From NCBI GenBank assembly GCA_031081715.1, contig JAVHMA010000002.1, positions 62,001-126,000 of the forward strand: a stretch of 64,000 nucleotides of DNA, written 5' to 3'. Below, in pieces: positions 1 to 64,000 of this stretch; the stretch's first letter is position 1, and each line of letters starts with the position of its first letter. The translations under genes were made by a program, and so were the position numbers. Source of the stretch: Armatimonadota bacterium (lineage in GTDB: Bacteria > Sysuimicrobiota > Sysuimicrobiia > Sysuimicrobiales > Humicultoraceae). The notes beneath the pieces are model-generated. The model saw only the letters and a list, made by a program, of their open reading frames with translations, did no database searches and had not been told where the DNA came from.

Positions 1-252
1 TAGCCGCGCCGCCAGCGCGGCGCGCACGGCCTCGGGGGTGCGGGCCCGCGGGTCGCGGCGCACGGCGTCCACGATCGCGGCGCTGAGCGCGGCGCCCACG
101 TCCGCAGTGACGAGCAACTCCTCCAGCCGGTCGTAGAACGCCTCGTCGGGCGGTGCGGCGAGCAGGGCGTCCAGGCGCTCCCCGAACGTCTCGCGCGTGC
201 GCGCGAGCGACGCGCGCAGGCGCGCGAGCCAGCCCCGGGGCTCGGTGGCCAC
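1..252 (-). CDS. ftsY: Signal recognition particle receptor FtsY, N-terminal part (cut by window edge)
   Basis: The first 84 codons are visible, and the GTPase domain lies outside the window. The peptide begins VATEPRGWLARLRASLARTR and continues with LEELLVTADVGA. This matches the helical N domain of SRP-type GTPases, where the KTRE-like segment and the 'LEELL..aDvG' turn are characteristic. FtsY docks SRP-ribosome complexes at the membrane for co-translational insertion. The GTG start at 252 lies one base after the smc stop, so translation is probably coupled, and smc-ftsY adjacency is classical. Identity rests on the N domain plus context. Ffh shares this fold, but the neighbour and the N-terminal sequence favour FtsY. 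Confidence 0.85.
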   Translation of the reverse strand, partial: MATEPRGWLARLRASLARTRETFGERLDALLAAPPDEAFYDRLEELLVTADVGAALSAAIVDAVRRDPRARTPEAVRAALAARL

Positions 253-253
253 G

Positions 254-3200
254 CTACTCGGCGGGCAGGGCGACCACCGGGCGGGCGGCGTCCGGTGGGT
301 CGGCGGCCTCTTGCGGCGCGGCGTCCGGCGGCCGGTCGCCGTTGCCCGACGGCGGCACCAGGCGGACCGACACGATCGAGGAGAGCCCCGGCTCCTGCAT
401 GGTGACGCCGTAGAGGATGTCGGCAGCGGCCATCGTGCCCTTGTTGTGCGTGATGATGAGCACCTGCGTCCGCTCGGCCAGGTCGCGCAGCAGCTCGGTG
501 AACCGCTTCGTGTTGGCGTCGTCGAGTGCGGCCTCGACCTCGTCGAAGATGCAGAACGGGCTGGGGTGCACGCGCAGCATGGCGAAGATCAGCGTGAGCG
601 CCACCAGCGCGCGCTCTCCGCCCGAGAGCGCCACGAGCGGCCGGCGGCGCTTGCCCGGGAGCTGCGCGATGACCTCGAGCCCCGGCTCACCGCCGAGTTC
701 GTCCTCGACGAGCTCGAGCGCGCCCTCGCCCCCCTCGAACAGCCGCTGGAACAGGCGGCCGAACTCGCGGTTGACGTCCTCGAACGTCTGGTGGAAGCGC
801 ACGCGGAGCTGGGCGTTGATCTGCGCGATCGCCGCGCGCAGCGCGTCGCGCGAGGCGGCCAGGTCGTCGAGGTGGGCGCGCAGCGCCGCGGCGCGCGCGG
901 CCACCGCCGCGTGCTCCTCGATCGCGCGCAGGTTCACCGGGCCAAGCGCGGCCAGCGCCGCCTGCAGCTCGCCGGCGCGCCGCCGCGCCTCCTCACGCGA
1001 GCCCTCCAGGCGCCGCGTCGCCGCGGCGTCCAGGTCGATGCCGTACTGCTCCTGCAGCCGGACGGCCGCGGCGCCGAGCTCCGCCTCGGCCTGCGCGGCG
1101 CGGAGCTCGGTGCGATGCAGCGTCGCCTCGGCCGCGCGCGCGGCCTCGACGGCCTCGGCGTGCTCGGCCTGCCGCCGTACCAGCTCGTCGCGCAGCCTGG
1201 TGCGCTCGGCCGAGAGCCGCTCGACTTCCCGACGGTCCTCGGCCTGCCCGGCGGCGAGCCGGTCGTAGGCGGCGACCGCGGAGGCCCGCTGGCGCAGGAC
1301 CTCCTCCAGATCGTTCGCCAGCCTCTGGGCGGCCGCGGCGAGCGCGGCTTCGTGCGCCTCCAGCTCGGCCAGCGCCGCCGACCGGTCGGCGGCCCGCACC
1401 CGCGCGGCCTCGCCCTCGGCCAAGGCGGTGGCCAGCGCCATGCGCGCCGCGGTCAGCGCCTCGGTGGCGGTCACCTCGGCCGCGGTCGCGCGTCGCCGCG
1501 ACATCGTAGCCTCCGCGGCCGCGGCGTCGAGCGCCGCGACCTCCACCTCGAGGCGGCCGGCGTCGGCCTCGAGCCGGTCGAGCTCCGCCCGCAGGCGCGC
1601 GAGCGTCTCGCCGGCAGCCTGCACGTCCGCAGCCTGCGCGGTCTCCTGCTCGGCGGCCCGCGCGGCCTCGGCGTCGGCGCGCGCGACATCCGCCAGGCGA
1701 TCGGCCAGGAGGGCCGCGGCGGCCGCGCGGTCGGCCTGTGCCCGCTGCAGGCGGTCCGCGGCTGCGCGCAGGGCGGCCTCCGCTTCCGCTCGCCGGCCGC
1801 GCGCAGTCGCGGCATCCGCCGCCGCGCCGGCGGCGTCGGCGCGCAGCTGCGCGATCGTCTGGTGGCGGCCGAGCGGGCTTCCCTCACCCGCCGCCCCGGC
1901 CAGCACCACGACGCCGTCGGGGCCGAGTACCGCGCCGTCGGACGTCGCGATTGGACCGGTCGCGCCGCGCGCGCGCAGCGCCCACGCGGCGTCTAGGTCA
2001 TCGGCGAGGACCACGTCGCCGAGCAACGCCTCCAGCGCGGGGCGCAACGCCGGCTCGATCTCCACGACGTCCACCGCGCGGGCGCCCGCGAATGCCGGCG
2101 GAGCGGGTCGCGGGCGCGCCCCATCGAGCGCGAGCACGGCGACGCGGCCGCCGCCCTCGCGCCGCACGTGGTCGAGCACCGCGGCGAGCGAGGGGCGGTC
2201 GTCCACCACCAGGCAGTGCAGGCGGCCGCCGAGCGCGGCCGCGATCGCGGGCCGGTAGGCTTCGGGCACGCGGAGCAGGTTTGCGACAGCGCCGCGCAGC
2301 CCCGCGAAGCGGCCGGGGAGGGCCGCCGCCGCGAGCAGCACCGCGCGCGTGCCTTCCTCGAAGCCGAGGAACTGCGCGGCCGCCTCCTCCAGGGAGGCCA
2401 GGCGGGCCGCCAGGCTGTGCTCCGCCAGCTCCGCGGCGTGCGCCGCCTCCGCCGCCTCGGCCGCGGCGACGCGCGCCGCCTCGACCGCGGCACCGGCCGC
2501 GGTGAGTTCGTCCTCGCGCGCGCCCAGCGCGGCGCGCGCGTCACCAGCGGCGGCCCGGGCCTGCTGGCGCGCGGAGGCCAGACGGGCGGCCGCGTCGCCG
2601 AGCGCGCCGGCCTTGCGCGCTGCGGCCTCGATCGCCTGGGCCACCGTCTCGGCTCGTCCGCGGAGCGCCGCCAGGTCGGTGCGGGTCTGCGCCAGCGCGC
2701 GGGCGGCCTCGAGGGCCGCCGCCTGCGCGGCCGCGGCCTGGGCCTCCGCGGCCTCGGCCTGGCGAGCGGCCGAGTCCACCTCGGCCTCGGCTGCGTCCAC
2801 CTCGCGGCGCAGCACCTCCACGCGAGCGGCGGCCTCGGCCGCCGCCCGCGTGAGCGCCGCCGCATCATCGGCCATTGTGGCGCGTACCTGCGCCAGGCGC
2901 GCCCGCTCCGCCTCCAGGTCCGCGGCGCGGGCGCGTAACCCGTCGGCCTGTCCGTCCAGGGCCTGCACCTCGCCGGCGCGCGCGCGCAGGGTCTCCGCGC
3001 CGTCGAGCAACCGCTGCTGACCCACCTCCCAGGCACCGGTCGTCGAGGTGAGCTGCGCCTCGATCATCGCCACGTCCGCGGCGGCCTCCACCACGCGGCG
3101 CTCGGCCGCGGCGAGCGCGTCGCGGTCGGCGTCGCGCTGACCGGTCAGCCGGGTCACCGCGGCCAGCAGCCGGCGCGCCTCGTCCGCGAACAGCGCCATC

Positions 3201-3877
3201 TCGAGCTCGCGCAGCTCCTCGCTGTACGTCTGGTGCCGGGTGGCGGCATCGGCCTGCTCGGCGAGCGCGGCCTCCTGGCGTGCGAGCTCCTCGGCCAGGT
3301 CGGCCAGACGGTCCAGGTGCGCCTGCGCGCGCTCCAGCCTCCGTTCGGCTTCCAGACGCTGGCGCTTGTGGCGTGCCAGCCCCGCGGCCTCCTCGAGCCA
3401 GTGGCGCCGCTCCAGCGGATTGGCCCGGAGCACGGCGTCCACCTCGCCCTGCCCGATGAGCGCATAGGACCGCCCGCCGAGCCCCGTGCCCAGGAACAGC
3501 ATCTGGATGTCGCGCAGCCGGCAGTCCACGCGGTTGAGCGCGAACTGTCCCTCCCCACCCCGTGTCACGGTCCGGGTCACCGTGACCTCGCTGAAGGCGA
3601 CCGGCAGCAGGCCAGTGCTGTTGTCGAAGGTGAGCGCGACCTGGGCCAGTCCGGTAGGCCGACGCGTGGCGCTGCCGGAGAAAATGACATCCTCCATCCG
3701 CGCGCCCCGCAACAGGCGCGCGTTGGTCTCGCCTAGCGCCCACCGGATACCGTCGAAGATGTTGCTCTTGCCGCTGCCGTTGGGACCGACGATGGCGGTA
3801 ATGCCCGGGTGGAACTCGAGCTCGGTGCGGTCCACGAACGTCTTGAACCCCATCAGTTCGAGCCTGCGAAGCTGCAC
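254..3877 (-). CDS. smc: Chromosome segregation protein SMC
   Basis: The 1207-residue protein has full SMC architecture. The N-terminal head carries Walker A GPNGSGKSN near residues 31-39 and an LIGQGEVDAVL segment. A very Ala/Arg/Glu-rich coiled coil follows, with a hinge near residues 500-660 (GLRGAVANLL, HCLVVDD). A second coil leads to the C-terminal head with signature LSGGERALVAL near residue 1085 and Walker B CIFDEVEAALDD near 1110. With ScpA and ScpB it compacts and segregates the chromosome; neither kleisin gene is in the window. The GTG start at 3877 follows a strong GGAGGAG ribosome-binding site. The usual upstream rnc and acpP are absent, and a GT4 gene sits there instead. Confidence 0.97.
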   Translation of the reverse strand: MQLRRLELMGFKTFVDRTELEFHPGITAIVGPNGSGKSNIFDGIRWALGETNARLLRGARMEDVIFSGSATRRPTGLAQVALTFDNSTGLLPVAFSEVTVTRTVTRGGEGQFALNRVDCRLRDIQMLFLGTGLGGRSYALIGQGEVDAVLRANPLERRHWLEEAAGLARHKRQRLEAERRLERAQAHLDRLADLAEELARQEAALAEQADAATRHQTYSEELRELEMALFADEARRLLAAVTRLTGQRDADRDALAAAERRVVEAAADVAMIEAQLTSTTGAWEVGQQRLLDGAETLRARAGEVQALDGQADGLRARAADLEAERARLAQVRATMADDAAALTRAAAEAAARVEVLRREVDAAEAEVDSAARQAEAAEAQAAAAQAAALEAARALAQTRTDLAALRGRAETVAQAIEAAARKAGALGDAAARLASARQQARAAAGDARAALGAREDELTAAGAAVEAARVAAAEAAEAAHAAELAEHSLAARLASLEEAAAQFLGFEEGTRAVLLAAAALPGRFAGLRGAVANLLRVPEAYRPAIAAALGGRLHCLVVDDRPSLAAVLDHVRREGGGRVAVLALDGARPRPAPPAFAGARAVDVVEIEPALRPALEALLGDVVLADDLDAAWALRARGATGPIATSDGAVLGPDGVVVLAGAAGEGSPLGRHQTIAQLRADAAGAAADAATARGRRAEAEAALRAAADRLQRAQADRAAAAALLADRLADVARADAEAARAAEQETAQAADVQAAGETLARLRAELDRLEADAGRLEVEVAALDAAAAEATMSRRRATAAEVTATEALTAARMALATALAEGEAARVRAADRSAALAELEAHEAALAAAAQRLANDLEEVLRQRASAVAAYDRLAAGQAEDRREVERLSAERTRLRDELVRRQAEHAEAVEAARAAEATLHRTELRAAQAEAELGAAAVRLQEQYGIDLDAAATRRLEGSREEARRRAGELQAALAALGPVNLRAIEEHAAVAARAAALRAHLDDLAASRDALRAAIAQINAQLRVRFHQTFEDVNREFGRLFQRLFEGGEGALELVEDELGGEPGLEVIAQLPGKRRRPLVALSGGERALVALTLIFAMLRVHPSPFCIFDEVEAALDDANTKRFTELLRDLAERTQVLIITHNKGTMAAADILYGVTMQEPGLSSIVSVRLVPPSGNGDRPPDAAPQEAADPPDAARPVVALPAE

Positions 3878-3946
3878 GCTGCGTCTCCTCCTCGACTCGG
3901 GCCGGCATGCGGCCCGCCCGGGCTCCTCGCGCGGCCGCGCCGCGGA

Positions 3947-5215
3947 TCACTCGGGTGCGGCGATGGTGGGTGCGTCGGTCCGTACGTACCGGTAGAGCGC
4001 CACGAGCCTCTGCACGACCTGGTCGATCGCGTACCGCCGGGCGGCGACCCGGCCCGCGGCCGCGTAGCGCCGGCGCAGGTCGGCGTCGTCGATCAGCCGC
4101 CGGATGGCCTCGGCCAGCCGCGCCGCGTCTGGCCCGGTCAAGAGACCGGTCTCCCCATTGCGCACCGCCTCGGCCACGCCGCCCGCGCCCACGGCGGCGA
4201 CGGCGAGCCCGGCGGCCATCGCTTCCACCACGACGAGCCCCTGGGTCTCGGTCGGCGACGCGAACGCGAACAGGTCGGCGGCCGCGTAGCAGTCCAGCAC
4301 GCGGTCGTGCGCGAGCGGACCCGAGAACACCACCTGCCCGGCGATCCCGAGCTCGCCCGCGAGCGCGCGCAACTCGGGCTGTTGCGGCCCGCCGCCGACC
4401 ACGAGCAGCCGGGCCGGCCCGCCCTGCGCCGCGGCCGCAAACGCCGCGAGCAGCACGTCGAAGCGCTTCTCGCGCGCGAGCCGGCCGACCGTGATGACAA
4501 GCGGCGCGCCGGCCGGGATGCCGTAGCGGGGGCGGACCCACGCGGGGTCCAGCCGCTCAAACCGCGCCAGGTCCAGCCCGGCCGTCGGCAGGACCTCCAC
4601 CGGTGCCCGGACCCCGGAGGCGACCAGATGCGCACGCACGACGTCCGACGGCGCGATCACGAGCGCGCACTGGTTGCAGTAACGGGCCGTGTAGCGCGTG
4701 ACCACCTGGCGCGAGAAGTCGTGCGAGACCAGCGGCACATAGTGCACGTACTCGGAGTACATGGTGTGATGGGTGAACACCAGGGGCAACCCGAGCCGGC
4801 GGGCCGCGTAGCGGCCCGCCGCGCCCATCAGGAACGGCGAGTGGGTGTGCACGACATCCAGCCGGCGGCGCCGCAGGTCGGCCAGGAACCGCCTGGCGAA
4901 GGGGATCGCCAGAGGAAAGTCGGGCACGCCGGGCGCGCGCACCGAAGGGAAGCGGACCACCTCGGGGTCGTCGTCGGCATACCCGGGGTACCCGGGCGCG
5001 TACACCGTGGCGGTGTGGCCCTGGCGCCGCAGCTCGGCGACGAACGCCGCCACCGACCGGACCACGCCGCTGATCCGCGGCAGGTACGAGTCGGAGAACA
5101 TCCCGACGCGGACGCGGCCCGCGTCACCGACCGGACGGTCGATGCTCCACCCCCGCGCGACCGACGAGCGTCGGCCGCCGCGCGCTGCGCACGCCCCAGG
5201 GGTTCGCGGCCTCAC
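3947..5215 (-). CDS. GT4-family glycosyltransferase
   Basis: GT-B fold glycosyltransferase of family GT4. The N-terminal acceptor domain starts at VGMFSDSYLPRISGVV, contains HTHSPFLMGAAGRYAARR and reaches MYSEYVHYVP. The nucleotide-sugar domain includes VGRLAREKRFDVLL and the donor-binding stretch SPTETQGLVVVEAMAAGLA. Closest in style to diacylglycerol glucosyl/galactosyltransferases and phosphatidylinositol mannosyltransferase-like enzymes, so a membrane glycolipid role is plausible but not shown. I chose the GTG at 5215 because it overlaps the upstream stop as GTGA and is preceded by GGGGAGAGG. This adds about 38 residues before the homologous core. The next in-frame start is ATG at 5101, which would begin inside the conserved first strand. 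Confidence 0.88.
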   Translation of the reverse strand: MRPRTPGACAARGGRRSSVARGWSIDRPVGDAGRVRVGMFSDSYLPRISGVVRSVAAFVAELRRQGHTATVYAPGYPGYADDDPEVVRFPSVRAPGVPDFPLAIPFARRFLADLRRRRLDVVHTHSPFLMGAAGRYAARRLGLPLVFTHHTMYSEYVHYVPLVSHDFSRQVVTRYTARYCNQCALVIAPSDVVRAHLVASGVRAPVEVLPTAGLDLARFERLDPAWVRPRYGIPAGAPLVITVGRLAREKRFDVLLAAFAAAAQGGPARLLVVGGGPQQPELRALAGELGIAGQVVFSGPLAHDRVLDCYAAADLFAFASPTETQGLVVVEAMAAGLAVAAVGAGGVAEAVRNGETGLLTGPDAARLAEAIRRLIDDADLRRRYAAAGRVAARRYAIDQVVQRLVALYRYVRTDAPTIAAPE

Positions 5216-5712
5216 CGGCCTCTCCCCTGCCAGGCCGCGGCCGCCAGGCCGGCGGACAGCCGCCTGACCTCGAATGCGACCGCCGGCGCGTGCGGGATCA
5301 GCGCCGCGCGCGCGCGCGCGATCGCGGGCTGCGCCCAGCCGGGCGCGCGCCGCGCCTCGTCGTCGTCGAGGATCTCGACGCCGCCTGAAGCGGTGACCAG
5401 CACGTCGAGCGCCAGGTCGAGCCACCGGACCTCGGTGGGAGCAAGCATGACGTCGGTCGCCGCGTTCAGGTAGACGCCCAGGGTGCGGCCGCCGGCGTCC
5501 AGCCAGTGATACGCGGTATACGGCCGGTCGGGCCAGTAGTGGCCGACCGTCACCGTGCCGGCGGGGAGCGCGAGCGTGCCCACGGCCGCGGGCTGCGGGA
5601 GCGCGTAGCGCAGCGCGACCCATCTGGGCGCGCGGCCCAGCAGCGTGCAGGCGAAGCGCCACTCGCGGCCATCCAGGGTCCGCTTGATCTCGACGACCTC
5701 CGCTCCAATCAT
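5212..5712 (-). CDS. DUF402 family protein (FomD/Ntdp-like)
   Basis: The 166-residue protein has the DUF402 core: HYWPDRPYTAYHWLDAGGRT, then GVYLNAATDV, then RWLDLALDVLV and EILDDDEARR near residues 120-135. The conserved Asp/Glu cluster in the last segments is where characterised relatives (Ntdp-type nucleoside phosphatases, FomD) bind divalent metal. A phosphohydrolase acting on a nucleotide or nucleotide-activated substrate is a reasonable guess, but the true substrate is unknown. Its TGA overlaps the GTG of the downstream glycosyltransferase, so the two products are made together. That might suggest work on a sugar nucleotide or its product. Confidence 0.75.
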   Translation of the reverse strand: MIGAEVVEIKRTLDGREWRFACTLLGRAPRWVALRYALPQPAAVGTLALPAGTVTVGHYWPDRPYTAYHWLDAGGRTLGVYLNAATDVMLAPTEVRWLDLALDVLVTASGGVEILDDDEARRAPGWAQPAIARARAALIPHAPAVAFEVRRLSAGLAAAAWQGRGR

Positions 5713-5784
5713 CCGCGCCCCGGCCCCAAATGCGACGGAGCGGCGCCCTCGCGCCGCCCCGCGCGATCCCTCACCTCGGTTGAC

Positions 5785-5863
5785 TGGTCGGGGAGGGGGG
5801 ATTTGAACCCCCGGCCTCAGCGTCCCGAACGCTGCGCGCTAAACCAAGCTGCGCCACTCCCCG
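5785..5863 (-). tRNA. tRNA-Pro (anticodon CGG), CCA encoded
   Basis: Read on the minus strand, the acceptor stem CGGGGAG pairs with CTCCCCG. The anticodon arm is CAGCG-TTCGGGA-CGCTG with anticodon CGG, decoding CCG proline codons. The T arm is GGGGG-TTCAAAT-CCCCC. The discriminator is A and the terminal CCA is encoded at 5785-5787. All four arms fold without mismatch in the parts I checked. CCG should be a heavily used proline codon at this GC content. Confidence 0.97.
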
Positions 5864-5905
5864 ACGCCGTTCCTCATTCTAGTCCCACACGCGGCGCCGG
5901 GCAAG

Positions 5906-7150
5906 TCAGGCGTCGTCGGGCCCGGACGTCTGCTCCGCGACCGGTGCCGGCTCGTCGCCGCGCGGCTCCACGACCTGCCGCAGCAGCTCGCCCACCGCGT
6001 CGCCGATCGTGACCCGGCCCTCGTCCTCCTGCCCCCGCAGGTACTCCTTGACCCGCTTGCGCTCGGCCTCACGGGCCACGCGCCGGAGGCTCGCGATCAT
6101 CCGGCGCTCCTCCGGACGGATGTCGGTGATCATCGCCTCCACCGTCTGCCCGACCTCGACCGCGTCCTCCACTTTGCCGACCCGCTTCTCCGCGAGCTCG
6201 GAGATCGGAATGAACGCGTCCACGTCGCGCAGTCGCAGGAACGCGCCCGAGGCGACGGTGCGGACAATCTTCCCGCGGACCAGGTCGCCGGTGTGGTAGC
6301 GCTCCGTCACCTCGGCCCAGGGGTCTTCCAGGATCTGCTTGAGGCCCAGCGAGATCTTGCCCGACTCGCGGTCCACGCGCAGGACCTGCACCTTCAGGCG
6401 CTGGTTGCGGCGGACCACCTCGGACGGGTGCCGGATGTAGGTCCAGGCCATCTCGCTGATCGGCAACAGACCGTCTACCCCGCCCAGGTCGATGAAGGCG
6501 CCGAAGTCGGTGATGCGCTTCACCGTCCCCTCCACGATCTCCCCTTCCTGGAGGGTGCCGAGCAGAGTCTCCTTGCGGCTCCTGCGCTCCTCCTCCGCGG
6601 CCTGCTTGTGCGAGAGGATGACACGGCCCTTGCCCCGGTCGACCTCGATCACGCGCAGCGGGATCGACTGGCCCACGAACCACTCGAACCGTCGGCCCTT
6701 CGCCAGCGAGAGGTCCACGTGCGAGCCGGGCACGAACCCGCGGATGCCGAGGTCGACCACTAGGCCGCCCTTCACCTTGTCCACGACCATCGCGTGCAGG
6801 ATGGTCCCGTCCTGGTGCGCGGCAATCACACGATCCCAGGCGGCCATGAAGTCGGCGCGCTTCTTGCTGAGGATGATGTTGCCCTCCTCGCCCTCCACGC
6901 GCATCACCATTACATCGATACGGTCGCCGACCGCCACGGGTTCGGGCTCGTCGCCCCGCCGCGCGAGCTCCCGCGGCGGGATCAGCCCCTCCGACTTGGC
7001 GCCGATGTCCACCAGGACACCCTCGGTGTCCACGCGGACGACCGTGCCCTTCACGATCTGGCGCTCCTGGAGCGTGGGCACGGCCTCCGAGAGATCGACC
7101 GTCTCGGTGCGCGCGCCCTGCTCGTCGGCGGCCGCCGTTTCGCTCTCCAT
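5906..7150 (-). CDS. rpsA: S1 RNA-binding domain protein (short RpsA/YpfD type)
   Basis: The 414-residue protein has four S1 OB-fold repeats, at roughly residues 30-103, 118-190, 204-280 and 290-364. The third is the most canonical (GTVKRITDFGAFIDLGGVDG). This four-domain form resembles the short S1 of Firmicutes and Actinobacteria rather than the six-domain E. coli S1. Such proteins bind mRNA on or near the 30S subunit. The ATG at 7150 (MESETAAAD) was chosen because the conserved region starts about 28 residues later; upstream sequence in this frame has no S1 similarity. A leader of about 100 bp separates it from the deacetylase gene. The C-terminal 50 residues are charged and unstructured. 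Confidence 0.92.
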   Translation of the reverse strand: MESETAAADEQGARTETVDLSEAVPTLQERQIVKGTVVRVDTEGVLVDIGAKSEGLIPPRELARRGDEPEPVAVGDRIDVMVMRVEGEEGNIILSKKRADFMAAWDRVIAAHQDGTILHAMVVDKVKGGLVVDLGIRGFVPGSHVDLSLAKGRRFEWFVGQSIPLRVIEVDRGKGRVILSHKQAAEEERRSRKETLLGTLQEGEIVEGTVKRITDFGAFIDLGGVDGLLPISEMAWTYIRHPSEVVRRNQRLKVQVLRVDRESGKISLGLKQILEDPWAEVTERYHTGDLVRGKIVRTVASGAFLRLRDVDAFIPISELAEKRVGKVEDAVEVGQTVEAMITDIRPEERRMIASLRRVAREAERKRVKEYLRGQEDEGRVTIGDAVGELLRQVVEPRGDEPAPVAEQTSGPDDA

Positions 7151-7257
7151 AGCCCTCGCCGCCCTCCCGGGACTGACAGGCCCCGGCGGCAGACGCTCGC
7201 CAGGGGCGACGTTGCTACTTCGCCGCCCCAGAACCCGTTCCTGCCCTGACGTCGTGG

Positions 7258-8295
7258 CTAGAGGCGCCAGTGGTGGAGCAGCACGCGGCGCGCTTCCCGC
7301 ACCCGGGGCCAAATCGCCGCCGGCGGGGCCTCGGGCGGCGGATTCTCGATCGGCGCGCTCCCGGCCCCGCGGCCGGCCAGCACCGCCACCGTGGCCGCAG
7401 CCGAGGCCGCCAGCGCCTCGAGATCGTAACCGCCCTCCAGGACCGCCAGCACCGGCGCGTCCAGGGCCCGGGCGGCCTCGTCCAGCAGGGTCGTGAGCCG
7501 GGCGAACCCCCGCGCGGTCACGACCATCCCGCCCAGCGGGTCCGCGAAGTGGGCGTCGTACCCCGCCGAGACCACCAGCAGCTCGGGCCGCCAGGCGTGC
7601 GCGAGCGGGAGCACGATCTCCGTGAACACGTCCTGGTAACCACCGTCCCCCGTCTGCGCGGGCAGCGGCACGTTCACGGTGAAGCCCTCGCCCGGTCCTT
7701 CGCCCACCTCCTCCACGGCACCGGTGCCCGGGTACCAGTACTCCTGGTGCACCGACACGAAGAGCACGGACGGGTCGCGGAGGAAGATCGCCTGCGTGCC
7801 ATTGCCGTGGTGGACATCCCAGTCCACGATCATCACGCGGGCCTTGCCGGCGCGCCGGGCCGCGGTCGCGGCGACCGCGGCGTTGTTGAACAGGCAGAAA
7901 CCCATCCCGCGGTCGGGCAGCGCGTGGTGCCCGGGAGGCCGGACCGCGACGAAGGCTCGCGGCGCCTCGCCGGCGCACAGCGCCTCGGCCGCGCGCTGGG
8001 CCGCGCCCGCTGCGTGCCGCGCGGCGCGGGCCGAGTGGACCCCGACCGACGTGTCCGCGTCGAGCCACCCGCCGCCCGCCGCGGCGAGCATGTCCACGTG
8101 CGCGATGTAGCTCCGACGGTGCACGGCCTCGAGCAGGTCGTCCGCTACCGCCGGCGCCTCCACCGTGGACAGCTCGGCCAGCCCCAGCCCCTCGACGGCC
8201 TGCCAGACGGCGCGCAGCCGTGCCGGCCGCTCAGGGTGGCCGGGCGGGGTATCGTGACGTTCTCCACTCGGGTGGGTGACGTGCAGGACCTTCAT
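7258..8295 (-). CDS. Class II-type histone deacetylase / AcuC-AphA family deacetylase
   Basis: The 345-residue protein has the arginase-deacetylase fold. Diagnostic segments are HDTPPGHPERPARL (N-terminus), RPPGHHALPDRGMGF with the active-site His pair, DWDVHHGNGTQAIF and SAGYDAHFADPLGG with the zinc-binding Asp/His/Asp set, and EGGYDLEALA near the C-terminus. Bacterial members deacetylate acetyl-polyamines, acetyl-lysine on proteins such as acetyl-CoA synthetase, or small acyl amides. The real substrate cannot be told here. The ATG at 8295 overlaps the rpe stop as ATGA, making it the last member of the coupled rlmN-kinase-rpe-deacetylase run. No acetyltransferase or acs gene is nearby. Confidence 0.93.
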   Translation of the reverse strand: MKVLHVTHPSGERHDTPPGHPERPARLRAVWQAVEGLGLAELSTVEAPAVADDLLEAVHRRSYIAHVDMLAAAGGGWLDADTSVGVHSARAARHAAGAAQRAAEALCAGEAPRAFVAVRPPGHHALPDRGMGFCLFNNAAVAATAARRAGKARVMIVDWDVHHGNGTQAIFLRDPSVLFVSVHQEYWYPGTGAVEEVGEGPGEGFTVNVPLPAQTGDGGYQDVFTEIVLPLAHAWRPELLVVSAGYDAHFADPLGGMVVTARGFARLTTLLDEAARALDAPVLAVLEGGYDLEALAASAAATVAVLAGRGAGSAPIENPPPEAPPAAIWPRVREARRVLLHHWRL

Positions 8296-8960
8296 GCGCC
8301 GGCCGCCGCGCGCAGCCTCGCCACCGCGGCCTCGATCCCCTCCGGGGCCCGGAAGATCGCCGACGCGGCGACGAGCACGTCGGCCCCGGCCGCGACCGCC
8401 GCGGGCGCGGTCGCGGGTGAAATGCCGCCATCGACGGCCACCCACGCGAGGGCGGGGAGCAGCGTGCGCAGGCGGCCGATCTTGGGCAGCACGGAGGCGA
8501 TGAACGCCTGGCCAGCGTACCCGGGGTTCACGCTCATCACCACCGCGCCGTCCGCGACATCCGCGAGCGCGGCAACCGCGTCCGCGGGCGTCCCCGGGTT
8601 CAGCGCGACGCCCGCCTGCAGCCCGAGTGCGCGGATCGCGCCGAGGACCCGGTGGACGTGCACGGCCGCCTCGACGTGCACGGTGATGGTGGACGCGCCC
8701 GCGCGGGCGAAGGCCTCGATGTGACGCTCCGGGTGCTCGACCATCAGGTGCACGTCCAGCGGCAGGGCCGTGGCGCGCCGCAGCGCCTCCACGACGACCG
8801 GGCCCATGGTGATCGGGGGGACGAAGTGGCCGTCCATCACGTCCACGTGCACGCGGTCGGCGCCGGCGCGCTGCGCGGCGCGCACGGCCTCGCCCAGCGC
8901 GGCGAAGTCAGCGCTGAGCACGCTGGCGGCGATGGCGGCGCGCCCGGGCGCGCCGCTCAC
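8292..8960 (-). CDS. rpe: Ribulose-phosphate 3-epimerase
   Basis: The 222-residue TIM barrel interconverts ribulose 5-phosphate and xylulose 5-phosphate in the pentose phosphate pathway. Visible signatures are IAASVLSADFAALGEAV, the metal-binding HVDVMDGHFVPPITMG, LDVHLMVEHPERHI, VMSVNPGYAGQAFI and the phosphate-binding VDGGISPATAPA. The GTG start at 8960 overlaps the upstream kinase stop (GTGA), and its own stop overlaps the deacetylase start. In Bacillus-like genomes rpe also lies directly after the PASTA kinase and CpgA; here cpgA (rsgA) is missing. Confidence 0.97.
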   Translation of the reverse strand: MSGAPGRAAIAASVLSADFAALGEAVRAAQRAGADRVHVDVMDGHFVPPITMGPVVVEALRRATALPLDVHLMVEHPERHIEAFARAGASTITVHVEAAVHVHRVLGAIRALGLQAGVALNPGTPADAVAALADVADGAVVMSVNPGYAGQAFIASVLPKIGRLRTLLPALAWVAVDGGISPATAPAAVAAGADVLVAASAIFRAPEGIEAAVARLRAAAGA

Positions 8961-10921
8961 GGGCGGATCTCCTGGATTAGCCGGTTAGCGATGTAGACCT
9001 GGATGATGGTGTAGCCGCGGCTGCCGACGACCTGATCGACGCGGTCGCCGGGCGCGTGCGGCGCCTGGTAGACCGTCCTCACCCCGGCCTCGTCGATCAC
9101 GACGATTTTGACCTCCTGCGTCCCGCCCTCGGGGACGACCACCTGCACGCGCGTGCGCCGCGCCTGCCCGACCGCCGGCGCGGGCGTCGGGGTAGCTCGC
9201 GCGGCGGCGGGCGGGGTCGGCCGTGGGGCGGGTGGCGACGGCGGCGTGGCCACGGGCTGCGGCTCGGCCGTGATGACGGGCATCTGCGGCGGCGCGCCCT
9301 CCTCGCCCGGCCGCGCGGCCACGCTCAGCGCGATGATCACCTGCCCGGGCCGCACGCGCGCACCCGCGGTCGGTGTCTGGTCGAGCACGGTGCCTGGCGC
9401 CGCGAACAGGTCGCCGACCACGCGCACGTGGGCCACCACCAGACCGCGTTCCTCCAGCACCCGCCGGGCGTCGTCGAGGGATCGGCCGACCAGGTCCGGC
9501 ATCTCGATCTGCTGCGGACCGCGGCTGACGACGAGCGTCACCGGTGTGTCCGCCGGAACCTGGGCCCCGGCCGGTGGATCCTGCCGCATCACCACACCGG
9601 GCCGCACGATGTCGTCATGGCCGTCCTGCAGGGCGCCGACCTTGAGCTGCGCGGCGTCGAGCGCGAGCTGGGCGTCCTGGAGCGACCGTTGCACCAGGTT
9701 CGGCACCGTGACCATGCGCGCACCCAGGCTGACGGTCACGCCGACGCGGCGACCCCGTTTCAACCGCTTGCCGACCGGCTGGTCCTGGGCGAGGACGACG
9801 TCCGCCGGCACCCGGGGGTTGTTCACCCGGTCGACCACCTCGAGCACCAGACCGGCGGCGCGCGCGCGCGCCTCGGCCTCCGGGAGCGGCTGTCCTACGA
9901 GCTCGGGCATCTCGACCTCGGGCACGGTGAGGTAGGCGTCGACCGAGCGCCAGGCCACCCAGCCCGCGACCGCCACCGCCGCAACCACGATCGCGGCGAC
10001 GCGGACGAACAGCCGCCGGCGCGCCGGGCCCCGGCCCTCTTCGGGCAGATCGAACCGCCGCGTGGCGCCCTCGTCCTCCGCGATGACGTCGCGCCACTGT
10101 TCCCCCGCGCCGGTCAGGTCGTCTGCCATCTCACGCGCCGACCGGTAGCGGTCCTCGGGCCGCTTGGCCATGGCCTTGAGGATGATCGCCTCGAGGCGCA
10201 CGGGGATGTCGGGTTGCAGCGCGCGCGGCCGCGGTGGAGGCTCGCGCAGGTGCTTGAGGGCGATGGCGATGGGCGACTCCCCGTCGAAGGGGAGCCGGCC
10301 GGTCAGCATCTCGTAGAGCACGGCGCCGAGCGCGTAGATGTCCGAGGCGCGCCCGACCGACGCCCCGCGGACCTGCTCGGGCGCTAGGTATTGTACCGTA
10401 CCCAGGACCATGCCGGGCTGCGTGATGGTGGCCGCCGAGACCGCGCGCGCGATGCCGAAGTCGGCCACCTTGACGGTGCCGTCCGAGGCGATCAGGATGT
10501 TCTGCGGCTTGACGTCGCGGTGGACGATGCCCTCGTGATGGGCGTAGTCCAGGGCCTGGCAGGCGGCCACGGCGATGCGCTCCGCGTCGTCGGCCGCGAG
10601 CCGGCCCACGCGGCGCACGTGGCCCTTCAGGTCGGTGCCGTCCACGTACTCCATCGCGATGAAGTAGCGGTCGCCGTCGCGGCCACTCTCGTAAACCCGG
10701 ACGATGTTGGGGTGCTGCAGCGCCTCGGCCGCCCGCGCCTCGCGCGCGAACCGCTCGACGAACTCCCGGTCGTCGGCGTAGGGCTCCCGCAGCACCTTGA
10801 GCGCGACGATGAGCCCGTCGGGCCGGCGCCGGGCCCGGTAGACCGTGGACATCCCGCCCTCGGCGATGCGGTCGAGAATCTCGTACCGGCCGGCCAGCAC
10901 CTCGCCCGAGGCTGCGCTCAC
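8957..10921 (-). CDS. prkC: PASTA-domain serine/threonine protein kinase (PrkC/StkP type)
   Basis: The 654-residue bitopic kinase has the following parts. The kinase domain covers residues 10-270, with glycine loop IAEGGMSTVY, ATP lysine K42, catalytic HRDVKPQN (D136), DFG at 154 and the APEQ motif. A short acidic linker and one membrane segment (about 307-325) follow. Three extracytoplasmic PASTA repeats (about 333-540) each start with a 'vP(N/D/E)LVG(Q/R)' type strand. A Pro-rich stretch and a small C-terminal domain end the protein. PASTA repeats bind muropeptides or lipid II, linking wall status to phosphorylation of division and translation targets. The GTG start overlaps the rlmN stop. 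The partner PP2C phosphatase (prpC/stp), normally just upstream, is not in this window. Confidence 0.97.
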   Translation of the reverse strand: MSAASGEVLAGRYEILDRIAEGGMSTVYRARRRPDGLIVALKVLREPYADDREFVERFAREARAAEALQHPNIVRVYESGRDGDRYFIAMEYVDGTDLKGHVRRVGRLAADDAERIAVAACQALDYAHHEGIVHRDVKPQNILIASDGTVKVADFGIARAVSAATITQPGMVLGTVQYLAPEQVRGASVGRASDIYALGAVLYEMLTGRLPFDGESPIAIALKHLREPPPRPRALQPDIPVRLEAIILKAMAKRPEDRYRSAREMADDLTGAGEQWRDVIAEDEGATRRFDLPEEGRGPARRRLFVRVAAIVVAAVAVAGWVAWRSVDAYLTVPEVEMPELVGQPLPEAEARARAAGLVLEVVDRVNNPRVPADVVLAQDQPVGKRLKRGRRVGVTVSLGARMVTVPNLVQRSLQDAQLALDAAQLKVGALQDGHDDIVRPGVVMRQDPPAGAQVPADTPVTLVVSRGPQQIEMPDLVGRSLDDARRVLEERGLVVAHVRVVGDLFAAPGTVLDQTPTAGARVRPGQVIIALSVAARPGEEGAPPQMPVITAEPQPVATPPSPPAPRPTPPAAARATPTPAPAVGQARRTRVQVVVPEGGTQEVKIVVIDEAGVRTVYQAPHAPGDRVDQVVGSRGYTIIQVYIANRLIQEIRP

Positions 10922-11958
10922 GCCGGCACCCGCGCGCCATGCGTGCGCTGGAGCTGCCCGCACGCCGCCTCGATCTCCACGCCGCGGTCGACGCGGATCG
11001 TGGCCGGGACGCCGCGCCGCCGCAGCACCGCCGCGAACCGGCTGACCGCCTGGGGCGCGGGCCGCCGGTAGGCCATGCCGTAAACCGGGTTCCACGGGAT
11101 GACGTTCACGTGCGCGCCCAGGCCGGCCAGCAGCGCGGCCAGCTCGTGCGCTCGCCGCTCGCCGTCGTTGACGCCGGCCATGAGCACGTACTCGAAGGTC
11201 ACCCGGCGGCCGGTGGCGGCGGCGTAATCGCGCGCCGCGGCCACCAGCTCGGCGAGCGGCCACCGGCGGTTGACCGGCACGAGCTGCGAGCGCAGGGCGT
11301 CGTCGGGCGCGTGCAGTGAGATCGCCAGGGTGAGCTGGAGGCCCTCGGCCGCGAGCCGGCGGATCTGTGGCACCAGCCCGACCGTCGAGATCGTGAGGCG
11401 GCGCATGGCGATGTGCGGCCCGTAGGGCGCGTTGAGCAGGCGCACCGCGCGCAGCGTCGCCTCGTAGTTCGCGAGCGGCTCGCCCATGCCCATGAACACC
11501 ACGTGGGTCACCCGCTCGCCGGTCAGCTCCCGCATGAGCAGTACCTGGTCGACGATCTCCCCGGCGGAGAGATTGCGCGCGAGCCCGGCGAGCGCGGTCG
11601 CGCAGAACGTGCAGCCCATGCCGCAGCCGACCTGCGTGGACACGCAGACCGTACGGCGGCCGTCGTCGTAGCGCATCAGCACGGTCTCGACCGTGAGCCC
11701 GTCTCGCAGCGCCAGCAGGGCCTTGGTCGTCAGGTCCCCGGCGGCGTCGACGCGGCGCACCAGCCGCAGGCGGCCGATGTGCGCGTCGGTGGCCAGGCGC
11801 GCCCGCAGGCCCTCGGGCAGATCGGTCATCACCTCGAAGCCGATCGCGCGCCGGTCGTAGACCCACCTGGCCAGCTGGCGGCCGCGATAGCGCGGCTCCC
11901 CCAGACCGGCGGCCAGGGCCTCGAGCTCTTGCAGGGTCAGTCCGACCAGGTCTCGCAT
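10918..11958 (-). CDS. rlmN: Dual-specificity 23S rRNA/tRNA adenine-C2 methyltransferase RlmN
   Basis: The 346-residue radical SAM enzyme methylates C2 of A2503 in 23S rRNA and A37 of some tRNAs. The cluster motif CxxxCxxC is present in QVGCGMGCTFCATAL near residue 115. The N-terminal accessory domain RGRQLARWVYDRRA is clear. The GEPLANYEATLRAVRLL stretch and the late catalytic Cys region (EIEAACGQL) are also present. The ATG at 11958 begins MRDLVGLTLQELEAL, a normal RlmN start. This gene leads a run of four coupled genes, with a likely promoter about 30 bp upstream. Confidence 0.97.
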   Translation of the reverse strand: MRDLVGLTLQELEALAAGLGEPRYRGRQLARWVYDRRAIGFEVMTDLPEGLRARLATDAHIGRLRLVRRVDAAGDLTTKALLALRDGLTVETVLMRYDDGRRTVCVSTQVGCGMGCTFCATALAGLARNLSAGEIVDQVLLMRELTGERVTHVVFMGMGEPLANYEATLRAVRLLNAPYGPHIAMRRLTISTVGLVPQIRRLAAEGLQLTLAISLHAPDDALRSQLVPVNRRWPLAELVAAARDYAAATGRRVTFEYVLMAGVNDGERRAHELAALLAGLGAHVNVIPWNPVYGMAYRRPAPQAVSRFAAVLRRRGVPATIRVDRGVEIEAACGQLQRTHGARVPA

Positions 11959-11984
11959 CGCAGCATCCGCCCGACAACGCCCTG

Positions 11985-11990
11985 ATTATA
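11985..11990 (-). promoter_or_regulatory. Candidate -10 element for the rlmN-prkC-rpe operon
   Basis: The minus strand carries a perfect TATAAT in an otherwise very GC-rich 100-bp gap between rlmN and the divergent histidine kinase gene. It lies 27 bases upstream of the rlmN ATG, giving a short leader. No good -35 hexamer is visible at 16-18 bp (the best is TTCCCG-like), so this may be an activator-dependent or extended -10 type promoter. Confidence 0.5.
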
Positions 11991-12060
11991 GCGCCTGTCC
12001 CGAGGCCGGCGGGAATGGGCATGAGGACATCAGGGCCGTACCGCCACCAGGTTCCCGGGG

Positions 12061-14871
12061 ATGACCATGCGCCACCGAACGACGAGCCTGCGCGTCGCGC
12101 TCGCCCTCCTCATCCTTCTGGTCGTGCTGCCACTGCTGGCGATCCAGGCGTACACGAACGTCCGCGAGCGCCTGCACGCCATCGAGGACGCGCGCGAGCG
12201 CGTGGAACGGCTGGTGGTCCTCGTGGCGGCGAACCAGCGACGCCTGACCGAGGGGACGGCCCACCTGCTGCCGCTCCTGGCGAGAGCCCCGGAGCTGCTG
12301 GTCACCGATGGCCGCACCTGCGATACCTACCTGGCGTCGCTGCTCGCACGGTACCCCTGGTACGCGAACTTCGGGGTGGCCGACCTGCGCGGCCGCGTGG
12401 TGTGCAGCGCGCTGGCCTTCGACGGCGAGGTCACCGTCGCCGACCGCCCCTACTTCCGGCGCGCGCTCGAGCGCGACGACGTAGCCGCGGGGGGCTACCA
12501 GATCGGGCGGATCACCGGACGGCCGACGCTGAACTATGGCTACCCGCTGCGCGATCACGCCGGGGAGGTGCGCGGCGTCCTCTTCGCGGCGGTAGACCTG
12601 GTCTGGCTCAACCAGATCATGCTGGAGGAGAGCGGCCTGCCGCGCGGCGCAACCTACACCGTTTTCGACGAGTCGGGCAAGATCCTAGCCCGCTACCCCG
12701 ACCCGGCGATGTGGATGGGGCAAAGCGTCGCCACCACGCAACTCATCCGCGCAGTGCTGGGCGTTGGGACCTCGGGCACGGTGGTGGCCACCGGGGTGGA
12801 CGGCGTCCGGCGCTTCTACGCGTTCGCGCCGTTGCACGCGGCCGAGTTCGCGGGCCGCACGTTCGTGACGGTCGGGATTCCCGAGACCGCGGTCTACGCC
12901 GAGGCGAACCGGGCGCTGGCGGCTAACATCGTCGCCTGGGGAGCGGTGGCGATCGCGGCGGTCGTCCTGGTGAGCGCGCTCATCGACCGGCGCGTAATCC
13001 GGCCGGTGGCCGCGCTCGTGGCGGCCAGCGAGCGCCTCCGCGCCGGCGATCTGAGCGCGCGGGTGGACCCGGCCGCGGTCCGCGGCGACGAACTCGGCCG
13101 CCTGGCCGAAGCGTTCGACGAGATGGCGGGCGCGCTCGAGCAGCGGCGTAGTGAGGACGCGCTCAAGACCGGCCGCCTCCAGGCGCTGTGGGAGATCAGC
13201 CAGGCGATCTCGACGGCGCAGTCCACGACCGAGATCGGCGCCGGGGCGCTCCGTCACATCCGCCGGATGCTGCCGGTGGCGAGGGCCACGATCGCGCTCT
13301 TCGACCACGAGGCGCAGACGAGCCAGGTCCTCTGGGTGGAGCCGGCCCGGCCCGGCGTCCTGCAGGCGGGCGGTGGGGTGCCGTTCGAGACCCTTCGGGC
13401 CGCCTCGCCCCGACTCATCGACCTCCGGCCGGGCGAGCCGCGCCGCTTCGACCTGGCGGAGCTGCCCGACGTCCCGTTCCTTCGCGACGCGCGCGAGGCC
13501 GGGCTAGGCGTCTTTCATGTGATCCCGCTCGCCGTCGAGGAGAACGTCATGGGGTCCCTGAGCCTGTGGGAGGCCGGCGATCGCCTCGCGCCCGAACACG
13601 TCCACATCGCGCAGGAGGTGGCCAACCTGCTCGCGGTGGGCATCCAGCAGGCGCGCCTGCGCGACGCGCTCCGCCGGTACGCGGAAGAGCTGGAACACCG
13701 CGTGGCCGAGCGCACCGAGCAGCTCCAGGTCGCGCGCCGCGAGGCGGAGCGCGCCAACCGCGCCAAGAGCGAGTTCCTCTCGCGCATGAGCCACGAGCTG
13801 CGCACGCCGCTGAACGCCATCATGGGGTTCGGCCAGCTCCTCGAGATGGACGAGGCGACCGCCGGCCAGCGCGACCAGATCCGTCAGATCGTGAAGGCGG
13901 GCCGCCACCTGCTCGATCTCATCAACGAGGTGCTGGACATCGCGCGCATCGAGGCCGGGACGATCGCGCTGTCGCCCGAGGTGATCGTAGTCCGCGACGC
14001 AGTCGCCGAGGCCGTCGAGCTCATCCGACCGATCGCCGACGAGTGGAAGGTCACGGTCGGGGAGGTCGCGCCGCAGGGGCGGGACCTCATGGTGCTGGCC
14101 GACCGCCAGCGACTCAAGCAGGTGCTCCTCAACCTGCTCTCCAACGCGGTGAAGTACAACCGCCGCGGCGGGCGGGTGGACGTGCTGTGCGAGCGGCCGG
14201 GGGCCCGCCGCGTGCGGATCGGCGTGCGCGACAGCGGTCCTGGGATCGCCCCCGAGTTGCTCGACCGGCTGTTCGTGCCGTTCGACCGCATCGGGGCCGA
14301 GCGTACCCACGTCGAGGGCACCGGGCTCGGCCTGGCCCTCTCGCGCCGCCTGGCCGAGGCGATGGGGGGCACCATCAGTGTCCAGAGCGCCGTCGGGGCG
14401 GGCAGCACGTTCTGGGTGGAGCTCCCGGAGGCGGCCACGCCTCCGACGCTCGCGGTCAAATCCGCGCAGCCCGCCGTCGCGGCCGCGGGCGCGGACGGCC
14501 GCCGCCGGACCATCCTGTATGTCGAGGACAACCTCTCCAACCTGCAGCTCGTGGAGGCCATCGTCGCGCACCGCCCCGGCGTCCGGTTGCTCACCGCGAT
14601 CCAGGGCCAAATCGGCCTCGACCTGGCGCTCGAGCACCGGCCCGACGCGATCTTCCTCGACCTGCACCTCCCCGACATTCCCGGGGTCGAGGTGCTCGGG
14701 CGCCTGCGCGCCGAGCCGACCCTTCGCCAAACCCCGGTGATCGTGCTCACGGCCGACGCGACCGCGGGCCTGGCCGAGCGGCTCCTGCGGGCGGGCGCCA
14801 CGGCCTGCATGTCCAAGCCCATCGACGTCCCGCAGTTCCTCGAGGCGCTCGACGCGGCGCTGGCGGGCTAG
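12061..14871 (+). CDS. Hybrid sensor histidine kinase (Cache-HAMP-GAF-HisKA-HATPase-REC)
   Basis: The 936-residue membrane sensor has TM1 at about 10-28, an extracytoplasmic double-Cache-like sensor at about 30-285 (YPWYANFGVADLRGRVVC), and TM2 at about 288-308. HAMP and GAF regions follow, then HisKA with SHELRTPLNAIMGFG (His578). The HATPase has N box LLSNAVKYN, G1 DSGPGIAP and G2 GTGLGLALSRR. The C-terminal receiver carries D867 in FLDLHLPD and lysine in MSKPIDVP. It should sense a small extracellular ligand and relay phosphate internally. No histidine phosphotransferase or DNA-binding regulator is nearby, so its output is unknown. It is inserted, on the opposite strand, between rsmB and rlmN, which are usually adjacent. 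Confidence 0.95.
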   Translation: MTMRHRTTSLRVALALLILLVVLPLLAIQAYTNVRERLHAIEDARERVERLVVLVAANQRRLTEGTAHLLPLLARAPELLVTDGRTCDTYLASLLARYPWYANFGVADLRGRVVCSALAFDGEVTVADRPYFRRALERDDVAAGGYQIGRITGRPTLNYGYPLRDHAGEVRGVLFAAVDLVWLNQIMLEESGLPRGATYTVFDESGKILARYPDPAMWMGQSVATTQLIRAVLGVGTSGTVVATGVDGVRRFYAFAPLHAAEFAGRTFVTVGIPETAVYAEANRALAANIVAWGAVAIAAVVLVSALIDRRVIRPVAALVAASERLRAGDLSARVDPAAVRGDELGRLAEAFDEMAGALEQRRSEDALKTGRLQALWEISQAISTAQSTTEIGAGALRHIRRMLPVARATIALFDHEAQTSQVLWVEPARPGVLQAGGGVPFETLRAASPRLIDLRPGEPRRFDLAELPDVPFLRDAREAGLGVFHVIPLAVEENVMGSLSLWEAGDRLAPEHVHIAQEVANLLAVGIQQARLRDALRRYAEELEHRVAERTEQLQVARREAERANRAKSEFLSRMSHELRTPLNAIMGFGQLLEMDEATAGQRDQIRQIVKAGRHLLDLINEVLDIARIEAGTIALSPEVIVVRDAVAEAVELIRPIADEWKVTVGEVAPQGRDLMVLADRQRLKQVLLNLLSNAVKYNRRGGRVDVLCERPGARRVRIGVRDSGPGIAPELLDRLFVPFDRIGAERTHVEGTGLGLALSRRLAEAMGGTISVQSAVGAGSTFWVELPEAATPPTLAVKSAQPAVAAAGADGRRRTILYVEDNLSNLQLVEAIVAHRPGVRLLTAIQGQIGLDLALEHRPDAIFLDLHLPDIPGVEVLGRLRAEPTLRQTPVIVLTADATAGLAERLLRAGATACMSKPIDVPQFLEALDAALAG

Positions 14872-14880
14872 CCGTTCCCT

Positions 14881-16242
14881 TCAGCCGCGGCGCAGGCGCG
14901 CCAGGTAGAACCCGTCGGTGTCGTGTCGGTGGGGCAGCAGCCAGGCCTCGCCCGGTCGGTCGCCGGTGATGGAACTTCCATCCAGGTCACGCGGACACCC
15001 CTGGGGCAACGGATCGCGCGTGAAGGCGGGGTGTGCCGCCAGGAAGGCGTCCACCACCTCGGGCCCCTCCTCGGGCTCGAGGCTGCACACGCTGTAGACC
15101 AGGACGCCACCGGGCCGCACGGCCCCCGCCGCCCCGGCCAGGATCGCGGCCTGCCCGGCGGCGTGGCGGGCGAGGTCGGCCTCCTCCGCGCGCCAGCGGA
15201 TCTCCGGCCGCCGGCGGACCGTACCCAGCCCGGAGCAGGGGGCGTCCACCAGCACCGCGTCCGCGGCATCCGGCCACCGCGCGCCGAGCTCGCGCGCATC
15301 GAGGTGGTGCGCCTCCAGGCAGCTCACCCCGAGCGCCGCCGCGCGGTGGGCGAGGGCCTGCAGCTTGCGCGGGTGTGCGTCGCAGACGAACAGGCGACCC
15401 CGGTCGTCCATCAGGGCCGCCAGGTGCGTGGCCTTGCCGCCGGGCGCGGCGCACGCGTCGATCACCACCCCGCCTGGCGGCGGCGCGACCGCGCGGGCCA
15501 CGAGCATGGCGGCTTCGTCCTGCACGACGGCCAGCCCATCGTCGATGACCGGCAGGCGGTCGGTAAGAGAACCGGTCACGCGCACGGACTCAGGGAGCCG
15601 GCCCGCGCAAGCCTCGACGCCCCGCGCCCGCAGCGCGGCCAGCACCTCGTCGCGCGACGCGCGCAGGGTGTTGACGCGCAGCGTGGAGGGCGCTGGCCGG
15701 TTGTTGGCCGCGACGAGCGCCTCGGCCTCGCCCGCGCCCCAGCGCGCGGCCCACCGCGCCAGCAGCCAGCGCGGGTGCGAGTGCTGCACCGCCAGGAACC
15801 CGAGCGGATCCGTTGCGCGGTCGGGCGGGGCCGGCGGCCCCTCCGCGGCGAGCCGCCGCAGGACCGCGTTGACCAGCCGGGCAGTCCCGGCGTGCCCGTG
15901 CCGGCGCGCCAGCTCGACCGACGCGGACACCGCCACCGCCGCGGGAATGCGCTCGAGCACCAACAGCTGCGCCGCGCCCATGCGCAGGATGGTGCGGATC
16001 GCCGCTGGCAGGTCGCCGAGCGGCCGCGCGAGCAGCGGCGCGAGCGCGTGGTCCAGGCGGGCGCGGTGCCGCAGCACCCCGAAGACGATGGCCGTGGCGA
16101 GCGCCCGGTCAGCGGAGGCCAGCCGCGAGCGCTCGAGGGTGTGGAAGAGCAGGACCGAGACAAACGCGTCGGCCGCCTCCGCGCGCGCAAGCACGGCGAA
16201 GGCGGCCTCGCGAGCGGTCGTCGGGGACCGCCTACTCCTCAC
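14881..16242 (-). CDS. rsmB: 16S rRNA m5C967 methyltransferase RsmB
   Basis: The 453-residue protein has an N-terminal NusB-like RNA-binding domain (AREAAFAVLARAEA, about residues 8-140) and a C-terminal SAM methyltransferase domain. The latter shows DACAAPGGKATHLA (SAM binding), the PC motif DAPCSGLGTVRRRPEIRW and the catalytic YSVCSLEPEEG. Both cysteines needed for m5C chemistry are present. The GTG start at 16242 lies inside the last codons of the upstream peptidase gene (11-bp overlap). It is the last gene of the def-fmt-yugP-rsmB run and ends 9 bp from the convergent kinase gene. Confidence 0.96.
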   Translation of the reverse strand: MRSRRSPTTAREAAFAVLARAEAADAFVSVLLFHTLERSRLASADRALATAIVFGVLRHRARLDHALAPLLARPLGDLPAAIRTILRMGAAQLLVLERIPAAVAVSASVELARRHGHAGTARLVNAVLRRLAAEGPPAPPDRATDPLGFLAVQHSHPRWLLARWAARWGAGEAEALVAANNRPAPSTLRVNTLRASRDEVLAALRARGVEACAGRLPESVRVTGSLTDRLPVIDDGLAVVQDEAAMLVARAVAPPPGGVVIDACAAPGGKATHLAALMDDRGRLFVCDAHPRKLQALAHRAAALGVSCLEAHHLDARELGARWPDAADAVLVDAPCSGLGTVRRRPEIRWRAEEADLARHAAGQAAILAGAAGAVRPGGVLVYSVCSLEPEEGPEVVDAFLAAHPAFTRDPLPQGCPRDLDGSSITGDRPGEAWLLPHRHDTDGFYLARLRRG

Positions 16243-16915
16243 GCATGTTGCGCAGCATCAGCAGGCGGACGAGCTGCAGCACGGCCATCGCCGCGGCGGC
16301 CACGTAGGTGAGCGCGGCCGCGTTGAGGACGGCACGCACGCCCTCGGCCTCCCGCGGCATGACCAGTCCCTCGCCCTGCAGCACGGCCACGGCCCGCCGG
16401 CTGGCGTCGAACTCGACCGGTAGCGTGATCAGCGCGAAGGCGATGTAGCCGAGGAAGAGCAGGATGCCCAGGTCCATCAGCGGCCGCATCGAGGTGAACA
16501 ACCCGATCATGAACAAAATCCACGCGGCGTTGGTCCCGATGGTGGCCACGGGCACGATCGCCCCGCGCACCACCAGCGGCGCGTAGCGTTCCTGGTCCTG
16601 GAGGGCGTGCCCGCACTCGTGGGCGGCCACACCCACCGCGGCCACCGAGGCGCTCCCGTATACCTCGGGCGAGAGCCGCAGCGTCTTGGTGCGCGGATCG
16701 TAGTGGTCCGCGAGCATGCCGCTCACCGGCTCGATCTTCACGCCGGTCAGGCCGCGGCGCCGCAGCAGCTCGGCCGCCACCTCGGCGCCGGTCCGGCCGC
16801 CCGCGGTCGGGATCTGGCTGTAGTGGTTGAACGTGCCGCGCACCTTCAGCGACGCATACCCGGCGAGCAGGAGCCCCGGGATGATCAGGATCATCGTCGG
16901 GTCCCAGAAGAACAT
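16232..16915 (-). CDS. YugP-family membrane zinc metallopeptidase
   Basis: The 227-residue protein has an N-terminal membrane anchor (MILIIPGLLLAGYA). An extracytoplasmic or cytoplasmic catalytic stretch contains AAHECGHALQDQERYAPL, the HExxH-like zinc motif of this family (H-E-C-G-H). At least two more membrane helices follow (WILFMIGLF, LGILLFLGYIAFALITLPVEF) before a final helix. The sequence between residues 28 and 80 (TAGGRTGAEVAAELLRRRGL, YDPRTKTLRLSPEVY) is typical of YugP. Substrates in bacteria are not established. Its place between fmt and rsmB matches that of YugP-like genes in several Gram-positive lineages. Confidence 0.9.
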   Translation of the reverse strand: MFFWDPTMILIIPGLLLAGYASLKVRGTFNHYSQIPTAGGRTGAEVAAELLRRRGLTGVKIEPVSGMLADHYDPRTKTLRLSPEVYGSASVAAVGVAAHECGHALQDQERYAPLVVRGAIVPVATIGTNAAWILFMIGLFTSMRPLMDLGILLFLGYIAFALITLPVEFDASRRAVAVLQGEGLVMPREAEGVRAVLNAAALTYVAAAAMAVLQLVRLLMLRNMREE

Positions 16916-16950
16916 CGTCTGTGCACCCCCCTGGCGTTCTTCGCGCGCTG

Positions 16951-17946
16951 CTATTCTACCATGTCGGCGCCTGCACCCGCCGCCGCCGGTTCGCCCAGGC
17001 GGTCACCGACCTGCACCCGGTACCCGCGCACGAACTCGGCCGCGGACAGGCGGCGGCCGCCGGACCGCTGCACCTCGAGCAGACGAACCGCACCGTCCGC
17101 GGCAGCCACCACGAGGCCCCCGGCGTCGGCGCGCAGTACGGTGCCCGGCGCCGCCGGGCGCGGGCCGCCTCCGTCATCCACAGACGCGCGCCAGACGCGC
17201 AGGGTTCCCCCGCGCCAGGCCGTGTAGGCGCAGGGCCAGGGGTTCATGGCGCGCACGCGGTTGACGATTTCGCGCGCCGGCCGGCTCCAGTCGATCGCAC
17301 CGTCGGTCTTGGCGATCTTGCCCGCGTAGGTCGCTCGCGCGTGGTCTTGCGGCCGGCGGGGCGCCTGACCGGCCGCCAGCAGGTCCACCGCCTCCAGCAG
17401 CAACTCGGCGCCCACCTCGGCCAGACGCGCCTCGAGTTCGCCCGCGGTCTCCTCGGGACCGATGGCCACCTCGCGCTGCAGGATGATGTCGCCGGCGTCC
17501 AGCTCGTCGGCCAGGTGCATGATGGTCACGCCGGTGGTTGCCGCGCCGTCGAGGAGCGCGGCCTGGATCGGCGAGGCGCCGCGATAGGCCGGCAGCAGCG
17601 ACGGGTGAACGTTGACGCTCGCCAGGCGCGGCAGGTCGAGGACCGCGCGCGGGATCAGCCGGCCGTACGCCGCGGCCACGAGCAGGTCGGGCCGGGTGGC
17701 GGCGAGAGCGGCCACCGCGTCGGCCGAGCGGAGCGTCGCGGGCTGCAGCACCGGCAGGCCGAGCGCGCGCGCTGCAGCGGCCACCGGCGGCGCGGTGAGC
17801 TGGCGGCCGCGGCCCGCGGGCCGGTCAGGCTGCGTGACCACCGCGACCACGGCGGTCGCGCGCGCGAGCGCGCGCAGCGACGGGATGGCGAACGCCGGCG
17901 TGCCCAGGAACAGCACGCGCAGTGTCTGGGTCCCGCCCTGGCTCAT
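16951..17946 (-). CDS. fmt: Methionyl-tRNA formyltransferase
   Basis: The 331-residue enzyme transfers a formyl group from 10-formyl-THF to Met-tRNAi. The N-terminal Rossmann domain begins VLFLGTPAFAIPSLRAL. The folate/catalytic stretch NVHPSLLPAYRGASPIQ contains the Asn-His-(Pro-Ser) active site, and HLADELDAGDIIL carries the Asp. A C-terminal OB-like tRNA-binding domain follows. ATG 17946 overlaps the def stop as ATGA. Deformylase and formyltransferase are thus made from one message, as in most bacteria. Confidence 0.97.
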   Translation of the reverse strand: MSQGGTQTLRVLFLGTPAFAIPSLRALARATAVVAVVTQPDRPAGRGRQLTAPPVAAAARALGLPVLQPATLRSADAVAALAATRPDLLVAAAYGRLIPRAVLDLPRLASVNVHPSLLPAYRGASPIQAALLDGAATTGVTIMHLADELDAGDIILQREVAIGPEETAGELEARLAEVGAELLLEAVDLLAAGQAPRRPQDHARATYAGKIAKTDGAIDWSRPAREIVNRVRAMNPWPCAYTAWRGGTLRVWRASVDDGGGPRPAAPGTVLRADAGGLVVAAADGAVRLLEVQRSGGRRLSAAEFVRGYRVQVGDRLGEPAAAGAGADMVE

Positions 17947-18458
17947 TCGGCCGGTGGGGCCGAGGCGTCCTCATCCGGGGTGAGGATGCGGATGGTCGCG
18001 CGGTCGCGCACCCGGTCCAGGAACAGCACGCCGTCCAGGTGGTCGATCTCGTGCTGGAGGACGCGGGCGAGCAGGCCCTCGGCCTCGATGGTGACGCGGC
18101 GGCCGCGCCGGTTCTTGCCGCGAACGGTGACGCTCGCCGCGCGGGGGACGTCGCCGATCACCCCCGGGATCGAGAGGCAGGCCTCGGTCGCGACCTCCTC
18201 GCCCTCGCGGCGGACGACCTCCGGATCAACCAGGGCGATGGTGCGGCCGTCGACCTCCGCGACGAAGACGCGCACGCCCTCGCCGACCTGCGGCGCGGCG
18301 AGGCCCAGCCCGTGGGCCTCATGCATCGTGACCAGCATCTGCTCGATCAGGCGCTGGACGTCGCGCGTGACCTTGCCGACGGGGCGCGCCTTGCGCCGCA
18401 GCACGGCCGCCTTTGGGCTGTCGACGGTGACGATTGCGAGCGCGCTGGCACTGACCAT
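17943..18458 (-). CDS. def: Peptide deformylase
   Basis: The metalloprotease removes N-formyl groups from nascent proteins. All three motifs are present: GLGLAAPQVG, EACLSIPGV with the metal-binding Cys, and QHEIDHLDGVLFLDR with HExxH. The 171-residue version starts at ATG 18458 (MVSASALAIVTVDSP). ATGs at 18467 and 18497 are also in frame. I prefer 18458 because a plausible promoter (TTGAAG-17 bp-TATCGT) places the transcript start near 18461-18463, downstream of the other two. This would make the message nearly leaderless. Confidence 0.95.
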   Translation of the reverse strand: MVSASALAIVTVDSPKAAVLRRKARPVGKVTRDVQRLIEQMLVTMHEAHGLGLAAPQVGEGVRVFVAEVDGRTIALVDPEVVRREGEEVATEACLSIPGVIGDVPRAASVTVRGKNRRGRRVTIEAEGLLARVLQHEIDHLDGVLFLDRVRDRATIRILTPDEDASAPPAE

Positions 18459-18468
18459 GCCGCCCATC

Positions 18469-18497
18469 ACGATAGCATGCGACTCGAGGCGCTTCAA
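18469..18497 (-). promoter_or_regulatory. def: Candidate promoter for def-fmt-yugP-rsmB
   Basis: On the minus strand TTGAAG (18492-18497) is separated by exactly 17 bp from TATCGT (18469-18474); each matches 4 of 6 consensus bases. The predicted start falls at about 18461-18463, only a few bases before the preferred def ATG. Confidence 0.45.
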
Positions 18498-18544
18498 CGC
18501 GAGCCGGAGGGAACCCGGCGCACGACACCGAAGGCACCGCTGAC

Positions 18545-19567
18545 ATGGCGCCGGACCAGCCGCCGCGCGTACCGCTTACCCGTCTTCCCACGCCGCTCGA
18601 GGACGCGCCACGGCTGGCCGCCGCGCTCGGCGTCGCGCGGCTGCTCGTCAAGCGGGACGACCTGACCGACCTCGCGCTGGGCGGCAACAAGGTCCGCAAG
18701 CTGGAGTTCCTGCTCGGGGACGCGCTGGCGCAGGGCGCCGACACCCTCGTGACGACCGCGGGCGCGCAATCCAACTTCCTGCGGCTGACCGCGGTGGCCG
18801 CGCGGCGGCTCGGACTCCGCGCCGTGGCGGTGGTGCGCGCGGGCCCGGTGCTCGTTCCGCAGGGCAACCTGCTGCTGATGCGGCTCTTCGGCATGGAGCT
18901 CCAGCACGTGGAGACCCAGGACCCCTTTGCCAGGACCACGACGGACGCGATGGAGGCGGCCGCGGCCCACGTGCGCGCGCGGGGGGGCCGGCCCTACCTC
19001 GTGCACATCGCGCTGTGGTCCGGCGGCCGCGCGGCGCTGGGCTATGTGCACGCCGCCTCCGAGCTCGCGGACCAGCTGGCCGCTGCCGGCGTCGCGGCCG
19101 ACCACGTGGTACTCGCCGTCGGGTCCGGGGGAACGCAGGCGGGACTCCTGCTGGGCCTGCGGCTGCGCGGCCTGCAGGCCCGCGTCCAGGGCGTATCGGT
19201 CAACCTGCCCGCGGAGGACCTGGAGCGGCGTATCGCCGGGCACGTGCGGGCGGCGGCGGACCTGCTGGGTGTGCGCTCGCCGGTGCGCGACGACGAGATC
19301 CACGTGACCGACGATCTGGTGGGCGAGGGTTACGGCATTCCCTCGCCCGAGAGCCTCGCCGCGGTCCGCCTGGCCGCCGAGGCCGAGGGGTTGCTGCTCG
19401 ACCCGATCTACACCGGGAAGGCGTGGGCCGGCTTGGCGCGCGCCGTGGCGGTCGGCACCGTCGCGCGGTCGTCAACCGTGGTGTTCCTCCACACCGGAGG
19501 CGCGCCCCACGTCTTCCTGCACGCGCAGGCGCTGGCAGTGCCCGTGTCCGCCCACCGCACACCCTGA
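18545..19567 (+). CDS. PLP-dependent D-cysteine desulfhydrase / ACC deaminase family enzyme
   Basis: The 340-residue fold-type II PLP enzyme has its lysine in LALGGNKVRKLEFLL (about residues 38-52), TTAGAQSNFLRLTA next to it, and the phosphate loop VGSGGTQAGLLLGL. This is the family of D-cysteine desulfhydrase, 1-aminocyclopropane-1-carboxylate deaminase and L-cysteate sulfo-lyase. The exact amino acid cannot be assigned by eye. It is the first of four plus-strand genes forming the catabolic half of the accessory island, diverging from def. Its neighbours (aldolase, dehydratase-type enolase, amidohydrolase) point to breakdown of an unusual amino- or acyl-substituted compound. Confidence 0.88.
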   Translation: MAPDQPPRVPLTRLPTPLEDAPRLAAALGVARLLVKRDDLTDLALGGNKVRKLEFLLGDALAQGADTLVTTAGAQSNFLRLTAVAARRLGLRAVAVVRAGPVLVPQGNLLLMRLFGMELQHVETQDPFARTTTDAMEAAAAHVRARGGRPYLVHIALWSGGRAALGYVHAASELADQLAAAGVAADHVVLAVGSGGTQAGLLLGLRLRGLQARVQGVSVNLPAEDLERRIAGHVRAAADLLGVRSPVRDDEIHVTDDLVGEGYGIPSPESLAAVRLAAEAEGLLLDPIYTGKAWAGLARAVAVGTVARSSTVVFLHTGGAPHVFLHAQALAVPVSAHRTP

Positions 19568-19587
19568 CGCCGCACCGGAGGGACGCG

Positions 19588-20253
19588 ATGCCGACACCGA
19601 CCATACCGATTGAGGAGATGAGCGCCCGCTATCGGCAACTGTACACCCCGGCGGTCGCCGACGCTTTGGACGATCGGGGATTGTGGCATCAAATCGTCGA
19701 CCGCCGCATCCAGCCCCTGGTCATGGGCATGCGGGTCGCCGGACCGGCGTTCACGATGCTCGGCCGGCCCGAGCGCAGCACCGACCGCGCCATTCGTCAG
19801 GGCGTGAAGGCTGTGGACGCGGTCCGGCCGCACACCGTGGTCGTGATGGACTGCTGCGGTGAGGAGGTCACCGGCCACTGGGGCGAGCTGCTCACCAACG
19901 GAACGCTGGTCCGCGGCGGGACCGGCGCGGTCATAGACGGCGGCGTCCGCGACACGGCGGCCATCCTGGCGCTCGGCTTCCCGGTCTTCTGCAAGTACCG
20001 GTCGCCGGCCGACGCGAAAGGCCGGTGGAATGTCGTGGATTTCGACTGTCCGGTGACCCTCGGGGGGGTTCCGGTCCGCCCGGGCGACTTCATCGTCGGG
20101 GATGCCGACGGCGTAGTCGTGGTGCCGGCCGCGCTGGCGGTCGAGGTCCTGCTGGACGCCGAGCAGGTGGTGGCGGACGAGAACGAGATCCGCGGTCGGG
20201 TCCGCGCCGGGGAGTCCGTGGCCGGACTCTACATGCAGTACAAGCGCTTCTAA
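19588..20253 (+). CDS. RraA-like / HMG-CHA aldolase family protein
   Basis: The 221-residue protein has the RraA fold. The stretch WGELLTNGTLVRGGTGAVID followed by GGVRD carries the Gly-Glu-Leu and Arg-Asp residues. In the pyruvate aldolases of this family (4-hydroxy-4-methyl-2-oxoglutarate/CHA aldolase) these bind divalent metal and substrate. RNase E inhibitors lack a catalytic need for them, so a class II-like aldolase or oxaloacetate decarboxylase activity is more likely here. The ATG at 19588 has a clear GGAGGGA site 4 bases upstream. It lies 20 bp after the PLP enzyme and 14 bp before the enolase-superfamily gene, surely one operon. Confidence 0.85.
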   Translation: MPTPTIPIEEMSARYRQLYTPAVADALDDRGLWHQIVDRRIQPLVMGMRVAGPAFTMLGRPERSTDRAIRQGVKAVDAVRPHTVVVMDCCGEEVTGHWGELLTNGTLVRGGTGAVIDGGVRDTAAILALGFPVFCKYRSPADAKGRWNVVDFDCPVTLGGVPVRPGDFIVGDADGVVVVPAALAVEVLLDAEQVVADENEIRGRVRAGESVAGLYMQYKRF

Positions 20254-20267
20254 TTTAGGCGGCACGC

Positions 20268-21398
20268 GTGCGTATCGCGTCGGTCCGCGCGATTCCGCTG
20301 CTCGTCACCCTGGACGAACCCCAGCGCACGGGCGTCGCCACCTACACCCGCCTGGCGACCACGCTGGTCGAGGTGCGCGGCGACGACGGTACGGTCGGCT
20401 ACGGCGAGTGCCTGGCACGCTACTCACCCCGGATCTGGGCGGCGATCGTAGACGACCTGCTGGCGCCGCTCGTGGTCGGCGCCGACCCCTTCGACACCGA
20501 GCGCCTGTGGACGGTCATGTTCCGCGACCTGCGGTCGTTCTCCGGGCACAGCCGTGGGATGCTCGTCGAGGGCATCGCCGGCGTGGATATCGCGCTGTGG
20601 GACCTGAAGGCCCGGGCTCTGGGGCTGCCGCTGTATGCGCTCCTCGGCGGCGCCACGCGCACTGAGCTGGCGGCGTACGGGTCCTCTGTCATGGTCCGCG
20701 AGCGCAAGCAGATGGAGGCGGATGCCGCCGCGCTCGTCGAGCGAGGCTTCCGGGCCATCAAGGTGAAGATCGGGGTCGGCGTCGCCGAGGATGTCGGCAA
20801 CATCCGGGCGATCCGACGCGTGATCGGTGACGACGTCGACCTGATGCTCGACGCCAACGGGGCCTACCGCGCCGCGGAGGCGATCGACCTGGCACGGCGC
20901 GTCGAGGGAGAACGGATCGCCTGGCTCGAGGAGCCGGTGGTGGCCGACGACCTGGACGGCTACGCCCGCATCCGCGCCGCGACGTCCATCCCGCTCGCCG
21001 CCGGGGAGGCGGAGTTTACGCGCTTCGGCGTCCGCGACCTGCTGGCGCGCCGGATCCTCGACGTGCTGCAGCCCGACGTGGCCCGCTCTGGCGGGGTCAG
21101 CGAGACCCTCAAGATCGTGGCGCTGGCGGCGAGCCACCACGTGGCTTACGCGCCGCACGTCGGGTTCTCGGCCGCGGTCTGCGTCGCCGCCACGCTGCAC
21201 CTGGCGGCCGCAGCCCCGACGTTCCTGACCTACGAGTGCATCTACACGGCCAATCCCCTGCGGGAGGCGCTGGCCAGGGTCCCGGTGGGCGGTCCGGCGC
21301 AGCTGCGCGACGGCCGGATCCCCGTCCCTGCCGGACCGGGGCTCGGGATCGACTTGGATCCCGAGGTCCTCGCCCGCCACCGCATCACCGACTGGTGA
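20268..21398 (+). CDS. Enolase superfamily (mandelate racemase/muconate lactonizing) enzyme
   Basis: The 376-residue protein has the capping domain (MRIASVRAIPLLVTL to about 125) and the TIM barrel. The barrel shows the KxK general base motif in FRAIKVKIGVG, metal ligands in LMLDANGAY, WLEEPV and LAAGEAEF, and a late His in YAPHVGFSA. This is the mandelate racemase subgroup pattern (Lys-x-Lys plus His), used by racemases and sugar-acid dehydratases. The start is GTG 20268. Sitting next to an RraA-type pyruvate aldolase, a dehydratase that feeds a 2-keto-3-deoxy acid to the aldolase is a natural reading, but it is inference. Confidence 0.9.
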   Translation: MRIASVRAIPLLVTLDEPQRTGVATYTRLATTLVEVRGDDGTVGYGECLARYSPRIWAAIVDDLLAPLVVGADPFDTERLWTVMFRDLRSFSGHSRGMLVEGIAGVDIALWDLKARALGLPLYALLGGATRTELAAYGSSVMVRERKQMEADAAALVERGFRAIKVKIGVGVAEDVGNIRAIRRVIGDDVDLMLDANGAYRAAEAIDLARRVEGERIAWLEEPVVADDLDGYARIRAATSIPLAAGEAEFTRFGVRDLLARRILDVLQPDVARSGGVSETLKIVALAASHHVAYAPHVGFSAAVCVAATLHLAAAAPTFLTYECIYTANPLREALARVPVGGPAQLRDGRIPVPAGPGLGIDLDPEVLARHRITDW

Positions 21399-22600
21399 GG
21401 CCCTCGCCCGGGGGGCCGTCGCGGCCCGGGGCGCTGGTCGTGCGCGGCGCGCGGGTCTCTGACGGGCTCGGCGGGCCGGCCGCCCCGGGCGAACTCTGGA
21501 TCGTCGAAGGCCGGTGCGCCCCACCCGGGCTCGGCCCGGTGGCCGCGGTGGTCGCGCTCCCCGGGCGGGTCGTGGCGCCTGGCCTGATCGACCTGCACGT
21601 GCACCTCTGCCTCGACGCCGGCGACGATCCGCTGGCGGCGTTCGCGGCGGCCGGGGCCGACGACCTGCGGCGCACCATGTGGGCGAACGCCGCGCGCAGC
21701 GCCGCGGCGGGCATTACGACGGTTCGTGATCTCGGTGCCCCCACGGCGCCGATTGCGGCGCTGCGCGCGGAGATCGCTTCGGGAGCGATCCCCGGTCCCC
21801 GGGTTGTGGCGAGCGGCGCGCCCATCACCTCCCCCGGAGGGCATGTGCACGAGATGGGCGGCGCGGTGCGCGGTGCCGAGGCCGTGGCGGGCGCGGTGCG
21901 CGCGCTGGCCGCGGCCGGCATGGACCTGATCAAGGTGATGGTCACGGGCGGTGGGTCGAGCCCCCGGACCAACCCGCGCGCACTGCAGTTCTCGGCAGAG
22001 GAGCTGCGCGCGGCGGTCGGCGAGGCCGCGGCCGCCGGGCTCCGGGTCGCGGCGCACGCTCACGCGGATGAGGGCGTGCGCCTCGCGGCGGAGGCGGGCG
22101 CCGCGACGATCGAGCACGGCAGCCACGCGTCGGCGGCGTCGCTCGCGATCATGGCCGCGCGGGGCGCAGCCCTCGTACCGACGCTCGCGCCGGCCGCGGC
22201 GGTCCTGGCGCAGCCCGGCCTGGACGCCTCGCGCCGCCGGGCGATCGCGGAGCGCTTCGAGGACCGGCAGCGGGCGGTGCGGGAGGCGGTGCGGCTCGGG
22301 GTCAGGATCCTCGCCGGCACCGACGCGGGTGTGGCGCTCACCCGCCACGGCGGCCTCATCGACGAGCTCCGCGCCCTGGTGGCCTCCGGGCTCCCGCCGG
22401 CCGCGGCGCTGGCGGCGGCCACGCGGGAGGCGGGAGCCGCGCTGGGCATTCCCGGGCTCGGCACGCTGCGGCCGGGCGCGCCCGCGGACCTGATCGTCCT
22501 CGACGGCGATCCCCTCGACGACCTGGGCGCGCTGGCACGCCCGAGTGGCGTGATGGTGGGAGGCCGGTGGATCAGGCGGCCCGGCGGCGGGCATCCATGA
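21395..22600 (+). CDS. Metal-dependent amidohydrolase (imidazolonepropionase-like)
   Basis: The 401-residue amidohydrolase-superfamily enzyme has the binuclear-site set: HxH in GLIDLHVHL, a likely carboxylated lysine in MDLIKVMVTGG, His in AAHAHADEG, His in TIEHGSHAS and Asp in ILAGTDAGVAL. The closest architecture is the imidazolonepropionase-like/Xaa-Pro (aryldialkyl) hydrolase branch, cutting cyclic amides, N-acyl amino acids or lactones. The GTG start at 21395 overlaps the preceding stop as GTGA. It ends the plus-strand run, 13 bp from the convergent permease gene. Confidence 0.9.
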   Translation: MRPSPGGPSRPGALVVRGARVSDGLGGPAAPGELWIVEGRCAPPGLGPVAAVVALPGRVVAPGLIDLHVHLCLDAGDDPLAAFAAAGADDLRRTMWANAARSAAAGITTVRDLGAPTAPIAALRAEIASGAIPGPRVVASGAPITSPGGHVHEMGGAVRGAEAVAGAVRALAAAGMDLIKVMVTGGGSSPRTNPRALQFSAEELRAAVGEAAAAGLRVAAHAHADEGVRLAAEAGAATIEHGSHASAASLAIMAARGAALVPTLAPAAAVLAQPGLDASRRRAIAERFEDRQRAVREAVRLGVRILAGTDAGVALTRHGGLIDELRALVASGLPPAAALAAATREAGAALGIPGLGTLRPGAPADLIVLDGDPLDDLGALARPSGVMVGGRWIRRPGGGHP

Positions 22601-22613
22601 GCGGGCCAGTCGG

Positions 22614-23519
22614 CTAGGGCTGGAAGCGCGGGTCGAGGTAGTCGCGGACCGCGTCGCCGAAGAGCCCCACGCTGAGCACCACGAGCGTCATGACCGCGCC
22701 GGGGACCGTGGCGATCCACCAGGCGTTCTGAAGGTAGTCCCGGCCCTGGCTGATGGTCACGCCCCACGACGGCAACGGATGGGGGATCCCCAGCCCCAGG
22801 AAGCTTAGCGCGGCCTCGGCCAGCATCTGGAGCGCGATCTGGAGGGTGGCGAGGATCACGAGCGGGGTCAGCGCGTTCGGCAGCAGGTGCGCGAGCAGGA
22901 TGCGGTACTGGCTCGCGCCCAGCGCCCGCGCGGCCTCCACGAACTCCTTCTCGCGTAGCGCGAGCGCCGACCCGCGCGCCAGGCGCGCGAACACCGCCCA
23001 GCGGATCACCGACAGCGTGAGGATGACGTTCGCCAGCGAGGGCCCGATCATCGCGGCGAGGAGGATCGCGAGCAGCAGCGGAGGAAACGCGAGCTGCAGA
23101 TCGACCAGGGCCACGAGCACCGTGTCGGTGCGCCCGCCCGTGAAGCCGGCGAGCAGACCGACGGCCGTGCCGGAACACCCCGCGATGACCACGGTGCTGC
23201 CGGCCACGAGCATCGAGACCCGCGCGCCATGCACGACCTGCCCAAAGAGGTCCCGTCCCAACTGGTCGGTGCCGAAGATCGCGATCGCCCCGTCACGGAG
23301 CCGGGCGCCCGGCGGCCGCAGGCGCTCCTCCAGCCGCACCCCCAACGGGTTGTACGGCACCACCAGCGGGCCGGCCAGCCCCGCGACCGCCACCGCCGCG
23401 AGGACCACGCCCGTCGCGAGGACCCGGCGGCCCTTGCGCGTGGCCACCAATGGCCGGCGGCGGGAGCGCGCCGCCTCCGGTCCGTCCTGTCCGGCCGGTC
23501 GCGGTCCGTCGCCCCTCAC
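22614..23519 (-). CDS. Peptide/nickel-type ABC transporter permease, DppC type
   Basis: The 301-residue inner-membrane permease has an N-terminal basic tail, TM1 (VLATGVVLAAVAVAGLAGPLVV) and a long loop with LLRP-type FGTDQLGRDLFGQV. Four to five further helices surround the EAA loop EAARALGASQYRILLAHLLP, ending LSFLGLGIPHPLPSWG. This is the OppC_N/BPD_transp_1 arrangement of DppC and OppC. The GTG start overlaps the upstream permease stop (GTGA). No DppD or DppF ATPase follows in the window, so the system must borrow ATPases encoded elsewhere. Confidence 0.93.
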   Translation of the reverse strand: MRGDGPRPAGQDGPEAARSRRRPLVATRKGRRVLATGVVLAAVAVAGLAGPLVVPYNPLGVRLEERLRPPGARLRDGAIAIFGTDQLGRDLFGQVVHGARVSMLVAGSTVVIAGCSGTAVGLLAGFTGGRTDTVLVALVDLQLAFPPLLLAILLAAMIGPSLANVILTLSVIRWAVFARLARGSALALREKEFVEAARALGASQYRILLAHLLPNALTPLVILATLQIALQMLAEAALSFLGLGIPHPLPSWGVTISQGRDYLQNAWWIATVPGAVMTLVVLSVGLFGDAVRDYLDPRFQP

Positions 23520-24436
23520 GTGTACCGGATCCGCGGGTCCAGCGCGGCGTACGTCAGGTCGACGAGCAGGTTCAGCCCGACGAACAGCGCCGCGACGAAC
23601 GTCACCGAGGCCTGCACCACGGGGTAGTCCCGGTTGTTGATCGCCGTCACGATGAGCCGACCGAGCCCGGGCCACGCGAAAACGGTCTCGACGACCACCA
23701 CGCCGGCCACGAGCGATCCAAGTTGCAGCCCCAGCATCGTGACCACGGGAATGAGCATGTTGCGGTAGACGTGGCGCGTCATGACCGCGGGCTCAGCTAG
23801 CCCCTTCGCCCGCGCGGTCCGCACGTAGTCTTGACCCGCGGTCTCGACGATGCCGGCGCGGATCAGGCGCGTCATCACACCAATGAGCTGCACCGACAGG
23901 GTGACCGCCGGCAGGACGAGGTGCCAGGGCGTGCCGCGGCCGAACGACGGCAGCCAGCGCAGGGTCCGCGCGAAGACGAGGATGAGCACCAGGCCCAGCC
24001 AGAAGTTCGGGATCGCCTGGCCGACGAGCGAGAGCACGCCGATGGCATAGTCTGCGGTCGACTGGATCCGCCTCGCCGCCAGCGACCCCAGGAGCACGCT
24101 GAGGACAAGCGTGGCGGCGATCGCCGCGGCCGCCAGCTCGAGCGTGGCCGGCAGCCGCTCCAGGACGATGGCGAACGCGGGCCGGCCCTCGTGGTACGAG
24201 CGGCCCCAGTCGCCGACCGCCACCTGGCGCAGGAACAGCGCGTACTGCACCGCGAGCGGCCGGTCGAGGCCCATCTTCGCGCGCTGCTCCGCGATCAGCT
24301 CCGCCGTGGCGTGCGTACCGAGCAGCACGGCGGCCGGATCGCCGGGGATGACCCGGACGATCAGGAAGATGATCGTGACCACGCCCCCGATCACCAGGAG
24401 CGCCGCGAGCGCGCGGCGGAGCAGGTAGCGGCCTAT
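23516..24436 (-). CDS. Peptide/nickel-type ABC transporter permease, DppB type (possible non-AUG start)
   Basis: The permease has TM1 followed by VRVIPGDPAAVLLG, the loop with GLDRPLAVQYALFL and VGDWGRSY, and the EAA loop RTARAKGLAEPAVMTRHVYRN. It ends with FAWPGLGRLIVTAINNRDYP and the LTYAALDPRIRYT tail. The first canonical start, GTG 24394, would give 292 residues and begin inside TM1. The family-typical N-terminus (GRYLLRRALAALL) is encoded just upstream and opens with ATA at 24436, overlapping the binding-protein stop as ATAG. No ATG, GTG or TTG lies between. I give the longer frame; the start is uncertain and could be a sequence error for ATG. Confidence 0.85.
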   Translation of the reverse strand: MGRYLLRRALAALLVIGGVVTIIFLIVRVIPGDPAAVLLGTHATAELIAEQRAKMGLDRPLAVQYALFLRQVAVGDWGRSYHEGRPAFAIVLERLPATLELAAAAIAATLVLSVLLGSLAARRIQSTADYAIGVLSLVGQAIPNFWLGLVLILVFARTLRWLPSFGRGTPWHLVLPAVTLSVQLIGVMTRLIRAGIVETAGQDYVRTARAKGLAEPAVMTRHVYRNMLIPVVTMLGLQLGSLVAGVVVVETVFAWPGLGRLIVTAINNRDYPVVQASVTFVAALFVGLNLLVDLTYAALDPRIRYT

Positions 24437-25944
24437 GGCGCCACCGACACCTCGCTCAGGCTGAAGATTTCGCTGGTCGGCACGGTGAAGCTCTGGACGC
24501 GGGTGCGGTACGCGTAGACCTCCAGCGACTCGAAGAGGAAGACGCCAGGCACCTCGCTCCAGAGGATCTCCTGGACGCGCTGGTAGAGCCGGCAGCGCGC
24601 TGCGGTGTTCACCGTGCTCGCCGCCTCGTCGAGAAGCCGGTCCAGCTCAGGGTTCACGTAGCCGGTGCGCCGGGCGCGTGAGTGGTAGAGGCGGCCGAGC
24701 GAGTAGTCGGCGTCGCCCGTCACCGCGCCGGTCCCCAGGAGGTTCATATCCCAGTTCAGCCTGACCAGGTCGTCCACCCAGATCGCCCGCGGCTGGAGCG
24801 TGCTCCGGACCCGCACGCCCACCAGCGCGAGCTGGCCGACGATCGCGTCGGCCACCTCGCGCTCCTTCGGCAGCGCGTCGTTCCACTTCATCTCGACGTC
24901 GATCCCACGCGCGTACCCGGCCTCGGCCAGCATCCGCCGCGCCTCCGCGCCGCTATACCCGTAAGGCGGCTGCTCAGCGTAGCACAGGACGTTGCTGCCG
25001 ATGGGCGCGGTGGCGGGCTTCGCGATCCCGGCGACCAGTGAGCTCGTGATCGCGCTGATGTTCAGCGCCCGGGCGATCGCGCGCCGCACGCGAACGTCAT
25101 CGAGCGGCTTGCGGCTGGCATTCAGCCAGAGGAACCGCGTGTAGAACGTGGGGCCGACCTCGATCTTGATGGTCGTGCTCCCCCGCAACCGGCGGATCTC
25201 CTCGGGGGTGAGCTGGAAGGTCATGTCGATCTCGCCGGTCTCCAGGGCGGTGACCCGCCCCGACAGCTCCGGGATGTCAACGAAGACCAGCCGGCGGACC
25301 TTGGGAATGCCCGGGCGCCAGTAGTTCACGTTGGCCTCGAGGACCACCCGCGTGTCGCGGACCATCTCGACGAACCGGAACGGTCCGGTCCCGATCGGAC
25401 GGTCGCCGAACGCCGGGGTCATGGGGGTGGCGGCCGGGACAATTCCGAGCATGGTCAGGTTGGACAGCAGGGTCCCCAGCGGCGCCGCGGTCCGCAGGAC
25501 CACGCGCAGCGGGTCGGTCGCCTCGGCGGTGACGCTCGCGAACAGCGGCGTCAGCGGGCCGCGCACCGTCTTGGCGCGCTCGATGGTGGTCCGCACGGCC
25601 TCGGCCGTAAGGTCGCTCCCGTCGTGGAACTTCACGCCCCGCCTGAGCTCGAACTCCCAGGTGGTAGGGTTGACGCTGCGCCAGCGTTCGGCCAGCGCGG
25701 GCTGGAACCGCTTGGCGGCCGGATCCCACGTCACCAACGTGTCGAACAGGTGGCGGCCCAGGATGATCGTGATGCGTTCGGCCGCCGCGGTCCCGTGAGG
25801 GTCGAGCGAGACGACGCGCTGCGGGTAAGCGACGGTCAGGGTGCCCGGCTGCGCCGCGGGCCCGGCCTGGGCCAAGCCGCTGGCGGCCAGGATGACGACC
25901 AGCAACAGCGCGGTGCGCGGGAGACGGCCAATCATGGGCATCAT
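24433..25944 (-). CDS. ABC transporter substrate-binding protein, family 5 (peptide/nickel/opine type)
   Basis: The 503-residue secreted protein has a signal peptide (MMPMIGRLPRTALLLVVILAASGLAQAG), followed by the SBP_bac_5 fold starting LTVAYPQRVVSLDPHGTA. It includes WRSVNPTTWEFELRRGVKFHDG, the family signature, and the C-terminal IYQRVQEILW-like segment (LYQRVQEILWSEVPG). No lipobox cysteine is evident after the signal, so it may be soluble and periplasmic or held otherwise. The ATG at 25944 follows GAGAGGGGA. Together with the two permeases it forms the transport half of the island facing the catabolic genes. Confidence 0.95.
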   Translation of the reverse strand: MMPMIGRLPRTALLLVVILAASGLAQAGPAAQPGTLTVAYPQRVVSLDPHGTAAAERITIILGRHLFDTLVTWDPAAKRFQPALAERWRSVNPTTWEFELRRGVKFHDGSDLTAEAVRTTIERAKTVRGPLTPLFASVTAEATDPLRVVLRTAAPLGTLLSNLTMLGIVPAATPMTPAFGDRPIGTGPFRFVEMVRDTRVVLEANVNYWRPGIPKVRRLVFVDIPELSGRVTALETGEIDMTFQLTPEEIRRLRGSTTIKIEVGPTFYTRFLWLNASRKPLDDVRVRRAIARALNISAITSSLVAGIAKPATAPIGSNVLCYAEQPPYGYSGAEARRMLAEAGYARGIDVEMKWNDALPKEREVADAIVGQLALVGVRVRSTLQPRAIWVDDLVRLNWDMNLLGTGAVTGDADYSLGRLYHSRARRTGYVNPELDRLLDEAASTVNTAARCRLYQRVQEILWSEVPGVFLFESLEVYAYRTRVQSFTVPTSEIFSLSEVSVAP

Positions 25945-26066
25945 GGGTCCCCTCTCTCGCGGCGCGAGCCTCGATGACGACCACGCCGCGGTCTGAGGGG
26001 TGAGGTTCGCCAAGACCACGGGGCGCTCCCTGCGCGGCGCCCGGCCGGCGGGCGTCGCCCGCGTCC

Positions 26067-28154
26067 CTAGAGTTCGATCGGCTCGACGTCGACGGCGACG
26101 CGCACGCCCGGCGGCACCGCCGCGCCGGTGACCACCGGCCAGAGGACCTCGCGCACGGCAGTGCGGTCCGGGGCCCGAACCACCAGCGCCCGCCCGACCT
26201 CGCGCGCACCGGCCCGGGCGCGCAGCAGCGCCGGTCCCAGCACCTCGACGCCGGCCGCGCGCGCCGCCGCCAGGTGCGCGGCCACGCTGTCCACCGACGC
26301 GACGCTGCGGCCGCTGATCGTCACCGCTGCCAGCACACGGTACGGCGGAAACCCGAGCTGGCGGCGCAGCGTGAGCTCCTCGTCGTAGAAGGTCCGTAGG
26401 CCCGGCGCCAGCACCGCGCGCAGCACCGGGTGCTCAGGGTCGGCGGTCTCGACCAGCACCTGTGCGCCGCCCGTGATGCCGAGTGTTCGCAGCAGGGCGA
26501 GCGCGCGCTCCGCGGCGCGATACTCGGGCCGGTGGAGCCAGCGGTCGGCAGCGGTCAGGACGATCAGGTCAAGATGCAGCGACGGCAGGTAGGGCAGCAC
26601 ATAGGTGGTCGCGACCAGCGCCCCGCCGCGCGCGCGGAACGGCGCGAGCATGGCGTCCGCGTCGCCGCCCCGCGCGACCGCGTCGGCGTCGAAGCGCATC
26701 ACGCGGGGCGCGCTGCGCCGGAGCACCGCGGCCAGACGCTCGGTCCCGGCCCCCAGCGGCCGCAGCCGCACCCCGCCGCAGCGCGCGCAGCGGTCCGGCG
26801 CCGGCAGCCGGCGGCCACACAGCCGGCAGCCCAACCGGCGGCTCGCGCGGTCGTAGACCATCGCCACGCCGCAGGACGGGCAGCGTTCCACCGCGCCGCA
26901 CTCCGCACAGTGCAGCGCCGCGGCATAACCCTTCCGGTCGGCGACGACCAGCGCACGGCCGCCGGCGCGTGCCACGCGCCGCACGGCCTCGCGCGCGGCG
27001 CGGCTGATGGGCTCCGCGGGGTCGGGGCGGCGGCGCAGGTCGATGACGCCGACGCGGGGCCGCCGCGTGGGGAGCGCGATGAGCCGGCACGCGCCGGTCT
27101 GCGTCTCTGCGAAGCGCGCCACGGTCGGTGTGGTGGCGCCGACGAGGAGCGCCCCGTCGCGCGCGCGGTGCGCGGCGACGGCGGCGGTGAGGAACCGCGG
27201 GGCCCGCTCCTCCTTGTGGCCGGAGGCATCCTCGTCATCCACGATGAGCAGCAGCGGGTCGGCCGCGGGTGCGAAGACCGCGGCGCGGGTGCCGACGACC
27301 ACGACCCCGCGCATGCCGGCCAGGCCACGCCACGCAGCCAGGCGAGCCGCGGGGGCCAAACCCGCATGGAGCCGGTGGACCGGCAGGCCCGCGGCCGCGG
27401 CGGCCGCGGCGAACCCCTCCGCGGCGTCCACTGAAGGAAAGAGCGCGGCAACAGCCCACCGGCTGGCGAGCGCCGCGCGCGCGGCCGCCAGGTACGCGGC
27501 CGTGCGCGGCCACCCGACAACGAGCACCGCATGTGGGTCGGCGGCCATGGCCTCGGCGACCACCGCGCGCACGGCCTCCTCCCCGGGGCCGGGCGCCACA
27601 TCCCCGGCCTCGACGCGCGCCGCCGCCGTGGGCGCGCGCCAGACCGAAGGCGCCCCGACGATCGCGGAGAGCACGCCGGCCTCGGCCAGCTCGGCGAGGG
27701 CCTCGGGCGCGTCCACGAACAGGCGGGCCGCGCGCGAGAGCGGCTGCGGCCGGGCGGCGATGCGCCCGGCGATCGCCCGCGCCGGCGGCGAGAGGGCGTC
27801 GGCGACCCGGTCGCGGCACCAGAGGCGCAACCCGCTCCACAGCGCGTCCCACGGGACGGCGACCGCCAGGGCCTCGCCCGTGGAGGAGACGTACTCGCGC
27901 GCGGTCCACTCCGCCAGATCCACGACCGGCGCCGGCACCAGCGGTGTGGGCTCGACACGCGCCAGCACCGGTCGCAACCCTGGCCGCGGCTCGCCGGGCC
28001 CGAGCACGATCCCCGGGAGCAGCCGTGCCCCGAAGGGCACGACCACGCCCGTGCCGCGCGGCACGCCGGCGGCCGCACCAGCCGCGAACGTGAAGCTTGC
28101 GTCGCCCGCGCGCAGGGGCAGATCGAGCGCGACGGCGAGCGGGTCGGCGCTCAT
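26067..28154 (-). CDS. priA: PriA-like primosomal protein N' lacking the helicase ATP site
   Basis: The 695-residue protein is collinear with PriA: the N-terminal 3'-DNA-binding domain (VALDLPLRAGDASFTF, GVVVPFGARLLPGIVLG), the helicase core, and a zinc region with eight cysteines (about residues 415-465: CAECGAVERCPSCG, CRLCGRRL, CARCGG). It ends with the LRRQLGFPPYRVLAAVTISG tail. The ATPase motifs are gone. The Walker A region (about 212) reads VLVVGWPRTAAYLAAA with no GKT/S, and the DEEH box (about 306) reads DDEDASGH. This matches the helicase-inactive PriA described for Actinobacteria, probably a structural restart factor. Start ATG 28154, 13 bp after the upstream kinase. Confidence 0.9.
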   Translation of the reverse strand: MSADPLAVALDLPLRAGDASFTFAAGAAAGVPRGTGVVVPFGARLLPGIVLGPGEPRPGLRPVLARVEPTPLVPAPVVDLAEWTAREYVSSTGEALAVAVPWDALWSGLRLWCRDRVADALSPPARAIAGRIAARPQPLSRAARLFVDAPEALAELAEAGVLSAIVGAPSVWRAPTAAARVEAGDVAPGPGEEAVRAVVAEAMAADPHAVLVVGWPRTAAYLAAARAALASRWAVAALFPSVDAAEGFAAAAAAAGLPVHRLHAGLAPAARLAAWRGLAGMRGVVVVGTRAAVFAPAADPLLLIVDDEDASGHKEERAPRFLTAAVAAHRARDGALLVGATTPTVARFAETQTGACRLIALPTRRPRVGVIDLRRRPDPAEPISRAAREAVRRVARAGGRALVVADRKGYAAALHCAECGAVERCPSCGVAMVYDRASRRLGCRLCGRRLPAPDRCARCGGVRLRPLGAGTERLAAVLRRSAPRVMRFDADAVARGGDADAMLAPFRARGGALVATTYVLPYLPSLHLDLIVLTAADRWLHRPEYRAAERALALLRTLGITGGAQVLVETADPEHPVLRAVLAPGLRTFYDEELTLRRQLGFPPYRVLAAVTISGRSVASVDSVAAHLAAARAAGVEVLGPALLRARAGAREVGRALVVRAPDRTAVREVLWPVVTGAAVPPGVRVAVDVEPIEL

Positions 28155-28167
28155 GCGGGACGGGCGC

Positions 28168-28704
28168 CTAGCGCGCGCGCGAGGCGCGCCGGACCGTGCG
28201 GGCCAGGCGCTCGAGGACCTCGACGAGCACGTCGGGGTCCCACCGGCTCGTGTCGATGACGAGCTGGTAGGGCGCGCGGTCGCTCATCTCGATGCCGTAG
28301 AGCGCGCGATAGCGCGACCACTCGCTGCGTTCCCGCACCAGCAGCTCCTCGCGCGCGGCCTCGGGGCGCTGGCCCTCCCGCGCGGCCACGCGCGCCGCGC
28401 GCACCTCCAGCGGGGCGTCGAGCCAGACCTTCAGGTCGGCCTCCACCATCCAGCCAGAGAGCCGCGACTCGACCACGCACGGCCCCTGGCGGGCGAGCTC
28501 GCCCTGCAGGCGGTCCAGGTCGCGGTCGATCGAGGGGTCGTCCTCGGCCAGGCGGTTGAGCTCGACCACGTGAACTCCGCGGCGCCGGGCGAGCTCGCGG
28601 AAGACGCCGCCCGCGGAGACCAGCGGCACGCCGAGCCGGTCGGCGAGCGAGCGGGCGAGCGTGCTCTTGCCCGCCCCGATGGGCCCGCCCAGCGCGACCG
28701 TCAC
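28168..28704 (-). CDS. Archaeal-type cytidylate kinase-like protein
   Basis: The 178-residue P-loop kinase has GGPIGAGKSTLARSLADRLG at the start. The run PLVSAGGVFRELARRRG, then LAEDDPSIDRDLDRL and VVESRLSGWM follows the compact archaeal/spirochaete-type CMP kinase pattern (SAG-iFRE, ESRLAGW). The lid region has VAAREGQRPEAA and the C-terminus VIDTSRWDP. It is not guanylate kinase, which normally follows remA; Gmk motifs such as the GxYGT-type GMP site are missing. A (d)CMP-phosphorylating role is likely, although related kinases act on other nucleotides. The GTG at 28704 is 13 bp past the remA stop. No other in-frame start lies between. Confidence 0.82.
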   Translation of the reverse strand: MTVALGGPIGAGKSTLARSLADRLGVPLVSAGGVFRELARRRGVHVVELNRLAEDDPSIDRDLDRLQGELARQGPCVVESRLSGWMVEADLKVWLDAPLEVRAARVAAREGQRPEAAREELLVRERSEWSRYRALYGIEMSDRAPYQLVIDTSRWDPDVLVEVLERLARTVRRASRAR

Positions 28705-28717
28705 GTCCGCGCCCGGC

Positions 28718-28984
28718 TCACTCCGCAGGTTCGTCGCCGGCCTCCCGCGCGTCGTAGCGATGGGCGAGGGTCTCGGGCTGGATCGCCGACAGCACGACGT
28801 GCCCGCTGTCGGTGATGACCACGGCGCGCGTGCGCCGCCCATACGTCGCGTCGATCAGCGTGCCCCGCTCGCGGGCCTCCTGCACGATGCGCTTCACCGG
28901 CGCGGAGTCCGGGCTGATGATGGCGACGATGCGGTTCGCGGCCAGGATGTTACCGTGACCGATGTTGATCAGGCGCGCATCCAT
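28718..28984 (-). CDS. remA: RemA/YlzA-family DNA-binding regulator (DUF370)
   Basis: The 88-residue protein starts [20 protein letters not shown] and contains [18 protein letters not shown] and [21 protein letters not shown], the highly conserved DUF370 core. In Bacillus subtilis RemA forms ring-shaped oligomers that bind tandem repeats and activate biofilm matrix and osmoprotection genes. Its wider role is unclear. It lies between yicC (12 bp) and the kinase gene, the standard yicC-remA order. The last 15 residues are an acidic tail. Confidence 0.95.
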
Positions 28985-28996
28985 CCCGGCCCGCCG

Positions 28997-29878
28997 CTAC
29001 TCGACGTTCTGCACCTGCTCGCGCAGGCTCTCGAGCTCGCTCTTCATGTCGATGATCGCCCGGGTGATCTCCAGGTCGTTGGCCTTGGCGCCGATGGTGT
29101 TCGTCTCCCGACCCATCTCCTGCAGGATGAAGTCTAACTTGCGGCCCACCGCGCCGTCCTCGTCGGCCACGGTCTGACGGAACTGGACTAGGTGGCTGCG
29201 CAACCGCACGAGCTCCTCGGTGATGTCGCTGCGCTCGGCGAACATGGCCAGTTCGGTGGCGATGCGCGCTTCATCCACCGGCACCTCCGCGAGCATCTCG
29301 GCCAGCCGCGCGCGCAGCCGCTCGCCGTACACGCGCACGACCTCGCGGCTTCGCGCCGCGATCGCCGCGGCCAGCGCGTCCACCGCCGCCACCCGCGCGA
29401 GCAGGTCCGCGGCCAAACGCCGGCCCTCGGCCTCGCGCATCGCGACGAGCGCGTCGGTGGCGGCGCGGATCGCCCGCTCGATGCCCGGCCAGACCGCCTC
29501 CGGGTCGGTCCGCTCATCCTCCAGGCGCAGCACGTCGGGCAACGCGGCCACCTGCGCGAGCGGCACCTCTCCCGCGACCCCGACCGCCGCCGCCAGCTCT
29601 CGCAGGGCGCGGGCGTAGGCGGCGGCGAGCTCGGTGTCCACGCGGACCGCGCGCGGCCGGCGTGCGCCCTCGTCGCGCGTGACGATCACCTCGACGCGCC
29701 CGCGGCGCACCCGTTCCCCCACCAGCGCGCGCGCGCGATCCTCGAGCGACGCCAGGTCACGCGGCAGCCGGACCGCGACCTCGCTAAACCGGTGGTTGAC
29801 CGACCGGACCTCGACGGTCATGCGCCCGCCCGGGACCTCCGCGACCGCCGTACCGAACCCGGTCATGCTGCGGATCAC
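28997..29878 (-). CDS. yicC: YicC-family endoribonuclease
   Basis: The 293-residue protein, a normal YicC length, begins VIRSMTGFGTAVAEVPGG and contains VEVRSVNHRFSEVAVRLPRDL in the N-terminal domain. The C-terminal DUF1732 domain shows DITEELVRLRSHL, KLDFILQEMGRETNTIGAKA and the final IDMKSELESLREQVQNVE. YicC proteins are hexameric endoribonucleases acting on small RNAs in characterised cases. GTG 29878 has AGGAG at proper spacing; the ATG four codons later is also possible. It starts the yicC-remA-kinase-priA run and diverges from rqcH. Confidence 0.95.
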   Translation of the reverse strand: MIRSMTGFGTAVAEVPGGRMTVEVRSVNHRFSEVAVRLPRDLASLEDRARALVGERVRRGRVEVIVTRDEGARRPRAVRVDTELAAAYARALRELAAAVGVAGEVPLAQVAALPDVLRLEDERTDPEAVWPGIERAIRAATDALVAMREAEGRRLAADLLARVAAVDALAAAIAARSREVVRVYGERLRARLAEMLAEVPVDEARIATELAMFAERSDITEELVRLRSHLVQFRQTVADEDGAVGRKLDFILQEMGRETNTIGAKANDLEITRAIIDMKSELESLREQVQNVE

Positions 29879-29988
29879 AAGCGCTCCTGTTCGGCTCCCG
29901 CCAGGGCGTTCCTGCCCGCGCGAGTGAGCGCGCGGACGCTTTGGCGCGCTTGCGGCAGCGCAGGCCGTGTCGTATGGTGTCACCGGCG

Positions 29989-31731
29989 ATGGACGCTTCC
30001 TCCTCCCGCTCCCGCGCCCCGTCGGCGTCATTTGACAGCGTCATTCTGGCCGCGGTCCTGGTCGAGTGCCGGCCGCTGGCGGGCGCGCGCGTGGGCCGCG
30101 TGCTGCAGCCCGCGGCGGCCGACCTCACCGTGGGGCTTCGTTGGGGACGCGGCGCCCGAGCGCTCCGCGTCTCGCTGGAACCGCGGTGGACGAGACTGGT
30201 GCTCACACGCCGAGCGCCGGAGGGCGAGGCCACGCCCTTCGCGCAGATGCTGCGTAGCCGCCTGGAGGGCGCCACGGTGCGCGCGATCGAAGCGCTCCCG
30301 TTCGAGCGCGTGGTCACCGTCAGCTTCGAGACGCTCGAGGGGCCGCAGGACCTCGTGATCGAGCTGATGGGACGCTTCGGGAACGTCGTCCTCCGCGCGG
30401 GTGGCCTCGTGATCGGCGCATTGCGGCCGTCGGCGGGCCGGCGACCCGCCACGCCGGGTCGACCGTACGAGCCGCCGGCCCGGCCCGCCCGCACTCCGGC
30501 GACCGTCACGGCGGACGACGTGATGGCGGCGTCCGCGCAGCCCTCCGCGGGCGGCGGGCCGCCGCAGGCCTGGCGCGCGGTCATGGCGGCCGCCGGCGGG
30601 CTCGGGCCGGCGCATGCGTGGGAGATCTGCCTGCGGGCCGGCGTGGACCCGATGCGACCGGCGGCGCTGGAGGACGCCGGCCGGCTCGCGGAGGCCGCGC
30701 GCGGGCTCGGCGACGCCGTGCTCGCCGGTGCGTTCGCTCCGGCGCTGTATCGCGACGCGCGGGGCGAGCCGACCGCCTATGCCGCGCTGCCCATGCGGCT
30801 GTTCGACGGGCTCTATCCTGAGCCGGCCTCAATGAGTCAGGCGGTCGAGGCCGTGGTCGGCCGGGCCGCGGAGGTCGCGCGCGTCGAGGAGGTGCGCGCC
30901 AGCCTGGCCGCGTCGCTCGCAGCGGCGAGCGCCCGCGTGGCCCGCGCGCTCGACGCACTCGCCGCCGACGAGCGCGCGGCGGCCAACGCCGACCGGCTGC
31001 GCGAGGCAGGCGAGCTGCTCCTGGCCTATCAGGCCCGGGTCACGCCGGGCGCCTCCGAGGTCGAGGTCGTCGGTTATGACGGCCGGCCGCTGTGCATCGC
31101 GCTCGATCCGGCGCTCGGCCCGGTGCAGAACGCCCAGACGTACTTCAAACGCTACGCGCGCGCGCAGGCCGCGCGCCGCAGGTTGCCCGCCCGGCGCGCG
31201 GCGCTCGAGGCCGAGCGCGCCTCCCTCGAGGCCGCCGCGACCGCGATTGCCCGGGCCGAGGATGCCGACGACCTGTGGGAGATCGAGCAGGACCTGATCG
31301 CCGCCGGGCTGCGGCGTCGCGGGCGGCCGGTCGTCGCGCCGCGCACGACGGAGGCCGGCCGCACGTTCGAGCTCCCCGGCGGCATCCGCGCGCGCGTCGG
31401 CCGCAGCGCCCGGGAGAACGACCGGCTGACGTTCGAGGTGGCAGGCCCGAACGACCTGTGGCTGCACGCCCGTGGCATGCCCGGTGCGCACGTCGTCCTG
31501 CTCACCCCCGGGCGGCCGCCGACCGAGGAGGCGGTGCGGGCCGCCGCCGCGCTGGCCGCATACTACAGCGCGGGTCGGGCCGCGGCGAAGGTGCCCGTGG
31601 ACGTGACCGCGCGCCGCTATGTCCGCCGGATGCGCGGCGGCCAGCCGGGTCAGGTAACCTACACGCACGAGCGCACGCTGGTGGTCACCCCGGGATTGCC
31701 GCCGCGCCGCCCCGGCGCGCCGTCGCGGTAG
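29989..31731 (+). CDS. rqcH: Ribosome quality control protein RqcH (NFACT family)
   Basis: The 580-residue protein has NFACT-N (FDSVILAAVLVECRPLAGARVGRVLQPA, IELMGRFGNVVL), HhH and long coiled-coil parts (about 280-430), and the C-terminal NFACT-R. NFACT-R shows ARENDRLTFEVAGPNDLWLH and ARGMPGAHVVL. RqcH adds C-terminal alanine tails to peptides stalled on 50S subunits. The tRNA-tail Asp-Arg pair described for Bacillus RqcH appears as Glu-Arg here (LPFERVVTVSFE). I use ATG 29989; ATG 29974 is in frame as an alternative. It is on the plus strand, reversed relative to the neighbouring yicC and pyrR genes. Confidence 0.93.
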   Translation: MDASSSRSRAPSASFDSVILAAVLVECRPLAGARVGRVLQPAAADLTVGLRWGRGARALRVSLEPRWTRLVLTRRAPEGEATPFAQMLRSRLEGATVRAIEALPFERVVTVSFETLEGPQDLVIELMGRFGNVVLRAGGLVIGALRPSAGRRPATPGRPYEPPARPARTPATVTADDVMAASAQPSAGGGPPQAWRAVMAAAGGLGPAHAWEICLRAGVDPMRPAALEDAGRLAEAARGLGDAVLAGAFAPALYRDARGEPTAYAALPMRLFDGLYPEPASMSQAVEAVVGRAAEVARVEEVRASLAASLAAASARVARALDALAADERAAANADRLREAGELLLAYQARVTPGASEVEVVGYDGRPLCIALDPALGPVQNAQTYFKRYARAQAARRRLPARRAALEAERASLEAAATAIARAEDADDLWEIEQDLIAAGLRRRGRPVVAPRTTEAGRTFELPGGIRARVGRSARENDRLTFEVAGPNDLWLHARGMPGAHVVLLTPGRPPTEEAVRAAAALAAYYSAGRAAAKVPVDVTARRYVRRMRGGQPGQVTYTHERTLVVTPGLPPRRPGAPSR

Positions 31732-31752
31732 TGGTCGCCCGGCACGCGGCGG

Positions 31753-33260
<1,508 letters not shown>

Positions 33261-33274
33261 TGACCTGTCGGCGC

Positions 33275-34069
33275 CTACGCCGGTACCTCGGACGGCGGCT
33301 CGGGTGGCGGCCCGGCGGGAGGCTCGGCGGCCTGCGGCGCACGGCGCTGTAGCCGGACCAGCACGACGGCGCACACCAGCACCGCCACCCCGCTCGCCAC
33401 CTGCCCGGCGGTCAGCGGCCCCAGCACCGCCGGCGCGTCCACGAAGACGTCCACCGCGAACCGCGCCACCGACTGCAGCAGCACGGCCAGCGCCAACAGC
33501 GTGCCCGGTGGGAGATCGCGGTGGCGCTGTGCCCGCAGGATCGCCAGGATGCCCGCGGCGGCCGCGAGCAGGTAGAGCGGCGCCGGGTGCCGGCGCTCGA
33601 GGAACAGCTCCATTGCCCAGGGCACGCCCGTGGGGCGGCCGACGAAGAGCCCGTGGAGCAACGCGCCGATCATCGCCACCGCGTAGCCGGCGATCAGCGC
33701 GGGCGCGTAGGCGTCGGCGAGCGCACCGAAGGCGACCCGCCAGCGCTGCGCGAACGCCCACGCCAGCCAGAGCCCCCCGAGCAGCGCCCCGTAGTAGGTG
33801 AGCCCGCCGTCGCGCCAGAGCGTGAGCATGCGCGCCGGGTCTGTGAGGAACGCCTCGGGGTTCGCCACGATGAACCCGAGCCGGCCCGCGACGATGCCCG
33901 CGATGATCAGGTAGAGCGAGAGGTCGAGCACCTGGTTGGGGTCCAGGTCGAGCCGCTCGCGCGCGGTGCGGCGGGCGATGGTAATGCCGGCGAAGAACCC
34001 GAGCAGGAGGAAGACACCGAACGACGAGACCGGGATTACGCCGAAGAGGTCGAACAGCACCGGCCGCAC
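33275..34069 (-). CDS. Lgt-like membrane protein with degenerate active site
   Basis: The 264-residue, seven-helix protein aligns end to end with prolipoprotein diacylglyceryl transferase: GVFLLLGFFAGITIARR, AGRLGFIV, WRDGGLTYYGALLGG, GRPTGVPWAME, RHPAPLYLL, and a final ARFAVDVF with LTAGQVASG. Most residues known to be needed in E. coli Lgt are replaced: Y26 by F17, H103 by Y93, R143 by M133, N146 by A136, E151 by L141 and Y235 by Q199. Only G154 (G144) and R239 (R203) persist, with E243 as D207. It may be inactive in diacylglyceryl transfer or do something else. GTG 34069 has GGAGGTGAT upstream. The C-terminal 25 residues are Pro/Glu-rich. Confidence 0.8.
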   Translation of the reverse strand: MRPVLFDLFGVIPVSSFGVFLLLGFFAGITIARRTARERLDLDPNQVLDLSLYLIIAGIVAGRLGFIVANPEAFLTDPARMLTLWRDGGLTYYGALLGGLWLAWAFAQRWRVAFGALADAYAPALIAGYAVAMIGALLHGLFVGRPTGVPWAMELFLERRHPAPLYLLAAAAGILAILRAQRHRDLPPGTLLALAVLLQSVARFAVDVFVDAPAVLGPLTAGQVASGVAVLVCAVVLVRLQRRAPQAAEPPAGPPPEPPSEVPA

Positions 34070-34073
34070 GCCA

Positions 34074-34544
34074 TCACCTCCGAGAATCCGCGCGGCGCTC
34101 CTCGCGTGCGAGCGCGACGACCAGCGCACCCGCCCCGACGACGATGGCCGCGTCCGCCGCGTTGAAGACAGGCCAGACGTGCAGGTCCAGGTAGTCGATC
34201 ACGTACCCGAGCCGGAGACGGTCGAGCAGGTTCGCCGCCGCGCCGCCGACCATCAGGGCGATACCGGTCGCCCAGACGCGCGTGCCGGGTCGGCCGGACC
34301 TGTTGTAGAGAAGGGCGGCGAACAGGCTCAAGGCGGCGAGCACGGCGACGACCGGCGGCAACCCGGGCAGCAAACCGAACGCGACGCCGGTGTTGGCGAC
34401 CGGCGAGAGACTGAGCACGCCGGGCAGGATCGGCCGGGTAGTCCCCATGGGCACCCAGGCGAGCACGGCCGCCTTCGCAGCCTGATCGGCCACGAACACC
34501 GCCGCGGCGCCGGCCAGCACGCGCCACCCGCGCGTCGCCGGCAC
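34074..34544 (-). CDS. lspA: Lipoprotein signal peptidase (signal peptidase II)
   Basis: The 156-residue, four-helix membrane aspartyl protease has FVADQAAKAAVLA, NTGVAFGLLPG, and the two catalytic aspartates in AAANLLDRLRLGYVIDYLDL and VFNAADAAIVVGA, so the active site is intact. LspA cleaves the signal peptide of diacylglycerylated prolipoproteins. GTG 34544 (VPATRGWRVLAG) gives the usual family length. It follows ylyA in the ileS-ylyA-lspA order and sits directly before a degenerate Lgt homologue. A working Lgt must therefore be encoded elsewhere if this LspA has substrates. Confidence 0.95.
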   Translation of the reverse strand: MPATRGWRVLAGAAAVFVADQAAKAAVLAWVPMGTTRPILPGVLSLSPVANTGVAFGLLPGLPPVVAVLAALSLFAALLYNRSGRPGTRVWATGIALMVGGAAANLLDRLRLGYVIDYLDLHVWPVFNAADAAIVVGAGALVVALAREERRADSRR

Positions 34545-34561
34545 TTGCGGGGACGGCGCGG

Positions 34562-35155
34562 CTATCGGGGGATCGCCTGCTCTTCCCGCGCCTTGCAGTC
34601 GATGCACAGCCGCGCGTAGGGCAGCGCCCGCAGCCGCTCCGGGTGGATCGGCGATCCGCACGCCTCGCAGATGCCGAAAGTCCCCTGGTCGATGCGCTCC
34701 AGCGCCTCCTCGACCTGCTGCAACAGGTCCTGGACGCTGTTTTCGATGGCGATGCCCTTCTCGCGCTCGAACGTGTCGCTCGCGACGTCCGCCAGGTCCT
34801 CGTCGTAGCCGCCACTCGCGTCCACGCTGACCTGCTCCACCTCGGGCAGGTGCTCCTCCATCGCCTCCAGCTCGGCGCTCAGCCGGTCACGCTCGGCCTC
34901 GAGCTGGCGGCGGAACTCCTCGAGCTCACGCTTGGTCAGCGGCCGCGTCTTCACCGCCGGCCGGGCGGGCGCCGCGGGCCTCAGCCGGCTCTTGAGCGCC
35001 CGGCCGGGCCGGGCCGGCCGGGCCGGGCCTGACCGTGGCCGCGCCGCTTTGCGGGCGCTGGGCCGGGCCGCCCCGGTTCGGGCCTTCCTGGTCGCCGCCG
35101 GGCGAGCCGACCCACCTCGGGCCTTTCCCGACCGTCCGGCAGACCTGCTGGGCAT
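34562..35155 (-). CDS. TraR/DksA-type zinc-finger protein (YlyA-like) with long basic N-terminal tail
   Basis: The 197-residue protein has three parts. Residues 1-72 are a low-complexity tail of Arg, Ala, Pro, Lys and Gly (ARPARPGRAL style). About 75-150 is the acidic helical hairpin (ELEEFRRQLEAERDRLSAEL, YDEDLADVASDTFEREK). The C-terminus is a C4 zinc finger, C163-x2-C166 and C184-x2-C187 (GICEACGSPI...RLCIDCK). YlyA/DksA-like proteins enter the RNA polymerase secondary channel; the tail looks nucleic-acid binding. Its position between ileS and lspA matches B. subtilis ylyA. ATG 35155 has GGAGGGG 9 bases upstream; ATG 35164 is also in frame. Confidence 0.9.
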   Translation of the reverse strand: MPSRSAGRSGKARGGSARPAATRKARTGAARPSARKAARPRSGPARPARPGRALKSRLRPAAPARPAVKTRPLTKRELEEFRRQLEAERDRLSAELEAMEEHLPEVEQVSVDASGGYDEDLADVASDTFEREKGIAIENSVQDLLQQVEEALERIDQGTFGICEACGSPIHPERLRALPYARLCIDCKAREEQAIPR

Positions 35156-35201
35156 GACCCTCATCCCCTCCACACACGCGTTCGGTCGAAAAGCCGCCCC
35201 T

Positions 35202-35230
35202 ATCTTACTCGTCGCCCCTACCGCTGACAA
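35202..35230 (-). promoter_or_regulatory. Candidate sigma-A promoter for ylyA-lspA-lgt-rluD-pyrR
   Basis: On the minus strand TTGTCA (35225-35230) and TAAGAT (35202-35207) are spaced by exactly 17 bp, in the short gap between the ileS stop and ylyA. Each hexamer matches 5 of 6 and 4-5 of 6 consensus bases. The predicted start near 35195 gives a leader of about 40 bases. Confidence 0.6.
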
Positions 35231-35252
35231 GCCTGCGAGCCGGGATCGAGGT

Positions 35253-38200
35253 TTAGGTGCCCGCGCGCTCCAGGGCGACACGCACGACCGTGCCGTCCAG
35301 GTTCACCTCCCGGCCGTCGGCCGGGGCGGCCGTCCCCACCACGACCCGGACGGCGAGCGTCTCGGACAGGATGTAGTCTCCATGCGCCGCCAGGAGCGCC
35401 TCGAGCCCGGCGTCGCCGGCCAGGTGGAGGGCGATCCGATCGCTGACCTCCAGACCCCGGTCCTTCCGGAGCTGCTGGATGTGGTGAACCAGCTCGCGCG
35501 CCTGGCCCTCGCGCCGCAGCGATTCGTCGATCGTCGTTTCCAGCACCACCACGTGGCCCCCGCTGCTCTCCGCTGCGTAGCCCGGGGCGGTCCGCAGCCG
35601 CACCTCGACGTCGTCGGGCTCGAGCGCGAGCGTCTCCCCGCCCACCCGCACCGCGAGCGGGCCGCCGGCGGCGATGGCCTCCGCGGTCTGGCGGGCGGGG
35701 AGTTGACGGATCGCGGCCGCCACGGCCTGCACGCGCGCACCGTACTTCGGCCCCAGCCGGTCGAAACGCGGCCTGACCTCGTAGGTCACGACCTCGCCGA
35801 TCTCGTCCGCGAACTCGACCCGCTTGACGTTCAACTCGTCCGCCAGCAGGTCCACGAGCTCAGGCTCCTCTCGCAGCCGCCGGTCGGTGGTCGCCACGAG
35901 CACCGCGGGAAGCGGCTGCCGCACCCGCACCCGCGCCGCGCCGCGCGCCGCCCGGCCGAGCGCCACCAGCGCGCGCACCGCGTCCATGCGCGCCTCGAGC
36001 TCCGGGTCGCGGCGGGCCGGGTCGGGCTCGGGGTACGTGCAGAGATGTACGCTCTCCGGTGCGTCGGGCTCGACCGGCCGCACCAGGTTCTGGTAGATCG
36101 CCTCGGCCATGAAGGGCACGAAGGGCGCGAGCGCGGTCGCCAGTGTGCGCAGCACATGATAGAGCGTGTAGTACGCGGCGCGCTTGTCCGCGTCGTCCCC
36201 GCTCCTCCAGAACCGCCGGCGGCTGCGGCGGACGTACCAGGTGGACAGCTCGTCCACGAACGCCTCCGCGGGCCGCGCGGCGCCAGCGATGTCGTAGTCG
36301 TCGAGACGCTCGCGCATGGTCGCCACCAAGCCACAGGCGCGCGAGAGAATCCAGCGGTCCAGCAGCCGCAGCGGCGGCGCCTCGGCGGCCAGCCGGGCGA
36401 AGTCGAGCGCCTCCAGCGACGCGTAGGTGACGAAGAACGCGTAGACGTTCCACCACGGCAGCACGAACCGGCGTCGGACGTCGTCGGCCGGCCCGTAGCC
36501 GAAGTTCACGTTCTGCGCCGGGTTCTGCGTCGCATACAACCAGCGCACCACGTCGGCGCCGATGCGCTCGGCCGCCTCCTCGAACTCGATCGCGTTGCCC
36601 CACGACTTGTGCATCTCCCGGCCCCGCTCGTCCCGGACCATGGCATGGCCGAGGCAGACCTCGAAGGGCGGCCGGTTCTCCAGCACGGTGCTCATCACCA
36701 GCAGCGCGTAGAACCAGTTCCGGTACTGCCCGGGAAACGCCTCGGTAATGAAGTGGGCGGGGAACCAGTCGCGCCAGTACCGGCGGTCCTCCAGGTAGGA
36801 TACCCCGCCGGTCGCCGGGTCGAGCAGGGTGGAGAACGGCACGATCCCAGCGTCCAGCCAGGGGTTGCCCACGTCGCTGATCCGTGGCACCGAGGCGCCG
36901 CAGGCGCGGCAGCGGATCGTCACCGCGTCGATCCACGGCCGGTGGGGCGAGTGGCCCTCGAACTGCTCCCAGCCCGCCACGGCGCGCGCGCGCAGCTCGT
37001 CCTTCGACCCGATCACCTCGAACGCCCCGCAGGACGCGCACTCGTAGATGGGCAGGGCGAGGCCGTAGTAGCGCTTCTTGCTGATCATCCAGTCGTGCAT
37101 GTTGCGCAGCCAGTCGAGCTCGCGCTCCAGCCCGAACGCGGGGATCCACCGGATCTGCCGGGTCACGGCCATCATGGCCTCGCGCACCGGGTCCATCGCG
37201 ATGAACCACTCGTCCACCAGGCGGAAGATCAGCTCGCTCCCGCAGCGCCAGCAGACCGGGTAGCGGTGGGTGTAGGGGTCGGCGCGGTAGAGCAGCCCGC
37301 GCCGCCGCAGGTCATCCGCGACCGGCCCCGCCACCTCGTAGACCATGCGTCCCGCCAGCCAGCCGTAACCGTCCACGAAGACACCGAACTCGTCCAGCGG
37401 GGCGAGCACCGGCAGCCCGTGGACCCTGCCAAGCCCGAAGTCCTCGGCGCCGCAGCCGGGCGCGATGTGCACGATGCCCGTGCCCTCGGCGGCGCTCACC
37501 TCGTCCCACGGGATGACCCGGTGCTCGATGCCCTGCTGCACCGGCAGGTCGTCGAACGGGCCGCGATAGCGCCGGCCCACGAGCGCCGCACCGGGCAGGG
37601 TCTCCAGCACGCGGTAGGGGCCGGCCAGCACGCCCAGCGCGCCGGTGGCCAGGTAGAACTCCTCGTCGCCCTGGCGGACGCGCGCGTAGGCCAGCGCCGG
37701 GTGCACGGCGGCGGCCACGTTGCTCGTCAGCGTCCAGGGTGTGGTCGTCCACACCAGGAGCGCGCGCCCGGGCTCCTCCAGCAGCGGCAGGCGCACGACC
37801 AGGCCGGGGTGGGTGATCTCGCGGTAGCCCTCGGTGACGATCTCGTGCTCGGAGATGCCGGTACTGCAGCGCGGGCACCACGGCATGACGTCGTGGCCCT
37901 TGTAGATCATCCCGCGTTCCCAGCACCGCTTCAGGAAGTGCCAGATCGTGTAGTTGTTCTCGTCGGCCAGCGTGTGGTAGGAACGGTCCCAGTCCATCCA
38001 GTAGCCCAGACGCTGGGACTGCTGCGTGATGATGTCCGCGAACCGCATCACGCGCGCCTTGCACAGCTCGACGAACGGGGCGACGCCGTAGGTCTCGATG
38101 TCCCGCTTGCTCTTGAAGCCGAGCTCCTTCTCGACCTCGACCTCGACCCACAACCCCTGCCCGTCGAAGCCGTTCTGATAGCGCTGCCGGTAGCCGCGCA

Positions 38201-38429
38201 TCGTCTTGTAGCGCTGTACCAGGTCCTTGTAGGTCCGGCCCCACGCGTGGTGAATCCCCATCGGGTTGTTGGCCGTGATCGGGCCGTCGAGGAAGGAGAA
38301 CCGCTGCGCGGCGGTCTCGTTGCGGCGGAGATAGCGCGCGACGATCTGCTGCTCGCGCCACCAAGCGAGAATCTCGCGCTCGAGCCCGGGGAAATCCACC
38401 TTCGCGGGCAGCGGCGCAAAGCGGGTCAT
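35253..38429 (-). CDS. ileS: Isoleucyl-tRNA synthetase with altered HIGH and KMSKS motifs
   Basis: The 1058-residue class I synthetase has an N-terminal catalytic segment starting SFLDGPITANNPMGIHHAWG. The CP1 editing domain includes VWTTTPWTLTSN. The second catalytic part has NPWLDAG and RGREMHKSWGNAIEFEEAAERIGAD. The anticodon domain is helical with a long C-terminal extension. The length and VEVEVEKELGFKSK segment fit the long (IleS2-like) group. HIGH reads GIHH (about residue 58) and KMSKS reads EMHKS (about 608). The second halves are kept while the first His and first Lys are lost. Cys pairs (CPRC, CWRC, CRAC) suggest zinc knuckles. ATG 38429 follows GGGAGGA. A T-box leader lies upstream. 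Confidence 0.94.
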   Translation of the reverse strand: MTRFAPLPAKVDFPGLEREILAWWREQQIVARYLRRNETAAQRFSFLDGPITANNPMGIHHAWGRTYKDLVQRYKTMRGYRQRYQNGFDGQGLWVEVEVEKELGFKSKRDIETYGVAPFVELCKARVMRFADIITQQSQRLGYWMDWDRSYHTLADENNYTIWHFLKRCWERGMIYKGHDVMPWCPRCSTGISEHEIVTEGYREITHPGLVVRLPLLEEPGRALLVWTTTPWTLTSNVAAAVHPALAYARVRQGDEEFYLATGALGVLAGPYRVLETLPGAALVGRRYRGPFDDLPVQQGIEHRVIPWDEVSAAEGTGIVHIAPGCGAEDFGLGRVHGLPVLAPLDEFGVFVDGYGWLAGRMVYEVAGPVADDLRRRGLLYRADPYTHRYPVCWRCGSELIFRLVDEWFIAMDPVREAMMAVTRQIRWIPAFGLERELDWLRNMHDWMISKKRYYGLALPIYECASCGAFEVIGSKDELRARAVAGWEQFEGHSPHRPWIDAVTIRCRACGASVPRISDVGNPWLDAGIVPFSTLLDPATGGVSYLEDRRYWRDWFPAHFITEAFPGQYRNWFYALLVMSTVLENRPPFEVCLGHAMVRDERGREMHKSWGNAIEFEEAAERIGADVVRWLYATQNPAQNVNFGYGPADDVRRRFVLPWWNVYAFFVTYASLEALDFARLAAEAPPLRLLDRWILSRACGLVATMRERLDDYDIAGAARPAEAFVDELSTWYVRRSRRRFWRSGDDADKRAAYYTLYHVLRTLATALAPFVPFMAEAIYQNLVRPVEPDAPESVHLCTYPEPDPARRDPELEARMDAVRALVALGRAARGAARVRVRQPLPAVLVATTDRRLREEPELVDLLADELNVKRVEFADEIGEVVTYEVRPRFDRLGPKYGARVQAVAAAIRQLPARQTAEAIAAGGPLAVRVGGETLALEPDDVEVRLRTAPGYAAESSGGHVVVLETTIDESLRREGQARELVHHIQQLRKDRGLEVSDRIALHLAGDAGLEALLAAHGDYILSETLAVRVVVGTAAPADGREVNLDGTVVRVALERAGT

Positions 38430-38463
38430 GCCGACTGTCCTCCCTCGACCGTCGTGGTGCGCG

Positions 38464-38708
38464 AACGCGGGCAGCGCCCGCCCCCAAGGGACGGGCGCTG
38501 CCCGTGGTTCCACCCTCGTTCCGGCCGGGTGACCGCGGCCGGCACTCGGCTCCCGATGACGGGGGAGCGTCCCGGCGGCGCCTGGCAAGCGTTCCTGCTC
38601 GGGCCGCGGCTCGGGGGTGATGGGAAACCGCTCGCGCCCGCCGGGCTCGCACCGCCCTCCCGGCTCGCTTGCGGCCGCGCACGGCTCCGTCCCCGTCCTC
38701 GCCAGTTC
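38464..38708 (-). promoter_or_regulatory. T-box riboswitch leader of ileS
   Basis: Read on the minus strand, 38501-38516 is AGGGTGGAACCACGGG, the T-box core that pairs with the tRNA acceptor end. It overlaps a 13-bp perfect hairpin (38468-38504, arms CGGGCAGCGCCCG and CGGGCGCTGCCCG) carrying the family-typical CGTCCC. Upstream, an ATC isoleucine specifier candidate (38619-38621) sits in a loop closed by GCGG/CCGC and CGGGC/GCCCG, resembling the short Stem I of actinobacterial ileS T-boxes. There is no U run after the hairpin, and a ribosome-binding site follows about 30 bases later, so termination versus translational control is open. The core has TGGA where an A73 tRNA-Ile would predict TGGT. 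Confidence 0.8.
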
Positions 38709-38714
38709 CGGCGT

Positions 38715-38744
38715 AGTGTACCACGGCGGCGCGCGCAGCGTCCA
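38715..38744 (-). promoter_or_regulatory. Candidate promoter of the ileS T-box leader
   Basis: TGGACG (38739-38744) and TACACT (38715-38720) lie 18 bp apart on the minus strand, with four matches each to consensus. The start would be near 38708, just before the first leader hairpin (GCC-GGAACT-GGC). The remaining gene-free bases 38745-38809 show nothing I can name. Confidence 0.4.
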
Positions 38745-38809
38745 GCAGGGACGCGCGGGCGTGGCCCGAACCCTCTCCACAGGCCCCATCGCGGCGAACC
38801 GGAACGCTC

Positions 38810-39796
38810 GTGAGAGTCTGCCTCTACAGCGAGCACCAGGCGAGCGCCTCGTGGAGCAGCGGCATCCGCCAGGCGTACGAGAACCACCTGCGCGCGCTGC
38901 GCCGGGCGGGCGTCGAGGTCACCAGCGACCCGGACGGGCCGTTCGACGTCCTCCACCTCGAGGCGATCGGCCCGCGCTCGTTCTATCTGGCCGAGCGGTA
39001 CGCGGGCATCCGCCCCGTGGTTATCCACGGCCACACCACGGCGGAGGACTTCGCCAACTCGTTCGTCATGAGCGACGTGCTGGCGCCTGCCCTGGGCCGG
39101 CTGCTCACGCGCTTCTACAACAAAGCCGACGTGGTGGTCACCCCGACCGCTTACACGCAGGCGGTGCTCCGGCGCCACGGGGTGGACCGGCCGGTGGAGA
39201 TCGTGAGCAACGGCGTGGACCTGCGCCGGTTCGCCTCGCTGCGGCGCGCGCGGTCCCTCGGCCGCGGGCGATACCGTCTGGCGGGCGTTGTGGTCTTCGC
39301 GGTCGGGCTCGTCCTGCTGCGCAAGGGCGTGGACGTGTTCTGCGAGGTCGCGCGGCGTTTCCCCGAACTCACGTTCGTGTGGTTCGGCCGCATCCACCGC
39401 GCGGTGAAGCCCGAGACGCTGCGCGTGATCGAGGAGGCGCCCCCGAACGTGCGGTTCCCCGGCTACGTGGAGAACGTCACCGAGGCCTACGCCGCCGGGG
39501 ACGTCTTCCTCTTCCCGAGCGCCGTGGAGAACGAGGGCATCGCCGTGCTCGAGGCGGCGGCCGCGGGCCGACCGCTGGTGCTCCGCGATGCCGAATGTTT
39601 CGCGGGCCGGTTTGTCGACAACGTGAACTGCCTGATGGCCGCTGACCCGGACGGGCTCAGCGAGCGGCTGGCCCGCTTGGTGGGCTCGCCCGAGCTCCGG
39701 GCCCACCTGGGCGCGCAGGCCCGGCGGTTCGCCGAAGCGCACTCGATCGAGGTCGTGGGGCGGCGGCTGCGGGACCTCTACGCGCGCGTCATCTAG
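38810..39796 (+). CDS. GT4-family glycosyltransferase
   Basis: The 328-residue GT-B transferase has an N-terminal domain starting VRVCLYSEHQASASWSSGIR, with VVIHGHTTAEDFANSF. The donor domain has VSNGVDLRRF, VGLVLLRKGVDVFCEVARRF, FPGYVENVTEAYAAGDVFLF and the GT4 loop PSAVENEGIAVLEAAAAGRP. The style is that of archaeal and bacterial hexosyltransferases acting on lipids or surface glycans; the acceptor is unknown. It is a single plus-strand gene between the ileS leader and a convergent GT2, starting at GTG 38810. A pairing with the GT2 in envelope glycan or glycolipid synthesis is a guess from proximity. Confidence 0.85.
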   Translation: MRVCLYSEHQASASWSSGIRQAYENHLRALRRAGVEVTSDPDGPFDVLHLEAIGPRSFYLAERYAGIRPVVIHGHTTAEDFANSFVMSDVLAPALGRLLTRFYNKADVVVTPTAYTQAVLRRHGVDRPVEIVSNGVDLRRFASLRRARSLGRGRYRLAGVVVFAVGLVLLRKGVDVFCEVARRFPELTFVWFGRIHRAVKPETLRVIEEAPPNVRFPGYVENVTEAYAAGDVFLFPSAVENEGIAVLEAAAAGRPLVLRDAECFAGRFVDNVNCLMAADPDGLSERLARLVGSPELRAHLGAQARRFAEAHSIEVVGRRLRDLYARVI

Positions 39797-39807
39797 CGCG
39801 CGCCGGG

Positions 39808-41136
39808 CTACGGCGGCGGGACGCCCTCGTGCGCCGTCTTGCGCCAGTCGCGCGCCCCGGTCACCGCGGCGTAGACGTAGCGACGGATCGAGAGCGGCAC
39901 GACCAGCAGCGTGTGCATCGTGAACACGCTCCACCGCGCGATGGTGCCCAGCAGGTGCACCGGATGCACGCCGACCTCCCGTGCCGCCGCCGCCGCGAGC
40001 GCGGTCGTTGCCGCCGCCGAGGCGATCATCACCGCGTCGCGGGGGAGTTGCAGATAGACCACCACCTCGACCGCGAGCGCGAGCAGCATGTACAGGTAGC
40101 CCGTCACCAGCGCGAGCGTGCTCAGGATCGATCCCGACAGGAAGAACACCATGTCTACGCGCCGCAACAGCGGGAGCCGCCCGCCGACGATCTCCGGCAG
40201 GTAGGTGCCCAGGCACAGTAGCCCACCCTCGAACCACCGCTCCCGCTGCCGGATCAGGTCGCGCAGGGTGACGACGCCTTCCTCCCAGATTTCCGCCTCG
40301 TAGCAGTAGCGGACGTCCCAGCCGGCCAGGTGGAGCCGGATGCTGAGGTCCACGTCCTCGGTCAGCGCCTCCTCGTTCCACCCGCCGACCGCCGCGAGCG
40401 CCGATCGCCGGACGATCAGCCCGTTCCCGGCGAGCAGAACAAAGCCACCGAGCGCCTGCCGGGCCCGCTGCATGAGCGTCGTGAAGACCCGGTACTCGTC
40501 GTCCTGAGCGCGCGTGAGCCAGTTGCGGCCCGCGTTGTGGACGAGCCGCCGGCCCTGGACCGCGCCGACCCGCGGGTCCGCCAGGTGCGGCACCAGGGTG
40601 GCGATCACGCGCGGCCCCGGTCGCGCGTCGGCGTCGAAGACCGCGATCAGCTCGCCGCGGCTCGCCGCGACCCCGGCGGCGAGCGCCGCGGCCTTGCCGA
40701 GCGAGCCGGGCCGGGTCCGCACCACCTCCACGGGCAGCTCGGCGCGCAACCGCTCGAGCACCGCCGAGGTGCCGTCGGTGGACCAGTCGTCGACCACCAC
40801 CACCTGGAGGTCGCCGTCGTAGACCTGTGCGCAAGCGGCGCGTACCGCGCCCTCGATGACCGCGACCTCGTCTTTCGCCGGGATGACCACGGTCACCGCG
40901 GGGGGGTGCGGCCAGCGGCCCGGCCGTGGGCCCCGCGCCACCGCGCCCGCGAGCAGCAGCGCGGCGCCGAACGCGGCGAGCCCCATGAACAGGTACTGCA
41001 GCCACGCCAGGTTCACGACATAGTAGCGGAACCAGAGCGCGTCCCGGTAGGTGATACTGTCCACGACCAGCGCGACCCAGGCCAGGGCCAGCCCGAGCAG
41101 GATCGCGTGCCGCGCCGCCGCGCTGCGCCTGGGCAC
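39808..41136 (-). CDS. GT2-family membrane glycosyltransferase
   Basis: The 442-residue protein has two N-terminal helices (AILLGLALAWVALVV, LAWLQYLFMGLAAFGAALLL) and a GT-A domain. The latter shows VTVVIPAKDEVAVIEG, VVVDDWSTDGT, the DxD motif VFDADARPG, the acceptor-side NEEALTEDVDLSIRL and QxxRW as RQRERWFEGG. At least three C-terminal helices follow. This is the processive-type layout of cellulose, hyaluronan and poly-GlcNAc synthases and of ceramide/dolichol-type lipid glycosyltransferases. No co-polymerase or PilZ domain is near, so the product is undetermined. GTG 41136 follows the mtnA stop by one base. Confidence 0.9.
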   Translation of the reverse strand: MPRRSAAARHAILLGLALAWVALVVDSITYRDALWFRYYVVNLAWLQYLFMGLAAFGAALLLAGAVARGPRPGRWPHPPAVTVVIPAKDEVAVIEGAVRAACAQVYDGDLQVVVVDDWSTDGTSAVLERLRAELPVEVVRTRPGSLGKAAALAAGVAASRGELIAVFDADARPGPRVIATLVPHLADPRVGAVQGRRLVHNAGRNWLTRAQDDEYRVFTTLMQRARQALGGFVLLAGNGLIVRRSALAAVGGWNEEALTEDVDLSIRLHLAGWDVRYCYEAEIWEEGVVTLRDLIRQRERWFEGGLLCLGTYLPEIVGGRLPLLRRVDMVFFLSGSILSTLALVTGYLYMLLALAVEVVVYLQLPRDAVMIASAAATTALAAAAAREVGVHPVHLLGTIARWSVFTMHTLLVVPLSIRRYVYAAVTGARDWRKTAHEGVPPP

Positions 41137-41137
41137 G

Positions 41138-42181
41138 TCAACTCCCCACCGCGGCGCCCGCCAGCGCGGCCAGGCTGCGGTCGTAGGGCGGCGCGGCCAC
41201 GCCGGCCTCCGTGACGATAGCGGTGATCAGACGGTGCGGGGTGACGTCGAAGGCGGGGTTGCGCACGGCGATGCCCTCGGGCGCGACCCGCACCCCGGCG
41301 AGGTGCGTGACCTCGTGGGCGTCGCGCTCCTCGATGGGGATCGCCGCGCCGTCGGGCGTCGCCAGGTCCACCGTGGAGGTTGGCGCGGCCACCACGAAGG
41401 GGATACCGTGCGCGCGGGCCAGGACCGCGAGCGCATACGTGCCGATCTTGTTGGCGACGTCACCGTTGCGCGCGATGCGGTCGGCGCCCACAATCACGCG
41501 GTCCACCTCGCCGCGGGCCATCAGGCTCCCGGCCACGTTGTCGGTGATCAGGACCCCGGGGATTCCGTGCTGGAGGAGTTCCCAGGCGGTCAGGCGGGCG
41601 CCCTGGAGAACGGGCCGGGTCTCGCAGGCCACCACGCGGATGCCCCGTCCGGCCTCGTGCGCGGCGCGGAGAATGCCGAACGCCGTGCCGTACCCGGCAG
41701 TCGCCAGGCCCCCGGTGTGGCAGTAGGTCAGAATGCACTCGCCATGCCCGATCATCGCGGCGCCGAGCCGGCCGATCGCCTGGTTGGCCGCCACGTCGGC
41801 GGCCGCGATCGCCTCGGCTTCCGCCAGCAGGCGCTCCGCGAGCGCGGCGCCGCGCGGCGCCCCGCGCGCCACCGCGAGCAGGCGGTCCACCGCCCAGCGG
41901 AGGTTGACCGCCGTGGGCCGGGCGGCGCGCAGCAGGCCGGAGGCGGCCTCCACCGCGGCGAGGGCATCTGCCCCGGCCTCCGCCGCGCGGTAGGCGGCGA
42001 GCGCCAGCCCGTAGGCAGCGGTCACGCCGATCGCCGGCGCGCCCCGGACGCGCAGGGTCCGGATCGCTGAGGCGACGTCAGCGGCGGTCGCGCACACGGC
42101 CACCACGGTCTCGTGCGGGAGGCGCGTCTGGTCCACCAGACGCACGGTCCCTTCCTCCCACCAGACGGTGCGGGTCGTCAC
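41138..42181 (-). CDS. mtnA: S-methyl-5-thioribose-1-phosphate isomerase
   Basis: The 347-residue eIF2B-like isomerase of the methionine salvage pathway converts methylthioribose 1-phosphate to the ribulose form. It shows the family segments TLRVRGAPAIGVTAAYGLAL, ILTYCHTGGLATAGYGTA with the catalytic Cys, VIVGADRIARNGDVANKIGT with the catalytic Asp, and PFVVAAPTSTVDL. Other mtn genes are absent here. It sits between sepF (20 bp upstream) and the GT2 gene in the same run. GTG start at 42181. Confidence 0.97.
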   Translation of the reverse strand: MTTRTVWWEEGTVRLVDQTRLPHETVVAVCATAADVASAIRTLRVRGAPAIGVTAAYGLALAAYRAAEAGADALAAVEAASGLLRAARPTAVNLRWAVDRLLAVARGAPRGAALAERLLAEAEAIAAADVAANQAIGRLGAAMIGHGECILTYCHTGGLATAGYGTAFGILRAAHEAGRGIRVVACETRPVLQGARLTAWELLQHGIPGVLITDNVAGSLMARGEVDRVIVGADRIARNGDVANKIGTYALAVLARAHGIPFVVAAPTSTVDLATPDGAAIPIEERDAHEVTHLAGVRVAPEGIAVRNPAFDVTPHRLITAIVTEAGVAAPPYDRSLAALAGAAVGS

Positions 42182-42201
42182 GGGCGGACTCGCGGGACGG
42201 C

Positions 42202-42603
42202 TCAGGTCATCGGGAAGAGGTCGCGCGCACCCTCGCGCGCCGTCTCCGCCGTGACCGTCACGGTGCTGGGCGCGAACAGGAAGATCTCGTCGCCGATGCG
42301 CTGCATCTGTCCGTCGACGGCGTAAGTGACCCCGCAGGTGAAGTCCACCACGCGGCGCGCCAGGTCGCGCTCCGCGTCGCGCAGGTTCACGATGACCGGG
42401 CGCCGGGCCTTCAGGTGGTCGGCGGCCGCCCGGGCCTCGTCGAACGTGCGGGGCTCGAGGACCACGATCTCCATCGGCCGGACCGCGTGCAGGTTGAAGA
42501 CCGGCGCGCGCCGCCGGCGCGGCTCCTCGCCGTCAGGCGGCGGGGTCTCGGCCTCGTCATCGGCGAAGCCCAGGAACGTCCACAGTCGCTGCATCGCGCC
42601 CAT
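42202..42603 (-). CDS. sepF: Cell division protein SepF
   Basis: The 133-residue protein has an N-terminal membrane-binding amphipathic helix (MGAMQRLWTFLGFAD), a short charged linker and the SepF core. The core starts MEIVVLEPRTFDEARAAADHL, runs through PVIVNLRDAERDLARRVVDF and ends with YAVDGQMQRIGDEIFLFAPS. SepF tethers FtsZ filaments to the membrane alongside or in place of FtsA; both are encoded here. ATG 42603 has GGGAGGTG at ideal distance. YlmG, YlmH and DivIVA, usual downstream partners, are missing and mtnA follows instead. Confidence 0.95.
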   Translation of the reverse strand: MGAMQRLWTFLGFADDEAETPPPDGEEPRRRRAPVFNLHAVRPMEIVVLEPRTFDEARAAADHLKARRPVIVNLRDAERDLARRVVDFTCGVTYAVDGQMQRIGDEIFLFAPSTVTVTAETAREGARDLFPMT

Positions 42604-42664
42604 CGCGCACCTCCCGCTCTCCCCTCCCTCCCTGGAATCGTCGGCCTCTCCCGTGGCCAGACCG

Positions 42665-43348
42665 TCATCGCTCGCCGAAGACGGCGCGCCCGACGCGCAC
42701 GATGGTCGCCCCCTCTTCGACCGCGACCTCGAAGTCCGCAGACATGCCCATCGACAGCTCAGCGAACCCCGGGCCGGCCGGGCCGGCCCGTAGCCGGTCG
42801 CGCATCTCGCGCAGCCGGCGGAAGTACGGCCGCATCGCCTCGGGCACATCGACGATCGGCCCGATCGTCATTAGCCCCGCCACCTCGAGGTAGCGCAGGC
42901 CCGACAACGCGGCAACCAGCGCGTCCACCGCCTCCGGCGCCACGCCGGACTTCGTGGCCTCGGAGGCGATGTTCACCTCCACCAGCACCCTCAGCCGCCG
43001 CCCGGCGCGCGCCGCAGCGCGGTCGAGCGCCTCGGCGACGCGCAGTCGGTCGATCGAGTGGACCACCTCGAACGCACCGGCCACGTGCCGGGCCTTGTTC
43101 CGCTGCAGGCGGCCGATGAAGTGCCACCGGGGTCCTGGCCCCACGGCCGCGATCTTCGGCAGGGCCTCCTGGACCCAGTTCTCGCCGAAGTCCGCCAACC
43201 CGGCGGCCATCGCCTCCCGGATCCGGCCCACATCGACGCCCTTCGTAGCGCCGACCAGCGTGACCGCCGCCGGATCGCGGCCGGCACGCGCCGCGGCGAC
43301 CGCGATCCGTTCCCGGATCCCCTCGAGCCGCTCCGCCACGCCCGCCAC
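42665..43348 (-). CDS. YggS/YlmE-family PLP homeostasis protein
   Basis: The 227-residue PLP-binding protein has an alanine-racemase-like barrel. It shows VTLVGATKGVDVGRIREA, where the PLP lysine lies in ATKG, then ADFGENWVQEALPKI, WHFIGRLQRNKAR, VNIASEATKSGV and LSMGMSADFEVAVEEGATIVRVG. YggS proteins hold and hand over pyridoxal phosphate rather than catalyse a reaction. It is placed between ylmD and sepF exactly as ylmE is in Bacillus. The start is GTG at 43348; another in-frame GTG three codons later is possible. Confidence 0.95.
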   Translation of the reverse strand: MAGVAERLEGIRERIAVAAARAGRDPAAVTLVGATKGVDVGRIREAMAAGLADFGENWVQEALPKIAAVGPGPRWHFIGRLQRNKARHVAGAFEVVHSIDRLRVAEALDRAAARAGRRLRVLVEVNIASEATKSGVAPEAVDALVAALSGLRYLEVAGLMTIGPIVDVPEAMRPYFRRLREMRDRLRAGPAGPGFAELSMGMSADFEVAVEEGATIVRVGRAVFGER

Positions 43349-43393
43349 GCCAGATCGGGGGTTCGTTCGACCACCCCCGATTCCCTGCGCACG

Positions 43394-44206
43394 CTAGCCC
43401 CGGACGAGGGGCGCGATCAGGCCCGCCGTGCGGCCGGTGCGCCGGTCGCGACGGTGCGAGTAGAACAGCGCGGAATGACAGGCGGTACACAGCCCGACGG
43501 TCGCCACCGCCCCGTCGCGCAGGCCCGCCGCCAGCAGCTGCCGGCGAATCGCCTGCCAGAGGTCGAACTGCCAGCGCCCCGGGCCGGTCGCGTGGAACAC
43601 CTCGTCCCGCCACGGCCACGCGTGGAACCGGTCGAACACGGGCCCGTCCACCTCGTAGCAGCACGGCCCGATCGCCGGCCCGATCGCCGCGAGCAGCGCG
43701 GCAGGCTCGGTGCCACACGCCCGGGCCATCGCGCGCACTGCGGCGCCGGCAGCGTCCGAGGCGGCCCCCCGCCATCCCGCGTGCACCGCGGCGACCGCCC
43801 CGCGCACGGGGTCGAGCAGCAGCAGCGGGACGCAGTCCGCGCCGTGCATGGCGAGCACCACCGCCGGATCGGCGCTGATCAGGATGTCCACCGCCGGGAT
43901 CGTCGCGCCCCGGTGACGGCGGTCCACAGTGGCGGCCGCGGCCCCGTGCACCTGCGCGGCCTCCACGTGGTCGTCGGGCGAGCGGCCCAGCGCGGCCAGG
44001 GCGCGCGCGCGGTTGGTCCGGACCGCGTCCGGGTCGTCACCCACGCCGCGGCCGAGGTTCAGCGTCTCGAAGGGCGCCACGCTCACGCCGCCGGTACGCG
44101 TGGTGAACGCGTGGGACGCGCCGAACCGTCGGAAGGCCTCGGCCTCCAGGAGCAGGAGGCCGTCGTGGCGCCGCCAGGACCAGCCGGGCGGGAGGACGGG
44201 CGTCGT
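43394..44206 (-). CDS. YlmD/YfiH-family purine nucleoside phosphorylase (laccase domain), start uncertain
   Basis: The multicopper-oxidase-like fold family acts as purine nucleoside phosphorylase/adenosine deaminase or, by another report, in peptidoglycan editing. The core includes LNLGRGVGDDPDAV, HGADCVPLLLLDP, AVHAGWRGAASDAAG, AIGPAIGPCCYEVD and the C-terminal CTACHSALFYSHRRD, with the zinc His/Cys set intact. The first canonical start (GTG 44086) would remove the conserved FTTRTGG strand, which is encoded in frame upstream. An ACG at 44206, nine bases after GGGAGAAGG and next to the phnE stop, would give 270 residues, the normal size. I list the longer frame; a noncanonical start or a base error is implied. 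Confidence 0.85.
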   Translation of the reverse strand, partial: TTPVLPPGWSWRRHDGLLLLEAEAFRRFGASHAFTTRTGGVSVAPFETLNLGRGVGDDPDAVRTNRARALAALGRSPDDHVEAAQVHGAAAATVDRRHRGATIPAVDILISADPAVVLAMHGADCVPLLLLDPVRGAVAAVHAGWRGAASDAAGAAVRAMARACGTEPAALLAAIGPAIGPCCYEVDGPVFDRFHAWPWRDEVFHATGPGRWQFDLWQAIRRQLLAAGLRDGAVATVGLCTACHSALFYSHRRDRRTGRTAGLIAPLVRG

Positions 44207-44207
44207 G

Positions 44208-45377
44208 TTAGACGACCTTCTCCCGGACCCTGGCGCTCAGGTAGTCCATCGCCGCAACCACCAGGGTGATGGCCCAGACCGCGGTCGCAGCCTGCCGCCA
44301 TTGGAGCAGGTTGATGTACTGGATGAGGAGGAACCCGAGCCCGCCGCCGCCGACAAAGCCGATGACCGTGGACATCCGCACGTTGATGTCCCAGCGGTAG
44401 ATCGTGAAGGCGATGAACGGCGGCACGATCTGCGGAACCACCGCGTAGCGAACGACCTGGAGCATCGACGCCCCGGTCGCGGTGATGGCCTCGATCGGCC
44501 CGGGGTCGATCGACTCGATCTGCTCGGAGTAGAGCTTGGCGAGCGAGGCGATCGAGTGGACGCCGAGCGCGAGCACGCCCGCGAACGGCCCGATCCCCAC
44601 CCACACCGCGAACACGGTCGCCATGATCAGCGGCTCGATCGACCGGGCGATGTTGAAGACGGTCCGCATGACGAAGTAGACCCCCAGGCTGAGCGCGCTC
44701 CGCGACATCAGGTTCTTGGCGGCCAGGAACGAGAGCGGCACGGCGAAGACCACCGCCATCGTGGTCCCCATCAGGGCCAGGAAGACCGTCTCGATCATGC
44801 GGAAGAACGTGAGCCGCAGCGCGTTGCTCGGCGCCAGCACGGTACCCTCGAGCGTCACCCGGGCGATGACGTGATTGGACGTGCCGATGACGTCGGGAAC
44901 CCGCAGGGTCGTCTGGAACGCCCCTTGCGCGTCCGTGGTGAGGCGGCCGACCGCCGCCTCGGAGCCGGCCTGGTCCTTCCAGATGAGCTCCACCGGCCGG
45001 TTGGGCGCAAACCCGGACCCGCTCACCGTCACCGGCTGGCCGATCGCGGCGTTGGCCGGCGTCACCGTCACCTGGCCGGCCGGGCGGCGCACCTCCGGGG
45101 CCGGCGGCGGTGTCCCCTCCAGGCCGACCCCGGCGTCGGCCAGCTGGATACGGGGCACGCGGGCCACCAGGTCGGGCCGCAGCAGGTCCACCAGCAGCGG
45201 CCGCGCCAGCGACCACTTCGTCGCGAGCTCGACCAGGTTGATCTCGGTGACCCGCCAGCCGTACGCGTAGATGAGCCCCAGCACGAGGATCCAGGCCAGC
45301 ACGCGCAGCGAGCCCAGGCCAGGGCGGGGCAGCTCGGGCGCGCGCGGCAGTCCGCTCGTGGCGTCGTGACGCTGCAT
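44208..45377 (-). CDS. phnE: Phosphonate/phosphite-type ABC permease PhnE with inserted beta-sandwich
   Basis: The 389-residue permease has TM1 at about residues 26-42. A long extracytoplasmic insert (about 45-190) follows, whose middle (101-180: VTVTPANAAIGQPVTVSGSG, GRLTTDAQGAFQTTLRVP) looks like an IPT/Ig-type beta-sandwich. Then comes the BPD_transp_1 domain with METVF-like IETVFLALMGTTMAVVFAVP, EAITATGASMLQVVRYAVVP (EAA loop) and FVGGGGLGFLL. Ordinary PhnE is about 270 residues, so the extra 110 are the insert. ATG 45377 shares one base with the phnC stop (TGATG). It completes a phnD-phnC-phnE uptake system without any C-P lyase genes. Confidence 0.92.
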   Translation of the reverse strand: MQRHDATSGLPRAPELPRPGLGSLRVLAWILVLGLIYAYGWRVTEINLVELATKWSLARPLLVDLLRPDLVARVPRIQLADAGVGLEGTPPPAPEVRRPAGQVTVTPANAAIGQPVTVSGSGFAPNRPVELIWKDQAGSEAAVGRLTTDAQGAFQTTLRVPDVIGTSNHVIARVTLEGTVLAPSNALRLTFFRMIETVFLALMGTTMAVVFAVPLSFLAAKNLMSRSALSLGVYFVMRTVFNIARSIEPLIMATVFAVWVGIGPFAGVLALGVHSIASLAKLYSEQIESIDPGPIEAITATGASMLQVVRYAVVPQIVPPFIAFTIYRWDINVRMSTVIGFVGGGGLGFLLIQYINLLQWRQAATAVWAITLVVAAMDYLSARVREKVV

Positions 45378-46147
45378 CAGGCGATCTCCACCTCGACGGC
45401 CTCTTCGCCGTAGATCTCCTTGAAGCGGTGCTCGTCGATCTCGCGGGGCAGGCCGTCGAAGACGATCTGCCCGGCCTTGAGCGCGACCACGCGCGTGCCG
45501 TACCGCCGGGCCAGGCTCAGGAAGTGGAGGCTGCAGAGCACGGTGATGCCCTCGCGCCGGTTGAGGTCCTCGATGTACTTGAGGACCGAGTGCGAGGTGG
45601 CCGGGTCGAGGCTCGCCACCGGCTCGTCCGCCAGGATCAGCTTGGGGTCCTGCATGAGGGCGCGCGCGATGCCGACCCGCTGCTGCTGGCCGCCCGAGAG
45701 CTGGTCGGCGCGCGTGTGCGCCTTCTCCGGGATGCCGACCGTCTGCAGGTGGCGCACCGCCTCCTCCCGCAGCTCGCGCGGGAAGTAGCCCCACAGGGCC
45801 CACGCCGGCGGCAGGTAGCCCAGCCGGCCCGAGAGCACGTTGGTCAGCACCGAGGCCCGCTTCACCAGGTTGAACTGCTGGAAGATCATGCCGATCTGCC
45901 GCCGCGCGCGCCGGAGGCCCTCGGGCGGCAGCGCCGTGATCTCGACGTCGTCCACGAACACCTTGCCGGAGGTGGGCTCGATCAGCCGGTTGATGCAGCG
46001 CATCAGCGTGGACTTGCCCGACCCCGACAACCCGATGATGACCAGGAACTCGCCCGGCGCCACGTTGAGGGTGATGTCGTGCAGCGCCCGGGTGCCGTCC
46101 GGGTAGATCTTCGTCAGGTGCTCGATCCTGACCGCCGCCCCGCGCAT
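45377..46147 (-). CDS. phnC: Phosphonate/phosphite-type ABC transporter ATPase PhnC
   Basis: The 256-residue ABC ATPase has Walker A GLSGSGKSTLMRCINRL, Q-loop IGMIFQQFNLVKRASVLTNV, signature LSGGQQQRVGIARAL and Walker B PKLILADEPVASLD. The switch His is in LCSLHFLSLARRYGTRVV. The NLVKRASVLTNVLSGRLG and PPAWALWGYFPRE region is diagnostic for PhnC over other ABC proteins. ATG 46147 follows AGGAGG. It powers import of phosphonate, phosphite or organophosphate bound by PhnD. Confidence 0.96.
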   Translation of the reverse strand: MRGAAVRIEHLTKIYPDGTRALHDITLNVAPGEFLVIIGLSGSGKSTLMRCINRLIEPTSGKVFVDDVEITALPPEGLRRARRQIGMIFQQFNLVKRASVLTNVLSGRLGYLPPAWALWGYFPRELREEAVRHLQTVGIPEKAHTRADQLSGGQQQRVGIARALMQDPKLILADEPVASLDPATSHSVLKYIEDLNRREGITVLCSLHFLSLARRYGTRVVALKAGQIVFDGLPREIDEHRFKEIYGEEAVEVEIA

Positions 46148-46220
46148 GCCGCCTCCTCGCACCACGGGGGAGCGGCGGCGTCCGCCCTCCCCCGTGGCAG
46201 CCTCGTGCCGGCCCTCCGGC

Positions 46221-47168
46221 CTAGCGCCGCAGCATCTCCTCGAGGTTGAGCCCGAGGAACCGCGCCGCGTCGCGGATCGGCTGGAAGTACTCGTCGAACG
46301 TGCGGAGCTTCCCCTGCTTGTAGGTCGTGGTCAACTCGTTGAAGTCGGCGAAGCCCTGGATCTGGTAGAGGCGGTCCAGGCTCTCGCGGCCCGGCGCGGT
46401 CGCGGCGATCCGGAACAGGGCCTTGGTCGTGCGCTCCTTGACCTCCTCGGAGAGCCCGCGGCGGAACGACACGGTGTCGTTGGGAATCGGGTCGGTGTAC
46501 ATCAGCACCTTGACCTTGTCCTTGACGTCCGGGTACTGGCGCGCCACCAGCGTCCGGGCGTCGCTGAACACCTCGTCGCCGAAGCCGGCACCGGCGTCCA
46601 CCGACCCGGTGTAGATGGCCAGCACCACACGGTCGTGCCCGCCGGCGAAGACCACCTGGCTGAAGAACCGGTCGGGATCGATGCCGTTCTTCTTGAGCAG
46701 GGCCGCGGGGAACAGGTACCCCGAGGCCGACGCCGGCGTCACGAACGCGAACCGCTTGCCGCGCAGGTCCTGGAGGGTCCGGACCGGCTGGTCGGCGCGG
46801 ACCATGATCTGCGCCTTGTAGAACGGGAGCTGCGCGCGGACGCTAACGAGCCGGACGTCGGCGCCGCACTTCTCGTGCGCCAGCACGTAAGCGAAGGGCG
46901 CCAGGAAGGCGATGTCCACGCGCCCGGCGCACATACCCTCCACCGTCGCGACGTAGCTCGTCGGGACCTCGGCGCGCACGCGGTACCCGGTCGCCACCTC
47001 GAGCATGCGGGCGAGGATGCTGCCCGTCTCGAGCACTCGCTGCGTGTCCTGGGAGGGCACGAACGCCAGCACCAGGCTCGTCTGGCCGGAAGCCTGCGGC
47101 GCCGCCAGCCCGCCGGCCATCAGCACGGCCGCCAGGGCGACGACCGCCCACCGCGTCAGTTGCCTCAC
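46221..47168 (-). CDS. phnD: Phosphonate/phosphite-type substrate-binding protein PhnD
   Basis: The 315-residue secreted binding protein has a signal peptide (RWAVVALAAVLMAGGLAAPQASG), then LVLAFVPSQDTQRVLETGS, VEGMCAGRVDIAFLAPFAYVLAH, KRFAFVTPASASGYLFPAALL and a TDPIPNDTVSFRRGLSEE segment. The SASGYLFP and PNDT motifs line the phosphonate/phosphite site in PhnD/PtxB-like proteins. No lipobox is obvious. GTG 47168 follows GGAGGTGGGGA. First gene of phnD-phnC-phnE, which runs on into ylmD. Confidence 0.94.
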   Translation of the reverse strand: MRQLTRWAVVALAAVLMAGGLAAPQASGQTSLVLAFVPSQDTQRVLETGSILARMLEVATGYRVRAEVPTSYVATVEGMCAGRVDIAFLAPFAYVLAHEKCGADVRLVSVRAQLPFYKAQIMVRADQPVRTLQDLRGKRFAFVTPASASGYLFPAALLKKNGIDPDRFFSQVVFAGGHDRVVLAIYTGSVDAGAGFGDEVFSDARTLVARQYPDVKDKVKVLMYTDPIPNDTVSFRRGLSEEVKERTTKALFRIAATAPGRESLDRLYQIQGFADFNELTTTYKQGKLRTFDEYFQPIRDAARFLGLNLEEMLRR

Positions 47169-47249
47169 ACTCCCCACCTCCACCGGGGCGCCTGCGCGCC
47201 CGCCGTCTGCCTCCCCGTCTTCTAGACTACCAGCCCGCGCCCGGCGCGG

Positions 47250-47780
47250 CTACTTGCGCGGCACGACGGTGATGGCCGTTACCCGGCCGCCCTCGCCCTC
47301 CACGCGGAAGCGGATTCCCTGCGCCTCGTAGTAGAGCATGACCGAGCCCCGGCCGCCGCCCTGCAGCCGCTCGGGCGCGCCGTAGTGCTGCAGGATGTCC
47401 CTGAAGTTGGAGTTGCCCATGGCGACGCCCCGGCTCGTGACGTAGTTCTGCGCGTCGGTGAAGATGAAGTCCACGCCGCCGGCGTCGTTCTGCCGCTTGG
47501 TCCACGAGATGACCAGGACCGTCCGCTCGCCCTGCGGGTAGATCCAGTAGACGTTCAGCCCGCCGTCGCCGCCGCGGTCGTTAGAGATCTCGTCGGGCAT
47601 CCCCAGCCGGTTGAGCACCTGCTGCTGGGTCATCCCGAGCTGGATGTCGCCGACGGCGTGGCCGGGCACGATGATGTAGTTGGCCGGCTGCGGCGGCCGG
47701 GTACCGGGTTGTGCCCCGGCCGGTGCCAGTGCCGCGACCGCGACGATGAGCACCGCGAGCGCCAGAGTCCACGCACGCAT
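47250..47780 (-). CDS. Small exported BamE/SmpA-like protein
   Basis: The 176-residue protein has a clear signal peptide (WTLALAVLIVAVAALAPAGAQ). A motif follows that recalls the BamE/SmpA (OmlA-type) fold: GDIQLGMTQQQVLNRLGMPD, with a possible second half-repeat at AMGNSNFRDILQHYGAPERL. It ends in beta-rich GIRFRVEGEGGRVTAITVVP. There is no lipobox cysteine, and the rest has no signature I recognise. It lies between nrdJ and phnD with gaps of about 80-135 bp on either side, so it is probably its own unit. Function unknown; envelope location is likely. Confidence 0.75.
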   Translation of the reverse strand: MRAWTLALAVLIVAVAALAPAGAQPGTRPPQPANYIIVPGHAVGDIQLGMTQQQVLNRLGMPDEISNDRGGDGGLNVYWIYPQGERTVLVISWTKRQNDAGGVDFIFTDAQNYVTSRGVAMGNSNFRDILQHYGAPERLQGGGRGSVMLYYEAQGIRFRVEGEGGRVTAITVVPRK

Positions 47781-47915
47781 GGTGAAGCCCCCCTCTCTTG
47801 CGCCGGGACTCCGGGGCCGCCGCGCCGTCACGCCCCCCGGGCGATCCGGTGCGCCGGTCCAGGCCCGTGCGTTAGCCCGAGGAGTTCGCCCCTGGCGCGC
47901 GGAGTCCCTGGTGGC

Positions 47916-50375
47916 TCAACACCGCGAGTAGCCGCACTGCCGGCACGTGGCGCACCCGTTCTCGTGGACCAGGGAGGCGCCGCAGTCCGGGCAGATGCCG
48001 ATGAACTCAAGCGCGACCCCGGCCTCCTGCGCCCAGCCGTTGCCGGACGGGCCGGGTGCGGCCCCGCCGGCCACCGGCGCGAGCACCGCGGCCACGGGTG
48101 CCGGCGCCCCGTCCGGACTCGGGCCGAACCGCAGGGACTCCTGGCGCGCCCGGGGGCCCGGCTCAGGCAGCGCGTCGGCGCGCGGAAACGCCTTGTCCGG
48201 CCGGAAACCGTCGCCGTACAGCGCCCGGCCAAGCGCGAGCGCCACGGCCTGCGCGATGGTGGAGACCCGGACCACCGTGCCGTCGCTGGACCGGTCGAAG
48301 GCGATCTCCTTGCTCTGCACCCGCCAGAGCTGCTCGATCACGTCGCGCGGGTCGAGCCCGCCCCGCAGGGCCAGCGACGCCATCCGACCGATCGCCTCGG
48401 CCTCGACGTCCAGCGAGTGCACGAAGACCTCGCAGACGCCCATTTCATCTTCGTTGATGACCACGTAGACGCGCCCGCGCGGGGTCTCGATCCGCTCGGT
48501 GCGGCCGGCGGTGACCTTCGGCCGCGCCCGGGGCTGCGCGCGCGCGACCGCCGCGGGCGCCGCCGCCGCCGGCTGCCCCTTGGCCTGCCCCTCGGTGATG
48601 AGGATGCCTTCCCGGCTGCCCTCGCGGTAGACGGTGATGCCTTTGCACCCCAGCTTCCACGCCAGCAGGTAGACCCGCTGCACCTCCTCCGGCGGCGTAT
48701 CGTGCGGGAGGTTGACGGTCGAGGAGATCGAGTGGTCGATGTGCCGCTGGATCGCGGCCTGCATCCGCACCCGCAGCTCGGGCCGGATCTGGTGGGCGGT
48801 GACGAAGTAGTCGGGCAGGTCCTCCTCGCGCTCCACCCCGAACCGCCGCATGTACTCGCGCACGAGCGGGTGGTAGACGGTGAACACCTCCTGCGAGAGC
48901 GACTCCGACCGGCGGATGTACGACAGGTCGAAGATCGGCTCGATCCCGCTCGTCACGCCGGCCAGGGCCGCGCCGCTGCCGACCGGCGGCACCGTGAGCA
49001 GCGCGACGTTGCGCAGCCCGACGCGTTCGATCCGCTCCCGGACGCGCGGGGCCAGGGTCGCGATGAACGGCGACCGCAGGTGCTGCTCGCGGTCATAGCC
49101 CGGGAAGGTGCCCTTCTCGGCGGCCAGGGTCACACTCTCGTCGTAGACGGTATTCTTGATGCGGTCGAACAGCCCGCCGACGAAGGCGATCGCCGCCTCG
49201 CTGTCGTAGCGCAGGCACAGCTTGATGAGCATGTCACCGAGCCCGGTGAACCCCACGCCGATGCGGCGCGAGTAGAGGCTGGCGGCCCGCTGCTGCGGCA
49301 GCGGGTGGCGCTCGGCGTTGTAGTCGAGGACGTTATCAAGGAACCGCGTCGCGTAGCGTAGCGCCCGCTCCAGGCCGTCCCAGTCCACGCGCGCCTGCGA
49401 GGTGAACTCCTCCTGGACGAAGCAGGCTAGGTTGATGTTGCCCAGGCAGCAGCAGCCGTAGGGCTCGAGCGGAATCTCGCTGCACGGGTTGGTCGTGATG
49501 ACGCCCATGCCGTTGTATTCGGAGGTGGACCACCGTTTCACGGTGTCCCAGAAGATGACCCCGGGCTCGGCGTAGTCGCGCGCGCCCTGGATCAGCTCTG
49601 CCCAGACCTCGGCGGCGCGCACCGGCCGACGGACCGTCGCCCGGTCGTTCTCGAAGACCAGATCGTAGGTCCCGTCCTCCTCCACCGCCCGCATGAAGGC
49701 GTCGGAGACGCGCACGCTGATGTTCGCGTACCGCACGCGCGTCAGGTTGCGCTTCACCTTGATGAAGTCCAACACGTCCGGGTGGTCGTCCCGGATCGTG
49801 ATCATCAGCGCCCCCCGGCGCCCGGACTGGCCGATCGTGCCCGTGGTCAGCGAGAACAGCTCCATGAAGGAGACCGACCCGGTGCTGCTGCGGGCGGCGT
49901 TGTTCACGGGCGCCCCGCGTGGGCGCAACACCGAGATGTCGGTCCCGACCCCGCCGCCCAGGCTATAGGTGCGCGCCGCCTCGGTCATCCAGCCGAAGAT
50001 CGACTCGATGGAGTCGTCGGCAACCGGGATGACATAGCAGTTGAGCATGGTGACCCGACGGTTGTTGCCGGCACCGTGCATGATGCGGCCGCCCGGGATG
50101 AAGCGAAAGTCCTCCAGCAGCCAGTAAAACCGCTCCTCCCATTCCTGCTGCTTCGCCGGCGCCTCGACCGAGGCCAGCTCGCGGGCGATCCGGCGCCACA
50201 TCTGGTCCGGGGTGTGCTCCACCACCCGACCGTCGGCGTCGCGCAACGCGTACTTGTCGTGGAAGACGCGGGCCCGCAGCTCGTCGTCGCCGAAGGCGGC
50301 CAGGGTCCGGGGCGGGAGGTCGGGTGCGGCGGGGCGGGTCAGCGGGTGCGTCGGAGAGGGCGATGCGCCTTCCAT
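47916..50375 (-). CDS. nrdJ: Adenosylcobalamin-dependent (class II) ribonucleotide reductase
   Basis: The 819-residue protein has the ten-stranded barrel with MLNCYVIPVADDSIESIF, SLGGGVGTDISVLRPRGAPV, RGALMITIRDDHPDVLDFI and TNPCSEIPLEPYGCCCLGNI. The thiyl/substrate loops GSGAALAGVTSGIEPIFDL and TVNLPHDTPPEEVQ are present. The C-terminal shuttle/zinc region is ICPDCGASLVHENGC with CRQCGYSRC. It makes dNTPs without oxygen using B12, which fits aerobic or anaerobic life. There is no ATP-cone at the N-terminus, so overall activity control may be absent. ATG 50375 lies 32 bp after nrdR, one operon. Confidence 0.97.
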   Translation of the reverse strand: MEGASPSPTHPLTRPAAPDLPPRTLAAFGDDELRARVFHDKYALRDADGRVVEHTPDQMWRRIARELASVEAPAKQQEWEERFYWLLEDFRFIPGGRIMHGAGNNRRVTMLNCYVIPVADDSIESIFGWMTEAARTYSLGGGVGTDISVLRPRGAPVNNAARSSTGSVSFMELFSLTTGTIGQSGRRGALMITIRDDHPDVLDFIKVKRNLTRVRYANISVRVSDAFMRAVEEDGTYDLVFENDRATVRRPVRAAEVWAELIQGARDYAEPGVIFWDTVKRWSTSEYNGMGVITTNPCSEIPLEPYGCCCLGNINLACFVQEEFTSQARVDWDGLERALRYATRFLDNVLDYNAERHPLPQQRAASLYSRRIGVGFTGLGDMLIKLCLRYDSEAAIAFVGGLFDRIKNTVYDESVTLAAEKGTFPGYDREQHLRSPFIATLAPRVRERIERVGLRNVALLTVPPVGSGAALAGVTSGIEPIFDLSYIRRSESLSQEVFTVYHPLVREYMRRFGVEREEDLPDYFVTAHQIRPELRVRMQAAIQRHIDHSISSTVNLPHDTPPEEVQRVYLLAWKLGCKGITVYREGSREGILITEGQAKGQPAAAAPAAVARAQPRARPKVTAGRTERIETPRGRVYVVINEDEMGVCEVFVHSLDVEAEAIGRMASLALRGGLDPRDVIEQLWRVQSKEIAFDRSSDGTVVRVSTIAQAVALALGRALYGDGFRPDKAFPRADALPEPGPRARQESLRFGPSPDGAPAPVAAVLAPVAGGAAPGPSGNGWAQEAGVALEFIGICPDCGASLVHENGCATCRQCGYSRC

Positions 50376-50407
50376 GAGCCACCTCCAGCGGTGTGATCTG
50401 CGGTGCG

Positions 50408-50929
50408 TCAGCGACTGCGTTGCGCGTCGGGCAGCGAGATCAGGGGGACCTGATCGCGGGCCGCGTCCTCGCGGCGCTTGCGTTCCTTGAGGGTTTCGAT
50501 CTCTTCCGCGATGGAGTCGATGTCGCGGAAGCGGCGGTGCTCCGAGGCGAACCGCACGTAGGCGACGTCGTCGAGACGGCGGAGCCGCTCCATCACCAGC
50601 TCGCCGATCGTGGCCGAGGCCACCTCAGAGACCCCGAGCTGCCGCAGCGCCCGCTCGACGTCGTCGACCAGAGCGTCCATCGCCTCGACCGAGATCGGCC
50701 GCTTCCCGCAAGCCCGGCTCACCCCGCCCATCACCTTCGCGCGGTCGAACGGCTCGCGGCGCCCATCGCGCTTGGCCACCAGCAGCGGGGCCAGGTCCGC
50801 GCGCTCGTAGGTGGTGAACCGGCGCTCACACTTCAGACACTCGCGGCGCCTCCGGATCGCCCGGCCCTCGAGCACGGGGCGGGAGTCCAGGACCTTGCTC
50901 TCTTCGTGGCCGCACACGGGGCATCGCAT
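50408..50929 (-). CDS. nrdR: Transcriptional repressor NrdR
   Basis: The 173-residue regulator starts MRCPVCGHEESKVLDSRP. It has a C4 zinc ribbon (C3, C6, C31, C34), the linker RRFTTYERAD and an ATP-cone (LLVAKRDGRREPFDRAKVMG to VAYVRFASEHRRF). NrdR senses ATP/dATP and represses ribonucleotide reductase genes through NrdR boxes. Here it is co-transcribed with nrdJ, and an NrdR-box-like palindrome lies in its own promoter, pointing to autoregulation. The last 25 residues are a charged tail. Confidence 0.97.
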   Translation of the reverse strand: MRCPVCGHEESKVLDSRPVLEGRAIRRRRECLKCERRFTTYERADLAPLLVAKRDGRREPFDRAKVMGGVSRACGKRPISVEAMDALVDDVERALRQLGVSEVASATIGELVMERLRRLDDVAYVRFASEHRRFRDIDSIAEEIETLKERKRREDAARDQVPLISLPDAQRSR

Positions 50930-50959
50930 CAGGTGGCCCCACCGCTAGAGGCACCGTCG

Positions 50960-50988
50960 ATTCTATGCCCCCATATCTTGGGTGTCAA
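50960..50988 (-). promoter_or_regulatory. Promoter of nrdR-nrdJ with NrdR-box-like spacer
   Basis: On the minus strand a perfect TTGACA (50983-50988), a 17-bp spacer and TAGAAT (50960-50965) form a near-consensus sigma-A promoter. The spacer reads CCCAAGATATGGGGGCA. With the base before it, it forms an ACCCAAGATATGGGGG palindrome resembling NrdR boxes. The transcript would begin about 24 bases before the nrdR ATG. A repressor bound here would cover both hexamers. Confidence 0.7.
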
Positions 50989-51058
50989 CGCCGGCGTGCG
51001 GCCCTGGCGGCCCGGGCCGGCCGCCACGCGCCGGTTTTCTCGCCCACGCGCCCCCGGA

Positions 51059-52264
51059 TCAGCGATTCGGCGCGTCGGTCTGTAGGGCGGTCGTGCCCCA
51101 GAGCAGAACCAGCCCAGCCAGCGCGAGCAGGGAACCGGCGGTCGCCGCAAACCAGACCGGCTGGGGTGTCCCGAGCAGAATGTGACGGAAAGCCACGGCG
51201 GCGTTGAACACCGGGATGACCGCGCCGAGCTGACCCGGGAGCCCTTCATCGACCATGGCGGCGGCCATAGACGGGATCGCCACGGCCAGGTAGAGCCCCG
51301 CGAACGCCTGCTGGGCCTCACGCAAGGTGCGCGCGACCAGGCTCACGGCGAGCTGGCCGGCCGACAGCAGGGCGGCCAGGGCCAGCCCAACGGTCCCGAT
51401 CTGCGCAATCTGCCCCGGGCCCAGGGCGATCCTGACGGGTCCGGTCGGCAACCAGCGACCGCCAGCGGCCAGCGAGACCGTCGCGGCCGTCAGCATCACC
51501 CCGAGGGCCAGCAGCGCAGGGCCGAGGACCGCGAGGAACTTGCCGGCGACCAGGGCGGTCCTGGCCGGGGGGGTGACCAGCAGGGCCTCCAGGCTGCCCC
51601 GCTCGCGCTCACCGACGCCCACGTCAAGCGCGGCGTACTGGCCGCCCAGCAGCGCCCAGACCGCTACGAAGAACGGCAGGACCGTGGCGAGCAGCGCACC
51701 GCCCATGCGTTCCGGCGACGCAATGTCCCGCGCGTCCATGGAAATGGAGAGGACCTCGGTCACCGTCGTCCCCCTGGCCCGAAGCGCGTCCTCCAGCTCG
51801 TGCTGGGCGATCCTCGCCGTGACCGCCAGAACCTTCTCCACGGCCGCCGCCGAGGCCGGCCGGCTCCCGTCGAACAGCAGGGCCAGTCGTCTGGATCGGC
51901 CGGTCGCCTCGCCGGTATCCTCGACCACGGCATCCACGAGGCCCACCAGGAGCGCCTGGCGGGCGTCAGCGGCGTCCACCAGGCGGAGCCGGCCGGCGGC
52001 CTGGCCGGCCGCAGCTAGCGCCTGAGCGCCTGGCCCCACCGCCGCGACCCGTGCCGGCCGGTCGCGCACCGCCTGCTGCTGGCGCTGGAGCAGCAGCGGC
52101 ATCGCCAGGACAACCAGGGGCATCGTGACCGCGGGCAGCAGCACCGCCGCGACCAGAGTACGCCGGTCGCGCCGCGCCTCCAGTAGCTCCTTGGCCGCCA
52201 CCGCGCGCGCCGCGCGCGCCCAGGCCCAGCGCCGGGACGCCGCGGCGGACGGACCGGTCGGCAC
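51059..52264 (-). CDS. ABC-2 type permease (NatB-like)
   Basis: The 401-residue protein has an N-terminal AAKELLEARRDRRTLVAAVLLPAVTMPLVVLA membrane entry and a large extracytoplasmic loop (about 60-190). Five C-terminal helices include the NatB hallmark GERERGSLEALLVTPPARTALVAGKFLAV. NatB with ATPase NatA exports sodium or other cations; related permeases export drugs or antibiotics. No ATPase gene is adjacent, so it is an orphan or uses one in trans. GTG 52264 lies 8 bp past the M50 stop with no strong ribosome-binding site. Confidence 0.85.
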   Translation of the reverse strand: MPTGPSAAASRRWAWARAARAVAAKELLEARRDRRTLVAAVLLPAVTMPLVVLAMPLLLQRQQQAVRDRPARVAAVGPGAQALAAAGQAAGRLRLVDAADARQALLVGLVDAVVEDTGEATGRSRRLALLFDGSRPASAAAVEKVLAVTARIAQHELEDALRARGTTVTEVLSISMDARDIASPERMGGALLATVLPFFVAVWALLGGQYAALDVGVGERERGSLEALLVTPPARTALVAGKFLAVLGPALLALGVMLTAATVSLAAGGRWLPTGPVRIALGPGQIAQIGTVGLALAALLSAGQLAVSLVARTLREAQQAFAGLYLAVAIPSMAAAMVDEGLPGQLGAVIPVFNAAVAFRHILLGTPQPVWFAATAGSLLALAGLVLLWGTTALQTDAPNR

Positions 52265-52272
52265 GGCGGCGC

Positions 52273-53373
52273 CTAGAACCCGAACAGCGGCTGGAGCACC
52301 ACGGCGCTGGCCGCGAACACGGCGATCAGGGCGACTGCGACCACGCGGCGCGACGGGCTCAGCGGCGAAAGGTCGTCCAGCGGGCCGGGGTGTCCCCGCC
52401 GGAGCATAAGGGCGATCAGGATGGCCATGGGGTAGAATCCCATGGCCGCGGCCAGGCCCACGCCCAGATACGACAGGAGCGCGTGCGCCTTCGGCCCGAG
52501 CGCCGCGCGCACGGCGTGCCCGCCGTCGAGCATGCTCGCCGGGAGCAGGTTGATGCTGGTCACGACCAGGCCGAGCCAGCCCGCGAACAGCGCCGGGTGG
52601 CCCAGGACGGCCATGGTCGGCGGAGGGTCGAGCAGCAGGCGGATGAGGCCCCGGATGAGCAGGGGATCGGGGATCGCGTTGAACTCCGCGGCCCGCGAGG
52701 CGTCGATGAGGAACGAGTGGGTGACACCGTAGACCAGCACCGGCAGCGCGGCGATGAACCCGGCGATCGGACCCGAGGCGCCCAGGTCCATCAGGCTGTC
52801 GCGATTGGGCGCCGGCGTCCGGGTAACGATGACCGCGCCCATCGTCCCAAACGGCGGGATCATGGGCAGGAAGTACGGCAGGCTCGCGTCGATGCCGCGG
52901 CGGAGGGCCACCAGCTTGTGGCCCATTTCGTGCGCGCCCAGGATCAGGAGCACCGAGGCGGAGTACGCGATGCCACCGGCGACCGCGCTGTCCAGGAAAC
53001 CGAGCGCGACCAGGCTCCGCGACTGCTCGTACCCCGCGTAGAAGGTCGCCGCCATCGTGGCGAGGACGAGCAGCAGGTTCGTCTGCCACGCCCAGCGGCC
53101 CGGCGGCGGCTTCGGGACCAGGATCAGCACGGGTCGGCCCGCCTGCGCACGCAGCATCGGCAGCCAGCCCAGGGGCGCGACCCGGTGGTGGACCTCGAGG
53201 AACCGGTCGCGGGCCCCCTCGGCCGACGGCAGCGCCAGGACCGGGTGGGGCCCGTCCCCGCCTGCGGGCACCGCCCCGGGGAACACCCGCATGACGATCT
53301 CGATGGCGCGCTCCAGCAGCACCGCGGGGTCGGGCGGGCCGCCCGACCCCGCGTCGTCCCACCTGGTGGTCAC
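52273..53373 (-). CDS. Site-2 protease family (M50) membrane metalloprotease
   Basis: The 366-residue protein has an N-terminal cytoplasmic domain (about 1-95) and then six or so helices. The zinc motif is LGAHEMGHKLVALRRG (HExxH) and the second metal site is LPASMLDGGHA (the LDG motif). The region DASLPYFLPMIPPFGTMGAVI matches the EGY1/archaeal-like branch of M50 proteases rather than RseP with PDZ domains. Such enzymes cut transmembrane segments of regulators. Its substrate is unknown. The GTG start at 53373 lies 13 bp downstream of ftsZ, so it may be co-transcribed with the division genes. Confidence 0.92.
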   Translation of the reverse strand: MTTRWDDAGSGGPPDPAVLLERAIEIVMRVFPGAVPAGGDGPHPVLALPSAEGARDRFLEVHHRVAPLGWLPMLRAQAGRPVLILVPKPPPGRWAWQTNLLLVLATMAATFYAGYEQSRSLVALGFLDSAVAGGIAYSASVLLILGAHEMGHKLVALRRGIDASLPYFLPMIPPFGTMGAVIVTRTPAPNRDSLMDLGASGPIAGFIAALPVLVYGVTHSFLIDASRAAEFNAIPDPLLIRGLIRLLLDPPPTMAVLGHPALFAGWLGLVVTSINLLPASMLDGGHAVRAALGPKAHALLSYLGVGLAAAMGFYPMAILIALMLRRGHPGPLDDLSPLSPSRRVVAVALIAVFAASAVVLQPLFGF

Positions 53374-53385
53374 AGTACCTAGATT

Positions 53386-54441
53386 CTAGCGCCTCCGCAG
53401 GAACGCGGGGATGTCGAGATCGTCGATGAGCTTCACCGGCTCCCGGACGCGGTCGTCGCTGGCCACCATGGCCTCCTCCGGCCGGCGCGCGACGTCGAAG
53501 CCCGTGGCGATCACCGTGATGCGGATCTCGTCGCGCGTCTTCTCGTCGATCACCGCTCCAAAGATAATGTTGGCCTCGGCGTCGGCGGCCTCACGCACGA
53601 TCTGGGCCGCCTCGCTCACCTCGAGCAGGCCGAGGTCGGTGCCGCCGGTGACGTTGATGAGCACCCCCCGGGCGCCCTGCATCGACGTCTCCAGGAGCGG
53701 GCTGTTGATGGCCGCCTGGGCGGCACGCGTCGCGCGCTCCTCGCCCGAGGCCACCCCGATGCCGATGAGCGCGGAGCCGGCCTCAGCCATGATGGTGCGC
53801 ACGTCCGCGAAGTCCAGGTTGATCAACCCGGGGATGGTGATCAGGTCGGAGACGCCCTGCACGCCCTGCCGAAGAACGTCGTCGGCGGTCCGGAACGCCT
53901 CGATCACCGTGGCCTGCCGGTCGATGATCTGCAGCAGCCGGTCGTTGGGGATCGTGATGAGGGTGTTGACCTTCTGCTTGAGCGTGCGCACGCCATCCTC
54001 GGCCGACTGCGCGCGCCGCTTACCCTCGAACGAGAACGGCCGGGTCACCACGCCGATGGTCAGCGCACCGTGATCGCGCGCGAGCTCGGCGATGACCGGC
54101 GCGCCGCCAGTGCCCGTGCCACCGCCCATGCCGGCGGTGATGAAGACCATGTCGGCGCCGGCCACCGCGTCCGCCAGCTCGTCCCGGCTCTCCTCGGCTG
54201 CCTGCCGGCCGACCGCCGGGTCGCCGCCGGCGCCGAGCCCCTTGGTGACCTTCGCGCCGATGTGGATCTTCTTGTCCGCGGACGAGAGGGCGAGCGCCTG
54301 CGCGTCGGTGTTGACGGCGATGTACTCGACCCCTCGCAGCCCGGCGGAGATCATGCGGTTCACGGCGTTGCTGCCGCCCCCGCCGACGCCCACCACCTTG
54401 ATGGCGGCGTACCGTCGCAGGTCTCGCTCCGTGTTCGGCAT
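53386..54441 (-). CDS. ftsZ: Cell division GTPase FtsZ
   Basis: The 351-residue tubulin homologue begins MPNTERDL then [18 protein letters not shown]. It has the tubulin signature [14 protein letters not shown]7 loop [11 protein letters not shown], and the C-terminal conserved peptide DIPAFLRRR that binds FtsA and SepF. The linker before it is unusually short, about 20 residues. ATG 54441 follows GGAGGGGGA; longer in-frame sequence upstream overlaps ftsA and is not FtsZ-like. It forms the Z ring at midcell. Downstream comes an M50 protease gene rather than ylmD. Confidence 0.98.
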
Positions 54442-54467
54442 CGCGGCTCCCCCTCCAACTGACCCGT

Positions 54468-55706
54468 CTACGCGCCTTGCAGCAGATCGCGAACCCATGC
54501 CCGTGTCCGGTCCCACAGCGACGCCTTCCCGTTGCGGTGCGCGGCGCCGGCCCGGCCGTGCGTCCGCGCCCCGTAGAGCACCAGCCCCACGCCGGTGCTG
54601 TAGGCCGGCGTGCGAACCGCCTCGACCAGCCCGGCCAGGTGCTCGGGCGACCCGAGCCGCGCGGGCAGGCCCAGCCGCGCCTCGGCGTACTCCACCAAGC
54701 CGTCGAGCAGCGACGCGCCGCCGGTCAGCACGATCCCGGCCGGCACGCGATGCTGATAGCCGCTGCGGCGGAGTTGCGCAGCCACCAGCGAGAACATCTC
54801 GTCCAGCCGCGGCTCGATGAACTCGGCGAGCACGCGCCGCGGCAGCACGCGCGGCGCGCGTCCGCCAACGTTGAACACCTCGATCATCTCGCCCTCGGAG
54901 ATCGCGGACGGCGAGGCCGCGCCCCAGCGCACCTTGAGCTTCTCGGCCTCGCTCATCGGTGTGCGCATCCCGACCGCGATGTCGTTCGTCAGGTGCCCGC
55001 CCGCGACGGGGAGGATCGCGACGTGGCAGAGCCCGCCGTTCGCGAAGACCCCGATGCTCGTCGTCCCGCCGCCCATGTCGGCCACCACCGCGCCCAGGTC
55101 GCGCTCGGCCGGCGTCAGCACGGCCTCGGCCGAGGCGAGCGGCTCGAGCACCATCTCCTCGACGTCGAGCCCGGCCTGCTGCACCGCCTTCGCCACGTTC
55201 GCGAGCTGCGTGGCCACACCCGTGACGATGTGCGCCTCCACCTCGAGCCGGGTGCCGTACATCCCGACGGGCCGCTTCACGCCGTCCTGGCCGTCGACGA
55301 CGAAGTCACGCGGCAGCAGGTGGATGATCTCGCGGTCGGAGGCCGGCAGCGCGGCCATGCGGGCGGCGTCGATGACGCGCGCGACATCAGCGTCGGCGAT
55401 CTCATGGTCCCCGCGCGCCACGGCGACGACCCCGCGGCTGTCGGCGGACGCGATGTGCTCGCCGGAGACCGCGACGTAGGCCGCGCCCACGCTGACCCCG
55501 GCCATGCGCTCGGCGTGGTCGACGGCCTGCTCGATCGCCTTCGCGGTGGAGTCCAGGTCGACGACCACACCGCGCCGCAGCCCGCTCGATGGCGCGGTGC
55601 CGGCCCCGATGATGTGGACGTCGCCGTCCTCGTCCACTTCGCCGACGATGGCACAGACCTTGGTCGTGCCGATGTCCAGGCCCGTGACCGTGCCTCGACG
55701 CGTCAT
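54468..55706 (-). CDS. ftsA: Cell division protein FtsA
   Basis: The 412-residue actin-like protein has phosphate-1 [18 protein letters not shown], domain 1C ([16 protein letters not shown]), phosphate-2 [16 protein letters not shown] and adenosine motif [14 protein letters not shown]. The C-terminal amphipathic helix [16 protein letters not shown] anchors it to the membrane. FtsA links FtsZ to the membrane. I take ATG 55706; an in-frame TTG two codons upstream is less likely. It lies 26 bp upstream of ftsZ. Confidence 0.97.
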
Positions 55707-55756
55707 CCTCAACCTGTTGTAGCCGACGGGTGGCTGCGCCCCAATATCTGGTCGCG

Positions 55757-56527
55757 CTATTCCACGCCCCCCTGGCTTCTCCTCCCTGCATCGAGCTGCA
55801 CCGCGATCGAGCCCGCGTAGCGCAGGTCGACAGCTGCCGCAACCACGCCGCGGGCGCGGAGTACGGCCAGCACCTGAGGCACCCGGGCCAGCCGTTCCGT
55901 CAGGCCGGCCTGGCCGCCGGCACGGATCCGGAGCCCCGAGCGCAGCACCAGCGTGAGGCCGCCGCCGGGCGCCACCACGATCGTCCCCAGTGCGTCGCGA
56001 AGCTCCGGTGGGATCAACGGCAGCGCGTCCAGCGCCGCGCGCACCGCGGCGCTGGAAGCCGGGGCGCCCGGGACCACCGGCCGACCGCGGCCTGTGCGGT
56101 CGACGACGGCGGGCAGTGCGCCCGGGTCGGGGCGCACCTCGACGACGATCAGGTCCTCGGCCACGAGCGCGTAGGCGCCGGAGGCGGCGAGCGCGATGAC
56201 GGGACGCCGTTCCACGATGGCGATGCCGACCGTCCGGGGCGGCCGCACCCGGACCTCGGCGGCGCGAATGCGCGGATCGGCCCGAAGCCGCCGCGCGACC
56301 GCCTCCGCGTCCACCGCGAAGAGCCGCTCCCCGCGGCGGAGCGCGGCGAGCGCCAGCACCTGGTCGGCGGGCACGGACGATATGCCCGTGACCTCCACCC
56401 GGTCCACGACGAACAGCGCAGACTGCGGGAGCGCGGCAAGCGCGAGCAGCGCGGCCATGACGACGGCGAACCGGTGCAGCGTCCGGGGTGGGGAAGCGTG
56501 GCGGCGCGACGGGTCCGATGCAGGCAC
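55757..56527 (-). CDS. ftsQ: Cell division protein FtsQ/DivIB
   Basis: The 256-residue bitopic protein has a short basic cytoplasmic N-terminus and a single helix (FAVVMAALLALAALPQSALF). The POTRA domain follows (VDRVEVTGISSVPADQVLAL), then the beta domain with RTVGIAIVERRPVIALAASG and a final VVAAAVDLRYAGSIAVQL strand. It scaffolds FtsB and FtsL in the divisome. Start GTG 56527. It lies between murB (16 bp upstream) and ftsA. FtsB and FtsL are not in the window. Confidence 0.93.
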   Translation of the reverse strand: MPASDPSRRHASPPRTLHRFAVVMAALLALAALPQSALFVVDRVEVTGISSVPADQVLALAALRRGERLFAVDAEAVARRLRADPRIRAAEVRVRPPRTVGIAIVERRPVIALAASGAYALVAEDLIVVEVRPDPGALPAVVDRTGRGRPVVPGAPASSAAVRAALDALPLIPPELRDALGTIVVAPGGGLTLVLRSGLRIRAGGQAGLTERLARVPQVLAVLRARGVVAAAVDLRYAGSIAVQLDAGRRSQGGVE

Positions 56528-56543
56528 GATGGTCGCCGGGCGG

Positions 56544-57464
56544 CTAGAACTCGCCGAGCAGCTTCACCTCCATCTCCAGCGCGATGCCGGCGCGCTCGCG
56601 CACACGCGCCCGCACCAGATCGGCGAGCGCGAGCACCTCGGCCGCGGTCGCGGTCCCGGTATTCAGGATATAGTTCGCGTGGAGCTCCGAGACGCGCGCA
56701 CCGCCGACCGCCAGGCCCTTGCCCCCGACGGCGTCGATCAGGCGACCCGCGTGGTCGCCCGGCGGGTTGCGGAAGACACAGCCCGAGCTCGGCGGCCCGA
56801 GCGGCTGGGTGACCCCGCGCTGCGCCAGCCAGGCCTCCAGGCGTGCCTGGACCTGCGCGGCGGGCTCGACGCGGAGCCGCAGGCCGGCGCGCGCGACCAC
56901 CCAGGGCTCCTCCTGCAACAGGGAGGTGCGGTACGCGAACCCGAGCGCCTCGCGCGTGAGCCGCCGGAGGCCCGAGGGCGTCAACACCTCGACCCACTCG
57001 GTGACCTCGTCCATGGCGTGGCCGTGGGCGCCAGCGTTCATCACGACCGCGCCGCCCACGGACCCTGGGATGCCGGCCCCGAACTCCAGCCCGGCCAGGC
57101 CGCGCCGGGCGGTCTGGAGCGCCAGCGCCGGCAGGCCGGCGCCGGCCTCGGCAATCACCGCGGTGCCGTCGATCGCCACCCGGTCACATCCTTTGCCGAC
57201 CTTGACCACCACGCCGCGGATGCCGCGGTCGCCGACCAGCACGTTGCTCCCCTGGCCGAGGACGACGGGCCGCACCCCCGCAGCCGCGAGCACCCCGCAT
57301 GCGGCCTCCAGCTCCGCGAGCGTCCGCGGCACGACGAAGAGGTCGGCCGGGCCGCCGATGCGGAACTGCACGTGACGCGCGAGCGGCTCGTCGCGCCGGA
57401 CGTCGCCGACCACCGCGCGTAACCGGGCCTCGACCGCCTCCAGCGCCGCGCCCACCGGCGTCAC
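56544..57464 (-). CDS. murB: UDP-N-acetylenolpyruvoylglucosamine reductase
   Basis: The 306-residue flavoenzyme makes UDP-MurNAc using NADPH. The FAD-binding part has FRIGGPADLFVVPRTLAEL, VLGQGSNVLVGDRGIRGVVV and EFGAGIPGSVGGAVVMNAGA. The C-terminal domain has GPPSSGCVFRNPPGDHAGRL and SELHANYILNTG. Lacking the extra loop of E. coli MurB, it is type II. The proton-donating serine expected in 'GSVFRNP' is a cysteine here. GTG 57464 overlaps the murC stop (GTGA). Confidence 0.96.
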   Translation of the reverse strand: MTPVGAALEAVEARLRAVVGDVRRDEPLARHVQFRIGGPADLFVVPRTLAELEAACGVLAAAGVRPVVLGQGSNVLVGDRGIRGVVVKVGKGCDRVAIDGTAVIAEAGAGLPALALQTARRGLAGLEFGAGIPGSVGGAVVMNAGAHGHAMDEVTEWVEVLTPSGLRRLTREALGFAYRTSLLQEEPWVVARAGLRLRVEPAAQVQARLEAWLAQRGVTQPLGPPSSGCVFRNPPGDHAGRLIDAVGGKGLAVGGARVSELHANYILNTGTATAAEVLALADLVRARVRERAGIALEMEVKLLGEF

Positions 57465-58876
57465 GGCGCGCCTCCGACCCGGGCGCCGCTGCCGGCTCCC
57501 GGGGTCCGGTCGCCCAACCGTCGTAGCAGCAGGTCGGCCGCGCGACCGACGTCACCAGCGCCCAGCGTGAGCACGATGGCCGCGGGCGTGGCCAGGGTCT
57601 CAACCAGCGCGATGGCTTCCTCCATGGTCGGCCGGTAGTGGACGCGCCGGTGCGCGGCCACGGCGTCCACGATCAGCCGGGCGCTGACGCCCGGCTGCAC
57701 CGGCTCGTCGGCTGCATAGATCTCGGTGATCACCACCTCGTCGGCAGCGTCGAAGGCGCGCGCGAACTGGGCGAAGGTCGTGCGCGTCCGCGAGAAACGG
57801 TGCGGCTGGAACAACGCAATGACGCGGCGCTGTGGCCAGCCCTCGCGCGCGGCGCGCAGCACCGCCGAAACCTTGACGGGATTGTGGGCGTAGTCGTCCA
57901 CCACCATCACGCCGCCCACTTCCCCGTGGACCTCGAACCGGCGGCTCGCGCCCTGGAAGCCCGCGAGCGCGTCCACCGCGGTGGACAGCGGCACGCCGAC
58001 CTGGAGCGCGGCCGCGATCGCGCCCAGCGCGTTGCTGACGTTGTGCCGGCCGGGCACCTGCAGGGCCAGCTCGGCGGCCGGCCGACCATCAAGGTAGACC
58101 CTCGCCTGCGCACAGCGGCCCCGGAGCGCCCGCACCTCGCCGCGCACGGCGGCCTGCGGGTCGAAACCGTAGGTGACGGCCAGGCGCCCAAACGCGCCCG
58201 CCGTCTCGCGCGCGCCGGGATCGTCGGCGCACGCTACCACGAAGCCGTCAGAGGCGGCTGCGCGCAGGAAGCGCCCGAACGTATCGCCGAGTTGCGTCGC
58301 CGACGCGTAGAAGTCACGGTGGTCGGTGACGTCCAGGCTCGTCAGCACGACGCCGGTGGGCGCGACATGCAGGAGCGAGCCGTCGCTCTCGTCCACCTCG
58401 GCCACGATCCAGGGGCCGGCGCCGACGAGCGCGTTGCTGTCGAACTCGGGTACGTAGGCCCCGATCAGCGCCGTCGGATCGAGCCCGGCGGCGGCGAGCA
58501 CGCGGGCCAGCATCGCGGTGGTCGTCGTCTTGCCGTGCGTGCCGACCACGGCGATGCTGCGGCCGCCGCGCATGATCTCCGCCAGCACCTCGGCGCGGTG
58601 GCGCACCGGCATGCCCGCCGCGCGCGCGGCCCTGATCTCCTCGGTCTCGTCGGCCACCGCGCGCGAGACCACGAGCAGGTCGCTGCCCGCCAGGTGATCG
58701 GCGCTGTGGCCCAGGGCCACCGGCGCCCCGAGCCGTCGCAGACGCGCCACCGCCGGCCCGTCGCGCACGTCGCACCCGGAGACGGCGTACCCGCGCCGGA
58801 GCAGGACCTCGGCGATCGCGCTCATGCCGGCACCGCCGATCCCGACGAAGTGTGCGCGCACCTCCGGGCGGATCAC
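57461..58876 (-). CDS. murC: UDP-N-acetylmuramate--L-alanine ligase
   Basis: The 471-residue Mur ligase has an N-terminal Rossmann domain FVGIGGAGMSAIAEVLLRRG, and the central ATPase VVGTHGKTTTTAMLARVLAA with VAEVDESDGSLLHVAPTG and NVSNALGAIAAAL. The C-terminal domain has VVDDYAHNPVKVSAVLRAAR and FQPHRFSRTRT. It adds L-Ala to UDP-MurNAc. GTG 58876 overlaps the murG stop. The order murG-murC-murB-ftsQ-ftsA-ftsZ is uninterrupted; ddl is not in the cluster. Confidence 0.98.
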   Translation of the reverse strand: MIRPEVRAHFVGIGGAGMSAIAEVLLRRGYAVSGCDVRDGPAVARLRRLGAPVALGHSADHLAGSDLLVVSRAVADETEEIRAARAAGMPVRHRAEVLAEIMRGGRSIAVVGTHGKTTTTAMLARVLAAAGLDPTALIGAYVPEFDSNALVGAGPWIVAEVDESDGSLLHVAPTGVVLTSLDVTDHRDFYASATQLGDTFGRFLRAAASDGFVVACADDPGARETAGAFGRLAVTYGFDPQAAVRGEVRALRGRCAQARVYLDGRPAAELALQVPGRHNVSNALGAIAAALQVGVPLSTAVDALAGFQGASRRFEVHGEVGGVMVVDDYAHNPVKVSAVLRAAREGWPQRRVIALFQPHRFSRTRTTFAQFARAFDAADEVVITEIYAADEPVQPGVSARLIVDAVAAHRRVHYRPTMEEAIALVETLATPAAIVLTLGAGDVGRAADLLLRRLGDRTPGAGSGARVGGAP

Positions 58877-60003
58877 GCCGGCACCTCCTCTCCACGCGCG
58901 GCCCGTGCGAGCGCGAGCACACGGCCGGCCACCACGTCGGCGGCGTCTGGCCGGCCGAGCGCCCGGCTGGCCGCGGCCATCGCGGCGCGGCGCGGCGGAT
59001 TGTCCAGCAGCGCTCTGACGGCCTCCAGCAGGGCCGTGCCGGCGAGCGCATGGTCGGCGATGACCAAGGCGGCGCCGGCGCGCGCGAGCACCGCGGCGTT
59101 GTCGTCCTGGTGCCCGGTGGCCGCGTGCGGGTAGGGCACCAGGATCGCGGGCAGACCCCACGCGGTGACCTCGGCCAGCGTGGAGGCCCCCGCGCGGCAG
59201 ACGACCAGGTCTGCGCACGCGTAGGCGTCCCCGATGGGGTCGAGGAACGCCGCGGCCAGGTGACGCAGGGCGGGCGGGCCCACGTGCTCGCGGTGCCCGA
59301 TCGCGCGCCGTACGGTCTCCAGGTCGGCCGCGCCGGTCTGGTGGAGCACCTGGAGCCGGGCGTCGTACATCAGCAGGTCGCCGAGCCGGCAGATCGCGGC
59401 GTTCAGGCTGCGCGCACCCTGGCTGCCGCCGAGCACCAGCACCGTGAACCGGTCGGCCTCCAGCCCCCAGCGTGCCTGGGCGCGCGCGCGGTCTCCGCGC
59501 AGAGCCCCCTGGCGCAGCGGCACCCCGGTCGCGGTGGCCGCGCGCGCGGGCAGCGACGCCGCGGCCTCGGGATGCGGCAGCGAGACCCACCGCGCCCACC
59601 GCGCCAGCACGCGGTTGGCCAGCCCGGCGCGAACGTTCTGCTCCTGTAGCACCAGCGGCACGCCGAGCGCCACAGCGGCGGCGCCCACCGGCGCGCAGAC
59701 GTATCCGCCGGTCGCCACCACGGCATCCGGCCGCCACCGCCACAGCAGGGCCAGGGCCTGCGCGCCGCCGAGCGCCGCGGCCGCGAGCGCCGCGATCACC
59801 CCGACCGAGGCGCGCCGCGGCAGGCCGCGCCCCGCGATCGCGCGGAACGGCCAGCCCGCCTCCGGCACGACGTGCGCCTCCAGCCGCCGCCCGCCAACGA
59901 ACAGCACCTCGACGTCAGGGGCGCGACGGCGCAGGGCCTCCGCGATGGCGAGCCCCGGGTAGATGTGCCCGCCGGTGCCACCTCCGGCGATGACGATCCT
60001 CAC
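58873..60003 (-). CDS. murG: UDP-N-acetylglucosamine--undecaprenyl-PP-MurNAc-pentapeptide transferase MurG
   Basis: The 376-residue GT28 enzyme has GT-B fold with [24 protein letters not shown] (lipid I side), ATGGYVCAPVGAA and LQEQNVRAGLANR. The UDP-GlcNAc side has VLVLGGSQGARSLN, ADLVVCRAGASTLAE and YPHAATGHQDDNA. It acts at the inner face of the membrane making lipid II. GTG 60003 overlaps the ftsW stop. Confidence 0.98.
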   Translation of the reverse strand: MRIVIAGGGTGGHIYPGLAIAEALRRRAPDVEVLFVGGRRLEAHVVPEAGWPFRAIAGRGLPRRASVGVIAALAAAALGGAQALALLWRWRPDAVVATGGYVCAPVGAAAVALGVPLVLQEQNVRAGLANRVLARWARWVSLPHPEAAASLPARAATATGVPLRQGALRGDRARAQARWGLEADRFTVLVLGGSQGARSLNAAICRLGDLLMYDARLQVLHQTGAADLETVRRAIGHREHVGPPALRHLAAAFLDPIGDAYACADLVVCRAGASTLAEVTAWGLPAILVPYPHAATGHQDDNAAVLARAGAALVIADHALAGTALLEAVRALLDNPPRRAAMAAASRALGRPDAADVVAGRVLALARAARGEEVPA

Positions 60004-61178
60004 GACGCGCCCCAGGCCCGCACGGGTGGCCGCGCCGGCAGCCGGCGCGCCGCCTCGCGCGCCTCCAGGCGCGCGTACTGCGAGATGTTGGAGAGGATGC
60101 CCACCTGCACCAGGGTCATGATGAGCGACGTCCCGCCGAAGCTGACAAACGGCAGCGTCACGCCCTTGACGGGCAGCAGCCCGGTCGCCACCCCCATGTT
60201 GAGGGCAGCCTGGCCCACGATCGTCGCGGTGATGCCCGCGGCGAGCAGCGCGCCGAACCGATCCGGCGCCGCGCGCGCGATGCGGTAGCCGCGGTAGGCG
60301 AACAGCGCGAACAGCGCCAGCAGCCCGCCGGTGCCCAGCAGGCCGAGCTCCTCGCCGACGATCGCGAAGATGAAGTCGGTGTGCCGCTCGGGCAGATAGT
60401 AGAACTTCTGGCTGCTCGCGCCCAGCCCCACCCCGAGCAGTCCACCGGACCCGAAGGCGAGCAGCGACTGGATCACGTGGAAGCCCGCGCCCTGCGGGTC
60501 GCTCCACGGATCGAGGAAACCCAGGATACGCTGCATGCGGTAGTCGGCGGCGACGATCGCGACGGCCGCTGCGGGGAGGGCCGCGACGGCCAGCGCGGCC
60601 AGGTGGGCGACGCGGGCACCGGCCAGGAACAGCAGCAGCACCGTGCCCGCCACGAGCATCATCGCCGATCCCATATCGGGCTGCCGGAGCACCAGCGCCG
60701 CCGCGATCCCGGTGACGAGCAGCGGCGGGGCGACGCCGCGCGCCAGGTCGCGGACGCCCAGCCCGCGCCGCGCGGCGAAGTGCGCCACGTAGACCAGCAA
60801 CGCCAGCTTGGCGGCCTCCACCGGCTGGAAGCTGAACGGCCCCGCCTGAAGCCAGCGGCGCGCGCCGCCGGCCACGCGTCCCACGCCGGGGAGAAGCACG
60901 GCGATCAGCAGCACCAGGCCCACGACGAGCAGGGGCACCGCTAGGCGGCGCAGCCGCCGGTAGTGGATGCGGCCGGCGAGCCACATCGCCGTCAGGCCGA
61001 TCGCGATCCAGGCCGCCTGCCGCTTGAGGAAGTAGCCGCTGTCCCCGAGCTGATCGTAGGCGACCACGCTACTCGCGCTGTAGACCATGACGAGCCCGAC
61101 GGCCAGCAGCGCCAGCACCGTTCCGAACAGGTAGGCATCGCCGGCCCGCCGGTGGAGGACGTCGATGCGCGCGCTCAT
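60000..61178 (-). CDS. ftsW: Peptidoglycan polymerase FtsW (SEDS family)
   Basis: The 392-residue protein has about ten helices: [104 protein letters not shown] and [15 protein letters not shown]. The catalytic Asp of SEDS proteins is expected in the large extracytoplasmic loop ([13 protein letters not shown] region). The place between murD and murG supports FtsW over RodA. Start ATG 61178 overlaps the murD stop (ATGA). Confidence 0.97.
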
Positions 61179-62665
61179 CGGGCGGCGCGCTCCCCGGCAC
61201 GATGCGGCAGCGTCCCGACGAGCGCGCGGAACCGGTCCCCGCGCTCGCGGTAGTCAGCGAACTGGTCGAAGCTCTCGCAGCCCGGCGAGAGCAGGATCGC
61301 CTCGCCCGGGACGGCGGCTGCCCAGGCCGCGGCCATCGCGGCCTCGAGCGTGCCGGCCGCCACCACCGGCGGCCTCGACGCCACCTTGCCGATCGCCTCC
61401 GCCAGGACGGCGGCGGTGGCGCCGATCAGGTAGGCGCCGCGCACGGGCGCGGGGCCGAGCGCCGCGACCATCGGCGCGAAGTCCTCGGGCCGCGCACCCT
61501 TGCGCAGCCCGCCGGCGATCAGGTGGAATGGCCGGTCCATCGCCGCGATGGCGGCCGCGGCAGAGGTCGGGTTGGTGCCCAGCGAGTCCTCGTAGAAGCG
61601 GACGCCGTCGCGCTCGGCCACCAGGCGGAACCGGTAGGGCAGGCCGCGGAACGCGCGCAGCGCGTCGGCGATCGCATGGACCGGGGTCCCCGCGGCCGCG
61701 GCCGCCGCGGCGGCGGCCAGGGCATTCTCGACGGTGTGCGCGCCCGGGACGGCCAGCGCGGTGACCGACAGCACTGGCCCCGCGTCCGGGAGCACGATCG
61801 TCCTGTCACGCACGAAGGCGCCCCGCGCGACAGGCCCCCGGCGGCTAAACCAGTGCACGGTCGCGGGCAGACCGTCCGCGAACGCGGCCACGGCCGGATC
61901 GTCGGCGTTGAGCACCGCCGCGTCGGCGGCGGTCTGGTGCCGCACGATCGTCCGCTTCGCCTCCACGTAGGCCTCCATGGTGCCGTGGTCGTCCAGGTGG
62001 TGAGGCGCGATGTTGGTGACCACGGCCAGGCGCGGGCTGTAGGGCAGGTCCACGAGCTGCCGGTTGCTGATCTCGAGCACGAGCCACGTCCGCGGGCTCG
62101 CCACGTCGAGCCGGTACAGTGCCGGCGTGTGGGTGCGGTCGTTGCCGGAGACCACGTGAGGGATGCCCGCGGCCTCCAACATCGCGGCGAGCAGGGTCGC
62201 CACCGTGAACTTGCCGTTGGTGCCTGTGATGCCCGCGATCGGACCGGGCCAGGTCTCGAAGAACAGGTGGGTCAGGCTCGACAACCGCGCGCCGCGTTCG
62301 GCGGCCTCGCGCACCCGCGCGTTCTGCGGGTGGCGGCGCCAGGACTGTGGGACGAAGATCACCTCCGCCTCCTCGATGCCCTCCAGGTAACGCGCACCCT
62401 GCCGCCAGGTCACGGACGCGGCCCGCAGGCGGTCGAGCAGTGCCGCGCGACCGGCGGCATCGAGCCAGGGGTGCGTGCGCTCCAGCGTCAAAGCGAAGCG
62501 CTCCGGTGGCTCCAGGTCGTGAGCGACGACCGGTCCGACGCCGTGCGCGACGAGGAAGTCCAGCACCGACGACCCCTCGGTACCCGACGGGCCGAGCACG
62601 TGGATGCGGCGGCCGCGGAGCCCGGCCACCACCGCCTCGACGCGCGCCCGCGTCGCGCCGGTCAC
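61175..62665 (-). CDS. murD: UDP-N-acetylmuramoylalanine--D-glutamate ligase
   Basis: The 496-residue ligase adds D-Glu to UDP-MurNAc-L-Ala. The N-terminal domain includes RRIHVLGPSGTEGSSVLDFL. The ATPase has PIAGITGTNGKFTVATLLAA; the residue after the P-loop Lys is Phe where Ser or Thr is usual, with Thr following. Further marks are TWLVLEISNRQLVDL, APHHLDDHGTMEAYVEAKR, FYEDSLGTNPTSAAAA and AILLSPGCESFDQFADYRER. GTG 62665 overlaps the mraY stop. At about 496 residues it is longer than the usual 440-460. Confidence 0.95.
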   Translation of the reverse strand: MTGATRARVEAVVAGLRGRRIHVLGPSGTEGSSVLDFLVAHGVGPVVAHDLEPPERFALTLERTHPWLDAAGRAALLDRLRAASVTWRQGARYLEGIEEAEVIFVPQSWRRHPQNARVREAAERGARLSSLTHLFFETWPGPIAGITGTNGKFTVATLLAAMLEAAGIPHVVSGNDRTHTPALYRLDVASPRTWLVLEISNRQLVDLPYSPRLAVVTNIAPHHLDDHGTMEAYVEAKRTIVRHQTAADAAVLNADDPAVAAFADGLPATVHWFSRRGPVARGAFVRDRTIVLPDAGPVLSVTALAVPGAHTVENALAAAAAAAAAGTPVHAIADALRAFRGLPYRFRLVAERDGVRFYEDSLGTNPTSAAAAIAAMDRPFHLIAGGLRKGARPEDFAPMVAALGPAPVRGAYLIGATAAVLAEAIGKVASRPPVVAAGTLEAAMAAAWAAAVPGEAILLSPGCESFDQFADYRERGDRFRALVGTLPHRAGERAAR

Positions 62666-63645
62666 GGCAGCGCCACCATGAGCCCGAGAACCAGGCAGAC
62701 CCCACCGGCCAGCACGAACCGCCGCACGATCGCGGGCTCGGACCAGCCGACGAGCTCGAAGTGATGGTGCAGCGGGCTCATGCGGAAGATGCGCCGACCG
62801 CCGGTGGCCCTGAAGTAGGCGACCTGGAGGAAGACGGACGCGGCCTCGGCAGTGAAGACGCCGCCGATCACAAACAGCGCTGCCTCGGCCCGGGCCAGGA
62901 TCGCCAGCGCGGCCAGCGCCGCGCCGAGCGCATTGGAGCCCACGTCGCCCATGAAGACGCGCGCCGGGTGCCGGTTGAAGGGCAGGAATCCGGCGCACGC
63001 ACCGGCGAGGGCCGCGGCCAGCACCGCGTCCGTCGGTTGGTCACGCGCGACCGCGATCGCCAGGAAGCCTCCGGCGGCGACCAGTACCAGCGTTGCCGCC
63101 AGGCCGTCGAGCCCGTCGGTCAGGTTGACTGCATTCGCGAAGCCCATGACAAGCAGCGCCGCCACCACGATGTACGCGCGGCCGAGGTCGACCGGCCCGA
63201 CGCCCGGCACCGCCACGACCGAACTCGTGCCCGGGACGACCGTCGCCGCTGCGCCGAGGGCGAGCGCGAGGCCTGCCTGCAGCGCCAGCCGCTCGCGCGC
63301 CCGCAGGCCCAGGTTGCGGCCGAGCCGGATCGCCCGCAGGTCGTCGATCAGGCCGATCGCGCCGAACCCGGCCAGCACCGCCAGGCCGAAGAGCACCCGC
63401 GCGTCCGGCCCCGCGACGACCAGTGCGGCCAGCGTCGTCGCCGCGATCATGAGCAGGCCGCCCATCGTCGGTGTCCCGGCCTTGTCCTGGTGGCGGCCGG
63501 GCGCGTCCTCCCGGATGCGCTGCCGCTGGCCGGCCGCGGCCAGCGCCGCGATCGCGCGCGGCGCGGCCAGCACCACGGTCCCGGCCGCGAGAACGAGTGC
63601 CGCCGCGTAGCGCGCGATCTCCGGGAGCGCCGCCGCCCAGCTCAT
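62662..63645 (-). CDS. mraY: Phospho-N-acetylmuramoyl-pentapeptide transferase MraY
   Basis: The 327-residue membrane enzyme makes lipid I. It shows DKAGTPTMGGLLMI, GLIDDLRAIRLGRNLGL with the Asp pair, GFANAVNLTDGLDGLAATL, PFNRHPARVFMGDVGSNALG and SPLHHHFELVGWSEPAIVRR with the His triplet. About ten helices. ATG 63645 overlaps the murF stop (ATGA). Confidence 0.98.
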   Translation of the reverse strand: MSWAAALPEIARYAAALVLAAGTVVLAAPRAIAALAAAGQRQRIREDAPGRHQDKAGTPTMGGLLMIAATTLAALVVAGPDARVLFGLAVLAGFGAIGLIDDLRAIRLGRNLGLRARERLALQAGLALALGAAATVVPGTSSVVAVPGVGPVDLGRAYIVVAALLVMGFANAVNLTDGLDGLAATLVLVAAGGFLAIAVARDQPTDAVLAAALAGACAGFLPFNRHPARVFMGDVGSNALGAALAALAILARAEAALFVIGGVFTAEAASVFLQVAYFRATGGRRIFRMSPLHHHFELVGWSEPAIVRRFVLAGGVCLVLGLMVALP

Positions 63646-64000
63646 CGGTTGCCCGCCGGCGCCCGGTCCAGCAGGGCGTCCACCAGGTGCTCCATCTCGA
63701 TCCCGCGCGACCCCTTCACGAGCACCGCGTCGCCTGCCCGCAGCACCGGCCGCAGGACCGTCGCGGCCTCGGGCGCGGTCGGCACCCATGCCATGGCGCC
63801 CGGCGCCAGCCCGGCGGCGGCCGCCCCGTCCAGGTACCAGCGCGCGTTCGGGCCGACCGCCAGGAGATAGGCCGGCTGGAGACTGGCGGCCTGACGCCCG
63901 ACCTCGCGGTGGAAGGCCGGCGAGGCCGGCCCGAGCTCGAGCATCTCGCCAAGCGCCAGCACCCGGCGCCGCGTCCCAGCGATCCGCGTGAGCACCTCGA
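63642..64000 (-). CDS. murF: UDP-N-acetylmuramoyl-tripeptide--D-alanyl-D-alanine ligase MurF, C-terminal part (cut by window edge)
   Basis: The last 119 codons are visible. RRVLALGEMLELGPASPAFH is the MurF/MurE-type Mur_ligase_C segment (the GEM.ELG motif is specific to MurF). GNR ends the protein after VLVKGSRGIEMEHLVDALL, another MurF hallmark. It adds D-Ala-D-Ala to the UDP-MurNAc tripeptide. It is the first visible member of the coupled dcw run. Confidence 0.95.
   Translation of the reverse strand, partial: EVLTRIAGTRRRVLALGEMLELGPASPAFHREVGRQAASLQPAYLLAVGPNARWYLDGAAAAGLAPGAMAWVPTAPEAATVLRPVLRAGDAVLVKGSRGIEMEHLVDALLDRAPAGNR

Follow-up and report, generated by a model that had tools for sequence, protein, structure and literature searches.

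The window, that is the whole stretch of 64,000 nucleotides that was analysed, carries on its minus strand a run of genes in the order ileS, dksA/traR-type gene, lspA, lgtP, rluD-type gene and pyrR-like gene. The gene lgtP (33275..34069) encodes a degenerate Lgt paralogue of 264 amino acid residues, here termed LgtP. Its GTG start codon at position 34069 is located 4 nt past the stop codon of lspA; an alternative earlier GTG at position 34129 would give rise to an overlap of 56 nt with lspA. The lspA gene (34074..34661) encodes signal peptidase II and is matched by PF01252 with 108 bits and by TIGR00077 with 80.3 bits (cut-off 73.95); its ORF is counted from the first GTG and the domain begins near residue 52. 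The start of the lspA ORF as listed is overlapped by the gene of a dksA/traR-type C4 zinc finger protein (34562..35281; PF01258, yteA/DksA NCBIfam), which is preceded by ileS (35253..38789, ORF as listed, named from the sequence). Downstream of lgtP, the ORF of the rluD-type pseudouridine synthase (32298..33761; TIGR00005 290.5 bits, over the cut-off) contains the domain from about residue 179 onwards, placing the real start near 33250, and is followed by ORF 31753..32301, which we take to be a pyrR-like phosphoribosyltransferase on account of a sequence motif. A sigma-70-like promoter site on the minus strand (35202..35230), a consensus match only with 9 of 12 positions matching, is situated upstream of the dksA-lspA-lgtP run and is the sole one between 31700 and 36000, where 0.1 would be expected; terminator-like sites were not found in the same scanned stretch.

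LspA of the window is the only PF01252 match in the genome and displays the catalytic motifs NLLDR and FNAAD, so that the sequence-only reading was right in placing a signal peptidase II with both aspartates beside an Lgt homologue. According to the accessible text of PMC7240156, the catalytic aspartate dyad corresponds to D124/D143 in P. aeruginosa. A search of the window with a lipobox pattern returned one weak candidate.

Despite its divergence, LgtP is an Lgt homologue over its whole length. The PF01790 profile scores 130.3 bits (gathering score 24.9) and aligns with model positions 1–239 of 240, and it is matched by all 27 LgtP sequences of alignment A1, which comprises 27 of the 40 copies described below (E 0.001). 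The AlphaFold2 model of LgtP (pLDDT 89.8, pTM 0.85) comprises seven helices and two arms together with a short hairpin in the head, and thus presents the predicted seven-transmembrane Lgt fold including the arms. It can be aligned with E. coli Lgt (PDB-ID: 5AZB) over 238 residues with a Z-score of 20.4 and an r.m.s.d. of 3.8 Å, whereas the next chain reaches a Z-score of 7.2; VIA-align rows under Z 8 were disregarded as common helical arrangements. In Foldseek, 5AZB (TM 0.73, E 3.2e-10) is the sole match at E 0.001 or better. Together with the HP..LY motif (His161, Pro162 and Tyr166), these data substantiate the overall seven-helix fold that had been read from the sequence.

Alignment of the sequence with E. 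coli Lgt (NC_000913.3) revealed that F17, Y93, M133, A136, L141 and Q199 of LgtP align with Y26, H103, R143, N146, E151 and Y235, exactly as stated in the sequence-only reading, and the pattern recurs in 40 orthologues. The losses of E202 and R246 had been overlooked there. The changes in the window copy are Y26F, H103Y, R143M, N146A, N149H, E151L, E202L and R246V. In the accessible text of PMC13251419, alanine at Y26, H103, R143, N146, G154 or R239 abolishes the function of E. coli Lgt; Y26A, R143A, N146A and R239A fail to complement, E151A complements, and Y or W naturally takes the place of H103 in Firmicutes and Actinobacteria. Of this essential set, G154 and R239 are kept in LgtP, Y26, R143 and N146 are lost, and H103Y represents a natural variant elsewhere. 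Not all changes therefore carry the same weight. Since tyrosine or tryptophan is natural at H103 in other bacteria and E151A complements, the changes at these two positions are weak evidence, and so is the change at Y235, where T, S, M, L or V likewise stands in each of the phylum's 38 canonical-type copies. By contrast, Y26, R143, N146, E202 and R246 are real losses. R143 and E151 are described as predicted phosphatidylglycerol (PG) ligands, and R143, R239, E243 and R246 as a catalytic hydrogen bond network (PMC7240156, accessible sections); the first PG site is assigned to Y26 and arm-2, the second to R143 and R239 (PMC8048626, likewise from the accessible sections). Following these assignments, LgtP is devoid of key residues of both PG sites and retains R239 and E/D243. 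H196, Y201, D129 and R73 are also retained, and an invariant aspartate and constant tyrosine residues are gained.

A second PF01790 gene is found on another contig of the same genome, which is 97% complete (G000:C6:675-1379, 187 bits). Its product contains Y26, H103, R143, N146, E151, E202, R239 and R246, and only the Y235 position differs among these and Y235. With TIGR00544 it passes the cut-off of 118.9 narrowly (121.9), LgtP of the window stays below (65.4), and so do three other LgtP copies; the comparison is only moderately reliable as a control, because L055, one of the two canonical copies tested, misses the cut-off as well (105.7). The genome further encodes a single LspA, Lnt and Omp85, so that the usual pathway of a cell with an outer membrane is complete. 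The second PF01790 gene led us to reject a genome without a real Lgt. The search for a canonical PF01790 copy proposed in the sequence-only reading bears on both of its branches: the first is supported, as a real Lgt does exist elsewhere, and the second, that lipoprotein lipidation differs in this lineage, finds no support in gene content. The same holds for the phylum as a whole, where canonical-type Lgt is present in 38 of 43 genomes (counting the odd copy L038), LspA in 42 of 43 and Lnt in 38 of 43, and where exactly one PF01252 match occurs in each of the 42 genomes having any. The first aspartate of the LspA dyad is conserved in 38 of these 42 proteins (glutamate in the other four), the second in all 42.

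A profile search through 43 genomes of the uncultured phylum Candidatus Sysuimicrobiota (CSP1-3, ANGP1), to which the lineage belongs by its named relatives, separated two score groups cleanly, with 299–392 bits for LgtP in 40 genomes versus at most 149 bits for the other Lgts of the phylum. LgtP therefore constitutes a distinct orthologous family. The copies were compared with 38 canonical-type Lgts, the copy L048, E. coli Lgt, and nine cyanobacterial, eight plasmid-borne and two UBA8530 Lgts. In the 40 LgtP sequences, the R143 position is occupied by Met (35), Val (2), Ala (2) or Thr (1), the N146 position by Ala (28), Thr (10), Gly (1) or Ser (1), and the E151 position by Leu (38), Met (1) or Val (1). 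Leucine replaces E202 throughout (40/40), and R246 is exchanged for Val (25), Met (12), Leu (2) or Ile (1). At Y26, Phe prevails (35), with Tyr (3), Leu (1) and His (1) in the remaining copies; at H103, Tyr is found in 39 copies and Ser in one. The N149 position is variable (His, Tyr, Ala, Gly, Ser or Thr). The 38 canonical copies, on the other hand, uniformly contain R143, N146 and E151, and with one exception each E202 (37, Asp in one), R246 (37, a gap in one) and Y26 (37, His in one).

Both groups share 19 identical columns conserved to at least 90%, including R73, G99, G104, D129, G145, G154, H196, P197, Y201 and R239, and in seven further columns conserved to the same degree the residue is switched between LgtP and canonical Lgt. 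R239 and D/E243 are kept in all 40 LgtP sequences. Numbered along LgtP, Arg203, Asp/Glu207, Asp87, His161 and Tyr166 are each present in 40 of 40 copies and Tyr93 in 39, and D87, Y53, Y129 and S15 are new constant residues of the family. Just ahead of the H103 position, all 40 copies display a one-residue insertion, resulting in the motif W-x-D-x-G-L. The inserted column contains aspartate in 40 of 40 LgtP sequences and a gap in all 58 other Lgts (the 38 canonical copies and 20 from outside the phylum, L048 being excluded). Shifting the gap one column earlier would place the aspartate opposite the variable D97 of E. coli; the insertion is certain, its exact column uncertain. The recurrence of the same residue pattern in 40 orthologues, in combination with the selection found in close pairs (see below), led us to reject chance or decay in a single genome.

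Departures from the canonical pattern are also found outside the LgtP family. The canonical-type Lgt L038 (G007:C76:177-872) displays Y26H, H103F and N149I; neither lspA nor lgtP was found in this genome. L048 (G016:C98:2511-3206) is a third Lgt copy, which keeps R143 and shows N146C, E151D and E202S. In the canonical Lgt of the family f7, for example L055 and L029, the H103 motif is preceded by P-Y-A-G or P-F-A-G in place of W-D-G-G.

At all 40 lgtP loci, lspA is located immediately upstream on the same strand, and in 14 of them a start codon overlaps the lspA stop codon by 4 nt. On the same strand, dksA is a neighbour at 40 loci, rluD (downstream) at 38, ileS at 34 and pyrR at 33, the remainder being off the contig or unmatched. 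Three of the 43 genomes are without LgtP (G007, G018 and G021). G007 is 89% complete and lspA was not found in it either. G018 and G021 belong to one genus and are 98–99% complete; here rluD abuts lspA, indicating a clean loss of lgtP. As both retain an ordinary LspA, LgtP is dispensable for LspA.

LgtP is under purifying selection in close pairs. Within a set of 38 LgtP and 37 canonical copies, dN/dS amounts to 0.04–0.17 in eight of nine LgtP pairs with dS <0.5 and to 0.43 in the pair L057–L060; the seven close canonical pairs range from 0.14 to 0.24. The medians over all pairs with pS <0.6, which are near saturation, are 0.47 for LgtP (509 pairs) and 0.43 for canonical Lgt (496 pairs); the conclusion on selection draws on the close pairs only. 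Phylogenetically, LgtP forms one clade (40 sequences, support 93) and canonical Lgt of the phylum another (38 sequences, support 100). One Lgt of a Meiothermus plasmid joins the canonical side (88), and all of these together are supported with 100, which places the origin of LgtP at or before the base of the phylum. With a mean crown-to-tip length of 0.90 compared to 1.11 for canonical Lgt, LgtP evolves no faster than the canonical copies.

In the genomes scanned, LgtP is almost confined to this phylum. Patterns derived from the LgtP alignment, which by exact matching may miss more diverged relatives, were found at 26 loci when 84,980 species genomes were scanned, and 25 of these loci correspond to Sysuimicrobiota contigs bearing LgtP. 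The exception is L090 (G043:C20, contig DOBT01000256), where an LgtP-rluD piece is located at the end of a contig of the metagenome-assembled genome 'Cyanobacteria bacterium UBA8530'. This contig end has a GC content of 67–69%, compared to 52–63% further in, and its LgtP shares 71% identity with a copy from Sysuimicrobiota; of 117 Cyanobacteriota genomes, no other exceeded 158 bits. Given these observations, the locus is probably a contamination, and horizontal spread was rejected as its explanation. In plasmid records, one search for LgtP yielded no match and another ordinary Lgts only. Lgt genes as such occur on 93 of 72,556 plasmid records, a few of which are chromosome-sized.

Lgt of known structure (PF01790; PDB-ID: 5AZB/5AZC) is the closest counterpart of LgtP, with a whole-length match, the seven-helix fold with arms, the HP..LY motif and the residues R73, G99, G104, D129, G145, G154, H196, Y201, R239 and E/D243 in common. 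It differs from LgtP in the absence of the one-residue insertion with the invariant Asp87 and in the presence of Y26, R143, N146, E151, E202 and R246. A divergent Lgt subgroup from five other lineages is described as lacking both R143 and R239 (PMC13251419, accessible text). By comparison with this description, LgtP shares the lack of R143 but has R239 in 40 of 40 copies and therefore does not fit it fully. According to the same text, MSMEG_5408, the second Lgt of Mycobacterium smegmatis, carries Y26H and N146C and is presumed to be of low activity. LgtP resembles it in being an altered additional copy that accompanies a major Lgt and has Y26 changed, but goes beyond it by the additional loss of R143, E151, E202 and R246. 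L048 of G016, with R143 kept, N146C and E151D, is closer to the MSMEG_5408 type. A precedent for division of labour is provided by AliA and AliB of Haloferax volcanii, two paralogues that are both needed to lipidate lipoproteins, play different parts in this process and are not redundant (PMC12186497, accessible text); these archaeal proteins are not homologous to the bacterial ones, as stated in the accessible part of PMC13251419. A literature search with bioRxiv and most subscription journals outside its scope found no paper describing an Lgt pseudoenzyme and none dealing with Sysuimicrobiota lipoproteins, a word search of the accessible text of PMC11604079 included.

The sequence-only reading had suggested a paralogue with a new role, such as a partner of LspA or a lipid-modifying partner. 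That the role is new follows from the conservation of LgtP; which of these it might be is suggested by the fixed place behind the sole lspA. The explanation to which we give about an even chance is that LgtP, an ancient Lgt paralogue, no longer transfers diacylglyceryl and persists as a part of the lipoprotein maturation machinery in the membrane that has no catalysis of its own and is co-translated with LspA. Its step of action would most likely be the passage from Lgt to LspA. LgtP keeps the gate pair R239/E243, R73, D129, H196 and Y201 as well as the Lgt body, the arms and the glycine hinges, and the exchange of the PG-site residues Y26, R143, E151 and R246 for aliphatic or aromatic residues would give rise to a more hydrophobic cavity. 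This cavity could bind the signal peptide of a (diacylglyceryl-)prolipoprotein or a lipid, and LgtP might receive the substrate from the catalytic Lgt and pass it on to LspA; alternatively, it might pair physically with one of the two. The one line of evidence that connects LgtP with LspA is the operon neighbourhood.

Observations on LspA of the family f7 touch on the same question. The DQxxK motif is important in LspA. It is lost in 12 of 12 f7 genomes (L028, L031, L047, L050, L058, L064, L066, L070, L075, L076, L117 and L118), which have one LspA each, whereas all 30 others retain both residues. In four of the twelve (L031, L058, L075 and L076), the first catalytic aspartate is replaced by glutamate. 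If LspA erodes in f7 while LgtP stays, the two might conceivably share work. More tentatively than the non-catalytic role as such, it is proposed that LgtP is a neofunctionalised Lgt that defines the phylum, and that this second Lgt-fold protein translated with LspA in Sysuimicrobiota accompanies lipidated prolipoproteins on their way into LspA or attaches a lipid of another kind, its coexistence in f7 with an LspA lacking DQxxK hinting at such shared work.

The main rival to the reading of LgtP as a pseudo-Lgt sees in it a working enzyme whose chemistry on the Lgt scaffold has changed, and this rival owes its rank to the constancy of Tyr93, Arg203, Asp/Glu207, His161 and Asp87, extending to Tyr166. 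Such an enzyme could use another lipid donor that dispenses with the phosphate-binding Arg143, e.g. a glycolipid or a neutral glycerolipid, or its acceptor could differ; the new site would be formed by Tyr93, Asp87, Arg203 and Glu/Asp207. The tyrosine at position 103, R239 and D/E243 are more strictly conserved than a mere scaffold requires, and in combination with D87, Y53, Y129 and S15 a new activity also fits. In the accessible text of PMC13251419, tyrosine at position 103 is natural in Firmicute Lgts, and a different acyl substrate or mechanism is suggested for divergent Lgts without R143 and R239. However, R143, E151, E202 and R246 were lost together to aliphatic residues, with no constant set of polar replacements, and the N149 position is variable, which renders altered chemistry rather doubtful. 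For Sysuimicrobiota, we know of no donor lipid.

Low-level ordinary Lgt chemistry, making LgtP a redundant or condition-specific second Lgt, would agree with the retained fold and R239 but is unlikely, since two residues that E. coli Lgt cannot do without (PMC13251419, accessible text), R143 and N146, are missing from 40 of 40 copies, as is R246. Equally improbable is a function on the membrane apart from lipoproteins, for instance lipid binding, with LgtP standing behind lspA through inherited operon position only. The run ileS-dksA-lspA-lgtP-rluD-pyrR is indeed a housekeeping run of mixed function; such a role, however, would make a coincidence of the homology to Lgt, the enzyme acting just before LspA, and the adjacency to the sole lspA. 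The least probable explanation by far is a decaying, functionless relic. While the loss in G018 and G021 would be compatible with it, neither of its hallmarks, interrupted reading frames and a relaxation of selection between close relatives, was seen: the extracted copies have frames that stay open throughout the region of homology, a stop among the LgtP profile matches occurs only in G024, in a match reaching profile position 253, dN/dS of close pairs is low and the replacement residues are constant throughout the phylum.

New here is a degenerate Lgt paralogue that is conserved across a phylum and locked to lspA; its function is putative. Both Lgt and LspA serve as targets for antibiotics, and the former is regarded as a single enzyme with fixed essential residues. 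Annotation by PF01790 labels such genes 'lgt', which calls for caution. If the preferred explanation of a non-catalytic component holds true, LgtP would qualify as a lipoprotein-pathway pseudoenzyme, conserved across the phylum behind lspA, and would represent a natural experiment in which a scaffold role is set apart from catalysis and the passage of prolipoproteins from Lgt to LspA may be addressed.
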